NCBI RefSeq assembly: GCF_937616625.2
Contig: NC_065571.1
Span: 51,631,651-51,695,650, forward strand
Reading direction: 5' to 3'
DNA length: 64,000 nucleotides
Origin: Mercurialis annua
Lineage: Eukaryota; Streptophyta; Magnoliopsida; Malpighiales; Euphorbiaceae
A model generated the notes under the pieces. That model ran no database searches. It had not been told where the DNA came from and worked only from the letters and a program-made list of their open reading frames with translations. A program made the position numbers and the translations under genes. Shown in pieces: positions 1 to 64,000 of the stretch. Positions within the stretch are counted from its first letter, which is position 1. The number at the start of each line of letters is the position of its first letter.

Positions 1-2740
1 ATCATATGAGCCACAGCACAAAGTTATTGGGACAATCCACTGACCATCTCCACGGGAACCACTTGAAAAGAATTGCGACTGCATTTATCACAATTATTTA
101 TAAGATAACTGCAACTTATATCATGACAATGGAGCTAAATTAAATGTCAGACTGAACAAAACTAGTTAATTTTTTGAAAAATTGAGAAAAGGATGGGGAA
201 GGACACCCATCAAAAGAAAGACCTGTTCAAATTCCAGTTTATGGTCTTTAAGTTTGACAGATACAACAGGGTACCCCATTTGCCTTGTCCATGAATTCAT
301 AAGCTTATTCACAGGCTCACCAGATCCCTCCTCAAGGGCCGCCCACAAGTCTTCTGTCTTTGCATTTGAGTAAGCATATTTTTTAATGTATGCGGCAAGT
401 GACCTCTGGTAAAAAAAATAGAGAACTTCATAAACTACATTGGCGCAGAAAAATTAGTGACCAAATTTGTTATACTAAATGGAAGATCAAAGGCATAGAA
501 GCATCTCAAATGAGCGATGGGAAGACACACTTATATTGGTTGCAATTTCTAAATGACACCATTGTATGGCAGTCTCATACATGAATTACAATGGAGAAAG
601 GGAGTACATCGCTGTTTAAATTACCCAAATCTAGATAACGATTAATTAGAAAATCAAAACAAAGGAGCTGCTACCCATATTCTACTATGCAAGATGTCCT
701 AATGAGAAGCAAGAAGGCTAAGCAAAAACATCAACACATATCAAGTGGTCATCTAGCCGATATGGCAGTTTTTCTCTGTATGTACATTTACCAAGATGGC
801 AACAATCATAAAGGAACTTTTAACTTCAAAAATATAAATTATCAAAATGAACCTGAAAGCTTTCAGCACCAAGATAGCTTTGCAACATTCGGATGACAGA
901 GGCACCTTTTCTGTAGCTTATCGCATCAAAGATTTCATCAATCTCACTAGCATGATTTATCTCAACCTGGAAAAGAGAAGATTAAATTGACATACAAAAC
1001 ACAATAAACAAATGATGCTTCTATGTAGGGTAGATAGAAAATGACTAATCTGTGTCAGTTCACCTCAATGGGGTGGGATTCTTCAAGGCCATCTAGCCTC
1101 AGACCTGCAGTAGTTTCATCAAGAAACTGAGTCCATATTTTCCATCCTGGAAACAAGCTATCAGCTGCAAGATAGCTCACCTGTTCAAGTAGAAATCATT
1201 TACACATGATGTGTAGAAGAAAACAAATGCTGCATCAAATATACAATAGACATGAGAATCCAAGAAGATACCCATGTTGCAAAACCCTCGTTAAGCCACA
1301 AATCTGTCCACCATTCCATCGTTACAAGATTGCCAAACCACTGATGTGCTAGCTCATGTGCAACAACAGTACAAACCTTAACAGCAGCCGAACAATAATT
1401 ATCAGTTCGAAACTCAGTATAGGCAATCACACATTTGCAAATTTAAGCTCTACCAGGAACTATGAGTAATTAGAAATTGCACATACCCTCTGCTTGTTAG
1501 AAGCAGCAGAATGCTTATCATCAAATAGCAAAGCTGTTTCACGATATGTAACTAAGCCATAGTTCTCCATTGCCCCAGCTGCAAAATCCGGGATTGCTAT
1601 CATATCCAGCTTGGGCAGAGGATATTGAACAGAAAAATAACTGCACAAACAAAGAACAGTTATTTGATGATAAATGTCATAATAACAGCAAGAAAGCAAA
1701 AGTAAACCATACTCTTTGTATAATTCAAGTGTCTTCACAGCAACATGCAATGCAAATTTCCCTTGATCAGCCTTGCCAACTTGACAATAAACTCGCACTT
1801 TGATCCCTAGATTTATTGTTTCCAAATCCACAACATGTGTCATATCATACTAATATGCTATCACGTAAAAAAAGGCTGAATTGCAGTACACGATAATGAT
1901 AGTAGTAATATACCGTCAGATGTGTGATCTTCAACATAGTCAAACAAACCAACAACAACAGCAACCAAATAAGTAGACATAATAGGTGTTTCCTGATAGG
2001 AAACTATCTTCAGAGGTCCGTTTACTTTCTCCTCAACAACAGGCATATTAGAAAGTGCCACTAGTTCAGTCAGCACCTCCAATGTAATCTTGAATTTCGC
2101 CTTACAAGCTGGCTCATCCCAACATGGGAAGCACCTCCTAGCATCAGCTGGCTCGAACTGCGTAACTCCCATGTTCTTCTTCTCGCCATCAATCTCATAA
2201 GAACTGAATACATATGCATAAATAAAAAGACAATCAAATTCAAATAGATCAAAGCATTGTTCGGTTTAGATCAATTCAGAAATTTCATAATACCTTTTGT
2301 AAAATCCTTTCATTTTATCGTTTAAGATACCGTCAAATTCAATCCCGAGAATTCCGGATTGAATCGGAAGAGTTTCACCGAACTCTACAACCAAAATCTC
2401 ATCAGCTTCAAACAATTCAACTTTCACCGCTTGAAAAACCTGTTTGTATCACAATAACGATCTTAGTAACTGATCAATTTCATAAATCTGTTAATTCTGT
2501 ACGAGAAAAATAATATCAAAACGGAAGTACCTTAGAGGAGGTTTTGAGGCTAACGGAGTTGGAGTTAACGGAGAGGTCAGCTGCGTTTAAGACGATGAAT
2601 TTAGTGGTGGAAACGATGTCGAGGTGAATTGAAACGGTGCCGGAGAATGTGCAGGCGGAGAGGTCAGGTTTCAGGTGAATATCGTATTGTTTCGGGGCAG
2701 CGAATTTCGGGAGACGAGCTTGGCCTTTGAACTGATCCAT
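1..2740 (-). CDS. APM1: Aminopeptidase M1 (puromycin-sensitive type), 5' part, truncated by window edge
   Basis: Zinc metallopeptidase of family M1 that removes N-terminal residues from peptides. Plant APM1 is linked to auxin transport and membrane trafficking (family knowledge). Ten exons read on the minus strand: 2531-2740, 2294-2439, 1914-2203, 1713-1806, 1487-1640, 1272-1376, 1064-1180, 853-966, 223-405 and 1-78, in continuous phase, giving 497 codons of a protein usually near 880. The start is the ATG at 2740 ([20 protein letters not shown]). Substrate motif GAMEN is at residues 269-273. The zinc site HELAH is at 305-309, with the third ligand E328 in NEGFATW. The HEXXH-X18-E spacing is intact and no stop or frameshift is seen. 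The donor of exon 4 is the GT inside GAGTATGG, not the one 5 bases on, because only that keeps phase (YKDYFSV). The C-terminal ERAP1-like half lies outside the window. Confidence 0.95.
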
Positions 2741-3741
2741 TTCTTCTTTGTGATTAACTTCTGTTTGGACTATGAGAAAATTAAAATGCTGAGTGAGGGA
2801 CGAGTGGGAATTTATAGTGCTAGAAGCCTATAATAGAAATATACGCCACATACGACATCGTTTGCACTTCATTCTAATCTGAAATTAAAGCGCGATTTGT
2901 TTCATTGTAATAAAGTGTCCAAAACTGAGTAAAGGGTCATCCGAACCCTCGGACTTTCAATTTTTGACATAAACCCTTGAATTATATCAATCATACAAGT
3001 TATTTTTATTCTCTTTAGTTAATTAGATTTTGAAATTTATACCTCAGAATCAATTCAAACACGTGATTTATTTGATTCCGAGACATAATTTTTTACATCT
3101 AATCGGCTAAAAATATTAAAATTGACTTATTTGATCTCAAAACACAAATTTTAAAATATAGTTAATTGAAAAAATTAAAAATAATTTATTTAATCATAAG
3201 ATACAAGTTCGAGGACCGGGTTGACCCTATTCTCATCCAAAATTTTGTTTTCTTTTTATTAAAAAAGCAAATTACTTTTAAACCCTCATATATGTTATAA
3301 TTCACATTTTAGTCTCTCCTATATAAAAATCAAATAATATGATTCGTCACTTTTGTTTTCATCAACAGTTTAATACCTCCGTACATTTATGATTATATTG
3401 AGTCAAAATATTTATGAGTAAAATAATTTTTAAATATGAGGGACAAAATTGTTGACAGAAAAAAGAGTGAGGGGACATTATAATTCTTTTGATTTTTTTT
3501 AATTTAATCTTTTTGAATTGGATGACTAACATTAAAAATAAACAGAGAAAAAACAAAAATGAAGAATTATGTAGTTTGATTTTAAAACTGGAAAGACGGA
3601 AATGTAAATTATGTAGAGGCCTCATAATAATTTACTCGTATTAAAATCATCAACATCTAAAAGCGCGACGGCGGCGTAAAATCGGCGACGAAGAATGAAA
3701 ATATAGCAGAGAAAAAGGCGACAAATCTTTTAGAATGAAAA
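2741..3741. other. Intergenic region between divergent genes APM1 and the Mdm35-like gene
   Basis: One kilobase separates the two divergent start codons, so it must hold both promoters. It is AT-rich with long homopolymer runs. No convincing TATA box or repeat was picked out. The segment near 2935-3240 reads like a worn MITE ('aaccctcggactttcaat' and a matching 'gttcgaggaccgggttgacc' further on) and may be a degraded Mutator-type insertion. Confidence 0.5.
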
Positions 3742-4217
3742 ATGGGGTTTATTAACAGAGAGAAAAAGACGCAATCTTCTTCAACTTCAACGTCGCCATG
3801 TGCTCAGCTAAGAGCTGCTTACAACAACTGCTTCAACAGGTAAAATCCCTCTTCACTTTAATTTTATCAGAAAACTGCTAACAGAATCTATTAACCCTAA
3901 TATAAAAATTTAGGAAAGTTTGATTTTTTTTTTTAAATTTCTTGTTTCACACAGATGGTATTCAGAGAAGTTTTTAAAGGGTCAGTGGGACAAAGCAGAA
4001 TGTGTTTCTGAGTGGGAAAATTACAGAGCTTGTCTTTCTGTAATGTGTTTCTTCAGTTCTCCTTTTATTTAATTTAATTGTTGTGGTTCTAATTGTAATT
4101 TTTGTTTGTTAATAGAAACATTTGGATGATAAGCATTTGAGTCGTTTCTTGGAAGTTGAAATCATCCCAGTTGATGTAGGAAATCCAGTTGGTGATGCTG
4201 CTGGAGTTTCCCAATAA
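3742..4217 (+). CDS. Mdm35/TRIAP1-like twin CX9C mitochondrial protein (UPF0203)
   Basis: Small intermembrane-space protein. In yeast and animals, Mdm35/TRIAP1 partners Ups/PRELI proteins in phospholipid transfer between mitochondrial membranes; the same role here is inferred. Three exons: 3742-3839, 3955-4039 and 4116-4217 (TAA), encoding 94 residues, typical for the family. It contains two CX9C motifs, C20-X9-C30 (CAQLRAAYNNC) and C49-X9-C59 (CVSEWENYRAC), with FNRWYSEKFLKGQW between them, diagnostic of UPF0203. The cysteines fit oxidative import through the Mia40 pathway. The ATG at 3742 is used because the earlier ATG at 3735 runs into a stop after six codons. The C-terminal tail after residue 75 is acidic and poorly conserved. 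Splice sites are canonical in every case. Confidence 0.92.
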
Positions 4218-6173
4218 CTTACTGTTTTTTTTTCGACGATTGGTCTTGAACAAACAAGTTTAAGGTAGTTTATATTAATTTTTTTGATGATTTTGCAGGC
4301 GTATTTGGTTGCATAATCTATGAAAATATACATGTAGGTTGGTAAAACATTTACATAGTGATTATAAATTAATTTGAAACCGGTTGGGTGAGTGTGTGGG
4401 GTAATTTACTGTGGTGGCATTAAGGATCTACTTGATGAGCACTGAGGGTTCTTTTTCTGAATAGAAACTTGGTTGGTATATGGCTTGGATTGAAGTTTAA
4501 ACTTTCTAAAAGTAATAGGTAATGCAAATGTGAATGTGCCTCTTCGTTCACTTTTATACCAAGATTTTGTAAAGAAATGGTAAAAATATATTTGTTCTGT
4601 TGCTATAATATCTTTGTTCAGTGACTCTAATTTTAGCAATCTGTTGTTTGGACAATCTTTTATTTGCTCTTTTTTCCCCTCAAATGTATAACTTTTATTA
4701 TAATGATGATGCAATGCAGGTGACACTTTAGGATACATAGAAGGATACACAAATTGTAAGTTCTGATTGTCGTGTTTCATTGTTGAGTATTGTTATCTCC
4801 CTGAATGCTGATAACATGTTGAATGCAATTGACTTTTCAGTGACTTAAATCGCTACTAACAATTTCCTTTTGTTTTAGTTAAAGTTGGTTATGCTTCATT
4901 TTCCTGTCTGCCATATCCTTTTTGTAGTATTATCTTGGCCAGAAAGAACACTATACATCTCATATTGAGTTTGCTGTTTTTATTGATGTATTTCATGATA
5001 TACTCGTGTTTGTCCGAGAAAAATATTAGATGACAACATCTCTCAAAATTGTATGCCCCCATCCTTATCTTGAGTTGATACGAGCTTAAGAAACACAAAA
5101 ATATTGATTCAATGCTTTACCTGGTGCACAAAATTCTATCCGAGCCCATAATAGTGGCGGTTGTTGGTAAATCAGAGTTCAGAGTTAGGATTTTATATCA
5201 TAGTTGTTGGTTAATCGAATTATTGCTAACATAAGGTATCATCACAGTCAGCTTTAACTTAAAGTACAGATGAATTATGTGCTTGCTTGTAAGCAATCAA
5301 TTTCCATGTATCGAAATGTAAGAACTTCTCTAAACCCAAATATGAACAAGTGTATTACCATGACTCATGCCCAAACAGTTCTCTTAGCCTTATCTTCTTG
5401 TATTCATTGGTACATAAAACTAGTTATTGATTGTCAATTCATTGACAATTCTTAATTTTTTTATTTTACTTGCATATTTATTTCTTTTTCCCCCCTTTTT
5501 TCAGGTTAGTTGTTGAGCGAAAGAGAATTACTTTTCACAAAGCTGATTTGGATTATCACGTTTTACATTTAGCTTGAAAATTATAATGAGAGGTAGTTTC
5601 ATCTGAACTACCACAAGTTCTGTTTTTTATTTTCTGCAAATTGCATTGTATGAGAGAACCCTGTAGCATAAGAGAGTGTAGCCTGCAGTTAGATTCTTTT
5701 TTACGTCATATGAAATAAATTTATGGTGCTGGAAATCCATGTTGTAGTGATTTCAATATTTTTTTTAATGGCTACGGTATTTTAATGTGGCAATTTTTTT
5801 CTCATTGGGTGTGTAATGTACGGTTCCATGATTACTACTACCATTTTCTTCAGCATTTCACTTCAGAGACTATTCAAAGCCGCTGGTAAGTACAATCGAC
5901 TACGCACATAATTCATAAGTTCTGAGCAAGATTGAATTTAAAAGCGTATAACTATCTGGTAATCTATTTGAAAGCTCAAACAAATATTTCCAGGACAACC
6001 AAGTGACTGCTTTCTTGGTTTTGAGATTCATAAATTTCATTATTAACATATGCTGACCTGGCCGCAGCCGGCCTTTATTTCTAAGCAGTAGAACACTTTT
6101 ACAAGTAATAGAGAAGTCCTGCAGAAGCAACAATACCTAAATCCTGACATATCATCTTCAGCTGAAACGAGCT
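4218..6173. other. 3' flank of the Mdm35-like gene and intergenic DNA
   Basis: No coding exon was recognised. Several plus-strand GT...AG pairs (for example an AG near 4299 and the poly-T tract ending in CAG near 5505) would allow a long spliced 3' UTR of the upstream gene, but this is speculative. The last part is the 3' flank of the CNMT-like gene on the other strand. Confidence 0.4.
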
Positions 6174-7849
6174 TCATTTCTTGCCAAAGAGGTATAATGC
6201 AACCATCCATTCTTCTCCATTGCTGTATCTGAAAAGTTCTGCTACAGCAATGAAGTATGTTCTCCAGTACACAGTCCACTTGAGAGCTTGATCCTTTCCG
6301 TAAGTTTGCACCATTATTGGCTTAATTGAATCCAAGTTCCTGTCCATTCTCTTGAGCCACTCCTCGCTGTGCACATTCATTATCTCATAAACTCAGATCC
6401 GTCAGCAATGAATGCTAAGTTGTAGGTTATTCATTCTTACCTTGTCCGTGCATAATGTTTCCCGTTCACAAGCCAATGGTTGACAACCGAAACATCATCC
6501 TGCAAATGAATGTACAGCTCAATTTAGTTTTCTTGTCCGCAAGTGTATGCCTCAAAAGAAATAAATGGCAGATCATCACCTGGAAATAAAGCAACATATT
6601 TGCCGCAGGCATTGTCCCACCGGTGAAGAAATACCTCGTAATCCAGTCATCTTCATTTATATCCTTAAATCAAACATAGGTTAAACAATGTTTCTAACGA
6701 ACAATTAATAGATGATTATTATAGGGTTATGCCATGATGATGAGCTACACTATACCTCAAAATGGTAAGCAAATGTCTTATGGCAGAAACAATGAACAAA
6801 AAGAAGACTATCTTGTTTCATCCACTTGGAAATTTTGTGTAGAAGATCCTTATAATTCTTCATATGCTGTCAGGCCATATGTAATTACCAGATTATATGT
6901 ACCATATCAACTTTATCATAAAATTATGATATGCTGACCTCAAACATTCCAATGGAGTATATACGGTCATAGGATACGTCCATTTCGAATGTGCTAACAT
7001 CTGCAACAATAATTTCTAGATTCTGCAGTTGAAGGTCCCTACAATAATAAAGGGTATTCAATAATCATCGTCATCTTTTTGAAATGTGAACAAATTTGTT
7101 AATGGGGCTAAGCAGGATGATCATACCGACACCGGTCCTGGACGAGAGCTTTCCGAATTTTGGAGTTGCAAATACCAGTAACTTTACAATTGCTATACTT
7201 TTGAGCAATGTACAGAGAGAGTGAACCCCAGCCACACCCCACATCAAGAACAGTGTGACCATCTTTTAGCTGCGACCTCTCGCAATAAATCTCCAGCATT
7301 GCTTTCTCGGCATCCTCCAGGGTGCTTGATTCTACAGAAAAATAGCAACAACTGCAGTATTTCATGTAGAACTGCAAAATCAAAAAATTTAACCGTAGTA
7401 ATATTATTATGCTATAGGAAAATGCATGCAGGAGCAAGAAAATACCTATACTTAAAATGTTGGCCTAAAACCAACTTAAAGAAAGAAGTAGGCAATTCAT
7501 AATGTTGAGTATTAGCCTCATCAGTCTTGACAGCAATAGGCATTTCTTTCAAAGCTACAAATTCAGTAAATCCCCAATTAAATCAAAACTAGTCACATTC
7601 TGAAAACAAGAAAATATTGTATGCAAACCCAAAATTTATGTCAAAGAAAATGAAATTATTACAATGCACAAACTGCATAAGGTCAGAGAGTTGCTGATCA
7701 GATGAAGGCTTATAGCCGGAACGGAGACGGCTGGCCAAGAGCAGGCGTGTAAGCTTCCGGATAACGGCATCAGGCAGCACATTCCGTTCAAGTAAAGCTA
7801 ACATTAAACGGACGGTAGCATCGTAAGGTACATGCAATAATACCTCCAT
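6174..7849 (-). CDS. CNMT: Coclaurine N-methyltransferase-like SAM methyltransferase, copy A
   Basis: SAM-dependent methyltransferase of the cyclopropane-fatty-acid-synthase fold, closest to plant (S)-coclaurine N-methyltransferase. The actual amine substrate is unknown; CNMT-like genes also occur in plants without benzylisoquinoline alkaloids. Eight exons: 7663-7849, 7446-7554, 7127-7351, 6939-7038, 6756-6866, 6580-6663, 6441-6499 and 6174-6366, giving 355 residues, the usual CNMT length. SAM motif [11 protein letters not shown] begins at residue 133. The MFEHMKNY active-site segment places E207 and H208 at the exon 4/5 junction. The C-terminus [14 protein letters not shown] is family-typical. 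The position three before E207 is glycine (SIGMFEH), whereas copy B has glutamate (SIEMFEH). A 74-bp intron (6367-6440) is absent from copy B. The frame is otherwise intact. Confidence 0.9.
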
Positions 7850-8029
7850 TGATCAATGCCCAGATACTTAAAACAATTATTTAGCTGAAGTAGTCACTCT
7901 CTTAGTTATCTCTTTGCTTGTTTGAATATATTGTAGGAGCCTTGGGGTATAAGTAGTTATAATTTGTCTGTATGAAATCTAAAAAGGTCCCATCCCAATG
8001 TAGTCTAGTTTTATATCAAGCTGACCACA

Positions 8030-8150
8030 AAATATGTTTTTTTTTTTATAATTGAAGAGGGATGAGCGCTTCCGAGAGAAATTGAACCCACGACCTTAAC
8101 AGTTTACTGTCCATTTAAATTGCATAACATCATAGAGTGTAAATCTAATG
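8030..8150 (-). repeat. SINE-like fragment (family 2)
   Basis: On the minus strand this reads 'aaactgttaaggtcgtgggt' followed by 'tcaatttctc' and ends in a poly-A-like run at 8038-8049. The 'gggttcaattt' piece resembles a Pol III B box. Related pieces occur at 8818-8920 and 18376-18476, so this is a dispersed family, probably tRNA-derived SINE debris. Confidence 0.5.
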
Positions 8151-8817
8151 TTTTGAATATTTATAAATCACCCACTTTGTTTTTAAATTATTTCATGCCA
8201 CGATACAAGAAAACAATGGTGAACTATTAAAAAAGAAAGTTAAGAATTAAAGTGTTATTGTCATAAAAAAAATCTCAACATTTTGCATTTTTTTTTATTT
8301 AAGCATATTTTATCAATTTTTTTAATCATTTATTATTTTAAAACTTTATAAACCCCGTAACTTCTTCCTTAACACAAACTGTATCAAATGTAACAGTGCA
8401 AAATATTGCTAATTCAGTTTTAGATTTAAAAAATAACGAGCTGGTTATCACATTAGGTTCAATTTATTATGGTAACAAATTGGGACGTAAAGTTTTAAGT
8501 CCGTGATGAATTTTCTAGTATCTTATATGTGTATTTTAATGATAAATTTAAAATGTTTCGAGTCTAATATGGACTAGTTATATAAGAATTAATGTTTTTG
8601 GTGATGGTAGTGGTAGTGGATGTGAGGATCTTTGGCCGGCTAGTGGAATTTAACGAATGGTTTGCCTCATCTAGAGAGGGCTAAAGCAATATACTAACAA
8701 TAAAATTTCGTTTATATATATATATATAATAATTTTAGAATTTAGTTTAAAATTTTATTGTAATTTTTTATTGGATAGTAAAATAAAAAAAAATATTTTG
8801 AAATTTAATTAGTTTTA
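8151..8817. other. AT-rich intergenic DNA
   Basis: Upstream flank of CNMT copy A. It has A/T runs, a short (TA)n at 8716-8728 and no gene or recognisable element. Confidence 0.5.
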
Positions 8818-8925
8818 CTAATGAGTTATAACTCAAATGGTATATACACTAGACAATAAACTGTTAGGCCAGTTCAAATTCTCCTATAAACACTCATCCA
8901 CTCTAATTATTAAAAAAAATGGTTT
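8818..8925 (+). repeat. SINE-like fragment (family 2)
   Basis: Begins 'ctaatgagttataactcaaa', contains 'aaactgttaggccagttcaa' (B-box-like) and ends in 'ctaattattaaaaaaaat'. It is the same family as the piece at 8030-8150 on the other strand and the piece in intron 1 of CNMT copy B. Confidence 0.5.
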
Positions 8926-9025
8926 TAGTAGAGTTATTTTAAAAAAAATTCAAACAATATTAGAATTTAATTGGCTAAAAGTAAAAAGATATCCACAAAA
9001 CTAACCTAAAATCCAGTGAAGCTTA

Positions 9026-9935
9026 CGGCATCTCCAACCCAACTCTAAAAAGAGTTGGGTCCCACTATTTAGAGTTGGACAATTCCAACCCAACTCTAAA
9101 AATCCACTTTTTTAGAGATTTTGAATAGTAAATTCTACATGTAGGTTTCACTATTCACATCTCTATAAGGACTATTTTGTATTTTTTTATATTCATCAAT
9201 TACTAGTTTAACTCATTAACTTTAATTTATACAATTATGTTCTATTATATTTAAATATTAAAAATTTATATCTTTATTATTATATTTTTTATATGACTTC
9301 TAATAAAATTATAAATATTAAAAAACTGTATATATTATAAATTAATATATAAAATTAACAAAAAAAATATTTTAATAAATAATACAAACAATTATAAAAA
9401 TAACAACAACAATAATAATAATAATTAAATTTTCGTGTGAGCCACTTCCACCTTCGGTAACATTGGCATAGTATTCACCAAAAAAATGGGGAACGGAAAA
9501 TTGTTGTGGAGATTGTTGGGCTTTTTCTCTCTCTAAAATTCGTGCTTGTTCACTTTCAATATAAGCACGAATTTTAGAATCTAGAATAGCGTTCAAGATA
9601 TATATTATTAAAAATATTAATATTTTATTCAATTTTATTTAGTAAAATATATATTATTATATGATAAAAATATTTATTTACATTTTATTATTTTAGTATT
9701 GATAAAAAATATATGTTATTATTTTTAGGATAAATATGTAAAAAAGTTTTAATTTGAGTTAAGTTATTAAAATAATAAAATAGTGTAGTTTTAAAATATT
9801 ATTTTAAAGTTATAGATAGAGTTTGTGGTTGGAGAAAAACTTGTTTAGAGATAGAGATAGAGTTTGTGGTTGGAGAAAAATTTACTCTATCTCTAAAATA
9901 TAAACTTCCAATTTTAGAGAGGGTTGGAGATGGCC
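9026..9935. mobile_element. PIF/Harbinger-like TIR element, about 910 bp
   Basis: The left end reads cggcatctccaaccc and the right end is its near-complement gggttggagatggcc. Both are flanked by the trinucleotide TTA (9023-9025 and 9936-9938), the target duplication of PIF/Harbinger and Tourist elements. Both subterminal regions carry further 'aactctaaa' inverted motifs. On the minus strand (about 9430-9600) a short frame encodes SEQARILEREKAQQSP and SVPHFFGEYYANV, perhaps a remnant of the element's accessory protein. No transposase is present, so the element is non-autonomous. Confidence 0.75.
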
Positions 9936-9938
9936 TTA

Positions 9939-10847
9939 CCAATTGCTAAGTAGGGCCTTTTATTAGCATTCCTACCTTAAAATTTAATTTCTTTACATAA
10001 AGTACACACTCATTCTAAAACAACCTTAAACCAACCAATAACTTTAAACCAACTCAAACCGACAACCCACCACTTCCCCCCCACCCCCACCACCACCACC
10101 ATCTCCCCTTCATCACCACCCCCACCTCTGACCACCACTCTGTTGACGGTCACCGGCCGTAGACTGTGGATCCCCCATCACCGGCCTAGCTAAAGCTATA
10201 CCCTAATAGTTAATTTATAAACCCTAAATGCTAATTTGTACCCTAAAAGCTAGCTTTCTCTAAAATGCCCACATTTTAAAAATCTTTACATAAAATGTCA
10301 ACTTTTTTAAAAGGACAAAATATGTAAAGTTTTGAGAAAGTTGGTATTTGAAAAATAATAATTGAATGTTTATAAGTATTCTGTAATTTTTTTTCAAAAA
10401 ATTATGGCTATTTAAAAATAAAATTTCAACGTTAATATTAATAATTTTCAGTTTGGATTACCTGTGTTTTTACCTCCTTTAATAAAAGAATTCAATTTCA
10501 TAAAACTACATATAAATAACTCAAAGTTAACAAATAAAAGAACAGAAACTAAATGTCAAAAGTTGTATAAATACAGGGACCAAATATGCATTTTGTCTTC
10601 TAAAAGTCTAAAAGTACTTGAATTGTCGTAAGTTGTAATTAAATAATTTCTTATGGAATACTAGGTAGTTGGAACAATAAATCTTTTAGCCATTTATTTG
10701 TACTCCGGTTATAAATACAGTTATCTTTTTTTTTTCCCCTCAAAGACTAAATATTTTTATTAATGAATATTATATAAATGGTATAAATACAATTATCAAT
10801 TATGGGAGAATCCTTACCGGCGAATAAATGCTCACCATTGTACTTGA
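9939..10847. other. Intergenic DNA with low-complexity CCACC tract
   Basis: Contains a C-rich, CCACC/CACCACC low-complexity stretch at about 10070-10140 and otherwise AT-rich sequence. No gene or bounded element is visible. Confidence 0.5.
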
Positions 10848-11069
10848 AGAGATTCTTAGATAGACTCAATCTACCACGTCATCCGTAAACTAGCCTATTA
10901 TATTATGACACGTTATTAAACTAATGGCACTATCGTAATTTTGTTTATTATTTATTTACACTTTTGAATAGTAAATTACGATAGTGCCATTATTTTAATG
11001 ACGTGTCATAATGTGATAGGTTTAGTGTATAGATGACGTGGTAGACTGAGTCTACCTAAGAATTTCTCT
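10848..11069. mobile_element. Long-TIR MITE, Mutator type, copy 1
   Basis: The element is almost wholly palindromic. The left arm carries 'tctaccacgtcatccgtaaa' and 'aatggcactatcgtaat', and the right arm is their inverse. It is flanked by a perfect 9-bp duplication TGTACTTGA (10839-10847 and 11070-11078), which points to a Mutator-like mobiliser. Arms of roughly 95-100 bp surround a short centre. It is non-coding. Confidence 0.85.
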
Positions 11070-11104
11070 TGTACTTGATACCCGTTTCAATAGTTAATAT
11101 CTAT

Positions 11105-11323
11105 GAAAAATTGTAGGTGCAGTCCACCACGTCATCCGTAGACTAAACCTATCACATTATGACACGTGACTAAAATAATGGCAGTATCGTAATATTACTA
11201 TCTAAAGGTGTAAAAAAGTAATAAACAAAATTACGATAGTGCCATTATTTTAATGACGTGTCAAAATGTGATAGGCTAGTTCACGGATAACGTGGTAGAA
11301 TGAGTCTACTTAAAAATCTCTCC
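11105..11323. mobile_element. Long-TIR MITE, Mutator type, copy 2
   Basis: Same family as copy 1, only 35 bp away, with the same 'ccaccacgtcatccgtagac' and 'aatgacgtgtcaaaatgtga' arms. It is flanked by its own perfect 9-bp duplication AATATCTAT (11096-11104 and 11324-11332), so the two copies inserted independently. Confidence 0.85.
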
Positions 11324-11463
11324 AATATCTATATGAAATCCATCCATATAACGTACCAAATGATAAAAAATTTTAATACTATATTTTAATAATCATTTTA
11401 AATTTATCACAGTTCAATAAATAAATAAAATACGTCAATATTGGATGGATATTTTTTTGAAAA

Positions 11464-12135
11464 CCATCGAGCGATATTATTGGATTAAATCAGAAACAAT
11501 TACATAATTAGTAAGAACTCAAAAAAGTTCGAAAATCTCTCATGCTCACCTGACATGGAACGAACATTACACACAAGAACATATATGCAGCTTGATCCGC
11601 AAGTCGGATTACGGATACAAAAACTAAATTAGAAAATTATCTCGCTATATCAACATAGTCTTCAATCAAAATACTTGTGTCGATGCATGTTCGATTTTTA
11701 TGATCACATTTAACAACCCTCACTCAACTCAAAATTTCACATATATGCATACACTGAGTCATTTTCAGAGTAGAATAAGCTCAAAAATTTGCAGCTCTAA
11801 CTCGGAGAATTGAACCTCTTTAGTCCCAAACAACACAACCGATACCAATGAAATTCAGAGAACAAGTCGCATCTACATTAATTGTAAACCAATTTTCCAT
11901 CGGTCTTTCCCATTTAATCAGCCCATCACCTGTCCTCTACCCACAACTACAGACCTAGAAGACGGAGCCCCCATATTATGTTTTGCCATGCTACTTATTG
12001 AGACCCAGTAGTGTGCAAGACGTCTGACACCTAGCTCCTCTTTGCCGACCAGACTGCACTGTTTTTGTTGCACCCAGCAGATCAAGACAGCCAAAGTTGG
12101 TTCTTCTTCTCCAAGCTGCATGGCTTAACCAGTTC
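11464..12135 (-). pseudogene. Decayed RNase H-like domain (RVT_3 type) relic
   Basis: Translating the minus strand gives a broken series reminiscent of the plant RNase H-like domain found in non-LTR retroelement remnants: WFTINVDATCSLNFIGIG followed by CVVWD, stop, RGS, then VKCDH, and later VSVIRLADQAAYMFL. Several in-frame stops interrupt it. No reverse transcriptase part was found nearby. The assignment rests on the pattern W..NVDA..G.G.V.WD plus the R.AD.AA terminus, so it is tentative. Confidence 0.5.
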
Positions 12136-12700
12136 TTACACAAAGTCATCATATATTCACTCTAGGAATCTCCAACAATGTTTTACTTTCTATAAGAAAT
12201 AAATCAAAAGGATTATGATTAATTTATATTTTTTACATTGCACACACTTTTTTTTTTCTCTATTCACATCTACGTTGCGTGTTAGTTCTTTTTAGTTCTA
12301 GGTATTGTAAAAGATGAATGAGGTAGTGTATTTATTATAAACAATCAATCCATATGGTATTAACTCTAATTAGATTATACTTTCCAATAAACCAATAATA
12401 ATAAAATTATATTTTTCACAAATACTTAACTAATACAATTACTATAATTATAGGAATATTCTAATAAAATCATCTCCAAATTAAAAGCTTTTGATTTCTG
12501 GAATAAATTGAGCCAGCTTTTTAAGCAAAGAACCCTATCCAATCTCTTCTCAGTTTGCCTATCAATGTCATGACCTCTAGCCACGTGAATTTATAATCTT
12601 TCATCCCAACCCACAATTCAAAACTGCATCTCCAAACCCTTCAACTAACCAGTTAGTTTGAATAATACCTTCTCTCTTTTCATTCATCCAGATAATATTA
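12136..12700. other. AT-rich intergenic DNA
   Basis: Nothing recognisable apart from T and A runs. It ends at the Helitron 3' terminus. Confidence 0.5.
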
Positions 12701-13447
12701 CTAGTTTCGCATTACGTGCTATGCACGTGGCCGGTAGCGTGACTCGTCAATTTATATGTTAATTAAATTCATCATAATTATATTAAATTATTTTATTTAA
12801 ATTTTAATATTAAATTGATCCAAGTTTTGTTATAAATAAATACTAATACTTTAATTTATTAATTTTAAAAATTAATTGATGTAAATTAAATTTATTTATA
12901 ATTTATAATAACTATGCCAATGTGTTTTATGTACTATACTTAATATTATTAGTTAAGAGTTTTGTTGCATTAGAAAATATTTTTTATGGATCGGATTAAA
13001 ATTAATAAATTTAATTTTATTATTTATTGGCTAAAGTTCAAACTAATCTATATTTATCTATAACTATCCACTTATATGTGGGAAGGGTAGTTTATTTTAT
13101 TTATTAATATATATTAGGAATTCTAATTTGAATTTACTAATGTAATTATGTTAGGAGTCCTAATTTCAATTATTAAAGTCGCTTCATGAAGGTGTATGAA
13201 TTTGTTTTGATGCTCAAAAAGAAATTTGGTATGGAGCAGAAGGAACAAACATGTTCAATTTCCTGTTTATGTCAAAAGTGTGTTATGTAGTATTCAATAT
13301 AATTGGCAAAATAAATTGCACTTATATGTGCTAGTGCTTAATATTTGTTATAACTCAAAGGAAGAAGATGCATTTACTAATATATAATTTAGGCGAGTAT
13401 TTTACATTCCGTTTTTTTTTCTTCTAATGTCATAAGTTTTGAATAGA

Positions 13448-13797
13448 GCGTCTCCATTATAGTGCCAAATTATCTCACAATGCTATAATTTAACATTTAA
13501 TATAAAAAAATACATTTCCATTGCACTTGTATTTCATGTGCTAAATTTAGCATATGATAAATTTTGTGCCAAATTTGTTATAAGCATATGCCAAATTGTA
13601 TTATATCTAAATTATTTACAGATTTACCATTAATAATGATAATCACTTATAAAATTATAAATTTAGCATTTAGTTTAGCATTTAGTTTAGCATTTTGCAA
13701 TGGAGTGAATTTTAATAATATGTGCTATATGTAGCATTTTATCTTATTTTGTGCTAAAAATAGCATAAAAAATACAACATGCAATGGAGATGCTTTT
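13448..13797. mobile_element. Nested MITE with AGCATCTCCATTG termini
   Basis: The left end agcgtctccattatag and the right end caatggagatgct are inverted repeats around an AT-rich core with several 'tttagcat' motifs. The termini are of the class seen on many plant MITEs. No clear target duplication was seen, so the boundaries may be off by a few bases. Confidence 0.55.
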
Positions 13798-14129
13798 AGA
13801 GGTTTAGTTTATAAATTAAAAACGTTTTTATAAAGTTTTGGTTGGATTAAAATATAGTTTTTGAGAAGATAGAGATAGTAAAGTTAAGAGTTTTAGTTGG
13901 ATTAGTATAAATAAAAAATGTTAAATGAAGAATTATGTTATCAAATTATTACTGCTTATGAATAATTTCTATCAATTTACATAATTATCCAGTCGTGTGT
14001 TCCACGAGCCTCTCTTAGACCATAAGTAAGACCTGAATGCACCCCTGCAGCCAGTCCTGCAACATTAACACATTCAATTTATGCCAATAATTCTACTTTA
14101 TTAATGATGTAAATTCGATTTCAATTCAC

Positions 14130-14440
14130 ATATATTAACTCTATTTTGGTTGGAGTAGAATATAGTTTTGAGAAGCTAGAGATAGTAAAGTTAAGAGTTT
14201 TGGTTGGATTAATATATATAAAAAACGTTTTTATAGGAAAGTTTTGGTCGGATTAGTATAAATAAAAAACGTTTTTATTGGAAAGTTAGGAGTAATGGTT
14301 GGATTAGTATAAATAAAATAGGGAAGTTAAGAGTTTTGGTTGGATTGTTAAGAGTTTTGGTTGGATTAGTATAAATAAAAAAACGTTTTTATAGGAAAGT
14401 TAAAAGTTTTGGTTGAATTAGAATATATTATTAAGGGTGT
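14130..14440. repeat. Tandem repeats inside the Helitron
   Basis: Imperfect copies of a unit containing 'gttttggttggattagtata' followed by 'aataaaaaacgttttta', spaced 50-95 bp. A further copy lies left of the gap at about 13815-13920. Internal minisatellites are common in non-autonomous Helitrons. Confidence 0.7.
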
Positions 14441-14492
14441 TAGTGTAAAAGTGCCTGTCCCCCCCCATCCGTACTTTTATATATAGTATAGA

Positions 14493-15592
14493 TATAGATT
14501 AAATCACCAAGAATACAGCTCATTAGCATTCCACATCACTTTGTCATATACTAATTAATTATGAATTAAAGATTCATTTTGCACAAAAAAATATTGAGAT
14601 TTTGAATTTTAAGTAGTAATAATAATAAAACCAACTTTCGCTAACCCCGCTAACCATATCTCAAATAAAAAAGAATGTGGCAATATACAAAAAAATAATT
14701 TGGTAAAAGAAATATACACACACATTTAATAAGTTGCCATATTTTTAAGTGAAATTATTAAAAGAACTTTCAAATTATTTACATGAAATCTCAGCGTAAA
14801 TAGATATAACTCGAATTCCAACTTTAAAATTAGTTTTAGTTTTTGACAATTAATAATGCCCATTCTTTCTGTGAAAATAAATTACGAAATAATTCAACAA
14901 ATGAATTATTGTATGAATAATTAAATTGGTCATCCAATTTAAATTACTCTAGAAACTTCAATTATTTTACAAAAGGAGCGTTTCTGATTTTTTACTGTGA
15001 CATGTAAATTAAAAGCTGTTGCTGAATTATATATCTTATTTACATTTAGTTTTTGACAATTACTCCATTAAAAAACCAATAACTATAACTAAAACTGTAT
15101 ATAACTTATGAAAATGAAAAAAGAAAACAAAATTTAAAGGTAAATACAGTGGCATCATTAAACTGAATATTAAAATATTATTCAAAAATTTAAGTTACAT
15201 AAAATTGACAGTTGCCAATTAGACATTCAATATTGGCCCGCCCATGCCTGTAGCAATTAATAGTTCTGGAGATCCCTAACGTATTGATTTAAAAGAGAAA
15301 TTCATATATATGGCACACTGTTTTATTTATTTCTGAAAGTGACAGTACAATTTATCCCCAAACAAGTACAGTACATGCAGAAGCCACAATACCCAAATCC
15401 TGAAATAGTTTTTTTTTTATTAATTTCTGAAATATTTCTTATACTATGATTATCATCGTTTTATTTGTTATATTTTAATAATCAAATTTTCATTTTTTAA
15501 AAACGATGATAACTTAAATTTAAGAAAATTATAGTTTAGTAATCGCAAATTTACTTAACCCTATTTATTATCTCGAGCTGATCGAACCAGTT
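14493..15592. other. AT-rich intergenic DNA downstream of CNMT copy B
   Basis: No coding sequence or bounded element was recognised. The last few hundred bases are the 3' flank of CNMT copy B. Confidence 0.5.
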
Positions 15593-18500
15593 TCACTTTT
15601 TTTTAAAGAGGAAAAGTGCAACCATCCACTCTTCTCCATTGTTGTATCCAAAAAGTTCTGCCACAGAAATGAAGAATGTTCTCCAGTATACAGTCCACTT
15701 CACAGCTTCATCCTTACCGTAAGTTTCCGCCATTATCGGCCTGATCGATTTCATGTTCTTGTCCATTCTTTTCAGCCATTCCTCGCTTGTCTGTGCATAA
15801 TGTTTCCCATTCACTAGCCAATGGTTCACAACAGAAACATCTTCCTGCAAATAGGTTTATAGCAACCGCAACACAAAAACTTGAGTTAAAAGACACAATG
15901 GTACCAAAAATTTACACTAATATTTTAGTTTAGTATCAAAACTTTAAATTGTATCAAAATATTATTAGAAGGAATAAATTATGCCTTAAAAGTCGATACT
16001 CTAATAATTAATATACATAGTTGATTAAAAATTTATTAACTAATATTAAAACTGATTTTATAAAAATTTATTAATTATCAGAATTACTAATTTATTAAAT
16101 ATTAATTATCAGAAATGCTACTATGGTAGATTACCTGGAAATAAAGCAACATATTTGCGGAGGGCATTGTCCCGCCGGTGAAAAAATACCTCGTAATCCA
16201 ATCATCTTCATTTGTGTCCTGAATTATAACAAAAGTTAAATATTAGTAATGTTCTTTTTGTAACAATTGTCCTATGAATATTCACTTCCATTGGTATTTT
16301 AATTTTGTCACATATGCCAAATTGGTAATTAAATTTTAGCACATACGTCAAATTGGTAATTAAATCTTAATTTGTATCTTATTTGATTTTTATTTTATGC
16401 GAAAATACTTTAATATCTTTTGATAGTTTTTTTTTTTTGATGAATATCTTTTGATAGTTAAAGATGCAAATCGGCTGTAAAATATTCTTAAAATATACTA
16501 ACATCTGAAAAATCACTTCAAGAATACAACAATATGATTCTATATTTTAAGGATATGCTTCGATCGGTTAATATATCAATTTAATATGGTCGGAAAATGT
16601 TACAATAGTTTCATTTAAAATAAAATTGAAAGAAATAATTAAAAATATAAATATAAATTTATTTATTAATTTAAAATACATCGTGAAGTTTGGATATCTC
16701 ATTAATTTATTGAAGTATGGTAACGCCTTGACAAGCCATACCTCAAAATGGTAAGCAAATGTCTTATGGCAGAAATAATGAACAAAAAGAAGACCGTCTT
16801 CTTTCATCCACTTGGAAATCTTGTGAAGCAGATCCTTGTAATTCTTCATATGCTGTTAGGATACAAAACTTACATTATTAGATTAATATATAAGTAAATT
16901 AACTTTAGCGTTTTTTTTTTTTTACGAATGAAATGGCAAAACTCCACTACTCAAAAAGTTACGCTAACAACTTACCTCAAACATTTCAATGGAGAAAATA
17001 CGGTCATACGACCCGTCCATTTCGTGTGTACTAATATCAGCAACAACAATTTCCAAATTTTGCAGCTTAAGGTCCCTGCAAATTAAAAAAAGGGTATTCA
17101 ATGATCCCCGTCATCTTTTTAAAATGTGCACAAAATTGTCAAGGGGGTTATTATAAGCAGGATCGAATCGTATTCGTACCGACAGCGGTCCTCAATGAAA
17201 GCTTTCTGAATCTTGGAGTTGCAGATACCAGTGATTTTGCATTTGCTATATTTTTGAGCAATGAACAAAGAGAGTGAACCCCAGCCACATCCCACATCAA
17301 GAACAGTGTGACCATCTTTTAGCTGCGACCTCTCGCAATATATCTCCAGCATTGCTTTCTCAGCATCCTCTAAGGTGCTTGATTCATCAGAAAAATAGCA
17401 GGAACTGCAATTTATGTTCAACCACATCATCAACAAACCTAATTAATCCCTGACTCGTTTTACGGAGTTTGATATAAAAATAACTCTCGATATACTGAAT
17501 TTTACTCTATCTGTCCCAAAATAATTATCCAAATACTTGTCAATTTCTAGTAAATCACAATTTTTAAAAGTAATCATCCTATATTATTCTTATTTTAAAT
17601 CCATTATTTATTGTCACTGTTTCAACAAAGTAAGTTAGTGATAATATTTAATAAGAGTATAATAAAAGTAATTAAAAATTTAGAATATTAAGTGTTTTTA
17701 AAATGTGTAAGAATGGCAAAGTGAACAATTATTTTGAAAACATGAAATATTTTATTTATCAAATTCTTCATCTTATTTTTATTTTCTTTTTAGATAGAAT
17801 TGTCATGACAAGTATTTCTCCTTATAAAATTGATAGACTAGATTCTCAATATTATGTTTTACGTATAGTTCTGTCAATTTAGTCATGGTTGTGGATATGA
17901 AAATTCAGTTTACCTTTTATATAAATTTAAACAGTTTTTACACACTCGTCCAAAACAAATAAAATTGTAAATTATTTATCAAAAAAACAAATAAATAATA
18001 AAACTGTAAATTTATTAATAATAAGTAATAAATGTATTTTAATATATAAGCATATTAATTAATTAAAATTAACTTATTTGTATAAAATAAAAAAAGTACA
18101 ACTATACTTATATTTAAAATTAAAACTATATAAAAAAAATAGGTAGCCCAAGCCAAATTACACTATTAATATATGAATACTAGGAAAATGCATAGAGGAG
18201 AAAGAAAATACCTGTACTTAAAATGTTGGCCTAAAACCAACTTAAAGAAGGAAGTAGGCAATTCATAATGTTGAGCATTAGCCTCATCAGTCTTTATAGC
18301 AATTGGCATCTCTTTCAAAGCTGCAATTTCAATAAACACCCAATAAAATCAAACTAAATCACATTCTGAAATACGAATGAACTATAGTTCAAATAGTATA
18401 AGCGATAACAGACTACTAAGTCATAGGTTCAAATACTCACACACAAGCGCTTTTCTCTTCAGTTATAAAAAAAATACATTCTGAAATAAAAAAAAATGAA

Positions 18501-19089
18501 CAAAGGATCAACGCGCCTTCTGAACTTATGACACGGGATCACCTAATCCAATTTATATTTTTTTGAGCAACTAATCCCGAAATTCTTCATTTTTGGGTCA
18601 AATAACCCCATAATTTATATTTTTATTTTAAAAAATAAATTTAGGATAGTTATATCGCAACAATTAGGGAAGTATTTAATTATTTTTTTACATCACTCAT
18701 CTCCGATTTGTATTTTACGCGTTTTAAAAATATAATTATGGGGTTATTTGACCTGAAAATGAAGAATTTTGGGCTTAATTGTTCAAAAAGGTATAAGTTG
18801 GGTCAGATGACCCTGTGTCACAAGTCCGGGGGCGCGTTGACCGTTTGGTCAAAAAAAAAATTGTACCCAAACCAAAATTACAGAGAGAAAAAGAATTATT
18901 ACAATGCACAAACTGCATAAGATCGGAGAGTTGTTCATGGGCTGAAGGCTTATAGCCGGAACGGAGGCGGCTGGCCAGGAGCAAGCGAGTGAGCTTCCGG
19001 ATAACGGCATCCGGCAGCACATTCCGTTCAAGTGAAGCTAACATTAAACGAACTGTAGCATCGTAAGGTACCTGCAATATTGCCGCCAT
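15593..19089 (-). CDS. CNMT: Coclaurine N-methyltransferase-like SAM methyltransferase, copy B
   Basis: Paralogue of the gene at 6174-7849, with the same fold and inferred activity. Seven exons: 18903-19089, 18212-18320, 17180-17404, 16976-17075, 16742-16852, 16135-16218 and 15593-15844. Exon sizes equal those of copy A (187, 109, 225, 100, 111 and 84), except that copy A's last two exons (59+193) are fused here into one of 252 with no intron, giving 355 residues. SAM motif [10 protein letters not shown] starts at residue 133. The active-site segment reads SIEMFEHMKNY, the form known from characterised CNMTs. The C-terminus is [18 protein letters not shown]. Introns are much longer than in copy A because transposon pieces entered introns 1 and 2. 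No disabling change is visible, so this is the better candidate for an active enzyme. Confidence 0.92.
17505..17830. mobile_element. Degenerate Stowaway-like MITE in intron 2 of CNMT copy B
   Basis: The left end 'actctatctgtcccaaaata' and the internal 'caaagtgaacaattatttt' match, in worn form, the two ends of the Stowaway at 32042-32324. The right boundary is unclear. Confidence 0.45.
18376..18476 (+). repeat. SINE-like fragment (family 2) in intron 1 of CNMT copy B
   Basis: Starts 'aatgaactatagttcaaata', has 'taagtcataggttcaaatac' (B-box-like) and ends 'ttcagttataaaaaaaatac'. It is homologous to the pieces at 8030-8150 and 8818-8925. Confidence 0.5.
18505..18842. mobile_element. Foldback (MULE-type) MITE in intron 1 of CNMT copy B
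   Basis: Long imperfect inverted repeats. The left arm has ggatcaacgcgcc and 'gggtcaaataaccccataat', and the right arm has 'ggggttatttgacctgaaaa' and ggcgcgttgacc. No clear target duplication was found. It lies wholly within an intron, so it should be spliced out. Confidence 0.65.
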
Positions 19090-19820
19090 GAAATCAGACA
19101 GTTAAACAACTAACTATTTAGTGGAAGTAGTCACACTCTTATCTTTTTTATCTGTTGGTATATCTATGAAAACTGAGTATTTATAGTACTAGTTTGTTTG
19201 GTATTAATATGTAAGGTCACTAAACTTTGGTATTATTTCATTTTGGTCTGAAATTTTTAATTTAATTCAGTTTAGGCACTGAACTTCAAATACAAGCAAT
19301 AAAGAGTTCTTTTTAGTAATTTTTGGCCAAATTAGCCTCTGTCAACCGGATCTTAACATTGTCATGACTCATGGGGGAACAATTTGTTTTGCACTAAAAG
19401 GAAATAAACTTAAAGTTTAATAAGTTATGGAATTTTAATAATAGTTACTGGCAAATTTAAATAATTGAAATTTTTTTAAAGAAAAATAATACTCTTTTTG
19501 CTCTATTTAAAATTTTTATTTTTAATTTGAAATGTCTTAATTGTTTTAGAAGTCTCTTTTTATTTTTAAAATAATTTTATATTTAATTTTTTCCCTTTTA
19601 TCCTTTTTTTATTCATGTTGATATAAATGTTAAAAAAATCTACTGCTATTAATAAAAATAATATAAAAAATATTTTTTTTATATTTTATATAAAATTAAA
19701 TAGAATTTTTAAAATTATAATATAGAATTAAATGGTACTTTTACAATGGAAAGAAGCAATATAAAAGTTTAACGATTTTGTAAATTTAATACTCATACGT
19801 ACGTATATGGCTTAATACAT
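19090..19820. other. Upstream flank of CNMT copy B, AT-rich
   Basis: The first 70 bases upstream of the ATG resemble the same position in copy A and the relic at 28.6 kb. The piece near 19210-19330 ('aaggtcactaaactttggta') looks like one end of a worn Mutator-type MITE. No gene was found. Confidence 0.45.
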
Positions 19821-20148
19821 ATATAGTTTGACTCCTAAACTTGTACCATTTTATCCATATAACTTTTAAAGTTAACGTCTCACTTATTTAACATCTAAAT
19901 TTATTAAATAATTTTATTTAACTCCCTGAACTTGATAAGTAAATAAACAATTAACCCCCCCGTACACACTGTCTTATAGAGTGTTTCAAGTGCCAGGTAG
20001 AAATAGAGATTTTAAACGTTTATTTATTTATCAATTTCAAAAATCAAATAGGATTACTTAACAAGTTCAAAAGTTCAATAACTGAGATATTAAGTTTAGG
20101 GGTTAGATAGATAACATGATCTAAATTTAAGTGTCAAACTGTATATTT
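19821..20148. mobile_element. Foldback MITE, Mutator-type appearance
   Basis: The left arm 'atatagtttgactcctaaac' and the right arm (reverse complement) 'atacagtttgacacttaaat' are imperfect inverted repeats of about 90 bp around an AT-rich centre. Target duplications were not resolved. Confidence 0.5.
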
Positions 20149-20171
20149 TTGGTAAGACCATGAGGTGTTAT

Positions 20172-20519
20172 TGTACAAATATAAGCCCAAGTTTTGAGAA
20201 GCCCAAGTTTTGAGCCCATCTAGTCTGAGTCCATCATAAGCCTTCCATGCTCCTCCCATCAGCTGATCTTCTCTCTCTGCACAGTTGGCATCTTTTCTGT
20301 TATTGCTGCGTTCAATTCTGTGATGGAAATAGCTGACACCACAAGATTCCTTTTCTTGTTTTCTGTACATTCCTTTTGTAACCTTTTAGGTAGCTGAGCT
20401 GGGCGTTTTCTTATTGGTTAGTTGTATATATATAGCCCCATCCTTTTTTGTAATCAGCAGTGAATAATAATTAAAAATACAGAGCTTTCACTCTCCTTTT
20501 ACCTTTATTATTTTGTTCA
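20172..20519 (+). repeat. 5' LTR
   Basis: 348 bp, starting TGTAC and ending GTTCA (TG...CA). Contains a direct repeat 'aagcccaagttttgag' near its start and a TATA-like 'gtatatatatag' at 20424-20435, the likely promoter. It differs from the 3' LTR only in cagcag versus caacag. Confidence 0.97.
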
Positions 20520-20531
20520 TGGTATCAGAGC
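20520..20531 (+). other. Primer binding site
   Basis: TGGTATCAGAGC directly abuts the 5' LTR. It is complementary to the 3' end of plant initiator tRNA-Met, the usual copia primer. Confidence 0.92.
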
Positions 20532-20553
20532 ATCTCTGATCCAATACTTACTA

Positions 20554-23500
20554 ATGGCTGAAACTTACAATCCCAATGGCGATCCTTACCATCTTCAAGG
20601 ATCTGACCATCCGGGAATGGTGCTTGTTACTGCACCATTAACTGGAAACAACTATCTTACTTGGAGCAGATCTATGAAGATTGCTCTTGGAGCTAAGTTC
20701 AAACTTGGTTTTGTTGATGGCAGATTGCCCATACCTGAAGAAGATGATGAAAAATACGAGTTCTGGACAAGAGCTAATTACATGGTGACTTCATGGATTC
20801 TGAATTCCATGTCTAAAGAAATAGTGGATGGTTTTTTGTACACCACCACTGCTAAAGAACTCTGGGAAGAGATCTCTGAGAGATATGGTGAAAGTAATGG
20901 GCCCTTGCTCTACCAGATTCAAAGGGAAATTGCATCTGTTAACCAAGGTAATGATTGTGTTGCAAAATACTATACCAGACTTAAACGTCTGTGGGATGAA
21001 TTTGCTTGTCTTATGTCACTTCCACCATGCACTTGTGGTGCTGCTAAAGCCATTACAGATCTATATTCTATGAACAGATTGATGCAATTTCTTATGGGTT
21101 TGAATGATTGCTTTGACCATACAAGGAATCAAATTCTTGTTATGGATCCCTTGCCTACTGTGAACAAAGCTTATTCTATGCTTCTTAGTGTTGAGAAACA
21201 AAGAGAGGTTAATGTCAGTTATAATGAGAAAGTAGAGGTTACAGGGTTGTTTGCTAAGGGCCAGAACTATTATAAAAGGGATAATCAATCAAAGACTGGA
21301 GCAAAAAGGAAAGACAAAGAGAACAAATTCTGTGACCACTGCAGAACCAAAGGTCATGAAAGGGATACTTGTTTCAAGTTACATGGAGTGCCAGATTGGT
21401 ATAAGGAGCTGAGGGAGCAACAAAAGAAGGAGGGCACCAAAGTCATGGCAAATATAGCAGAATCTCCTCTTGATTATGAAACAGTTAGTGAGACTAAAGG
21501 TGAAAAACATACTGAATTGGCAAATTTGGTTCAGCAAGAATTGATGAAGATCATGAAAGATGGTAACTATGCTAATTTTGCTAGCAGTTTTTCAGGTAAC
21601 CCTTCTACTTATGTTTTTGCCTTGAATGTTGCTACTACTGATATGCTTGGTGTGAATTCTTGGATTCTTGACACTGGTGCCACTAACCATATGTCTGGAA
21701 TTAAAACCATTTTTAATGATCTTAAGCCTCCTGGAAAACCTATACCAGTTTATCTTCCTGATGGTTCTGTTAAAACTGTGGATAGTGTGGGAAACATTAA
21801 ACTCTCTGATAGGATTAATCTGAACCAGGCTCTCTATATCCCTAGCTTCAAATTTAACCTACTCTCTGTAAATAAGCTTACTAAATCTGCCAAAATAAAA
21901 TGCATTTTCACCCCTGATGCTTGTATTTTACAGGACCTGCAGACTAAAGAAGTTATGGCAGTAGGACAAACTTTAGGAAGTCTCTACATCTTGGATATTG
22001 CTAGTTTCCAGTCTGTTCAACAAAAATTACAGATTTCTCAATTAAGTTTTAATGTTTTGAATTGTAATGATCAAGTTTCTTGTAATGATCAAATTTCTAT
22101 TAATGAAAACAATATTTCCTCAGAAACTCATCTCTGGCATAATAGACTTGGACATTGTCCTACTGATGTTTTAAAACACATTAAAATTCTGAGCAGAAAT
22201 AAATTTAAAGACATTCATGAATGTGCTGTTTGTCACAAAGCTAAACAACAAAGAATCCCTTTTCCTGTCAGCCACACAAAATCCACAAAAATCTTTGAAT
22301 TAATTCATCTAGATGTTTGGGGACCTTATCATCAACAATCCATTGAAGGAACCAAGTATTTTTTAACCATTGTTGATGATCACTCAAAAGCAACATGGAC
22401 TTATCTTATGATCCATAAAAGCCAAGCTACTTCAATACTCATCAACTTCTCTAATATGGTCCAAACTCAATTCAATACTGACATCAAAATTGTCAGAAGT
22501 GACAATGGCACTGAATTCACAAATAATGAACTCCAAACTTATCTATCCAACAAAGGAATAATACATCAAAAATCATGTCCCTACACTCCCCAACAAAATG
22601 GAGTTGTAGAAAGAAAGCATAAACATTTGCTGCAAGTTGCTAGAGCTTTAATGTTCCAATCTGGACTACCAAAAAAATTCTGGGGTTCATCTATTTTAAT
22701 GGCAACTTACATCATAAACAGAACTCCTTCTGCCATTATCTCCTGGAAATCTCCCATAGAAATACTTTTCTCCAAAATCCCTGATTACACCAATCTCAAA
22801 ACTTTTGGTTCCCTCTGCTATGTGACAAACACCATTCCTCACAAAGATAAATTTAGCACAAGAGCTTTTACATGTGTTTTTATAGGTTATAACCCTGCTC
22901 AGAAAGCTTACAAACTTTATGATTTTGAAAATCACAAAATTCTCATTTCCAGAGATGTCAAATTTTATGAATCCATTTTTCCTTATAAGACTGAATCTAA
23001 CACTATCAAAGATGTAGATACTCAGGTCCTGCCCTTACCTTTTGATGACATTTCTGATACCTTTGTTCCTGAACCTATTCATACTGCTACTGATCAAACT
23101 CAGCCTACACAACCTGATCTTCCTACTACTTCTATCATGCCCACCAAACATAGTACTAGAACCAAATCCAAACCTGCCTGGATGTCAGACTATGTGACCA
23201 ACTTAGCCCTTATTCCTACCACCAAATCTTGTGCATCATACACACCACCTACTTTTCCTTACATACCTAGCCCTGTGCTCAGTCCTACATATCTGTCTTT
23301 TCTTGCAAATGTTTCTCATATTCCTGAACCTCACACCTATCACCAAGCTATATCTGATCCTCACTGGATAACTGCTATGAATGAAGAAATTACTGCCCTT
23401 GAAACAAACAACACTTGGGAGCTCACCAAGCTACCTGCTGATAAGAAAGCCATAGGCTCTAAATGGATTTTTAAGACTAAGCACAAGGCAGATGGATCCA

Positions 23501-24864
23501 TTGATAGATTCAAAGCCAGAGTTGTGGCAAAGGGTTTCACTCAGATTGAAGGGGTTGATTATTTTGAAAGTTTCTCTCCTGTTGCTAAGATAGTTACAGT
23601 GAGAATTTTTATTGCATTGGCTAATTCAAAGGGTTGGCCCCTATACCAAGTTGACATAAATAATGCTTTTCTTCATGGCTTTCTTGATGAAGAAGTTTAC
23701 ATGACCCCACCTCTGGGATATACTAAAGCCAAGCCTGGTCAAGTTTGCAAGCTAAAAAGGTCCTTGTATGGACTCAAACAGGCATCAAGACAGTGGAATG
23801 TTGAATTTTCTGCAACAATCACATGTCTTGGTTTTCAGCAGTCTCCTCATGATCACTGCCTGTTCATCAAAAGTACTGACACTTCTCTTACTGCTCTTCT
23901 CATTTATGTTGATGATGTTCTCATAACAGGTACATCAGAATCTGAAATTGATTCTGTTAAGAAGCATCTTGATACAATTTTCACTATCAAAGATCTTGGT
24001 CATGCTAGATATTTTCTTGGCATTGAAATTGCAAGAGGCCCTTCTGGAATTACTATGAATCAAAAGAAGTATCTCCTGGATATCATTTCAGACACAGGCT
24101 TGCTAGGGGCAAAGCCAGCAAAAATTCCATTTCAAAAGGGTCACAAGCTAGCTGCAAACATGGGGACTCCCCTCCATGAGCCTGATAAATACAGAAGACT
24201 CATTGGCAGACTTCTCTACTTGAATATTACAAGACCTGATATCACTTACTCTGTCCAGCAACTTAGCCAGTATGTGAACACTCCTTGCCAAGCTCACTGG
24301 GATACTGCTCTGCATCTGGTCAAATACTTGAAGGGTTGTCCTTCAACTGATCTATTCTACCCTGCAGACACCGTTCTTGATCTTCATGCCTACAGTGATG
24401 CAGACTGGGGATCTTGTCTTGATACTAGAAAATCCTTGACAGGTTTTTGCATTTTCCTTGGTAACTCTCTCATATCTTGGAAAACTAAGAAACAGACCAC
24501 TGTTTCCAGATCTTCTGCAGAGGCTGAATACAGGAGTCTAGCTGCTTCAGTATGTGAACTGCAGTGGATTTCTTATATTCTACATGATTTCAAGATACCT
24601 GTCACTACACCTATTCCTCTATGGTGTGATAATCGAGCTGTTATCCATATTACAGCCAACCCTGTGTTTCATGAGCGTACGAAGCATTTGGACATTGACT
24701 GTCATCTTGTGAGAAACCTCTTCAAAGAAGGTTTTATTCAACCTCTCCACATTCCTACTCAAGATCAGAAAGCAGACATTTTCACTAAGGCTCTATCTGC
24801 TCCTCAATTCAGCAAGCTTCTCTTCAAGTTGGGATTGCATGATGCTCACCAATCTCCAACTTGA
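20554..24864 (+). CDS. Ty1/copia gag-pol polyprotein, 1436 aa
   Basis: A single open frame with domains in copia order. Gag N-terminus (residues about 15-220) has LTGNNYLTWSRSMKIAL. Zinc knuckle C260-X2-C...H...C (CDHCRTKGHERDTC). Aspartic protease with DTGA at 373-376. GAG-pre-integrase HHCC region from about 527 (HLWHNRLGH). Integrase DDE is D587, D650 and E686 (D-X35-E). Reverse transcriptase spans about 930-1175 with YVDD at 1118-1121. RNase H lies near 1270-1400 (SDADWGS, SSAEAEYRSLA, LWCDNRA). No stop or frameshift interrupts it. Frame starts with MAETYNPNGDPYHLQG, 34 bases after the primer site. The polyprotein would be processed into capsid, protease, integrase and RT-RNase H. Confidence 0.97.
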   Translation: MAETYNPNGDPYHLQGSDHPGMVLVTAPLTGNNYLTWSRSMKIALGAKFKLGFVDGRLPIPEEDDEKYEFWTRANYMVTSWILNSMSKEIVDGFLYTTTAKELWEEISERYGESNGPLLYQIQREIASVNQGNDCVAKYYTRLKRLWDEFACLMSLPPCTCGAAKAITDLYSMNRLMQFLMGLNDCFDHTRNQILVMDPLPTVNKAYSMLLSVEKQREVNVSYNEKVEVTGLFAKGQNYYKRDNQSKTGAKRKDKENKFCDHCRTKGHERDTCFKLHGVPDWYKELREQQKKEGTKVMANIAESPLDYETVSETKGEKHTELANLVQQELMKIMKDGNYANFASSFSGNPSTYVFALNVATTDMLGVNSWILDTGATNHMSGIKTIFNDLKPPGKPIPVYLPDGSVKTVDSVGNIKLSDRINLNQALYIPSFKFNLLSVNKLTKSAKIKCIFTPDACILQDLQTKEVMAVGQTLGSLYILDIASFQSVQQKLQISQLSFNVLNCNDQVSCNDQISINENNISSETHLWHNRLGHCPTDVLKHIKILSRNKFKDIHECAVCHKAKQQRIPFPVSHTKSTKIFELIHLDVWGPYHQQSIEGTKYFLTIVDDHSKATWTYLMIHKSQATSILINFSNMVQTQFNTDIKIVRSDNGTEFTNNELQTYLSNKGIIHQKSCPYTPQQNGVVERKHKHLLQVARALMFQSGLPKKFWGSSILMATYIINRTPSAIISWKSPIEILFSKIPDYTNLKTFGSLCYVTNTIPHKDKFSTRAFTCVFIGYNPAQKAYKLYDFENHKILISRDVKFYESIFPYKTESNTIKDVDTQVLPLPFDDISDTFVPEPIHTATDQTQPTQPDLPTTSIMPTKHSTRTKSKPAWMSDYVTNLALIPTTKSCASYTPPTFPYIPSPVLSPTYLSFLANVSHIPEPHTYHQAISDPHWITAMNEEITALETNNTWELTKLPADKKAIGSKWIFKTKHKADGSIDRFKARVVAKGFTQIEGVDYFESFSPVAKIVTVRIFIALANSKGWPLYQVDINNAFLHGFLDEEVYMTPPLGYTKAKPGQVCKLKRSLYGLKQASRQWNVEFSATITCLGFQQSPHDHCLFIKSTDTSLTALLIYVDDVLITGTSESEIDSVKKHLDTIFTIKDLGHARYFLGIEIARGPSGITMNQKKYLLDIISDTGLLGAKPAKIPFQKGHKLAANMGTPLHEPDKYRRLIGRLLYLNITRPDITYSVQQLSQYVNTPCQAHWDTALHLVKYLKGCPSTDLFYPADTVLDLHAYSDADWGSCLDTRKSLTGFCIFLGNSLISWKTKKQTTVSRSSAEAEYRSLAASVCELQWISYILHDFKIPVTTPIPLWCDNRAVIHITANPVFHERTKHLDIDCHLVRNLFKEGFIQPLHIPTQDQKADIFTKALSAPQFSKLLFKLGLHDAHQSPT

Positions 24865-24872
24865 GGAGGGGA
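24862..24872 (+). other. Polypurine tract
   Basis: tgaggagggga lies immediately before the 3' LTR, overlapping the stop codon of the polyprotein. It is the site of plus-strand priming. Confidence 0.88.
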
Positions 24873-25220
24873 TGTACAAATATAAGCCCAAGTTTTGAGA
24901 AGCCCAAGTTTTGAGCCCATCTAGTCTGAGTCCATCATAAGCCTTCCATGCTCCTCCCATCAGCTGATCTTCTCTCTCTGCACAGTTGGCATCTTTTCTG
25001 TTATTGCTGCGTTCAATTCTGTGATGGAAATAGCTGACACCACAAGATTCCTTTTCTTGTTTTCTGTACATTCCTTTTGTAACCTTTTAGGTAGCTGAGC
25101 TGGGCGTTTTCTTATTGGTTAGTTGTATATATATAGCCCCATCCTTTTTTGTAATCAACAGTGAATAATAATTAAAAATACAGAGCTTTCACTCTCCTTT
25201 TACCTTTATTATTTTGTTCA
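24873..25220 (+). repeat. 3' LTR
   Basis: 348 bp, one substitution from the 5' LTR, followed by target duplication GTTAT. Confidence 0.97.
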
Positions 25221-25226
25221 GTTATG

Positions 25227-25433
25227 AACAGGTTCCAATTATGAAACGTTATCTTTAACCCTTTCATGTTCAGACTAATCCCCATTCGAGCTGGGTAGAT
25301 CCTTTATGGGAGGGAAAGTTTTGTCCTCAAATTTTAAACAGCTACATATATGAGTACGGTGTGAATCCACGACCTCATTTAAATCATGAGAGCGCCTTAC
25401 CTACTCAGCTGCGTCTTGGGATTAGTATCAAAT
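25227..25433 (-). mobile_element. SINE, family 1 copy
   Basis: On the minus strand it has an A-box-like 'gctgagtaggtaaggcgctc' and a B-box-like 'gaggtcgtggattcacaccg', then a body with 'tatatgtagctgtttaaaat', 'acccagctcgaatggggatt' and an end 'cataattggaacc'. The copy at 63600-63795 shares this body in the same order, showing a dispersed tRNA-derived SINE family. The copia element inserted next to it. Confidence 0.7.
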
Positions 25434-28210
25434 TGTATATTAAGCAAACGTTATTTGTGTTTGCATCACATAAGAAATAGTTCCTACTTGTCAAATTTAA
25501 TTAAGAAAAGATTCCATCTCATTGAGAAAATATTATCTTATTAAGAAATAGTTCCCACTTGGCAAGTTGTATTTGGTGTAATTTATATTTCAAGATACTA
25601 AATCTTTTCAAGTGTGTTTATCATGAAGTCTGGATTTTGAAATTTAACATGGCCACTAGTTTAATCTGTTCTTCATGAACTGCTGCTCTTCATGAACTAG
25701 CTGTTCATGAAGAACAGAGAAAATGACCGGAGGCGGCGGCAGGCAAAAATTATAAGTTGATCGGATGATTGAAATTTGGTTGGATTGGGTTAAACTTTAA
25801 TTATTTTTTAATTAAATTTTAATAATTTTACAGATATTTTTGTTACTTTAATTTTTAGGGTAGTTTGATGACGTGTCATTTGACATAGCGCCGCCATTAA
25901 TTATTAATTTTTTTCAAAAAAAATAACAGTTGACAAAAAAAGACGGCACCAAAAGCATTTTTGTCATATTTAGGGTTTAGGGGATTTTGTGAGCTCCGTC
26001 ACAAAAACCAGAGAGTTTAGTGATCGTTTTTAAATATTAAGGATTTTGTGATTAAAGACCCAAAAGTCAGGGAACATCGGGTAATTATTGTAGCTCAAAT
26101 ATAAAATTATAATAATTAATACGAACAATTTGATAAAAGTATAAACAAATTAGCACATTTTTTTTTAGTTTATATAAAATGATTAAATGCGACAAATATT
26201 ATGAACATGATGGAGTGATAAAATGTTTATATTTCTTCCTTCTTAATTGATTGAAAATATTTAATAATTATTTATTAATATCAAATATTATCTTATTAAT
26301 AATAGTATCAGATATTAAAAAATATTAAAAATCACAAAAAATAAAAATTACTTTTATATTAAATTTTTAAATATCATACTTGTATTATTTTGATAATTAA
26401 AATTATGTCTCTCTCTCTTATAGTATTTGATTATGCCACATAAAAAAGCATATAGAGTCTAAAGTGTATTATTTTTAATAAATTTAAGAAATCCTATTCA
26501 AAACTTTTAGCGTTGCTATAAAAGTTTGAAAATAATGTTATTTTTAGAGCAATAATTAATTGAATTGAGAAAAAAATAAACTTAAATTTAAATAAACATG
26601 CTCATTGGCTTGTTTAAATAAACAACTATTTGTATAAATAAAAATAATGATAAATATTGATCTTTTTAATAAATTTAGTTGACGAATTTTGAGAAAATAT
26701 TGGAATATAGTTAATTGAACTGAGAAAAAAATAAACTTAAATTTGAATAAACATGCTCATTGACTTGTTAAAATTAACAACTATTATTATAAATAAAAAT
26801 AATGATAAAAATTGATCTTTTTAATAAATTTAGTTGACGAATTTTGAGAAAATATTGAAATTTAGTTAATTCAAAATAAATTTAATGCATATAAATTTTA
26901 TTACAAAAATTATTTAGACATTTAATATTTTGAATTGACCCTCAATGGATTTCCTGAAAATATAAAAAATATGGGAGCCAAATATATGTTTTGCAAACAA
27001 ACCATCGTCTTTATATTTCTTCTACTCGTTTTCCTCATACAATATAGCACATTATGTTATGTGTTTCGTGTGTGATACGCAAAAAAATTTATTTACAGTT
27101 TAAAATAGCACACTCAAATTTTCAAACGCAAAAGAATTCTAAAACTTATTGAAAATAATTTTATCTAGATGAAGAAAATGAGAAATTTAATTCTCTCCTA
27201 AAAGTTCTAGTAGACTAGTAGTACGATACACCTTCAAAAATAAATATGTCAACTTCAATTTGTCAACTCTATTTTTATCCGAAAAGCTGCTTCTCCAATT
27301 TTTTTAGTTTTCTTGCATTGATAATCTTATAATTCATGAAAGAATTATTAATTTTATGATATATTACATGTATAAATTTGTTGTTTAGACTTTAGATTAA
27401 ATATAAAAAAGATGAAAAATAGAATTTGATTTTAATTCATCAATAAATTTTAACCTACCACATCAAAAAAGATGAAACATATTTGACTATTTAGTCTATT
27501 ATATTTATAATTCTTTTTATATATGTAGATAATCTTTTTATTTTAGAAACTATAAAAATATTTAATTTTTATATTATAAGTTTAACTGATAATTAAATCA
27601 GTTGAACCTAAATCGATATATCCACATTTATTTGACCACCGATTTGATTTAAAACATTGTACTCAAGTGTAAGGATATGCAGTATTCATATATAACTGAT
27701 CGGTTAACTGACTAAAGTCAAACTGAAATTTTAATTTGATTCAATTTTTAATTAATTTAGTTCGGTTATTATTAATGATTTTAAAAAGACAAATTTTAAT
27801 TTTCGCTTTGAATTTGTATACAATTTATAATCAACACTATTTTTTGGTTGCCCATCCGGTTTCCAGAACTTTGCTTTGACTAATCCGGATCCGACCCGCG
27901 TCGTACACCTGTCATGGTGGGTGATTCTGCCAGCGAGGATTTCTGCATTCACAAAACTCTGAACCCGAAACCTTAAGCGATATAAAACCATTTATCACTT
28001 GGATCAACCCCCGTTAATACATACTAATTTTTTTTCTTATAACTAATATTAACAAAATTCAGTTATTTAGTTAATCAAAATAACCGACATAAATAGTTAT
28101 ATTTATTTCGGTTCGTAATTCAATCACAAAAAATCAGTTTAGTTCGGTTCGAGCATGTCCATGCATACCCCTACTCAAGTATGGTATACGAGTTCAAGTG
28201 TCCGATTAAG
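25434..28210. other. Gene-free AT-rich DNA
   Basis: Contains one short perfect palindrome (25665-25718). It also has two near-identical direct copies of a segment containing 'aattgagaaaaaaataaact' (about 26520-26700 and 26700-26880), a local tandem duplication of roughly 165 bp, and a GC-richer patch at 27850-27990 with no convincing protein. No gene was found. Confidence 0.5.
25665..25718. repeat. Perfect 16-bp-arm palindrome
   Basis: TCTGTTCTTCATGAAC (25665-25680) and its exact complement GTTCATGAAGAACAGA (25703-25718) surround a 22-base loop that itself holds a third copy of CTTCATGAAC. It could form a cruciform or RNA hairpin. Function is unknown. Confidence 0.8.
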
Positions 28211-28416
28211 GGGAAATTTTTATGTAACACGTCATCCATGAACCAACCAATTATATTATAACACGTCATTTAAATAGTAACATTGTCATAATTTTGATTG
28301 TTATTTTTTTACACATTTTAATATTTATATTAAAATAATCTAATAACGTGTTATTATATGATTGGTTTAATTCATAAATGACGTGGTAGATTAATTCTAC
28401 TTAAAAAAAAATTTCC
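28211..28416. mobile_element. Long-TIR MITE, Mutator type, copy 3
   Basis: Related to the elements at 10848-11069 and 11105-11323. The arms contain 'aacacgtcatccatgaacca' and 'aaatgacgtggtagattaat'. It is more diverged, and the flanking 9 bases match poorly, suggesting an older copy. Confidence 0.65.
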
Positions 28417-28529
28417 AATTAAATCACAAACCATGTAAATAATTAACAGATAAATTAAGATTACGTTAACAGAATAGAGTAACATCAAAACCAAGAAAGT
28501 AAAAGAAGAACCATCAAAAGTTTATGAGT

Positions 28530-28665
28530 TCACCGACAAAATTGCATCTGGAATAGGCAGAAGCTGAGGAGTCCGCCTCCAATAATGCCTTCAATAATGC
28601 CGCCATCAATGTCCTCAACGTTAAACAACTACTTTACTGCAAGTAGTTGGGCAAGCATTTAACGT
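28530..28665 (-). pseudogene. Relic of a third CNMT-like gene (5' end only)
   Basis: The minus strand upstream of 28606 ('ctacttgcagtaaagtagtt', then 'gtttaacgttgaggacattg') aligns with the region just before the ATG of CNMT copy B. It then continues ATGGCGGCATTATTG, parallel to copy B ATGGCGGCAATATTG. A following 'ctgcctattccagatgca' parallels the LPDAVIR part of exon 1, although in shifted frame and shortened. Nothing of exons 2-8 was found. It is a broken copy, not a gene. Confidence 0.45.
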
Positions 28666-28904
28666 TTAAAATCGAAAAATCAAATCGATTTGAATTAATC
28701 AAACTGAAATATAATTTGGAAATTCAGTTTGGTTATCGGTCATAATTTTAAATTTTTAGTTTTCGATTTTGTTTTTAGTTATGCCTAAAAATAAACGTAA
28801 CAATCAAACCAACCGGATTTTAAAACTATGTTGTTTTGGTCCTTTGGAGTTTAAACATATATAAATCGTCACTCTATTGTCTCTTTTTCCGTTTGAATAA
28901 TATA

Positions 28905-30088
28905 GGGTAAAGGTACAAAAATGACCCTAATGTTTACCCTGTATCTCACTGACTTGGTCCCTTAAAGTTTTTCGAGTCTCAAAAATGACCCCAACGTTAT
29001 TAAAAGAGGACAATTGAACCCTTCCGTCAACTGAAATTTAAAATAACGTTAATTACTCTGACACGGCACTGAAAAACAATGTATAAAGATAAACAAAAAT
29101 GCCACATCATTATATTAATATTTATTTTATCCTTTGAACCCATTCCTTTTGCCACATCACCATCATCTTCTCCATTGCTTTTAATATTTTCACATAAATC
29201 TGCACTTTATTCTTACCTTACCAAAACCAAACAGTACACTCTTCAAATAATACCTACATATCCATCGATACACTCAGAATCAAAATTTCTCTCTTTCTAT
29301 AATTGTTATAAACATAAAAAGAAAAAGAACCCAGTTGAAATTTATGGAGTTAATTTGGCTGTTTTTTTTTAATTAATTTGATCAAAAGAAAGCAAACAGT
29401 TGCTAAATTATTTCATTTGTATTGATTCTTAACAATGGAGAATCATAACAATAATTATGGATCATCATCTCCAAACCTGTATCATCATTCATCATCAACC
29501 TCCTGCATATCCACCACCACCTCCTAGTTCGGATCATACCCCTACCTTATAATCATCCTTATTGATATCCACCGGAGCTAGCTACCACCTGCATACACAT
29601 CACCACCACAACCACCGCATCATCAGCACCACTATCCTGGCTTTATACCTTATCCATATGTGTACCCAACACCTTCTCCAATTCTACCTTCACCAACCTT
29701 CTTCAACATCACGGTACTTTAACAACAATAATCCTTAGTACCCTTAACTGGGCCGTCTTGGCCTAACTCAGCAACAGCTAGAGGAGAAATTTGTTATCTG
29801 TGCTATATATGTGTATTAAAAATTAATTTATGTTTTGTTTTTCTAGGTTTTAATTTGGTTTAATCGTTATTGAATGTGTAGGTGGCAAGAGTAAATGCCA
29901 CATGGATTACTGGCAAAGACTAGTTTTTTTCCAGATCACCAAACTTAACGCTGAAGCACATTGTTGTTAAACGGGGGATTTATTTGTTCCGTATTTATAA
30001 TGTTAGGGTCATTTTTGAGACTCGAAAAACATTAGGGGGCTAAGTGAGACACGGAGTAAACATTAGGGTCATTTTTGTACCTTTTCCC
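28905..30088. mobile_element. Non-autonomous MULE, possible Pack-MULE, 1184 bp
   Basis: Inverted ends of about 90 bp (left 'gggtaaaggtacaaaaatga', right complement 'gggaaaaggtacaaaaatga') with a perfect 9-bp duplication AATAATATA (28896-28904 and 30089-30097). The interior at 29434-29760 differs in composition: it starts ATGGAGAATCATAAC and is rich in CAT/CCACC triplets, giving a His/Pro/Ser-rich reading broken by stops (MENHNNNYGSSSPNLYHH). This looks like a captured and decayed gene piece. No transposase was found. Confidence 0.85.
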
Positions 30089-30097
30089 AATAATATA

Positions 30098-30405
30098 ACC
30101 AATGACGAACCATAAATTTTGTATAGCTGAGCAATTTATTTATAGTCAAATCGTGTATTATTCGGATTTTGGACCAAATGATGTGTGGTTTAAGAAAATA
30201 TTATTAATAAGTTATAATTTTATAAATAAATTTAAACTAGTTTTTGGAATTCACTTTTATATTTTTTAAAGTTCTGTAAAAAAGAATTTAAAAACTAAAT
30301 CATATGAATAAATTAACATAAAATTAACTGATGGAGGAAGTATTAGTGAATTTGATCAAATGTAAAACATTTATACTTTTAAATAGACAAACCACTTTTT
30401 TTTGA
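30098..30405. other. AT-rich DNA
   Basis: Nothing recognisable. Confidence 0.5.
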
Positions 30406-30707
30406 ATTAATGTTAAAAAGATCACGAACTTTATACGTTTTTTCATTTTAATCACGTAGTTTAAATTTTTTTCATTCGCATGCTTGAACTAACACTTTTT
30501 CTCAAATTCATGCACAATGTTGAGATGACACTCATTCACTGGTGTAAAATGACTCCACCTCAACGAATTATACTAATAGAGTCGTGACACTTCAGCATCG
30601 TGCATGGATATGAAAAAAAGTGGTAGTTCGTACATGAAATGAGAAAACTTAAACTGTGTATTTAAATGAGAAAACGTGTAAAATTAATGAATCTTTATAA
30701 CATTAAT
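30406..30707. mobile_element. Foldback MITE
   Basis: The left end 'attaatgttaaaaagatcac' and right complement 'attaatgttataaagattca' are inverted repeats that continue imperfectly for about 60-70 bp ('acgttttttcattttaatca' against 'acgttttctcatttaaatac'). It has the Mutator-type appearance of other MITEs here. The target duplication is unresolved. Confidence 0.55.
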
Positions 30708-32041
30708 TTTTTTTTAGCAGAGATAGATATTTTTTTTTGGACCGAAAAACTAAGAGTTGAACTCCCAACCTTATGTAATAAGAAAGGACATCACCACTAG
30801 TCAAACATTCTAAATGCTGAAAACGTACTTACTTCAAGATTCTTTTAATAGTTACCTTTAATTTTTATGATTTAGTCCATTTAACTTTTTTGATTTAAAG
30901 AAGTTAAACTGTATTTTTTATTTTGACTTGTGCATCAAATTACTCCATCAATTCGTAACAAGGACAAATAGTATATAAATTAATTTTGTGCGGCAAATGA
31001 GCAGTTTTAAAATTAATAGTTATGATTAAAAAATTTCTGTTTTTACAAATTAGCTTATAAGTTAAGAGGATAAATTAACAATGGAAAAATAAATTAACTT
31101 ACAAGTTAAGAAGCAACTTGTAAAAACAAAGTTAACTGATTACGACAACTAATTTTAAAATTAATTTTTATATAAAAGTACTAATTCTCTGTTATTTATA
31201 AGTTGAGTGGATAGATTGCTATTTAATTTTTCTTTTATTGAACAAATCAAGCGGAGGTAACCTTTTGATTTTTGATCCAATTGGTTGAGTATGTCAAGTT
31301 CAATTAGATTTTTAAAACCATGGGTAACAGAAAATGGTTTTGGCATTTCTTATATAAAAAGTCATCATCCCTGTCTCAGTTGTTAGTTTTCTTTAGGTTT
31401 AATCAATTTAAAAACCTGAGTTCTCAATTTCAAAAACACTATTTTTATGGTCAAATCTCCTTAAGAAGGGAGCAAAACACAAAACACAATAAAATATTTG
31501 TGTATCACTCCGCTCTCAATGTATCATGATTTCATTATACATTAAAATTTAAAATTTCACTTGGTTTAAATTATAGTAAATGATTGTATAGCTTGTAAAA
31601 TTGGAATAAAAAGGTGATTCCTATTTTGTAAGGTTTGATCCTGATTATGAGTATTATTCCTTATTCAGATATGAGTCCTATTTAGAAACGTCTTTCTAAA
31701 TAGTCTCGTCTTTCTAAATTAGAGGTTATCTTCTTAAGTTGGAGTTTATATTCAAATAGAAAAGATACTCGAGAGTATAGACAGATCTAGTAATCTGTTC
31801 AAATCCCGGGATCGACGAGCTTTGTCTGAGCCCTCAGAGATTCGGTCTTATCCTTGTGGATGATATCATATTCCAGTCGAGGCGGATCCTATGAATTCGG
31901 CCGCCAGTTTCGTCTGGCTTAGCCCTTTGACGGGAGTTCGTTATCGTCTAAAAGGGGATCTCCTGCAACTCGGCTTCATATTATTTAAGATAGAAAATGA
32001 TATCCATCAATAACAAAAATTTTAATTTCCTTTATAATATA
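30708..32041. other. Gene-free DNA with a GC-richer patch
   Basis: About 30725-30830 resembles a worn SINE-like piece ('agttgaactcccaacc'). 31790-31985 is GC-richer ('cccgggatcgacgagctttg') without a coding frame and might be LTR or other retroelement debris. Nothing else is supported. Confidence 0.45.
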
Positions 32042-32324
32042 CTCCCTCCGTCCCAATAGAGTTGTCCACTTTGAGAAAATTTTTTGTCCCAAAACTCTTG
32101 TCCACTTTCAAAAAGTAAATAACTTTTACACTTAATTTTTCTATATTATTCCTATTTAAAATCCACTAATGGGTAAATTGAAAGTAAATTGCAAATAGAC
32201 CCTTTATTAAATAGGGATATGACAAGAAAAGTAAGATTTTTTTTACAAAACCTATAAACAATAATTGTTTTTCTTAAACTGTGTGATAAAGGCAAAGTGG
32301 ACAACTCTATTGGGACGGAGGGAA
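32042..32324. mobile_element. Stowaway MITE (Tc1/mariner type), 283 bp
   Basis: The left end ctccctccgtcccaatag and right end ctattgggacggagggaa are inverted repeats of at least 27 bp extending through 'gagttgtcca', with target duplication TA (32040-32041 and 32325-32326). The CTCCCTCCGTCCC terminus is the plant Stowaway signature. Confidence 0.9.
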
Positions 32325-32326
32325 TA

Positions 32327-32880
32327 CTAGTTTCGCATTACGTGCTATGCACGTGGCTCGTAACGTAACTCGTCAATGTACATATTAGTAAATTTATTAT
32401 AATTATATCAATGTTTTATTTATAATTAATACTAAATTAGTTAAGAATTTTTATAATAATTAAATATAATATGTTCGGTTATTAAATTTTTTTCATACTG
32501 AATTAATCTTCTTTTGGTTTTATAATAACTATAATTAAATAAATAACTTAATTTTATTAATAATATCTTTAAAAATAATAAAATAGAAATTTAAATAATA
32601 ATATATTGACCAAATATAGTATTTTAATTTTGTAGATCAAACTAAAAGATAGGTATTCCTACTAATTTATAGACAATTTAGTTATTTTTTACATACTAAA
32701 AACTAAATTGGAGATAATTTAGCTACCTATTCTAATTAGGATTTTAATTACAATAGTGATTAATTAAATAAGTAATTAGTTAATGACTATAAAACTTTTA
32801 TTTAGTTATAAACTGAAAAGGATTATTCAGTAAATTTGCTTGTCCTCCCCTTCCATCCGTTCTTTTATATATAGTATAGA
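32327..32880 (-). mobile_element. Short non-autonomous Helitron, 554 bp
   Basis: Same termini as the element at 12701-14492. The minus strand starts TCTATACTATATATAAAAG after A and ends ...ACGTAATGCGAAACTAG followed by T-rich host sequence. Its CTAG end lies exactly against the TA target copy of the Stowaway at 32325-32326. It has an AT-rich interior and no coding capacity. Confidence 0.78.
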
Positions 32881-32955
32881 TATGCAGTTTCATATTTTAT
32901 TTTATTAAATATTTAGATTTGTATAGTTATTTTTATTTGCTATGATAACATATAA

Positions 32956-32967
32956 CATATATATATT

Positions 32968-33006
<39 letters not shown>
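32956..33006. repeat. AT/AC microsatellite
   Basis: A run of (TA)n continuing into (CA)n. Confidence 0.9.
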
Positions 33007-33236
33007 CAACTACACTAGAAATTATAATTTATTTTCAAATAATTTTATTTAGGTACACCACTATATCTCTAATACTGGTATGTTCAAAATGGGTCTAGTT
33101 AAATTTTTGTGTCTTATTTTGTTTAATAAGAATTAAAAAAAATAATTCAAATCACTTAAACCTGGTATAATTTGGTAAGTTTTAAAAAATTATAACTTTT
33201 CCAAAAATAGCATTTATCTTTTTATTATTATTATTA

Positions 33237-33462
33237 GGGAAAAGGGTCATCCAGGCCCTTAACGTTTGGGGGTGGATCAGTTGGGCCCTTAACGTCACGA
33301 AAGGTGCATCCAGGCCCTCAATCTCATGCAAAACGGACAACCGTGCCCCTTAACTTAACACCGTTCCTCTCTGACTCTAACGGCACGTCCAAATCCTACG
33401 TGGCACTTCTTTTTACCGTTGTGAATTAATTACGTGGCATTTATTTTGCCACCTACCCATCT
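33237..33462 (+). repeat. MULE left terminal inverted repeat
   Basis: Starts gggaaaagggtcatccagg and ends in 'gccacctacccatct'. Contains 'cctacgtggcac' and 'attacgtggcat', which carry ACGT cores that could act as regulatory sites. Confidence 0.95.
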
Positions 33463-33679
33463 CAGATGGGTCAAATCACTTCAGACCCATATCCCCAATT
33501 AGAAAAGTTAGGGTTTTTAATATGAAAAAAACGATTAACCCCTTTCTTCTCCCCAACCCTTTGATTTTCCATCCATTAACCACATGATCTTCCAGCAATC
33601 TTCGATTTCCTTTCCAGTAACTACAAATCTTTGATTTTCTGGCGATTTTGTACTCCTCGCTTTCCTCTGCAACGTTCAG

Positions 33680-33982
33680 GTATGCTTCAAGTTTTTGCTG
33701 TAAGTTTTTCCTCGTTTTCTTAATGGGTATCTGGATTTTGGGATTTAACAGTTGGATAAGCTCTATCTACTGATGTTAATGATGGGATTTTGTACTGATG
33801 TATCCTATATTTACATATGATCTGCATTTTGGCAGTTTGTGTATCAATGTTTGTGTTTGTCTTGTTGAGTTGTATGTTATTATTAGGTTAGTGGTCCATG
33901 CTAAATGTGATGTATGTGTTTGTCTTGCTGTGTTGTATGTAATTATGGCAGTTTGTTGAGTTAGTGAATTTTGTTTTTGCAG
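33680..33982 (+). other. Likely 5' UTR intron of the MULE transposase gene
   Basis: The donor in 'aacgttcag|gtatgc' and the acceptor in 'tttttgcag|catggg' place a 303-bp intron ending one base before the transposase ATG. 5' UTR introns are common in plant genes. Inferred from splice consensus only. Confidence 0.6.
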
Positions 33983-33983
33983 C

Positions 33984-36900
33984 ATGGGTGAAGTAATTGA
34001 TGTGCATTTCAATTTTGGTGGAACATGGACAGTTGACCCTACATTAGATTATGTGAATGGTGATATAGAGACCAAATTTAACTTTGACTCAGATTACCTA
34101 AATATTAGGAAAATTAAGGATAAGTACATACATGATTTAGGCTATGCTACTGTGCACAACATTTACTTTTTACAGCCTGGGAGGGATTTTAGTAATGGAT
34201 TGATGTTAGTGGCCAATGATGACTCAATTAGGACAATACTGAACTACATTAGGTATGTTTCTTGGAAGAATGAGATTTCCATTTATGCTACTCAAAATTC
34301 AAGTGAGCCTGTTTTTGAGAATACACCAATCCCCATAGCAGTGGACAGACCAAACATAGACCCAGGGCTGGAAAGAGAGGCAGATCAAGCCAATGTGGAA
34401 GAGGTTGATGAAGAGGGGGTCCAAGGAGAGGGAAGTGTAGAAAATGATAATATAGAAGAGGATTGTGTTGATCTCAGTGGGGAAGAGGTTAATGAAGATG
34501 TTAGTGAACATGGTTGTGAGGTTGAAGAGGATAGTACTGATTCTAGTGAGAGTACATATTCAGGGGAAAGTGAGTCAGAATGTCATAGGGACAGTGATAG
34601 TGACCTTGAATCAGAGGGTGTTTCTTACAATGAACCAGAAGGTGCTCCAATTCTTCAGCTAGGCATGACTTTTGCAGATGCAAAAGAGGCAAGGGAAGCC
34701 TTAGCTAAGTATACAGTGGCTGTGGGCAGAAGGTTAAAACTAAACCCTAATGAACCAGGCCGTATCATAGCTAAGTGTGTCACAGGTCAGAATTGTGACT
34801 TCCTGGTGTTCATGTCAAAGGAGGGAAAAAACCCAGGTTTGCTAGTTAGAACCCTGCAACTAGAGCATAAATGCTACAGAACCTTCAAGAATCCAATAGT
34901 GACAGCTATCTTTCTAGCAAACCACTTTAGACCCTTAATCTGCAAAAATCCTGAGACTACTGTTAAGGAGCTTATGAACCTTGTTGAGCTGCAACTGAAA
35001 GTGAAGGTTTCATACATAATGTGCAAGAGAGCTAAGAGATTGATTAAAGAGGAATTAGATGGAAGCTATGTGAAAGAGTTTCATTGCTTGGAAGCTTATG
35101 CAGCAGCCCTAAAAAGGTCAAATCCTGGGACCACAGCAGATATACAGCTTTGCAGGAAGAGCTTGAAAGATGGAAAAAGAGTCTTCAGGCGTATGTTCAT
35201 ATGCTTTGCAGCATGTAAGCAAGGCTGCAAGGCTGGATGCAGACCTTTCATTGGGCTTGATGGATGCTTCTTGAAGAGTCCATGCAAGGGACAACTGCTG
35301 GCAGCAATTGGGAAGGATGCTGATGATCAGATGTACCCAATAGCCTGGGGTGTCATAGATACTGAAAACACAACAAACTGGAAATGGTTTTTACAACATT
35401 TGGTTCAAGAGCTTGACCTTGGTGATGGAGCAGAAATTACCTTAATATCTGACATGCAAAAGGTTAGTAGTTGTTAACAAGTAAATTAGGAGTTCATTGC
35501 ATGTCTAATAAATTAATGTCTGACAGTTAGTGTATTTGTTGCAGGGACTTATTAAAGCTGTCAAAGAACTTCTTCCAACTGCTGAACATAGGTGGTGTGC
35601 AAGGCACATTTGGGCAAACTGGGCAAAAAAATGGGGAGGAGGTCAGTTTCAAAAACAATTCTGGATTTGTGCATGGAGTAGCTATGAGGAAGAGTTTGTT
35701 GATCAGCTGAATAAAATGGGACAAATCAGCAAAAAGGCTGCAGAGGACTTAGTATGGTATCCCCCAAACAACTGGTGTCGAGCATATTTCAGTAATAGGT
35801 GCAAGTCAATGACTGTAGATAATAACATTACTGAGTGCTTTAACTCTTGGATTAAGGATGCCAGATATAAACCAATTATCAGCATGCTTGAGGACATTAG
35901 ACTTCAAGTGATGAACAGAATAGCTGATAAGAAGAATCAGGCAAGAACTTGGTTCAATGAATGGAGTCCATCAAGTATGAAGTTCTTCCATGACAACAAA
36001 GACATTGCAATGGGCTGTAAAGCAGTGTTTAATGGAGACCATGGTTTTGAAATTGGGGAAGGGGATGATAAACATACAGTCTTTTTAGACAAGAAAGTTT
36101 GTACCTGCAGGGTTTGGGATCTCACTGGGATCCCATGCTCACATGCCATCTGTGCAATTCAGCATTTGAATGGGGAGCCTATCAATGAAGTCTCAGAATA
36201 TTACCATAGGTCTAAGTATGAAGCTTGTTATAGCTTCACTATGCAACCAGTACCTGGGAAGAGGTTTATGAGAGTGGATGAGTACCTGCCCATAGAACCT
36301 CCAGAAGTGAAAAAACTCCCTGGAAGACCAAGAAAAAGGCGCATCAGAAATGCTAATGAACCAAACCCTTCATCTGGAAGTGGAAGATTGGGGAGAAGAG
36401 GCCAGAAGCAGAGATGCAGGCATTGTCATGAAGAAGGGCACAATAAAAAGTCTTGCAAGAAAAGGGTAACTTTTGTGACTTTCTGTCCATTTTGTGTATT
36501 TTTACAGTTTATGCAGTTTGTTGTTCATTTTGTGTTGTTTGTGTTTATTTTGTACAGTGTGTTCAGTTTGTGTTCAATTTGTGTAGTTTTTGTTCATTTT
36601 GTGCAATTTGTGCAGTTTGTGCAATTTGTGCAGTTTGTGCAGTGTGTTCAGTTTGTGCAATTTGTGTAGTTTTTGTTCATTTTGTGCAATTTGTGTAGTT
36701 TTTCTGCAGTTTGTGTAGTGTGTGCAGTTTGTGCAGTGTGTGCAGTGTGTGTAGTTTGTGTGCAGTTTGTGTGCAGTTTGTGAAATTTGTGACTTTGAGT
36801 ATTGCAGGGCCAAACAAGCACATCAGAGAATGGATTCCAGCAGTCTCAGTCAGCAAGTAGCATGCCTGAACCCAGTGAAGCTTCTCAAATAACTCAGGCT

Positions 36901-37488
36901 TCTCAAACCACCCAAGTTTCTCAAACAACTCAGCCTTCTCAAACCACCCAAGCTTCTCGAACAACCCATGCTTCTCAAACCACCCAATCTTTTAGGAGAC
37001 CAATAGTTGGAGGTGGATGCTTTTATGATCCTGTAACTGGACAAACTGTTTTGCATGTAAGCTTATAAAGTTTTTTATTTTCACTAGATAGTATTAGTTT
37101 GCCTTCTTGGTGTAAAACAACTAATGCCTTGTACTTGCTTGTTTATGTGGAGCAGCCTGGTATGTTAGGGGAACAACACATAGCCTCTGAAACTCCAATG
37201 GTTTCAGGAAGTTGCATGACCACTGAAGATCCTAATGTGAGGTTCTCAATCCCAAATGAGACCATCATTAGAAGATCATCCGCAAAACAGTCAACTGGTA
37301 TTACTCCAAGAAGCATCAGTTTTAGAGGATCTGGATCTCATGTTAGGTATGCTGTTGACTTACCATTTAAGCCAAGAGGAGGTCTTAAATGGAAAGGTGC
37401 ACCTGCTGTCACTGGCTCACAACTGACCAAAGAAGCTCATGCAAAAAAGAAAGGAAAAGGCAACAATGATGCTGCAACTACAAGCTGA
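33984..37488 (+). CDS. MULE (MuDR-type) transposase, 993 aa
   Basis: Catalyses cut-and-paste transposition of the element. Four exons: 33984-35462, 35545-36465, 36808-37056 and 37156-37488, all phase 0. Domains in order: an N-terminal PB1-like region (1-100, MGEVIDVHFNFGGTW), an acidic Glu/Ser/Asp stretch (about 130-215), a MuDR DNA-binding domain (about 220-385, LGMTFADAKEAREALAKY), and a MULE transposase core. The catalytic triad is inferred as D426 (GLDGCFLK), D490 (SDMQKGL) and E590 (NNITECFN). Then follow a SWIM zinc finger from C679 (CTCRVWDLTGIPCSH), a GRPRKRR basic patch, a zinc knuckle at 784 (CRHCHEEGHNKKSC) and six or seven SQTTQ-type repeats (about 825-860). No stops or frameshifts are present, so it appears functional. 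Confidence 0.93.
36466..36807 (+). repeat. TTTGTGCAG minisatellite filling intron 2 of the transposase gene
   Basis: A 342-bp intron made almost wholly of 9-12-bp units such as tttgtgcag and tttgtgtag. The true acceptor 'gagtattgcag' is at its end. Each unit itself resembles a 3' splice site (pyrimidine-biased run, then CAG). Reading through without splicing gives a VQFVQF repeat and then a stop at 36669. Confidence 0.85.
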
Positions 37489-38022
37489 AGTTATATGTGA
37501 TTTTTTGGTATTATTTTTATAAGTTCATTAGGAACTTGTTAAGGCTTTAAACTCTGCCTCTTATGTAAATTTTTTGTAAGTTCCATGGGAACTTGTGAAG
37601 GCTTTAAACTCTGCCTCTTAGGTTAATTTTTTGTAAGTTCTTTAGGAGCTTGTTATGGCTAAAAACTCTGCCAATTAGGTATATTTTTGTAAGTTCCTTA
37701 GGAACTTCTTATGTTGGCTTTGAACTCTGCCAATTGGAAGTTATTCAGGAATTTGTTGATGGCAAGAATGCCTTGTTAATGAATGGTATTACTGGTTAGT
37801 GAATGAAAATGTTGTGCATCAATTTGTGCTCTCTATTATTTACTGAATGCAAGTGTGGCTTAATGCAAAACAGGGCAGGGATTGCATAACAGGGCATTGC
37901 ATATAATCATTCAATGTCATTGATTGTTCAATTTTGCATTACAGAGCATTACAAATTCATAGATACTTCAAGTTTGCATTACAATTCATATGACATTCAC
38001 CTTCCAAATTAATACAACCTAT
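37489..38022. other. Region between the convergent MULE genes
   Basis: Four imperfect tandem copies of a unit of roughly 70 bp containing 'gtaagttc' and 'aaactctgcc' (about 37500-37740) form the 3' end of the transposase gene. The rest is shared 3' flank. No further gene was found. Confidence 0.7.
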
Positions 38023-38575
38023 TCAACCTAAAAAATACACAATTAAAACAATCCATGACATTGCAGCTATAGTACATACAATTTTCATTTTCTTTCTAGC
38101 GTCAAGTAGTTCTTCATTTCTTTTCAACTCTGCTTTCTGCACAAGCTTGAATTCCTGCCATAAATTGTCAACATCTTCACCATAATTGTATCTTCTACTA
38201 CACCTTCTATCCATGCTCATTTCTTTTTCAGCTAAGAGATTGTTAATCACATACTTTGCTCTCTCGGTCATTTCATCATCGTGCCATTTGAAGAAATTGC
38301 AGCCCCCAGTCTAACCATCAAACAATCATGAAACCTCAGTTATAGCCAAAAATGAGAAAAGGGTAACTAGGCATAACCATACTAACACTAAGACTTACCT
38401 TATAATTTATGCAACCATGAAATCTCCGTCCAGGGTTTTTCTCGGTCCAGGCTGTGTACAAAGGAGCAACACGAGATCCTGGGCATCTACAAAATCGAGC
38501 TTCACTTTCACAGATGCACTCCATGTCGCCGTGTCTTTGCCGAATCCTTGCTGAAGAAGACGAAGATGTTGGCAT
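38023..38575 (-). CDS. GRF-type zinc-finger protein with C-terminal membrane segment, second MULE gene
   Basis: Two exons: 38399-38575 and 38023-38310, encoding 154 residues. Residues 29-72 form a GRF zinc finger with candidate zinc ligands C29/C31, C55 and C63 and the signature NPGRRFHGC followed by GGCNFFKWHDDE. After it comes a charged, probably coiled-coil helix (about 73-130, KLVQKAELKRNEELLDAR by inspection EFKLVQKAELKRNEELL) and a hydrophobic C-terminal tail of about 20 residues (KIVCTIAAMSWIVLIVYFLG). GRF fingers bind single-stranded nucleic acid in other proteins. The start codon is 98 bp from the right TIR, so the TIR is its likely promoter. Its position and direction equal mudrB of maize MuDR, but no relation to MURB is visible. 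Function in transposition is inferred from location only. Confidence 0.85.
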
Positions 38576-38673
38576 GATGATTTTAGGGGTTCAATTTCAG
38601 GGATTCGATTTTAGGGCTTCAATTTTAGGTTTTTGGTTTTAGGAATTAGAATTTGTTGTTATAGGAAGGAAGA

Positions 38674-38900
38674 AGATGGGTAGGTGGCAAAATAAATGCC
38701 ACGTAATTAATTCACAACGGTAAAAAGAAGTGCCACGTAGGATTTGGACGTGCCGTTAGAGTCAGAGAGGAACGATGTTAAGTTAAGGGGCACGGTTGTC
38801 CGTTTTGCATGAGATTGAGGGCCTGGATGCACCTTTCGTGACGTTAAGGGCCCAACTGATCCACCCCCCAAACGTTAAGGGCTTGGATGACCCTTTTCCC
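38674..38900 (-). repeat. MULE right terminal inverted repeat
   Basis: Complement of the left TIR with two substitutions and one extra base in a G run. Confidence 0.95.
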
Positions 38901-38909
38901 TTATTATTA

Positions 38910-39898
38910 TTATTTTACTTTTCAAAAAATTGGGAGTTGGACTTTTCTTTAACTAGAAATATGATTTTTTATAAGTTTTACTTTTTTAGTTAAATTAATA
39001 TAAAATTTAATAATTTCCAAATTTAATTAATTTAGTTAGTCACTGAAAATAATGTTGCTTTTAAATTTTACTTAATTAAAAGTAAAATATAACTTTCCGG
39101 TTACACAGCTTCCTTCTAATTTAAAAAAAAAATCATTTTTTTTTCAAAAATGTACTATTTGTTTTACAACTTGATAAAAAAGTAAACATAAATAATTTGA
39201 GTTGCTTGGTTAAATTTATATTTAGTGACACCATTTAAAAAATTAAAAATGCAAATGAAATTGGTATCCTTTTTATGTATTGTAATTAGACTTTTTCGTG
39301 GACCGTATTTGGATGTTTACAAGCTGAGTCCATCAAGCTGATCTTGATTCATTCTAATGCAAGCTCAAGATCAGTTTGATTGGAAGATTTTATAGATAGA
39401 CATTAAAATTTAATAAACACGTTGAGTCTTTAAATTGTATTCCATCGGTCTCGTTTAAAAAGAAACAAATATTTTTATCGGCCTTACATCTGCAATGCTT
39501 TTGAATATATGGATTATTAGTTATAATTATGGTTCAGACTTTCAAATTTTTTACATGTTGATTAATCTTTTAATGTTCTCAAGCGGACTTAGTTAACACT
39601 CGACCATTTTTCTCTGGCTAATTGCTTCAAATTCCAATCGCTTTTTCTTTGGGCTAAATGTTTTGATATAGTTATAAAAATTAAAAGAAAGATTAATTTT
39701 AATTGAAATAGACAAAAATGTTTGAATTTAGTATATTAGAGAAAGTTAAGACACCAATAGCATATTTTTTCCTTCTTTTTCTTAGTCAGGGGTGTATTCG
39801 TTCTGAGTTTGGATATCTATTTAGGCCCAGTCTTTACGATCAGGTTTGGATAATGAACTTTTGTTTTAAACCTGGCCCGAATCCGGAAAAATATCCGC
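38910..39898. other. Gene-free AT-rich DNA
   Basis: No gene. The last 90 bases, with 'aggcccagtctttacgatca' and 'cctggcccgaatccgg', are the left part of the sequence later interrupted by three MULE-like insertions (it resumes at 44061, 48513 and 53362). Confidence 0.55.
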
Positions 39899-40539
39899 TA
39901 TTTTATAGGAGAAAATTACATCAAATCACCCAAAATCTCAAATTTTTATGTTAATGACCCAGCTTTTTATTTTTTTCAGAAATCACTCATTTTTTAAAAT
40001 TCATTTTCATAGCATACCTCAATTCAGTTTTATTACTTTTATAACCTCACTTAAAGATAGAGTATAAAGCAAGGAGTTAGAGTAGCTGGTTTGTGGTAAT
40101 TCATGGCTGGAAAAATAAAACACAGACGAGATATTGGCGCGGAATCCTCCATTAGACAGTTTATTGATTTCAAAGTTTTGTTGTGGATGTTCTTTCTAAT
40201 TTGTTGACCAATTAATCGTGCTAATAATGAAGAAGATGTCAAAGTTATGAATAATGAAGAAAGTAAGCAGGTGGAGAAGGAGGAGGAGATTGATGGCCGG
40301 AGAAGTGGAGAATTACCGGAGAAGATGGAAGATTACGAGAATATGGTGAATTTCATGGTAACTTTTGTAGAAGAATAAAATTGCAGTTAATTACTTTGTT
40401 TTTTATGCTTACTTGAAGAGATTTCTTAATTATCTGTAATTGAGTTAATCATCTAAACTAATAGAGTTTTAAAAACTTGAAAATATTTATAATCTATATT
40501 TGTTCTTTTTAGATTCACAAATTCATGAACTATAACGAC

Positions 40540-40715
40540 CTAGGTAGCACGGACACGGACACGGATACGGGGAAACGGGACACTTGGACACGGCGAAACG
40601 GTATAATTTTAAAATTTCCTATGTAAAAAATGAAGTTTCGTGTCCGAAACGTCGAGTGTCCGAAACGTTTCCGAAACGGGAAACGTCGATTGAATGAAGT
40701 GTCCGTGCTACCTAG
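40540..40715. mobile_element. hAT-type MITE nested in element 1, 176 bp
   Basis: Termini ctaggtagcacggacac and its complement are flanked by the 8-bp duplication ATAACGAC (40532-40539 and 40716-40723), the length typical of hAT. Rich in 'ggacacgg' and 'ccgaaacg' repeats. Confidence 0.85.
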
Positions 40716-41429
40716 ATAACGACCGATAGTGGTTTTAATTTTTATTATGTGACAGTCTGTGGATCTGGAAATGTAAATTCAAAGGTCATGTGCAACTGAT
40801 CTTATTCATAAATGGTGGAGTTTGATCATTCAGATTCCTGTCCTTTTTTTAATTTTTTCTTGTCTCTTTTTAGCCTAATTTTATAATTTTCTTTTTTTTA
40901 CTAGTGGCGTTTGATTACATACACATCAAATTAATTTGACAATCATAAAAGTGAAATTGAAAGAGGAATTGATGGTGGATAATTAAAAGCCATTTATAAT
41001 TTATGTTTGTTTTATGTGGATTCATTTACTGTAAAAGGCTAATTAGGAGCCAAATTAAGATGGTCTGGAAGTTTTAAATGGAGACAGGCGGCAGAAAAAT
41101 GTTAGAACCTATAATAAAATTTATATTTTTTTGGGTGCATGATATATTTTGAGAAACTTCTGAACTCATTGTTGATCTATATGGCTTGATTAATGTTTCA
41201 ATTTTTTTCATATGATGTTAGTGTTATAAACTCCATTAGAGAGATGGAAGCTAATTGATATTCATATAAAATAAATGTGAACTTAATACAAATTAAATAT
41301 AAATTTAAAAAAATATAAATTAAAATATTTTTTAAATAAATTGATGACAAATGTTGAAATTAATTTATTAAATATTTATTTTAATAAAAATAAATTTGTG
41401 AAGTGACAAAATAACTAAAAATTAACTAA

Positions 41430-42230
41430 AAACTAACCTGATATGAACCTGATGTGAACTTACATCAATAAAACTATTTTTTTTAATAAAATTTGTCTTG
41501 CTACTCTTTATAATCTTAAGTGACATTTTATATAGAGAGAATTTTGAGATTTAGTGATATATAAATTGAAATCTCTTTTAAGTGAGATGTATTTGACAGT
41601 TCATAACACCCAAAATCAACCGGATGTGAACCAAATGTAAACCTATATCAAATGAACTAACCTAATTCATTTTTTAGTAAAATTTATCTTATTACTCTTT
41701 ACAATCTTAAATGATATTTTATATAGAGGGAATTTTGAGATTTAATGTAATAAAAAATTGAATATCTCTTTTAAGTGAAATATATTTGACAGTCTATAAA
41801 ACCAAAAATCAACCTGATGTGACCCGAATGTGAACCTATATCAATTGAAATATCTTAATTTAATTTTTAATAAAATTTATCTTACTGCTCTTACAATCTT
41901 AAATTACATTTTATACAGAGAGAATTTTGAGATTTAGTGTAATATATAAATTGAATATCTCTTTTATGTGAAATGTATTTGACAGTTCATAAAACTGAAA
42001 ATCAAACTGATGTGAACTGAATGTGAACCTATATCAAACGAACTACCTAATTCGCTTTTTAATAAAAATTATCTTGCTACTCTTTACAATCTTAAATGAC
42101 ATTTTATATAAAGAGAATTTTTAGATTTAGATTAATATACAAATTGAATATCTCTTTTAAATAAAATGTATTTGACAGTTTATAAAACCAAAAATCAACA
42201 TCATATGAACCAGATATTTTTTTCAAATAA
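41430..42230. repeat. Tandem array of about 190-bp units in element 1
   Basis: Four to five imperfect units with landmarks 'ctcttttaagtgagatgtat' at about 41572, then similar at 41768, 41957 and 42147. Each has 'attttatatagag' and 'tgatgtgaac'. The same unit, inverted, is in element 2 (45780-47160). Confidence 0.85.
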
Positions 42231-42302
42231 TATGCATTACTTTAAGTTAATCTTCTTAAACTATTGTCGACATCCACCATCTAGTAACTCATGAATATTT
42301 AG

Positions 42303-42724
42303 GGGTAATTAATCCTGAAGATCACTGAACTTTCGAATTTTTTCATTTCAGTCACTAAACTATTTTTTTTTTCATTTTGATCATTGAACTTTCATTTTTT
42401 TTCATTTTGGTCTTTTCCGGCCAAAAATGCTTAGGTGGCAGCCGAAATTAATTTATTGTAACCTGAAAACTTGCCATATATACATTATTTGATCAAAAAA
42501 GTCATTTTTAAAGTGAAATTATGTATGTATGATAAATTTTCAAAGTAAAACTTGTAAAATCCGGTTGCCACATGTCAACTTCCGGCTGCCATTTAAGCAT
42601 TTTTGGCCTGAAATACCAAAATGAAAAAAAAATGAAACTTCAATGATCGAAATGAAAAAAAAAATAGTTTAGTAACTGAAATGAAAAAATTCGAAAGTTC
42701 AGTGATCTTCAGGATCAATTACCC
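42303..42724. mobile_element. MULE MITE nested in element 1, 422 bp
   Basis: Inverted ends of more than 100 bp (gggtaattaatcctgaagat, complement gggtaattgatcctgaagat) are flanked by the perfect 9-bp duplication AATATTTAG (42294-42302 and 42725-42733). Non-coding. Confidence 0.9.
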
Positions 42725-44060
42725 AATATTTAGCATATAGCCATGTTCTTTGTCATTACTTAAACAATTACACTTCAGGCAGAATAGTCATAAACTTAAG
42801 GCATTATAGCCAATCAAATTAAAATGGCGCAGTGCAATGTTGAAAAGGTCGGATTACAAACACAAACCAATCAACCAACTTCATTGTTACTCGTATCATC
42901 TTCAATTGGAAGTTCTACAGTTGTTTCACGAACCCTTATTAGTCTCCATTTTTATAGTGTAGTAACAATAGACAGACAAACATTTTTCGAATAGTTTAGG
43001 ATCCGTTTAATATTAGATTTGAACTGGAAAACTGATATTAAAAACCCATTAAACTAATTTTTTAAAAAGAGTACATGGTTCAGCGACATAATTTAAACAA
43101 TTTTATTTTTTGTCCTTATATCCGAGGTTATCAATTTGAGTTCAACCCCTGCAATAGTTTAAACCATTTTCAAATTCTTTTTTGATTTAAGTTTAACTTA
43201 ATTAATCAATAGAGTGTGAAGAATGAAAACATTATCTGAAACACTTTTTATGGCTTTTTTCTTATTTTTTGTCATAATCCAAAATCCAACTTCATCATTA
43301 CTTTCTGCAATAATATTATAGATCCATATCATATCATATCAACATAATCAAATTATTTATAAAAACTTTGATAACAAAATAAGAGAAATTGCTACTTGCA
43401 TAACATTAAATAGCATAATTAGAATTATATTGTCATGTAATTAGATTAATTTTAATTCAAAAGAGAAAACAACCACCACTATCACCAAACCTGCAAATTG
43501 CCACTAACGAACCACCACCACAATCACCGGAACTCTAACCCAATTAGAACATCGTTTTCTTTCCTCTACTTTCTCCATAAACTATAATCAAAACATCGTC
43601 AACTCACAAATCACTGTGACCATATAATTTTCAACGCAAGTGCTGGCTCCCGCCGTCAAACTTACTCCCGTCCATCCTCCCATCACTACCATTGTCACCT
43701 TCCCGCCGGATGAATTTAATTCAATAGAAAAAGTTACTCCAAATGACATCCACCGCGTTGAGAATCACGTCATTATCCATAGAAAATTAATTAAGCATTG
43801 AAGTTTAACAGTTAATTGGTATCCAAGACGGTCGTCGATCGATTAGAGAAAAGAAAGCCTTGCTGCAACTTCTTCTCCGGTACGCTTTGAAGAAGGGGGG
43901 CAAAATTGTCCAATTTAATTATAAAACAGCTAATGTTGGATTATGAGGGATTTGTGAAAACTTTTTTGTTTGAGAGATTATTGTAAAAATAAAAAAGCTG
44001 AGGTAAAAATATTACACAACACCATTTTTGGGGGATTTGTGTAGATTACCCTATTTTATA

Positions 44061-44140
44061 GGCGGGTCAGACTTTCATTTTTATAATATTTTCATGTAAG
44101 TCTGCCAAAACCCGACCCGAGCTCGTAAGGATATACTATT
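44061..44140. other. Remnant of the pre-insertion sequence between elements 1 and 2
   Basis: Eighty bases, including 'tgccaaaacccgacccgagc', belonging to neither element. It shows that elements 1 and 2 hit nearly the same place. It includes the right target copy context of element 1 and the left target copy TATACTATT of element 2. Confidence 0.75.
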
Positions 44141-47100
44141 GGGTTTTTTACACAAATCTCCTAAAAGTGCTATGGTGTTTCACTTTTCCCTCACCATTTT
44201 GATTTTGGCAAAAATCTCCTTAAAAAAAATAAATTTTTTCAAGAATCCCTCATAAACTAAAATAGACTGAATAATAGAGAAAGCTGGACAATAATGTCCT
44301 TATAGAAGAAACACGTGAACAACAAACAACAGTTTCTTTTCAAATCAACTACCACAAAATTCTCTCATCTTCAACCTACTAACATTGCCGCCATTGATGA
44401 ACATTTTTCGTCCTTCACCTGAGCTTTTTCGCCATTGAAAGTGAGCTTTTCATTCATTGACAGTGAGCTTTTTTGCCATTGACAGTGTACTTTTCAGCCA
44501 TTGAAAATGAGCTTTTCCTTCCTTCAACTACAAAAGAATTATTACAATAGAGATAATCAATTACTCAAGAACAGGTAAGTTATATACAATTAGCTGTTAT
44601 AATTTATCAATTAGAAACATGTAAAAAGTCAACATTATACAATATAATTTATGAGCTGATTATACATTTGTTGATTTTCAATTTAATTTCAAAAGGACCA
44701 AATTCTGAAATTAGTAAAATTGATATCCAAAATAAGCTTGATTTGAAGTTCTTTACGTTTTAATGTTTATTTTCAGATTCAGATAGCTTTTAATGAGCGA
44801 AGCTTTAACTGATTTTAGATAGATTTACAAATAATTTTTAAAAATCAAGTTAATTTAAGGTTATAAAGATTTCACATCATCAAATTTTTAGATTGATTCA
44901 AAATTAATACAATGAATCTGAATTTCAATAAATCCATATTCTGAATTACATTATAAATTGTTGTACTCTTACCTCTGAATTTCAATTTCTTCAAAGAACC
45001 TAATATTTGGCTCTTTCAAAATGCATATGAATTGTTGTAGGCTTAGCTCTGTTGTTGACATGGAAGAATTCCTTCTTTCTGGTAAAGCCATGTTGTTAGG
45101 AAATAGGGATCTTTTCTTTTGAGAGGTTCAATTAACATAATCAATGTTGATTTTATTCATTCGAGGACATGAGCAACCCTCAGTCATATGCATTAAATTG
45201 TAGTGTCAAAAAAAGGTCAGTATAGTGTTATTTAGTCCGTTGGAGGAAATTTTGTTTCGGCAGACGTTACGAATACGGCAATTCGGTTTGCTCGACCTTA
45301 CAGCAATTCGCGAAGGTACGATTGGTGTCCATTGAAGAGAAGCTTTTTGCGTAAGTGAAGAAGAATATGAGCAATTGATCTTAATTTTGTTGTTTCAGCT
45401 GATTATAAACCTATAAATCAATTAGTTGTTTATATTAATTTTCTTCTATCTTAATTTCATCAATTTTCAGAAGTAATCTAAATATTGCAACGAGACTAAA
45501 GACGGAGACCCGATGGTTGAGTTACTCAATGGTGTTCATACTAAAGATGGAAACCCGGTGTTCCAAAGTAATGAGAAAGAAGTGACTCTTTAAGAAGATC
45601 TAGAGGTTTATCTAATCATTGCAAACCCGAATAGAAGCAACAAGAAGATCAATCAATCAATGGGATAGATCCTATTTAGCTTTGTCGAAATTGTATCATT
45701 TATAGATGGAAGTTAAAATTGTAAGAAATGTATCAATTGCTCTATCTATGTTTTGAAATTGATGTTTCAGTGGAATTAACAAGAGTCGCTAAATTGAATT
45801 AAGATAGTTCAGTTGATATAGGTTCATATCAGGTTCACATCAGGTTGATTATCGGTTTTATGGGCTATCAAATACTTTTGACTTAAAAGAGATATTCAGT
45901 GGGTATATTACAATAAATGTCAAAATTCTCTTTATATAAAATTTCATTTAAGATTGTAAAGAGAAGTAAAATAAATTTGATTAAAAATTGAATTAAAGTA
46001 GTGCAGTTGATATAGGTTCACATCAGGTTCACATCAGGTTGATTTTTGGTTTTGTAGTCTGTCAAATATATTTCACTTAAAAGAGATATTCAATTTGTGA
46101 TTACACTAAATCTCAAAATTCTCTCTATATAAATATCGTTCAAGATTGTAAATAACAGCAAGACAATTTTTATTAAAAATTGAATTAAAATAGTTAAATT
46201 GATATCTGGTTCACATCAGGTTGATTTTCGGTTTTATAAACTGTCAAATATATTTCACTTAAAAGATATTTTTCACTTAAAGGTATATTCAATTTGTGAT
46301 TACACTAAATCTCAAAATTCGCTTTATATAAAATGTCATTTAAAATTATAAAGAATAACAAGACTAATTTTATTAAAAAATGAATTAAGATAGTTCAGTT
46401 GATATGGGTTCACATCCAGTTCATATCAAGTTGATTTTTGGTTTTATAGACTGTCAAATATATTTCATTTAAAAGAGATATTCAACTTGTGATTACACTA
46501 AATCTCAAAATTCTCTCTATATAAAATGTGATTTAAGATTGTAAAGAGCTGCAAGACAAATTTTATTAAAAAATTGAATTAGAATAGTTTAGTTGATAGG
46601 TTCACATCAGGTTCACATCAGGTTTATCTTTAGTTTTATAGACTGCCAAATACATTTCAATTAAAAGAGATGTTCAATTCTAATAATAGATTATATCTCA
46701 AAATTCTCTTTATATAAAGTGTCAGATAAAATGTTAAAAGCAGTAAGAAAAAATAAATTAAAAATTGATTACATCGGGTTGATTTTCGGTTTTATAGTCT
46801 GTCAAATACATTTTACTTAAAAGAGATATTCAATTTGTATATTACACTAAATATCAAAATTCTATCTATAATAAAATGTCGTTTAAAATTCTAAAGAGAA
46901 ACAAGACAAATTTTATTTAAAATTGAATTAAGGTGATTCAGTTGATATAAGTTCACATCAGGTTCACATATGGTTTATCTTTGGTTTTATAGACGGTCAA
47001 ATACATTTCAATTAAAAGAGTTATTCAATTTTTATAATAGATTATATATCAAAATTCTCTCCATATAAATGTCAGAAAAGATTGTAAAGAATAGTAAGAC

Positions 47101-48503
47101 AAATTTAATTAAAAATTGAATTAAGGTCACATTAGGTTCACATCAGGTTGATTTTCGCTTTGATATCATCTTCAAGGAAATCTCTATATCCTAGTTTAAA
47201 CACAGAAAGTCCGTGATCACAGCCGCCCACACGTAGTCCAGAATGAGATTGATAAACTCTTTTAGAATGATCAATTGAATTCACATCTTCCCTTACTTCA
47301 ACAATTTTACAATTTTGCGAATATCACCCATCAAATACAACTACTCAAAATTCGCCTCAAATTATTAAAAATTCATTAAATGAACGAGTTCCATATCATC
47401 TGAAATTTTAAAACAAAATCCCCATTATTATTATAATCTTGAAGCAAAAGTAGAACATGTATAATATACATAAATTATGAAAAGGATTAAAACTTGAATC
47501 GAAAAGAGTATAAATTTAGCAGCTTATAAATCAACCAACCTCAAATGCTATGTTTTAAATCAGAATTTTCAAAAAGTAAAGTGATGTTGGTAGAGCATAT
47601 GGCTATTAAACGAATCATTGAGCCAGATGGTTATTAAAATCTGAGAAATGAATCATTGAGCCAAGGAATCAAATAATGAAAAGAAAAACAACTCTAACAA
47701 AAAGCAAAACCAAATTTTAAAAAGCAAAAGCATAACAAAAGCAACACACATATACAGAGAGAGTGAGAAAAGAGAAATGCAAATAGAATTTCAAACTATT
47801 AACAACAAGTTTAAAATAAGCCAACTAAAAACAAAGATTAAAATTAAAATAAACAAAACCCAAATGCAGAACACATCAAAAAATACTTGAAAGAAGAAGA
47901 AGAGATTGATGAGAAAATCATAAGATTTGGGATTTGAAAACAGACCAAAACCTAGGCAAACTCAGGCCAAAAAGAGGAAGAAAGAGGGAAAAGAGGTGGC
48001 AGTGTGAGTTATTTAAGGATTTTTGTCGCCAACACTGGTTTTATCTTCAACACCATACTGCCACAAACAGTGCCACAACCACCGTCACCACAGTTACATC
48101 AGTTGTTTGGGGAGAAACAATTATTTTCACAGAGGAAAATCTTTTAGTCTAGTTATACGCCTTCGATTCGTGCTTGGATAGATTCAGAAAAATCTTCAGA
48201 TCTCCACCATCGCCGCATCGCGGAGCAGCGAGGGAGCGAGTCGCATCGGCGGTCCAGCTACCGACACCGAAAGTCCGGCCACCGGCAGTCCGACCGGCCA
48301 TAAATAAACCAACCCGATACATTTACTCGGTGGTAGAAGTTGTGGGTGTTGGAGAAGAGAAAGTAAGGGTGAAATAGGACTAGAAATATAATGAGGTATA
48401 GATGCAAACTGATTTTAAAAAAAGAGAGATTTTTGCAAAAAAATATTTTCTGAGTCACTAACATAAACTTTTCAAATTTTGGGGTATATGGTGACATTTT
48501 CTC
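44141..48503. mobile_element. MULE-like element 2 of the insertion cluster, 4363 bp
   Basis: Flanked by perfect 9-bp duplication TATACTATT (44132-44140 and 48504-48512). Left end gggttttttacacaaatctc, right end (complement) gagaaaatgtcaccatatac. The interior has an unassigned stretch (44300-45700), the tandem array, then a segment at 47700-48370 ending GC-rich near 48200-48300. No convincing protein was found; short open frames there lack family features. Confidence 0.82.
45780..47160. repeat. Tandem array of about 190-bp units in element 2
   Basis: Seven imperfect units of 157-205 bp, each with 'ggttcacatcaggttgattt' and 'ctgtcaaatatatttcactt'. The landmarks lie at about 45865, 46058, 46240, 46451, 46642, 46799 and 46992. 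It is the reverse complement of the array in element 1. Confidence 0.88.
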
Positions 48504-48794
48504 TATACTATTAGGCCAAATTTTGATAATACGAGCCGAAATTGTTGGGTTAAGTACACAAATCCCCTAAAACATGCCTTTCCATTCATTTATACCTCAC
48601 CATTTATTTTTATGCAAATATCTCTCAAAAAAAAAAGTTTTCAAAACTACCTCAAACTTTAAAATAGACATATTTTTATTAAGAAAGAGACAATATTACC
48701 CTCATATACAATATACCTTTTGATTTGACCAACCCACTAACCGACCACCGCCGGCCAACCATCTCTAGCCGACCACCGCCGGCCGACCAATTTC

Positions 48795-49260
48795 CGACCA
48801 ATTTCCGGCGACTTTTCCGGGCAGTTTTCCGGCGACTTTTCGGGCAGTTTTCCGGCGACTTTCCGGACAGTTTTCCGGCGAATTTCCATCAACTTTCCGG
48901 GCAGTTTTCCGGCGACTTTCCGGGAAGTTTTCTGGCGGCTTTCCGGGCAGTTTTCCGGCGACTTTCCAGCAGTTTTCCGGCAACTTTCCGGGCAGTTTTC
49001 CGGCGACTTTCCGGGCAACTTTCTGGCAACTTTCCGGGCAGTTTTTCGGGCAGTTTTCCGGCGACTTTCCATCAACTTTCCGGGCAGCTTTCCGGCGGCT
49101 TTCCAGACAGTTTTCCGGCGACCCTTCCGGACAGTTTTCTGGCGACCCTTCCGGTCAGTTTTCCGGCAACTTTCCGGGCAGTTTTTCGGCGACCCTTCAG
49201 ATACATTTGGATTACTCCAGGCAGCCACCATCCACCCTCCGGCAACCTTCCGTCGACCCT
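48795..49260. repeat. CCGGCGACTTTCCGGGCAGTTTT-type minisatellite
   Basis: About twenty copies of a 21-27-bp unit built from ccggcgacttt and cgggcagtttt. Open frames on both strands result from its period and composition (FPATFRAVFRRLSGQ-like repeats) and are not taken as a gene. Confidence 0.88.
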
Positions 49261-49419
49261 CCGGCCATAGCCACCTCCGGGTAACTTCCGCCGACCCTCC
49301 GATTAGTCACCATTCACACTCCTGACACATCCATCTAACTTCCGGCGACCCCTCTAGGCAACCGATGGCCACCTCCGGATGTTTTTAGCTTTCACTATAT
49401 ATAAAATATATACACACCC

Positions 49420-51160
49420 TTATAAAATACATTTGGTTGATCTTCAGATGACATTAAATTGAATTTTGGTTGACATTCAACTGATTTTTATTGAAATTTG
49501 GTTCATCATTTACATGTAGATATTAAATTTGATTTGATATATTACATGTAGATGTTAAATTTAATTTGATTTCAAATTTATATGGAATTGATAACAAATT
49601 TCAGTAATTAATATTTAAATAAATAAATTTCAATAAAGATAATGAAAATATTTGGTTGATTTGCGGTTGACATTTAGTTGGTTTGCAGTTGACATTTAGT
49701 TAATTTACGGTTGACGTTTAGTTGATTTTAGTTGACATTTAATTTATCTTTAAAATTTGGTAAAATTATAAAATAATGACTTTAACAAATTTAAGCGAAC
49801 TCTTCAAAACAGTAAAAATTGTCACTTGTCAGCATTAAGAAATAAAAAAATAATTATAAATTTGATTTGATATGTTACATCTAGATGTTAAATTTAATTT
49901 GATTTCAAATTTATATGAAATTGATAACAAAATTCACTAGTTAATATTTAAAATAAATAAATTTTATTAAAGATAATGGAAATATTTGGTTAATCTTCGG
50001 TTGACATTAGATTGATTTACGGCTGACATTTAGTTGATTTGCGGTTGACATATATTTGATTTACGGTTGACATTTAGTTGATTTTAGTTGACATTTAGTT
50101 GATGTTTAAAATTTGATAAAATTATAAAATAATGGCTTCAACAAATTTACGGGAACTCTTCAAAACAGTATAAATCGTAACTTATCAATATTAAAAATAG
50201 TAATAATAGTTTTGAATTGTGTCACGGAAGAATTTTTGAATTCCAATTCCACCAAAGCAAAATTATATTTTATTCTACTTTTTAAATGTTTTACCAAATG
50301 TCGAGCGACTCCATGGTTAACTTTATACATGTAAAGATAAATTTAATTTGATTTCAAATTTATATGTAATTGATAACATATATAAATATATAATATCTAA
50401 ATAAATAAATTTCGTCGAAGATAATATAAATATTTAGTTGACATTCAGTTGATTTATGGTTGACATTTAGTTGATTTAAGTTGACATTTAGTTGATTTTA
50501 AGTTGACATTTGATTTATCTATTGTTGACATTTATTTGACTTTTAAATTTTATTTTTTTTAAATAAGTGATTCAACTGATTAAAGTAAAACCGTCAAAAC
50601 ATTAGAAGTAAACGTTTCCAAACATTAAGAAGAGAAAAATAGTAATAATTGTTTTGAAATGGGTTCGAATTCCATTGAGAGCAAAATGATTTTTATTTAA
50701 TTTTTTTAAAATTTGACCACTTTTATAAACCCACAACCGCGGTTGACATTTTACATGTAAAGATCAAACTTATATGTAATTGATAATAAATTACAATAAC
50801 TAATATTTAAATAAATAAATGTTGTCAAAGATAATAAAAATATTTGGTTGACATTCGGTTGATTTATAGTTGATATGCAGTTGATTTTTGGTTGATCTGT
50901 TGTTGACATTTGTTTAATATTTAAAATTTAAAAAATTATAAAATAAGAGTTTCAACATATTCAAGCAAAACCGTAAAAACAGTAGAAACCGACGTTAGTC
51001 GATATTAAAAAGAAAAAAATAGTAATAATTGTTTTGAAATGTACCGGGGAAGGAAAAGGAAAAGGAAATATTATTGATATTTGGTTGACAATTAGTTGAT
51101 ATGTGGTTGATTGTCAGTTTATTTGTAGTTGATTTTCGATTGACATTTAATTTATCTTTA
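49420..51160. repeat. Large tandem repeats (about 330-440-bp units) in element 3
   Basis: About five units, each opening with a cluster of 'ggttgacatttagttgattt' and continuing with 'aaattataaaataatg' and 'aatttgatttcaaatttata'. The landmarks 'aatatttggttgac' or 'aatatttagttgac' lie near 49647, 49981, 50421, 50842 and 51075. A further partial unit appears at about 52970-53030, beyond the nested MULE. Confidence 0.8.
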
Positions 51161-51349
51161 AAACTAGTCAAATTATAAAAGAAAAGTTTTATTAAATTTA
51201 AAAAAATTGAAAGAAAATAAAAAAAATTGATAAAAATTTATAAATCTTTTAAAATATATATTATAATATAATCTGCATTTGTATATTTAGCGTTAAAAAT
51301 AATAATTTATAATAAGTATATTACGGAAAAAAAGTTATTTTAAAATTAT

Positions 51350-52777
51350 GGCTATTAATCAGCTATGGCACTCCAACTTAAGGTCCCCTATCACCAAACC
51401 CCCTGAACTTTCAAATCGGCCGCTAAACCCCCTAAACTTTACTTAATGATCAACTAAACCCCTTTTAGTCCAAAACCGCCCCAAAAAACCGCCCCAAGCC
51501 CCATATTTTCTCAAAAATGCCCAAAATGCCCCTAGAAAAACTAAGCCAACCCAATCCAACCAAGTCTAAAGTCACCCACCCAATTAAATCAAACATAAAC
51601 CAACCAAATCATTAAATCACCAACCCACCCAAATCCAAACTCACCCACTCAACCAAATCAAAAAAATCCAACCAAAAATTAAATAAATTATTAATTTTTT
51701 TTACACATATTAAATAACTTTTTTAATAATAAATTATTAAATCCATCCAATGAAAAATTAAATAAAATATTATTTTCTATATCACATATTAATTTTTTTT
51801 TTTTAATAATAAAAATTTTAATCGGAAAAGACGAACGGTAAACCGTTCATCTTCTCCGGCAGTCCACCGGAGTGGACAGCCCCACCCACGAAGGTGGGTC
51901 TGTGATGAACAGACCCACCGTCGTGGTGGGTGTGTCACTGAACAGACCCACCACGACGGTGGGTCTGTGAACAGACCCACCATCGTGGTGGGTCTGTTCT
52001 TGAATAACAGACCCACCTCGTGGTGGGTCTGTTCCGTTTGGAACAGATCCACCACGAGGTGGATCTGTTCCGTTTGAACAGACCCACCACGAAGGTGGAT
52101 CTGTAAACGGAACAGATCCACCACAAAGGTGGATCTGTAAACGGAACAGATCCACCACGAAGGTGGATCTGTTAAGAACAGATCCACCTTCGTGGTGGAT
52201 CTGTTCCAAACAGAACAGACCCACCACGAAGGTGGGTCTGTTCTTGACAGACCCACCGCCGTGGTGGGTCTGTCCATTCCGGTGAACAGACCCACCGGTG
52301 GTCTGTTCACCGGATTAATAAATTTTAAATTTAAAAAAAATCGAATTTTTTTTGTTAGTGGATGGGTAGCGGTGGTTGGAAATTGTTGGTGGCGGCGGAT
52401 AGCGCGTTCCGATGGAGTGGTATTTAATTGGATGCATTGCTCATTTTGGTTTGATTTGGTTGATTAAAAGGGTTATATTTAATTTGGTTGGATAAGTGGT
52501 TTTAGCCTTGATTAAATTGGGTGGGTTGGTTTGTTGGTTGAATGAATGGATTATCTTTAATTTGGTTGGATAAGTGATTTTAGGTTTGGTTAGATTGGGG
52601 TTGTCAGGTTTGTTTGTATTTTCTTATTGATCTGAAGGGTATTTTGGTCTATTTGGACTAAAAGGGGTTTAGTTGATCATTAAATAAAGTTTAGGGGGGT
52701 TTAGCGGCCGATTTGAAAGTTCAGGGGGTTTGGTGATAGGGGATCTTAAGTTGGAGTGCCATAGTTGATTAATAGCC
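51350..52777. mobile_element. Nested non-autonomous MULE carrying a hairpin array, 1428 bp
   Basis: TIRs of about 125 bp (ggctattaatcagctatggc, complement ggctattaatcaactatggc) with perfect 9-bp duplication TAAAATTAT (51341-51349 and 52778-52786). It is inserted into element 3, so it is younger than it. The centre is the hairpin array at 51855-52312. Confidence 0.9.
51855..52312. repeat. Array of 12-14 short perfect or near-perfect hairpins
   Basis: Consecutive 26-32-bp palindromes of the type aacagacccacc-acga-aggtgggtctgtt, in two versions (gaCCcacc and gaTCcacc arms). They are separated by 2-10 bases, often 'ccgttt' or 'cgtttg'. Loops vary (acga, tcgt, acgacg, ccgccg) and one unit carries the loop in reverse. 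Open frames on the minus strand (DPPSWWVCS repeats) are by-products of this structure. Confidence 0.9.
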
Positions 52778-52903
52778 TAAAATTATATATAATTTATTTC
52801 AGGTTGACAACAAGTTTACAAGAGGTTTAGATTTAGTTTACATGCACTTTCATAATTATTGTGGAGTATTTGTATATATAATAAAGAGTAAACAGATACA
52901 ACA

Positions 52904-52990
52904 AATAAGGTTTGCCTTAGTGGTTAGGCTCTTAGCCAAAGGGAGGAAGGTCATGGGTTCAAACCACACTAAGAGCAATTTGCCATTTTA
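52904..52990 (+). repeat. SINE-like A/B-box segment in element 3
   Basis: 'gccttagtggttaggctctt' (A-box-like) and 'atgggttcaaaccacact' (B-box-like) are 40-45 bases apart, as in tRNA-derived SINEs. The right part is also similar to a piece of the element 3 tandem unit (about 50655-50720), so it may be an internal component rather than a separate insertion. Confidence 0.4.
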
Positions 52991-53361
52991 TTTAATTCTT
53001 TTAATATTTGACCACAACAGTTGACCGATTGACCACTGTTGACCGCCGACCATTGACCACTGTTGACCGCCGACCGCCGCCGTTGACCGCCGGTCCGACC
53101 GCCGTTGACCGCCGGTCCGACCACCATCCCCTGACCGGTTAGACCATTCCCCAACTGGTCAGACCATTTTTGGTCCAACCGCCACCTATTCCCTTATTCA
53201 TTAACTCTTGATGAGGGGTAAAATTGGCTTGTAAATGTTTTGAGGTATAAATGAAAAGATGAAAAATAAAATGAGAGATTTCTGCATATAATTTTTTTTT
53301 GAGTCGCTAACGTATACTTTTATAGATATTGAGACATATGGTGTAATTTCCTCGAAATTGT

Positions 53362-53872
53362 ACCAGAATTGGGCTTGTCGATGAGTCCGGCCCGAACCTA
53401 ACCCTGAACAGGTCTAGTCAGCACAAGAGTAAACTTCAATTCTGCCACTCGTGAAAATTTCCGGAAAATAAATGCAAGAAATTTCAACATTTTTCCCAGA
53501 AAATCCCACCAACTTTTTATTTTGTATCTTCTGGTTACTATATTTCTTCATGAAATTGAGCCAATTTAATGATAATTGACTGCAATTCTTGCATTCTTTG
53601 TTCCTTCAGAGAGAAGAAATTTTTTAATTTAGGTAAGTGAACTATTTCATTTATGTGTGATCAATTTGATTGTAATTTTGTAGCTTTAAATCTGTTTCCA
53701 TTCGATTGAATGTTAGAGATTTTTTAAGTTCTTATGATATTTCAATTTTGCTTTGTTCGTTGTTTAAATGAGTAATTTTGAAGATATTGTATATACTGAA
53801 TTGGGGAAGTATTTTTATGGTGAATTGTGTTATAAATGAGAGTTTGGTCTGTTATTTTCCTTTGATGTGAAA
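53362..53872 (+). promoter_or_regulatory. Proximal promoter and 5' UTR region of the PMI1-related gene
   Basis: About 510 bp between the end of MULE-like element 3 and the start codon. A donor-like site at 53633 (ag|gtaagtga) suggests a 5' UTR intron, though its acceptor could not be fixed. This is all that remains of the close upstream region before transposon DNA begins. The start of transcription is not known. Confidence 0.5.
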
Positions 53873-56800
53873 ATGATGCAACAAAAAGTTAGTTCTGGAA
53901 ATGATTGCGGTGATGGGAATTCCAGTAATGGTCAGTTGCTGCGTGACATTGAGGAAATTAGTAAAGCACTTTACTTGCAGAAGGCCCCTCAAGAGGGTTT
54001 GGTTTCGCGACCCGCTGGTAGGTCGAAATCAGTTGAGAAACCTCGGTTATCGGAGTTGAATTCGACTCTGAATCCTAGAAATGTTAGTTCAATTGTATCA
54101 TTTAAGGATAAGAAACCGTCTTCGGGATGGAATTGGAAGAAGCCCTTAAAAGCATTAACTCATATTGGTTATCAAAAGTTCAATGTTTGTTTCTTTTTAC
54201 ATGTGCATTCTATTGAAGGGTTGCCCTTGAGTTGTAGTGATATGAACTTGTTTGTGCAATTAAAGAGAAAGGATGAGGTTTTGCAGACACGACCCTTTCG
54301 GGTTGTGAAGGGTATTGCGGAATTTAATGAGACTTTGCTGCATAAATGTTGTGTATATGGAAGTAGAAGTGGACCTCACAATTCGGCAAAGTATGAAGCT
54401 AAACTTTTCTTGATTTATGCATCTGTTGTTGGGGCTCCGGGGATTGATATGGGGAAGCATTGGATAGATCTTGCGAGACTATTGCCAGCCACTTTGGAGG
54501 AATTGGAAGGGCAAAAGAGTACTGGTAAATGGACGACAAGCTTTAAACTCGAAGGCATGGCCAAAGGTGCTACTCTAAATGTGAGTTTTGGATTCTCGCT
54601 GGTCAAGGACAATTTAAGTGAATCTAGAAGAAATATGATTGTTTCCGAGCTTGTAAACTTAGTTGACGAGAGGTCATGTATGCCAGGGCCAATAACAAGT
54701 TCTAGGCTAGCTAACAGCAATGGTATGCTTCGGCGGGTTGGAAGTGTTCCTAGTGATCTTGACCGTAGATCTCCTCGCGCTTCTCAGTCTGTTGATTCGA
54801 AGATTTACGATGACGTTTCATCAAACCTGGGGTTGGAACTCTCAAATTCAATTAAGTTTCTATATCAGAAACTCAATGAGGTGAATATACACAGTTCGGA
54901 AAAGCTTCGTTCCTTATCTGAAGATGTGAAGGCGCATAAATTAAAGCTTAGTCTGGAGTTTGAGCCTGACAAAGATAATAGTGGATATGAAGATCATAGC
55001 TCTGAGTTTACGATTATTGACCAGGGAGTAGAAATGCCCAAAAAGGAGGATTTGGTAATAGAAGGGCGTGATATTCATCCTGTTGATGATATTGGTATTG
55101 AAACAATTGATGTGGATGAAATTTTTAAGGATGATGATACTGAGCTTGATGAGAAGAAAAAAATTATTTCAGAGGATGGCGTTTCTGATAATTATGCGGG
55201 TCTGGTTTTGGTGGATGACTGCGAATATGAAGAAAGCAGTACTTACAGAAAAGGATCTTGCATTGAAGAAGAGCTGGAGTTAGCTTTGAATAATTTTTTA
55301 ACTTCAGAATCTGCAGATTTGGAATATCCTTTATCCATGTGCGAGTTTGTAGAGCAGGAGAATTACATGGAGACTAAATCAAATTACAAGGCTGATAAAG
55401 TGATTGAAAGATCCTGCAGTTTGGATGAACTCACAGAATCTGTGGCGTCTGATTTCTTAAATATGCTGGGGGTTGCGCATAGTCCCTTTCGTCTGAGTTC
55501 AGATAGCGATCTTGATTCTCCTAGAGGGCGTTTGCTAAGAGAGTTTGAAGAAGAAGCCATATCGTCTGGCAACTATTTTATAGAATGTAATGCAGAAAGC
55601 AAGGATAAAGAGTTTAATTGCGTAGATCCGAGTGGTTCAGACTGTGGGGACCTTTCTTGGGATTTTAATTTCTCTACGGCGGAGGACCACAAGAGGGCAA
55701 GTCAATTACTAACTAGAAGAAGGAAGGCTAAGGTCCTTGAAGATTTGGAGACTGAAGCTTTAATGAAAGAATGGGGTTTGAATGAGGAAGCGTTTCAGAA
55801 TACGCCACGCCATTGTTCCGATGGATTTGGAAGTCCGGTTGAGCTACTTCCCGAGGAGTCAGTTGAATTACCTTCGCTTGGAGATGGCTTGGGACCTTGT
55901 ATTCAGATAAAAGATGGGGGTTTTGTGCGGTCTATGAATCCTTCTCTTTTCAAAAATTCCAAAAATGTTGGGAGCTTGGTTATGCAAGTTTCACATCCCG
56001 TTGTGCTACCTGCAGAACTGGGTTCTGATATTATTGAGATTTTACAGCATTTGGCATCATTTGGAATTGAGAGATTATCATCGCAGTTAAACAAATTAAT
56101 GCCTATGGAGGATATCAATGGCAAGACATTGCAACAAGTGGCACACAACGCCGCAATTCCTGTTAGGTATGAAAGAACACTTATTGCATTGATTCGTCAT
56201 TTCTCATACTTTAGGCATATTGAATATTCATTTCTCATTGCTGTCATAGGCAAATTCCGCTTTGTTGTGAATCATTGTTTGATCAAGACACAATTTTAGA
56301 TGCCGAGATGGAGCCTGACTATGTAACTGTTGAACAACTTCTCCCTTTTGCAATGAATACGATACAAACCATGTCAATGGAAGGTTTGAAAATTCAGTCT
56401 GGCATGTCCGAGGAGGAGGTACCGGCATCAAGCGTCGGGCCCAAGCCTATTATAAAGATGCCAGCTTTTGAAGGGAAGAGGGCAAACCTCGGATGGTTTC
56501 TCAGTTCAGAGGGCGCTGCAGAATTGCGAGCACTGGATGCTGAAGAAAGAGGCAGTGATATTGATAGATTATTGGATCTTTCTTTAACATTGCAGGATTG
56601 GTTAAGGCTTGACGCCGGAATCATTGATGACGAAGACCAAGTTAGTGAGCACGCAGTAAATATCCTGGCTGCCCATCATGCTAAGTGCATGGGCTTTAAG
56701 GCATCTGGTAGAAGGCAAGGAATACTGGGTAACAACCTTACTCTAGCCTTTATGCTGTTGCTTAGAGATCCTTTTCGGAATTACGAGCCAGTTGGCGCCT

Positions 56801-57255
56801 CAATGATTGCTTTAGTACAAGTTGAGAGATCTTTCTTCCATTTTAAGCCAATGTTCTATAATACGGCGTTAGACGGAAGCAGCAATGAATGTATTCAAAA
56901 CAAGGATACAGATGAGGACAGGTCATCAGAGCAGTGTACACTTGGATTTAAAATCACTGAAGTTCATCTCTCCGGGTTGAAAACTGAGCCTGGGAAGACG
57001 CAGCACTGGGGTACGAAAACGCAGCAGCAGTATGGAACCCGCTGGCTGCTTGCCTGTGGCGTGTCAAAGGCCTCTAAGCAATCATTTTCAAAATCAACTG
57101 CTGTTGTTGCCTCACATCGACAGTTGAGGCGGAGGATCCGGAACAAGGATGTCTTGTGGAGCATAAGCGGTCATGAGAATGACACGAGAAGAAATTGGAA
57201 GGACTCGATGGGCTTGGTTCAATATATGAGGAACCCTGATGTCATGTTTGCTTAA
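53873..57255 (+). CDS. PMIR1: PLASTID MOVEMENT IMPAIRED1-related protein (NT-C2 domain), 1099 aa
   Basis: Plant protein of the PMI1 family. PMI1 is needed for light-driven chloroplast relocation, and PMIR proteins are its paralogues. The paralogue here is judged by sequence feel only. Two exons: 53873-56166 and 56250-57255, joined in phase (PV-R-QIPLCCESLFDQD). The NT-C2 domain is at about residues 95-245 (KFNVCFFLHVHSIEGLPLS...LNVSFGF). Then follow acidic, probably disordered stretches (330-560) and the conserved family block with ETEALMKEWGLNEEAFQ and MQVSHPVVLPAELGSDIIEILQHLASFGIE. The C-terminus is conserved (LGNNLTLAFMLLLRDPFRNYEPVGASMIALVQVER). The ATG at 53873 is chosen because the open frame upstream has only a GTG. 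A probable 5' UTR exon ends at 'tttag|gtaagt' (53632). The gene lies just downstream of the MULE cluster. Confidence 0.93.
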
Positions 57256-58010
57256 TGAAAGCATACAAATTTCCGGATGGGATTGGTTCGATATATGAGG
57301 AATGCTAATGTCATCTTTGCTAAATGAAAGCATACTAATTTCCGACTAGTCGTAGTAATTGTATTAGAATACACGTTTTTGTTGATCGAGTGGACCAAGC
57401 ATATTTGTTGATATCTTGGGTATACATCGGCCATCAGAATACACTTCGCCAGGAACAAATTATGATAAGTGATGTAATAAAAGATAGTAATGGAATTTTT
57501 TTTATACCTGATGTATAGGCTCTTCCTTTTAATTTTATATTTTTGAGTCATTGTAAGTGAAGCTAATGATTTCTTGAGAACTCTGACTTGCAATATGAAA
57601 TTTTAGTTGTAGGCAATTGCCATAGATTCCACTTGAACTTTATCAGCCGTATATAATTTAGAATATCTATTTCAAAATTGTGAAGCAGATTGACTCACAT
57701 GATTTTGAGTTGAAAATTTTCGGATGTCTCGAGTTTGAACCTATATTCATTTATTTAGATTGTTGTCCAAGCTATTGATTTTTTTATACTAATAATATCT
57801 TTTGATCCCTAAATTTATACACATTCATCCATCTAATCCCTTATTTTTCAGTTTAATCTATTTGTCATTCTAACTTACAAATTTTGCCTACTTAACCTCT
57901 AAAACTTTATAATTGTTTGATCCCTTCTTGTCCAGTGGGACAAGCGTCGTCAGGTTACAAACTAAAAAGGCGCGTGAACATATTTTATTTTTAAGTTGAC
58001 GTGTAATATT
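57256..58010. other. 3' flank of the PMI1-related gene with a partial MITE
   Basis: The first about 300 bases are 3' UTR and flank, including a near-repeat of the last coding stretch ('tatatgaggaa' twice, about 57225 and 57295). From about 57790, 'tcttttgatccctaaattta' resembles one arm of the next MITE, probably a fragment of a related copy. Confidence 0.5.
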
Positions 58011-58538
58011 GGTTAAAGCATATTCTGATCCTAGTACTTGTACACTTTCACTCATCCGACCTCTCATATTTCAGTTTAACTTTTTTTGACATCTCAATTT
58101 TTAAATTTTTATATAGTAAAATTTTATTGTGAAAAAAAAATTAATTGTCTACTTTATATCTAATTAGTGAATTTTTAATTTTTAAGATTTTATTTAATTT
58201 AAAATAAAGAGAAGGAAAGAATTAAAGTAAAAGAGAATGAAAATATAAAATCATAGAAAAATAAACTTAAATTTATTTAAAAAAAAATAGAACACTTAAT
58301 ATGTAATTATTTTTAATTTTTTGTACCTTTTCATCCATTTGACCCTCCAACTTTCGATTTTGATGAAGAGTTGAGTTAGGTTGCAGTCCTTTTTTCGCCG
58401 CATCGCGTTTGTGTCTGACTCTCTATTTCAGAGATATGCAAAATTTAAAAATTGAGATGCCAGATAGGTTGGACTGAAAGATAAGAGTTTAGAAGAATGA
58501 ATGTTTACAAATATAAGGATCAAAATATGCATTAAACC
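58011..58538. mobile_element. Foldback MITE, about 528 bp
   Basis: The left end ggttaaagcatattctgatc and right complement ggtttaatgcatattttgatc-type end are imperfect inverted repeats extending about 90 bp ('catttcagtttaact' type motifs). Target duplication was not found. Confidence 0.55.
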
Positions 58539-58895
58539 GATCTTTTTCTATCAATATTTTCCCATTACTAAATGGCATAAATATTACCTAACTTCTTTTT
58601 GGCCTTTTCATCATCTGCATCACCTAAATATGACATACTTTTTCACTATACTGAGTGGAAATATACAATACCAAACTTGTCTAGCTTCTAACAAGTAAAA
58701 GTGAAACTATATATGATTGATGAATTATACAAACTAATTTTGTTTGGACCAAATGTAGTAATAATACTTTAAATTGGCATACAAAGATAATTTCAGACCA
58801 GCAACGTCTTTAGACCATCCCTCACCAACAAAAAAAATGCATATATTACATATGTTTGAAAATTAAGTGGGACATGATCGATCAGCTAGCTCAAG
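58539..58895. other. 3' flank of WRKY copy A
   Basis: AT-rich, no feature. Confidence 0.5.
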
Positions 58896-60313
58896 CTAAG
58901 AAGAAGTTGGATGATTATGGATGCCTTCATAGGTTGTTATCACATAACTCGGATCATCTCTATCTCTTTCTACTCTCTTCTTCACTGGACAACCTTCCGC
59001 CGAGCATCGATAATAATTCCTGTTCATTGCACATAAAAATTTAATATTTGACGCAAATGAAAATGCTAAGTGAAACGATATTAATTTCCGAAAAAATATG
59101 TATTTTAAAACAAAATTCTTTTTTTTCAGTAGAATTTCTGAAATATTCTTGAAACATTGTTGATTCCATGGAATGAAATCTCTTATAAACAATTATATAC
59201 TCCTTTCATATATTATATTATGACTTTAAATTTTATCGGTCCTGATTCAATATTGTTATATTAATTGTCAAATTTATTTATGTTTATATTATTACTGACA
59301 TGACGCAATGTGACACGATGTTATATTGATTTAGTAAGCTAAATTTTATACATGTAGACGTATAATATAGTATTGTGTCAGCTCTAAAACTACGTTTAAT
59401 TCATAAAATAGGTTCCGAAATATAATAGCTATTTTTTATTTTAATTCATGGAATTGCTGTTTCATAATTTTGTGGAATAAATATTCCTCTTTAAAAAAAG
59501 AATGACTATTCTATTTGTTAGAAATAGCTATTTCATTTCGAGTCTATTCCACAGACTAAATATAGTCTAGTTAAATGAGCTATGGACCAATAAAATATTT
59601 GCGGATATTTTGATAACCTGACTTTTATTTTTATTATAACGGGAGGTTACTCATTCATTTTCAGACAAAATTCTACTTACGTGGCAATATAAAATTGTTT
59701 GCAATCCAATTTTGCCACATAAGAATGCCAGATAAATAAAACAACAACAAAAAAAATATAAAAGATCATATCATTGAAAAGAAAGACACATAAAAAAAAA
59801 TGATATACGAAGGATATACCATTAACTTTCCTTTACTTTACAACTTGTAACAACAATAAACTAAAGTTGATTGAATTAGCAAAATAGAGCAAATAAAACG
59901 TTAGGTTATTGAAGTGTAACCCACCAAACTGGCAAAGTTCAAAATATGACGTTGTTGATAAATAAATTTGTTTTGGGATATATGTACCTTGGATTAGGGC
60001 TGTTCTTCACCATCTTCTTGCCATATTTCCTCCACTTGAATCCATCATCCAGTATCTCAATTTCCGACCGAGTCTTGAATGCCACTCTCTCTTTAATTTC
60101 TTGCTTCTTCTCCCTCTCATCTCCACCCGCATCACCGCCTGATTCGCCGATCACCTGAGCTCGATAAACCGGAATTTCGGCACTAGAATTAACCGAAAGA
60201 AGAGAAGTTTGGTAATGATCATCATTCTGTATCCACTCATCAAACATCAACAATTCCGACAGCTCAAAATTTGTCAAGTCACCATAATCACTCTCTTGAG
60301 AGCCAACAGACAT
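58896..60313 (-). CDS. WRKY50: WRKY50-like transcription factor (WRKYGKK, group IIc), copy A, 149 aa
   Basis: Nuclear DNA-binding factor. AtWRKY50/51, which share the WRKYGKK variant, act in salicylate/jasmonate defence signalling (family knowledge). Two exons: 59988-60313 and 58896-59019. The intron of 968 bp splits the arginine after NSPNP, the conserved WRKY intron site. The domain is WRKYGKK at 94-100, then zinc finger C114-X4-C119-X23-H143-X-H145. The K in place of Q in WRKYGQK is known to change W-box preference. Short acidic N-terminus ([17 protein letters not shown]). The protein is complete and shorter than AtWRKY50. [15 protein letters not shown] favours WRKY50 over WRKY51. A tandem paralogue lies at 62084-63258. 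Confidence 0.93.
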
Positions 60314-60680
60314 AATCTAAATAAAAAATTTCTTACAATGTTATATATTAAAAAACTGAGTTATATCTATTTATAGAAATATGGTTAATTCTGTTGTAGA
60401 AGGCGGCGTCTTGACGAGGTTCGTGAGATATTACAGGAAACTTCAAAGTGAATGCATAGACAAAGACCTGAGACTTGAGGCTCACGAATTTTAAAGTTGG
60501 GACCCATTATTTACGAACTGATCATTATTCATTATTCATGCATAAATTTATAAAGATTGTGACCCTACGATGGACGACTTGAGTGTACATTGACCTTTTG
60601 ATAATGTGAATATAAAACAGTTGATGATGATCTCATGGTTAGACCATGCCTTCTCCGACGGGAAACGATGACACTATTTG
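60314..60680 (-). promoter_or_regulatory. Upstream region of WRKY copy A, conserved with copy B
   Basis: Segments such as 'gacgaggttcgtgagatatt', 'aggaaacttcaaagtgaatg' and 'gacctgagacttgaggctca' recur in the same order at 63340-63430 upstream of copy B. The end 'agaccatgccttctcc...gggaaac' is shared too, then similarity stops where a SINE begins in copy B. TTGACC/TTGACG cores (possible W boxes) occur near 60412 and 60592. Confidence 0.6.
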
Positions 60681-60750
60681 TCAAAAAACGAAGATTATGC
60701 ATGGAGTTACGGCCGGGTTCAGAATTTTTTCAGTCAAGACTTAATTTTTA

Positions 60751-61068
60751 GGGTTAATTCCAAAAAATATCACGAACTTTACACGAAATCTCATTTTAAT
60801 CACGACTTTTAAAAGTTGTCATATAAAACCATGAACTTTCATATTTTTTTTTCAAATCTATCACCGATTAGTTTTCCGGTGTATTTTTACCTTTCATTTT
60901 TTTTCAAGTCCGCCGGATTCCGGTGGACATGTCACCAAAAATACAGTAATTGATTTGGTGATAGATTTGAAAAAAAATGAAAGTTCATGGTTTTATATGA
61001 CAACTTTATAAAGTCGTGATTAAAATGAAATTTCGTGTAAAGGTCATGATTTTTTATGGAATTAACCC
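60751..61068. mobile_element. MULE MITE, 318 bp
   Basis: Inverted ends (gggttaattccaaaaaatat, complement gggttaattccataaaaaat) of about 110 bp. Flanking 9-mers TAATTTTTA (60742-60750) and TATTTTTTA (61069-61077) match at 8 of 9 positions. Confidence 0.8.
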
Positions 61069-61171
61069 TATTTTTTAACTCATCTTTAATTTTCCGTCAG
61101 TTCTGGATTTAACCTCATCTACACTTATCTCTACTTATTTTTAAAAAATTGATCACACACGATGCTCGAGT

Positions 61172-61444
61172 CACTACAAAAAATACTGTATTAATTAATA
61201 ATAATTTTGCAGCTACTTTTTTTTTTATGCTAAAAATATTTTGCAGCAATAATTTTAAAAACTGCTGCCATTAGTTAAGTTATAAGCAACATTTTACAGC
61301 AAATTTTATTATCAATTACTTAAGACCACGTTTTATTAACAGCAACATGCCACGGTTTTTTTTGTCACTATATGTTAATAGTAACAATTTTATCACAATT
61401 AACAGTAAAAATATTTGCTGCTAATTCTAGTATTTCTTATAGTG
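61172..61444. mobile_element. CACTA-type MITE, 273 bp
   Basis: Starts CACTACAAAAAATACTG and ends with AGTATTTCTTATAGTG, inverted copies beginning with CACTA. It is flanked by the 3-bp duplication AGT (61169-61171 and 61445-61447), as for CACTA/CMC elements. The interior repeats 'tttgcagc' motifs in both orientations. Confidence 0.9.
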
Positions 61445-61447
61445 AGT

Positions 61448-62083
61448 CTAACCAGAAAAGTACTTGTATGAACCAAGTTCGCCACGTAGGATTATGAGTA
61501 CATTTACCTTGACGGTCTGACTCTGCGTTTTCTGTTCTCCCTTTTCGTCTGGTCGATAGAGATGGACATAGAGGCATTTAAATAATTGGGAAATTTTATA
61601 AAATGGTCGATAGAATTTCATGAATGATTATCATTAATTTTAATTAATTAAGGTCGGTGTAGATGAGTTGTGTTTTTATTTTTATTGAGAATTTACGTGT
61701 CTTTGGCAAAAAACTTAGATGTAAGTTTTTTAAAACTAAATTTATTGTATCCTATGGTGTGTTTTTTTTTATCAAAAATGATAAAAATGATTTCTCGCAT
61801 ATATAATCAATGCTTTGGCAAAAAAAAAATATAATCAATGCATATGCCATAATATTGTTTACATCATAGGTCAAATAATTTTCCTTAGTGATGACTCATA
61901 TGATTCGGTCATGTCCATGAACCCTAATTTCATCTTTGCTATGAAATTCTTTATAATAATAACATTCAAATCCAGAAACTCTAATAATAACATTCAAATT
62001 CTTTAATTCACTACTGAGTGGAAACATATATACATAAACCGAGAGTAAAAAACATACATTAATACATATTTATGTTTGAAAAA
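61448..62083. other. Intergenic DNA between the WRKY copies
   Basis: No gene. The last 150 bases are the 3' flank of WRKY copy B. Confidence 0.5.
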
Positions 62084-63258
62084 TTAATAGGAAGTTGGAT
62101 GATTATGGATGCCTTCGTAGGTTGTTATTACATAGCTCAGATCATCTCTATCTCTTTCTACTCTCTTCTTCACCGGACAACCCTCCGCCGAGCATCGGTA
62201 GTAATTCCTGTTCATCACATAATCACTAACATTAAAGGCTAACAGTATAAGTGAAATCAAATTCACAAAAGTTTATGTATTTGAAAATAAAAGGGTAATT
62301 ACTAAACAAATCATGAATATGAACGTGCTTTGCAATTATAATATATAATATAATCTTAAAATTTGGGAATGTCGGATATGATCAATTATAATATTTTGTT
62401 TATAATTAGCATTGTATTAAAAATATTAGGGGGAGTAATTAATTATAAATTAGTGAGAATATGACAACACACATACTTATGAGAGTGTTAAAATTCAACC
62501 ATAATCTAATAATTAGAAATAGTTAATAGGTGGTTGAACCTTTACACTTATAAACTCATTTATATTTGTTTTTCTAAGTAACATAGGATTATCTTTAACA
62601 CATTGAGCAATTTTTAAATAAAAATACTGATTTGAACGGGGTAACAGTATATATTTTGGTGTCTATATAATTAATTTTTATGGTGTTCCGGATGTTTGAA
62701 ATTAATAAAATTTAAAATTTGTGTCTGTAATTGCAAAATATGCTAAAGTTCACAATTAAATTTGCATTTGACCATAAAGTAAATATCATTTCTAAATCAG
62801 TAGAGTTTCTGAAATATCTTTGAAACGAGAAAATGTTGATGAAATGAATCAATAAATTTCTTATTAACAATAATATTCCCCTTTAATGTATATGTATAAA
62901 TTTCTGATAAACAATTACACATATATACATACCTTGGATTAGGGCTATTCTTAACCATCTTCTTGCCATATTTCCTCCACTTGAATCCATCGTCCAGTAT
63001 CTCAATTTCCGACCGAGTCTTGAATGCCACTCTCTCTTTAACTTCCGGCTTCTTCTCCCTCGTATCTCCACCGGCATCACCGCCTGAGTCTCCGATCACC
63101 TGAGCTCGATAAACCGGAATTTCGGTACTAGAATTAACCGAAAGAAGAGACGTTTGGTAATGATCATCATTCTGTATCCATTCATCGAACATCAACAATT
63201 CCGACAGCTCAAAATTTGTCGGGTCGCCATAGTCACTCTCGTGAGAGCCGGCAGACAT
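62084..63258 (-). CDS. WRKY50: WRKY50-like transcription factor (WRKYGKK, group IIc), copy B, 149 aa
   Basis: Tandem paralogue of the gene at 58896-60313, with the same role inferred. Two exons: 62933-63258 and 62084-62207, of exactly the same lengths (326 and 124) as copy A. The intron is 725 bp and splits the same arginine codon. WRKYGKK lies at 94-100, and the C-X4-C-X23-H-X-H finger is intact. The two proteins differ at scattered N-terminal positions (for example [10 protein letters not shown] against [20 protein letters not shown] against [10 protein letters not shown]) and at the last residue (TSY against TSS). The domain differs by one visible change (DDLSY against DDPSY). No damage is seen, so both copies may work. 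Confidence 0.93.
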
Positions 63259-63599
63259 AATGTAAATTAATAGTTTCTTACAATGTTATAGATTAAAAAA
63301 CCGAATTATGTCTATATTTATAAACATGGTTAATTTGCTGTAGGAGGCGGCTCCTTGATGAGGTTCGTGAGATATTTGCAGGAAACTTCAGTGTTAATGC
63401 ATAGACAGAGACCTGAGACTTGAGGCTCATGAATGTTATAAATTGGGACCCATTATTTACGCAGTGATCATTATCAAAGCACAAACTTATAAAGACTGTG
63501 GAACCTACCGATGGACGACTTGAGGGTTGAAATGTGAATGTAAGTTTTTTTTATGGTAATCTCGTGGTTACTGGTTAGACCATGCCTTCTCCTACGGGA
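63259..63599 (-). promoter_or_regulatory. Upstream region of WRKY copy B, conserved with copy A
   Basis: Carries the same ordered blocks as 60314-60680, so the duplication included at least 300 bp of promoter. Similarity ends at 'gggaaacc' where the SINE begins. Confidence 0.6.
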
Positions 63600-63795
63600 A
63601 ACCAGCTATTCGTCTTACTCAATCCGGTTGGCTTGAATGAGGTCGCGGGTTCGAACCGTACTTATATATGCAGCCGTTTAAAACTTAAGACCAGAGTTCT
63701 GTCTCCCGCATGAGACCTACTCGGCTCGAGTGGGATTAGTTTGAATGTAGAAAGCCGCATTGTATAGTTGGAACCCGTTCAGGACAACTCATGGA
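63600..63795 (+). mobile_element. SINE, family 1 copy
   Basis: B-box-like 'gcgggttcgaaccgtact', then 'tatatgcagccgtttaaaac', 'tcggctcgagtgggattagt' and 'agttggaaccc', the same order as in the copy at 25227-25433. The A box ('tccggttggcttgaatga') is poorly preserved. Confidence 0.65.
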
Positions 63796-64000
63796 CATAC
63801 CAAAAAAAAGATATATTTATTATTACTTATTATTTTATAATATTTCAAAATTAAATCAATTATTACTTTTTAAGAAATCAATCTTAATTAATTTACTAAA
63901 AAAATATAATAATACAAATAGAGATCCAATTATTAAGTTTAAATATAAAAATATTATTAAATTAGACATAATTGTAAATTTTATATATAATATATATATA
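63796..64000. other. AT-rich DNA to the window edge
   Basis: Nothing recognisable. Confidence 0.5.

Follow-up and report, generated by a model that had tools for sequence, protein, structure and literature searches.

Maize MuDR combines mudrA with a convergent mudrB, and the role of second genes of the MuDR type is a long-standing open question. It is raised again by a MULE at positions 33237-38900 of the window, the whole 64,000-nucleotide stretch of Mercurialis annua DNA analyzed here, in which a gene for a GRF zinc-ribbon protein faces the transposase gene. Does this second gene belong to the element, or is it a passenger taken from the host? We find that the GRF/helix/tail protein has long been a selected second gene in several MULE lineages of Mercurialis annua, where it occupies the position of maize mudrB. 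This follows from its presence across the TIR family, its dN/dS values, its convergent co-location with transposase genes, and its co-divergence with them. For the window element itself, we are highly confident that the GRF gene is its selected second gene.

The element is intact, a Mercurialis annua MULE that looks autonomous and has two genes, with 227-bp TIRs, a 9-bp TSD, and two convergent genes (Table 1). The original prediction of near-identical TIRs enclosing an intact plus-strand transposase gene and a two-exon minus-strand GRF gene is borne out. The TIRs are 98.7% identical over 227 alignment columns and both end in the terminal sequence GGGAAAAGGGTCATCC, the introns are bounded by GT..AG, and the GRF start codon lies the predicted 98 bp from its TIR. 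The transposase gene starts ~520 bp from the other TIR, and the two genes are transcribed towards each other. The TSD of the window element is weak evidence by itself because its target is a TTA run. Among six elements tested, the window element included, L009, L012, L013, and L014 are flanked by perfect 9-bp TSDs with sequences unlike that in the window, and L018 has one of 8 bp only. The TIRs of L012 are identical at 227 of 227 positions. At least 41 TIR matches (partial, 68-100% identical) are found in the genome, as in a multi-copy, mobile family.

The transposase is a protein of 993 amino acids, encoded in four exons with in-phase introns. It matches the Pfam families MULE (PF10551, E = 9.8e-18), PF00872 (3.6e-6), SWIM (6.5e-8), and DBD_Tnp_Mut/PF03108 (1e-6), and thus contains a MULE/Mutator transposase domain. 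We take D426, D490, and E590, all present in the window protein, to be the DDE catalytic residues on the basis of the motif. E590 is kept in all four aligned transposases and D426 and D490 in three of the four each, with Asn replacing both in P0080. Exon 2 also encodes a presumed CCHC-like knuckle. Intron 2 harbors ~30 imperfect 9-bp copies of CAGTTTGTG, at 36505-36791.

Table 1. Features of the Mercurialis annua MULE in window coordinates.
Feature	Coordinates	Strand	Remarks
Left TSD, TTATTATTA	33228..33236	.	equals 38901-38909; low-complexity target
Left TIR	33237..33463	+	from TIR alignment; four CCCTTAA-like motifs at TIR positions 20, 50, 79, 111
Transposase exon 1	33984..35462	+	N-terminal region, DBD_Tnp_Mut, presumed catalytic D426 and D490
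Transposase exon 2	35545..36465	+	presumed catalytic E590, SWIM zinc finger, presumed CCHC-like knuckle
Transposase intron 2	36466..36807	+	mostly 9-bp CAGTTTGTG tandem array
Transposase exon 3	36808..37056	+	splice model
Transposase exon 4 with stop	37156..37488	+	splice model; P0079 and P0081 match too
57-bp tandem repeat	37514..37711	.	3.5 copies, intergenic, between the convergent 3' ends of the genes
GRF gene exon 2	38023..38310	-	end of zinc ribbon, long helix (from P0001 model), hydrophobic C-terminal tail, stop
GRF gene exon 1	38399..38575	-	Ser-rich/basic N terminus, bulk of zinc ribbon
Right TIR	38674..38900	-	from TIR alignment
Right TSD, TTATTATTA	38901..38909	.	perfect copy of the left 9 bp

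The GRF gene encodes 154 amino acids, and the annotated relative P0001 aligns to both of its exons. In the protein, a GRF zinc ribbon is followed by a long helix, and the C-terminal tail is hydrophobic. Its ribbon is recognized by Pfam (GRF, PF06839; E = 2.4e-8, 34.4 bits against a cut-off of 25.9), with C29, C31, C55, C63, the G49-R-R-F52 motif, and W68 invariant in 14 aligned sequences. Compared to P0001, 34 of 44 ribbon residues are identical but only 1 of 14 in the linker (residues 15-28). A search of the PDB with phmmer returned NEIL3 as the best, though weak, match (E = 0.002-0.004). A fold search with the predicted model of P0001, which comprises the GRF ribbon and one helix spanning residues 74-152 (mean pLDDT 88.9), likewise had weak top matches to NEIL3 GRF domains (Foldseek E = 0.045-0.17), with no PDB match at E<=0.001. 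NEIL3 is a DNA-repair enzyme that has tandem GRF domains but lacks a C-terminal tail anchor; its GRF zinc fingers (PDB 7OMK, 7JL5) share the ribbon with our protein.

The hydrophobic tail that had been noted in the protein is indeed present, its best 17-mer having a mean Kyte-Doolittle value of 2.44. A hydrophobic 17-mer occurs within the last 40 residues of 51 of 78 GRF relatives versus 3 of 120 transposases; the 27 relatives without a tail at the chosen cut-off include some short or partial sequences. All eight further element-borne GRF frames that reach a plausible natural stop have the tail. The sequence thus has a single hydrophobic segment at the extreme C terminus, as in tail-anchored proteins, and so does the model of the relative. 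On these grounds the protein is likely membrane-tethered, and it may be anchored in the nuclear envelope or ER. Alternatively, the tail could be a dimerization segment.

According to the original prediction, the GRF gene is no random capture but an accessory gene occupying the mudrB position, and other family members agree with this. Among 14 fetched TIR-matching loci, 10 carry GRF sequence and 4 contain neither gene. In all eight GRF-bearing loci that retain a transposase, the two are convergent, and in the eight of ten where that end is seen, the GRF start codon is located 97-101 bp from the TIR edge. Both frames are likewise open in L009, a further complete copy on another contig. In L012 and L027, elements without a complete transposase, the GRF gene is still open, and the GRF protein therefore need not work with the transposase of its own element. 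The GRF translation of L019 equals P0001 letter for letter; P0001-P0003 and P0079 might be taken for proteins of another species, but they are same-species paralogues and thus do not demonstrate conservation between species. Scans of viral contig and genome contig collections returned no related loci.

The GRF gene does not decay neutrally beside a conserved transposase. Between the window and diverged copies with open frames, GRF dN/dS is 0.27 (L012) and 0.29 (L019), and other diverged copies give 0.26 (L018, partial), 0.39 (L013, one stop), and 0.35 (L017, partial, two stops). The corresponding transposase values are similar, at 0.32 (L012), 0.26 (L013, two stops), and 0.24 (L017, five stops). 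L010, L011, and L014 are close to the window copy but broken, and in them both genes drift together (GRF 0.96, 0.79, and 0.55; transposase 0.80, 0.60, and 0.53). As a point to the contrary, the GRF gene of L015 has a dN/dS of 0.42 despite two stops.

Next to the TIR family, the Mercurialis annua genome contains other lineages with the same gene pair. There are 120 merged GRF match loci, weak and partial ones counted. A MULE transposase lies within 5 kb of GRF in six of eight randomly drawn GRF loci and in none of nine control stretches (Fisher p = 0.0023); this control set is small, with 4 stretches drawn at random, against which alone p is 0.06, plus 5 tiles of the window. All six pairs are convergent. 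The remaining two loci, L029 and L032, have no nearby MULE match and look like broken fragments. Within this genome, these loci support the proposal that 'At4g04775-like' GRF genes of plants are mobile copies; its wider form is taken up below. Overall, the genes are convergent in all 19 fetched loci holding both, which represent about four transposase groups. In a separate lineage (L025, L026, L027, L034), GRF dN/dS is 0.18-0.26 over five diverged pairs. GRF and transposase distances correlate with a Mantel r of 0.89 for 17 loci from about four transposase groups and of 0.85 for 11 loci, with none of 5000 permutations reaching either value. For 75 other GRF proteins, a tally of the nearest lineage was set aside, as it is biased by how the proteins were found, and so was a probability for the orientation of the pairs, which relied on a guessed number of eight lineages.

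We considered whether the GRF protein could instead be an anti-silencing factor like VANC, which would bind short noncoding motifs (the 9-bp array of intron 2, the 57-bp repeat) and keep the element unmethylated. VANDAL MULEs encode such an accessory protein, and sections of PMC5735166 describe how VANC21 and VANC6 recognize 8-9-bp motifs that pile up in tandem within introns and elsewhere in noncoding DNA. The window element has both an intronic and an intergenic array, and a diverged linker next to a conserved ribbon would fit this idea. However, we found no sequence relation to VANC, GRF being the only domain above the Pfam cut-off, and GRF ribbons are, to our knowledge, not known as sequence-specific dsDNA binders. 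A membrane tail of VANC is not mentioned in the sections of PMC5735166 consulted. We regard a VANC-like role as unlikely. As to the elements themselves, VANDALs are termed non-TIR MULEs in parts of PMC13317346 and have TIRs of 46-174 bp in Table 1 of PMC6446971, in contrast to the 227 bp of our family.

Still less probable is an old capture, in which a MULE ancestor took up a host GRF/tail gene that was then kept for the benefit of the plant rather than of the transposon. Captured genes are known in MULEs (parts of PMC13317346), the GRF frames of L012 and L027 stay intact although no complete transposase accompanies them, and one family copy corresponds letter for letter in translation to the annotated gene LOC126666995. 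The invariant convergent layout across transposase groups, the co-divergence of the two genes, the large number of GRF loci, and the drift of GRF in close copies with a broken transposase all argue against it. Taken alone, the window copy would look like an element that had recently captured a single GRF gene in the manner of a Pack-MULE. This reading has virtually no chance of being correct, as it is refuted within the Mercurialis annua genome by GRF across the TIR family, by purifying selection, and by the other lineages.

As a selected second gene in the mudrB position that travels with its transposase, the GRF gene has a role that is directly testable. GRF ribbons of NEIL3/APE2-type proteins bind ssDNA. 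It is conceivable, at somewhat less than an even chance, that our protein acts on ssDNA or R-loops in transposition. Each TIR would serve as promoter for one gene, and the GRF protein would enter the ER or nuclear envelope tail-first and form a rod-like, probably coiled-coil dimer. The dimer may then offer its GRF ribbon to transposition intermediates, and excision or reinsertion could be helped at the nuclear periphery, or the element sheltered there. Overall, a two-gene MULE with a selected GRF gene, whose product would be a membrane-tethered and probably ssDNA-binding accessory factor, is the probable explanation for this locus.

We compared the element to other MULEs with additional genes. 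With maize MuDR it shares long TIRs, a 9-bp TSD, and a transposase with a convergent second gene, but the product of its second gene has a GRF zinc ribbon and a hydrophobic tail; the likeness to mudrB is one of position. The plant mobile domain (PMD) is found in accessory ORFs, often antisense, that adjoin SWIM-type MULE transposases, and ULP1 is a protease domain. Neither window protein has a PMD or ULP1 match in Pfam at E<=1. Parts of PMC6446971 list an antisense PMD second ORF for MULE groups 42 and 47-50 (Table 1) and describe mudrB as a protein whose function is unknown but which integration apparently requires; 'GRF' occurs nowhere in its main text. Kaonashi (KIU) and other ULP1-domain MULEs likewise retain an extra gene, according to parts of PMC13317346. 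In text searches of open-access literature, we found no link between GRF and MULEs. The portions of PMC6293580, PMC5413045, PMC11844115, and PMC9743578 consulted contain no such tie, and PMC10250235 and PMC4191409 concern DNA repair and demethylation.

A gene in the mudrB position with a recognizable zinc-ribbon fold and a membrane-anchor-like tail is thus under selection and shared across distant MULE lineages. We propose, quite tentatively, that a large share of the MULEs in flowering plants have a GRF/helix/tail protein as their true second gene, an ancient, selected, membrane-tethered, ssDNA-binding cofactor that takes the place of mudrB. Most of the orphan plant genes named 'GRF-type' or 'At4g04775-like' would then belong to transposons, and such elements would perform or control their transposition at the nuclear envelope or ER. 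A membrane protein encoded by a transposon would be unusual. The same reading would suggest where a large class of plant zinc-finger genes, poorly understood and at present regarded as belonging to the host, may have come from. In Mercurialis annua, the consecutively numbered LOC126660546 and LOC126660547 are one element (L023).

The MULE carries GGGAAAAGGGTCATCC as terminal sequence at both ends and is flanked on either side by the 9-bp direct repeat TTATTATTA. Its plus strand encodes a 993-aa transposase in four exons, with in-phase GT..AG introns and MULE, Mutator, DBD and SWIM domains. A convergent minus-strand gene of two exons encodes a 154-aa GRF protein, in which the zinc ribbon is followed by a helical stretch and, at the C-terminus, a hydrophobic tail. 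The start of this gene lies 98 bp from the edge of the right TIR, as first noted. The CCCTTAA-like motifs of the left TIR, about three helical turns apart, are candidate transposase-binding repeats.

Features of the element (nucleotide positions in the window)
Feature	Position	Location	Detail
MULE	33237-38900	window	
TIRs	33237-33463 and 38674-38900		98.7% identity
GRF zinc ribbon	residues 28-71	154-aa protein	PF06839, E 2.4e-8
9-bp array, CAGTTTGTG x30	36505-36791	inside transposase intron 2	
57-bp array, x3.5	37514-37711	between transposase and GRF genes	
Four CCCTTAA-like motifs	33256-33353	left TIR	spacing 30, 29, 32 bp

We searched the 451-Mb genome (55 contigs) with the TIR, found at least 41 matching places, many of them partial, and fetched 14 loci for gene content. 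GRF matches occur in ten of the 14 (L009-L015, L017-L019). Transposase matches are present in eight (L009-L015, L017), convergent with GRF in all eight; L016, L020, L021 and L022 contain neither, and L013 has an additional transposase match beyond its TIRs. The GRF start lies 97-101 bp from the TIR edge in eight of the ten loci (L009, L010, L012-L015, L018, L019); in L011 and L017 the TIR seen is at the transposase end. L009 is a second complete copy, with a 986-aa transposase free of internal stops, preserved splice signals, an open GRF frame and a perfect TSD, TTTTTTTAT. L012 has TIRs identical at 227/227 bases, TSD TTTAGAGAA and an open GRF gene encoding the tail, and its transposase lacks residues 438-800 and hence the presumed catalytic D490 and E590. 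It is a recently moved element with GRF present and the catalytic domain incomplete. The GRF translation of L019 equals P0001 letter for letter, the product of annotated M. annua gene LOC126666995, which starts 98 bp within a TIR of this family. We take the window to come from Mercurialis annua (Euphorbiaceae) as well.

We next consider GRF genes in other MULE lineages of the same genome. The GRF protein gave 158 matches, and the 150 listed merge into at least 120 loci, counting those with weak or partial matches; of these 120, 11 had been fetched earlier and 109 had not. Among five loci hand-picked for subfamily span, a convergent MULE transposase is found in L023, L024 (partial), L025 and L026. 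L023 corresponds to the annotated pair LOC126660546/LOC126660547, between 255-bp TIRs with TSD TAAAAAATA, and its GRF match has one frame change. The fifth, L027, has an open GRF gene between 118-bp TIRs that are 97% identical, and no transposase match was found alongside it. L012 and L027 represent GRF-bearing non-autonomous elements with near-identical TIRs, an open GRF gene and an incomplete or absent transposase gene. From the remaining 104 loci 16 were drawn at random, and the first eight were fetched as 9.9-kb stretches and compared with a panel of 120 MULE transposases. Six contain a transposase match (L028, L030, L031, L033, L034, L035; in L030 a C-terminal piece only), convergent with GRF in every case; L029 and L032 gave no match to the panel within their 9.9 kb and look like fragments. 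None of four random 9.9-kb stretches and none of five window tiles outside the element had a match (6/8 versus 0/9, Fisher p 0.0023; p 0.06 against the four random stretches alone). Counting the window, the layout is convergent wherever both genes occur (19 of 19 loci).

The two genes also diverge together. For 17 of these 19 loci (L015 and L030 were excluded by a coverage rule), distances between GRF sequences correlate with those between transposases (Mantel r 0.89), and none of 5000 permutations was as high; once six loci belonging to the window's TIR family are left out, r is 0.85 for 11 loci (0/5000). The transposases form about four groups, sharing 33-47% of residues between groups among the pairs printed. 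Proportionality fails in some pairs: the window and L023 share 68% of transposase and 50% of GRF residues, L025 and L026 79% and 48%.

Selection was assessed by the Nei-Gojobori method, with the window gene as reference for each TIR-family copy. The GRF gene gives dN/dS values of 0.27 against L012 and 0.29 against L019 (both diverged with open frames, dS 0.67-0.70), 0.26 against L018 (partial; dS ~1), 0.39 against L013 (1 stop), 0.35 against L017 (partial, 2 stops) and 0.42 against L015 (2 stops). The transposase gives 0.32 for L012, 0.26 for L013 (2 stops) and 0.24 for L017 (5 stops); the low ratios of the broken L013 and L017 arise because a long common past predates breakage. In the damaged closer copies L010, L011 and L014 (dS <0.25) both genes drift, with 0.96, 0.79 and 0.55 for GRF and 0.80, 0.60 and 0.53 for the transposase. 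GRF thus behaves like the transposase in diverged copies and drifts with it in broken ones, in line with the prediction that it is an accessory gene rather than a random capture. For the near-identical copy L009 the ratio is 0.24 in GRF, from 2 changes, and 0.34 in the transposase, from 19. Between the window and L012, dN and dS of GRF are 0.13/1.45 in the ribbon, 0.14/0.39 in the helix, 0.13/0.82 in the tail (13 changes only) and 0.46/0.57 in residues 1-28, indicating constraint on both the ribbon and the tail and an N-terminal part almost free of it. In another lineage, five diverged pairs of L025, L026, L027 and L034 give GRF ratios of 0.18-0.26 (dS >1 in three, near saturation), and the recent pair L026/L034 gives 1.07 from five changes.

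An AlphaFold2 model of P0001, a relative of the window protein, has a mean pLDDT of 88.9 (alignment of 30) and comprises the ribbon and a single helix (74-152) that ends in the hydrophobic tail. A more distant relative, from L026, was modeled at pLDDT 70.6, with the ribbon and helices 85-105 and 109-163. In the PDB, NEIL3 GRF domains are the closest matches in both sequence and fold, and these matches are weak. A hydrophobic 17-mer occurs within the last 40 residues of 51 of 78 GRF relatives versus 3 of 120 transposases. Among 13 further loci, eight have a GRF frame that reaches a plausible natural stop and carries the tail (L023-L028, L030, L034), and L012 has the tail too; in L017, L031, L033 and L035 the GRF end is truncated or its frame disrupted.

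Layout, selection, co-inheritance of GRF with the transposase and protein architecture by sequence form the established part of the picture. GRF ribbons of NEIL3 and APE2 bind ssDNA, and by extrapolation the transposon-borne ribbon may do so as well. Each TIR would act as a promoter, the protein would dimerize through its helix and insert its tail into the ER or nuclear envelope, and it would thereby aid transposition. The main rival is a VANC-like anti-silencing role. According to PMC5735166, VANC uses arrays of short motifs, and the intron-2 9-bp and intergenic 57-bp arrays are similar to these; by analogy with VANDAL elements, they could be putative binding arrays.

Maize mudrB is likewise an antisense second ORF of a two-gene MULE. 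MULEs with such an ORF have been described, with PMD in groups 42 and 47-50 (PMC6446971, Table 1); GRF is not one of the accessory domains listed there, and the term occurs 0 times in the main text. A review names VANC and ULP1 as MULE accessory proteins and has 0 occurrences of 'GRF' (PMC13317346). As no GRF-MULE link was found in the open-access literature searched, in the portions retrieved (other literature or Repbase may contain one), we take the GRF-bearing MULE as a new version of the known two-gene type. In peanut pods, twelve GRF zinc finger genes are among the differentially methylated genes, according to PMC6293580, which would fit transposon genes without showing such an origin.

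Both proteins have high-ranking matches in the parasite Cuscuta (P0004, P0005, P0088, P0099). Its transposases reach 54-57% identity with 72-83% of the query covered, the best Solanum protein ~45% with 99% covered; horizontal transfer is one possible explanation for this sequence ranking. Elsewhere in the window, two mutually inverted ~193-bp repeat arrays (41479-42217 and 45802-47141), ~3.6 kb apart, are perhaps a terminal-repeat element; no ORF of at least 110 aa was found between them. A tandem pair of reading frames, presumably WRKY-like, is 94% identical in DNA (59978-60277 and 62923-63222). A retrotransposon at 20161-25161, which we take to be Copia-like, has one open 1466-aa frame and is probably young, since its flanking 300-bp repeats are 98% identical.
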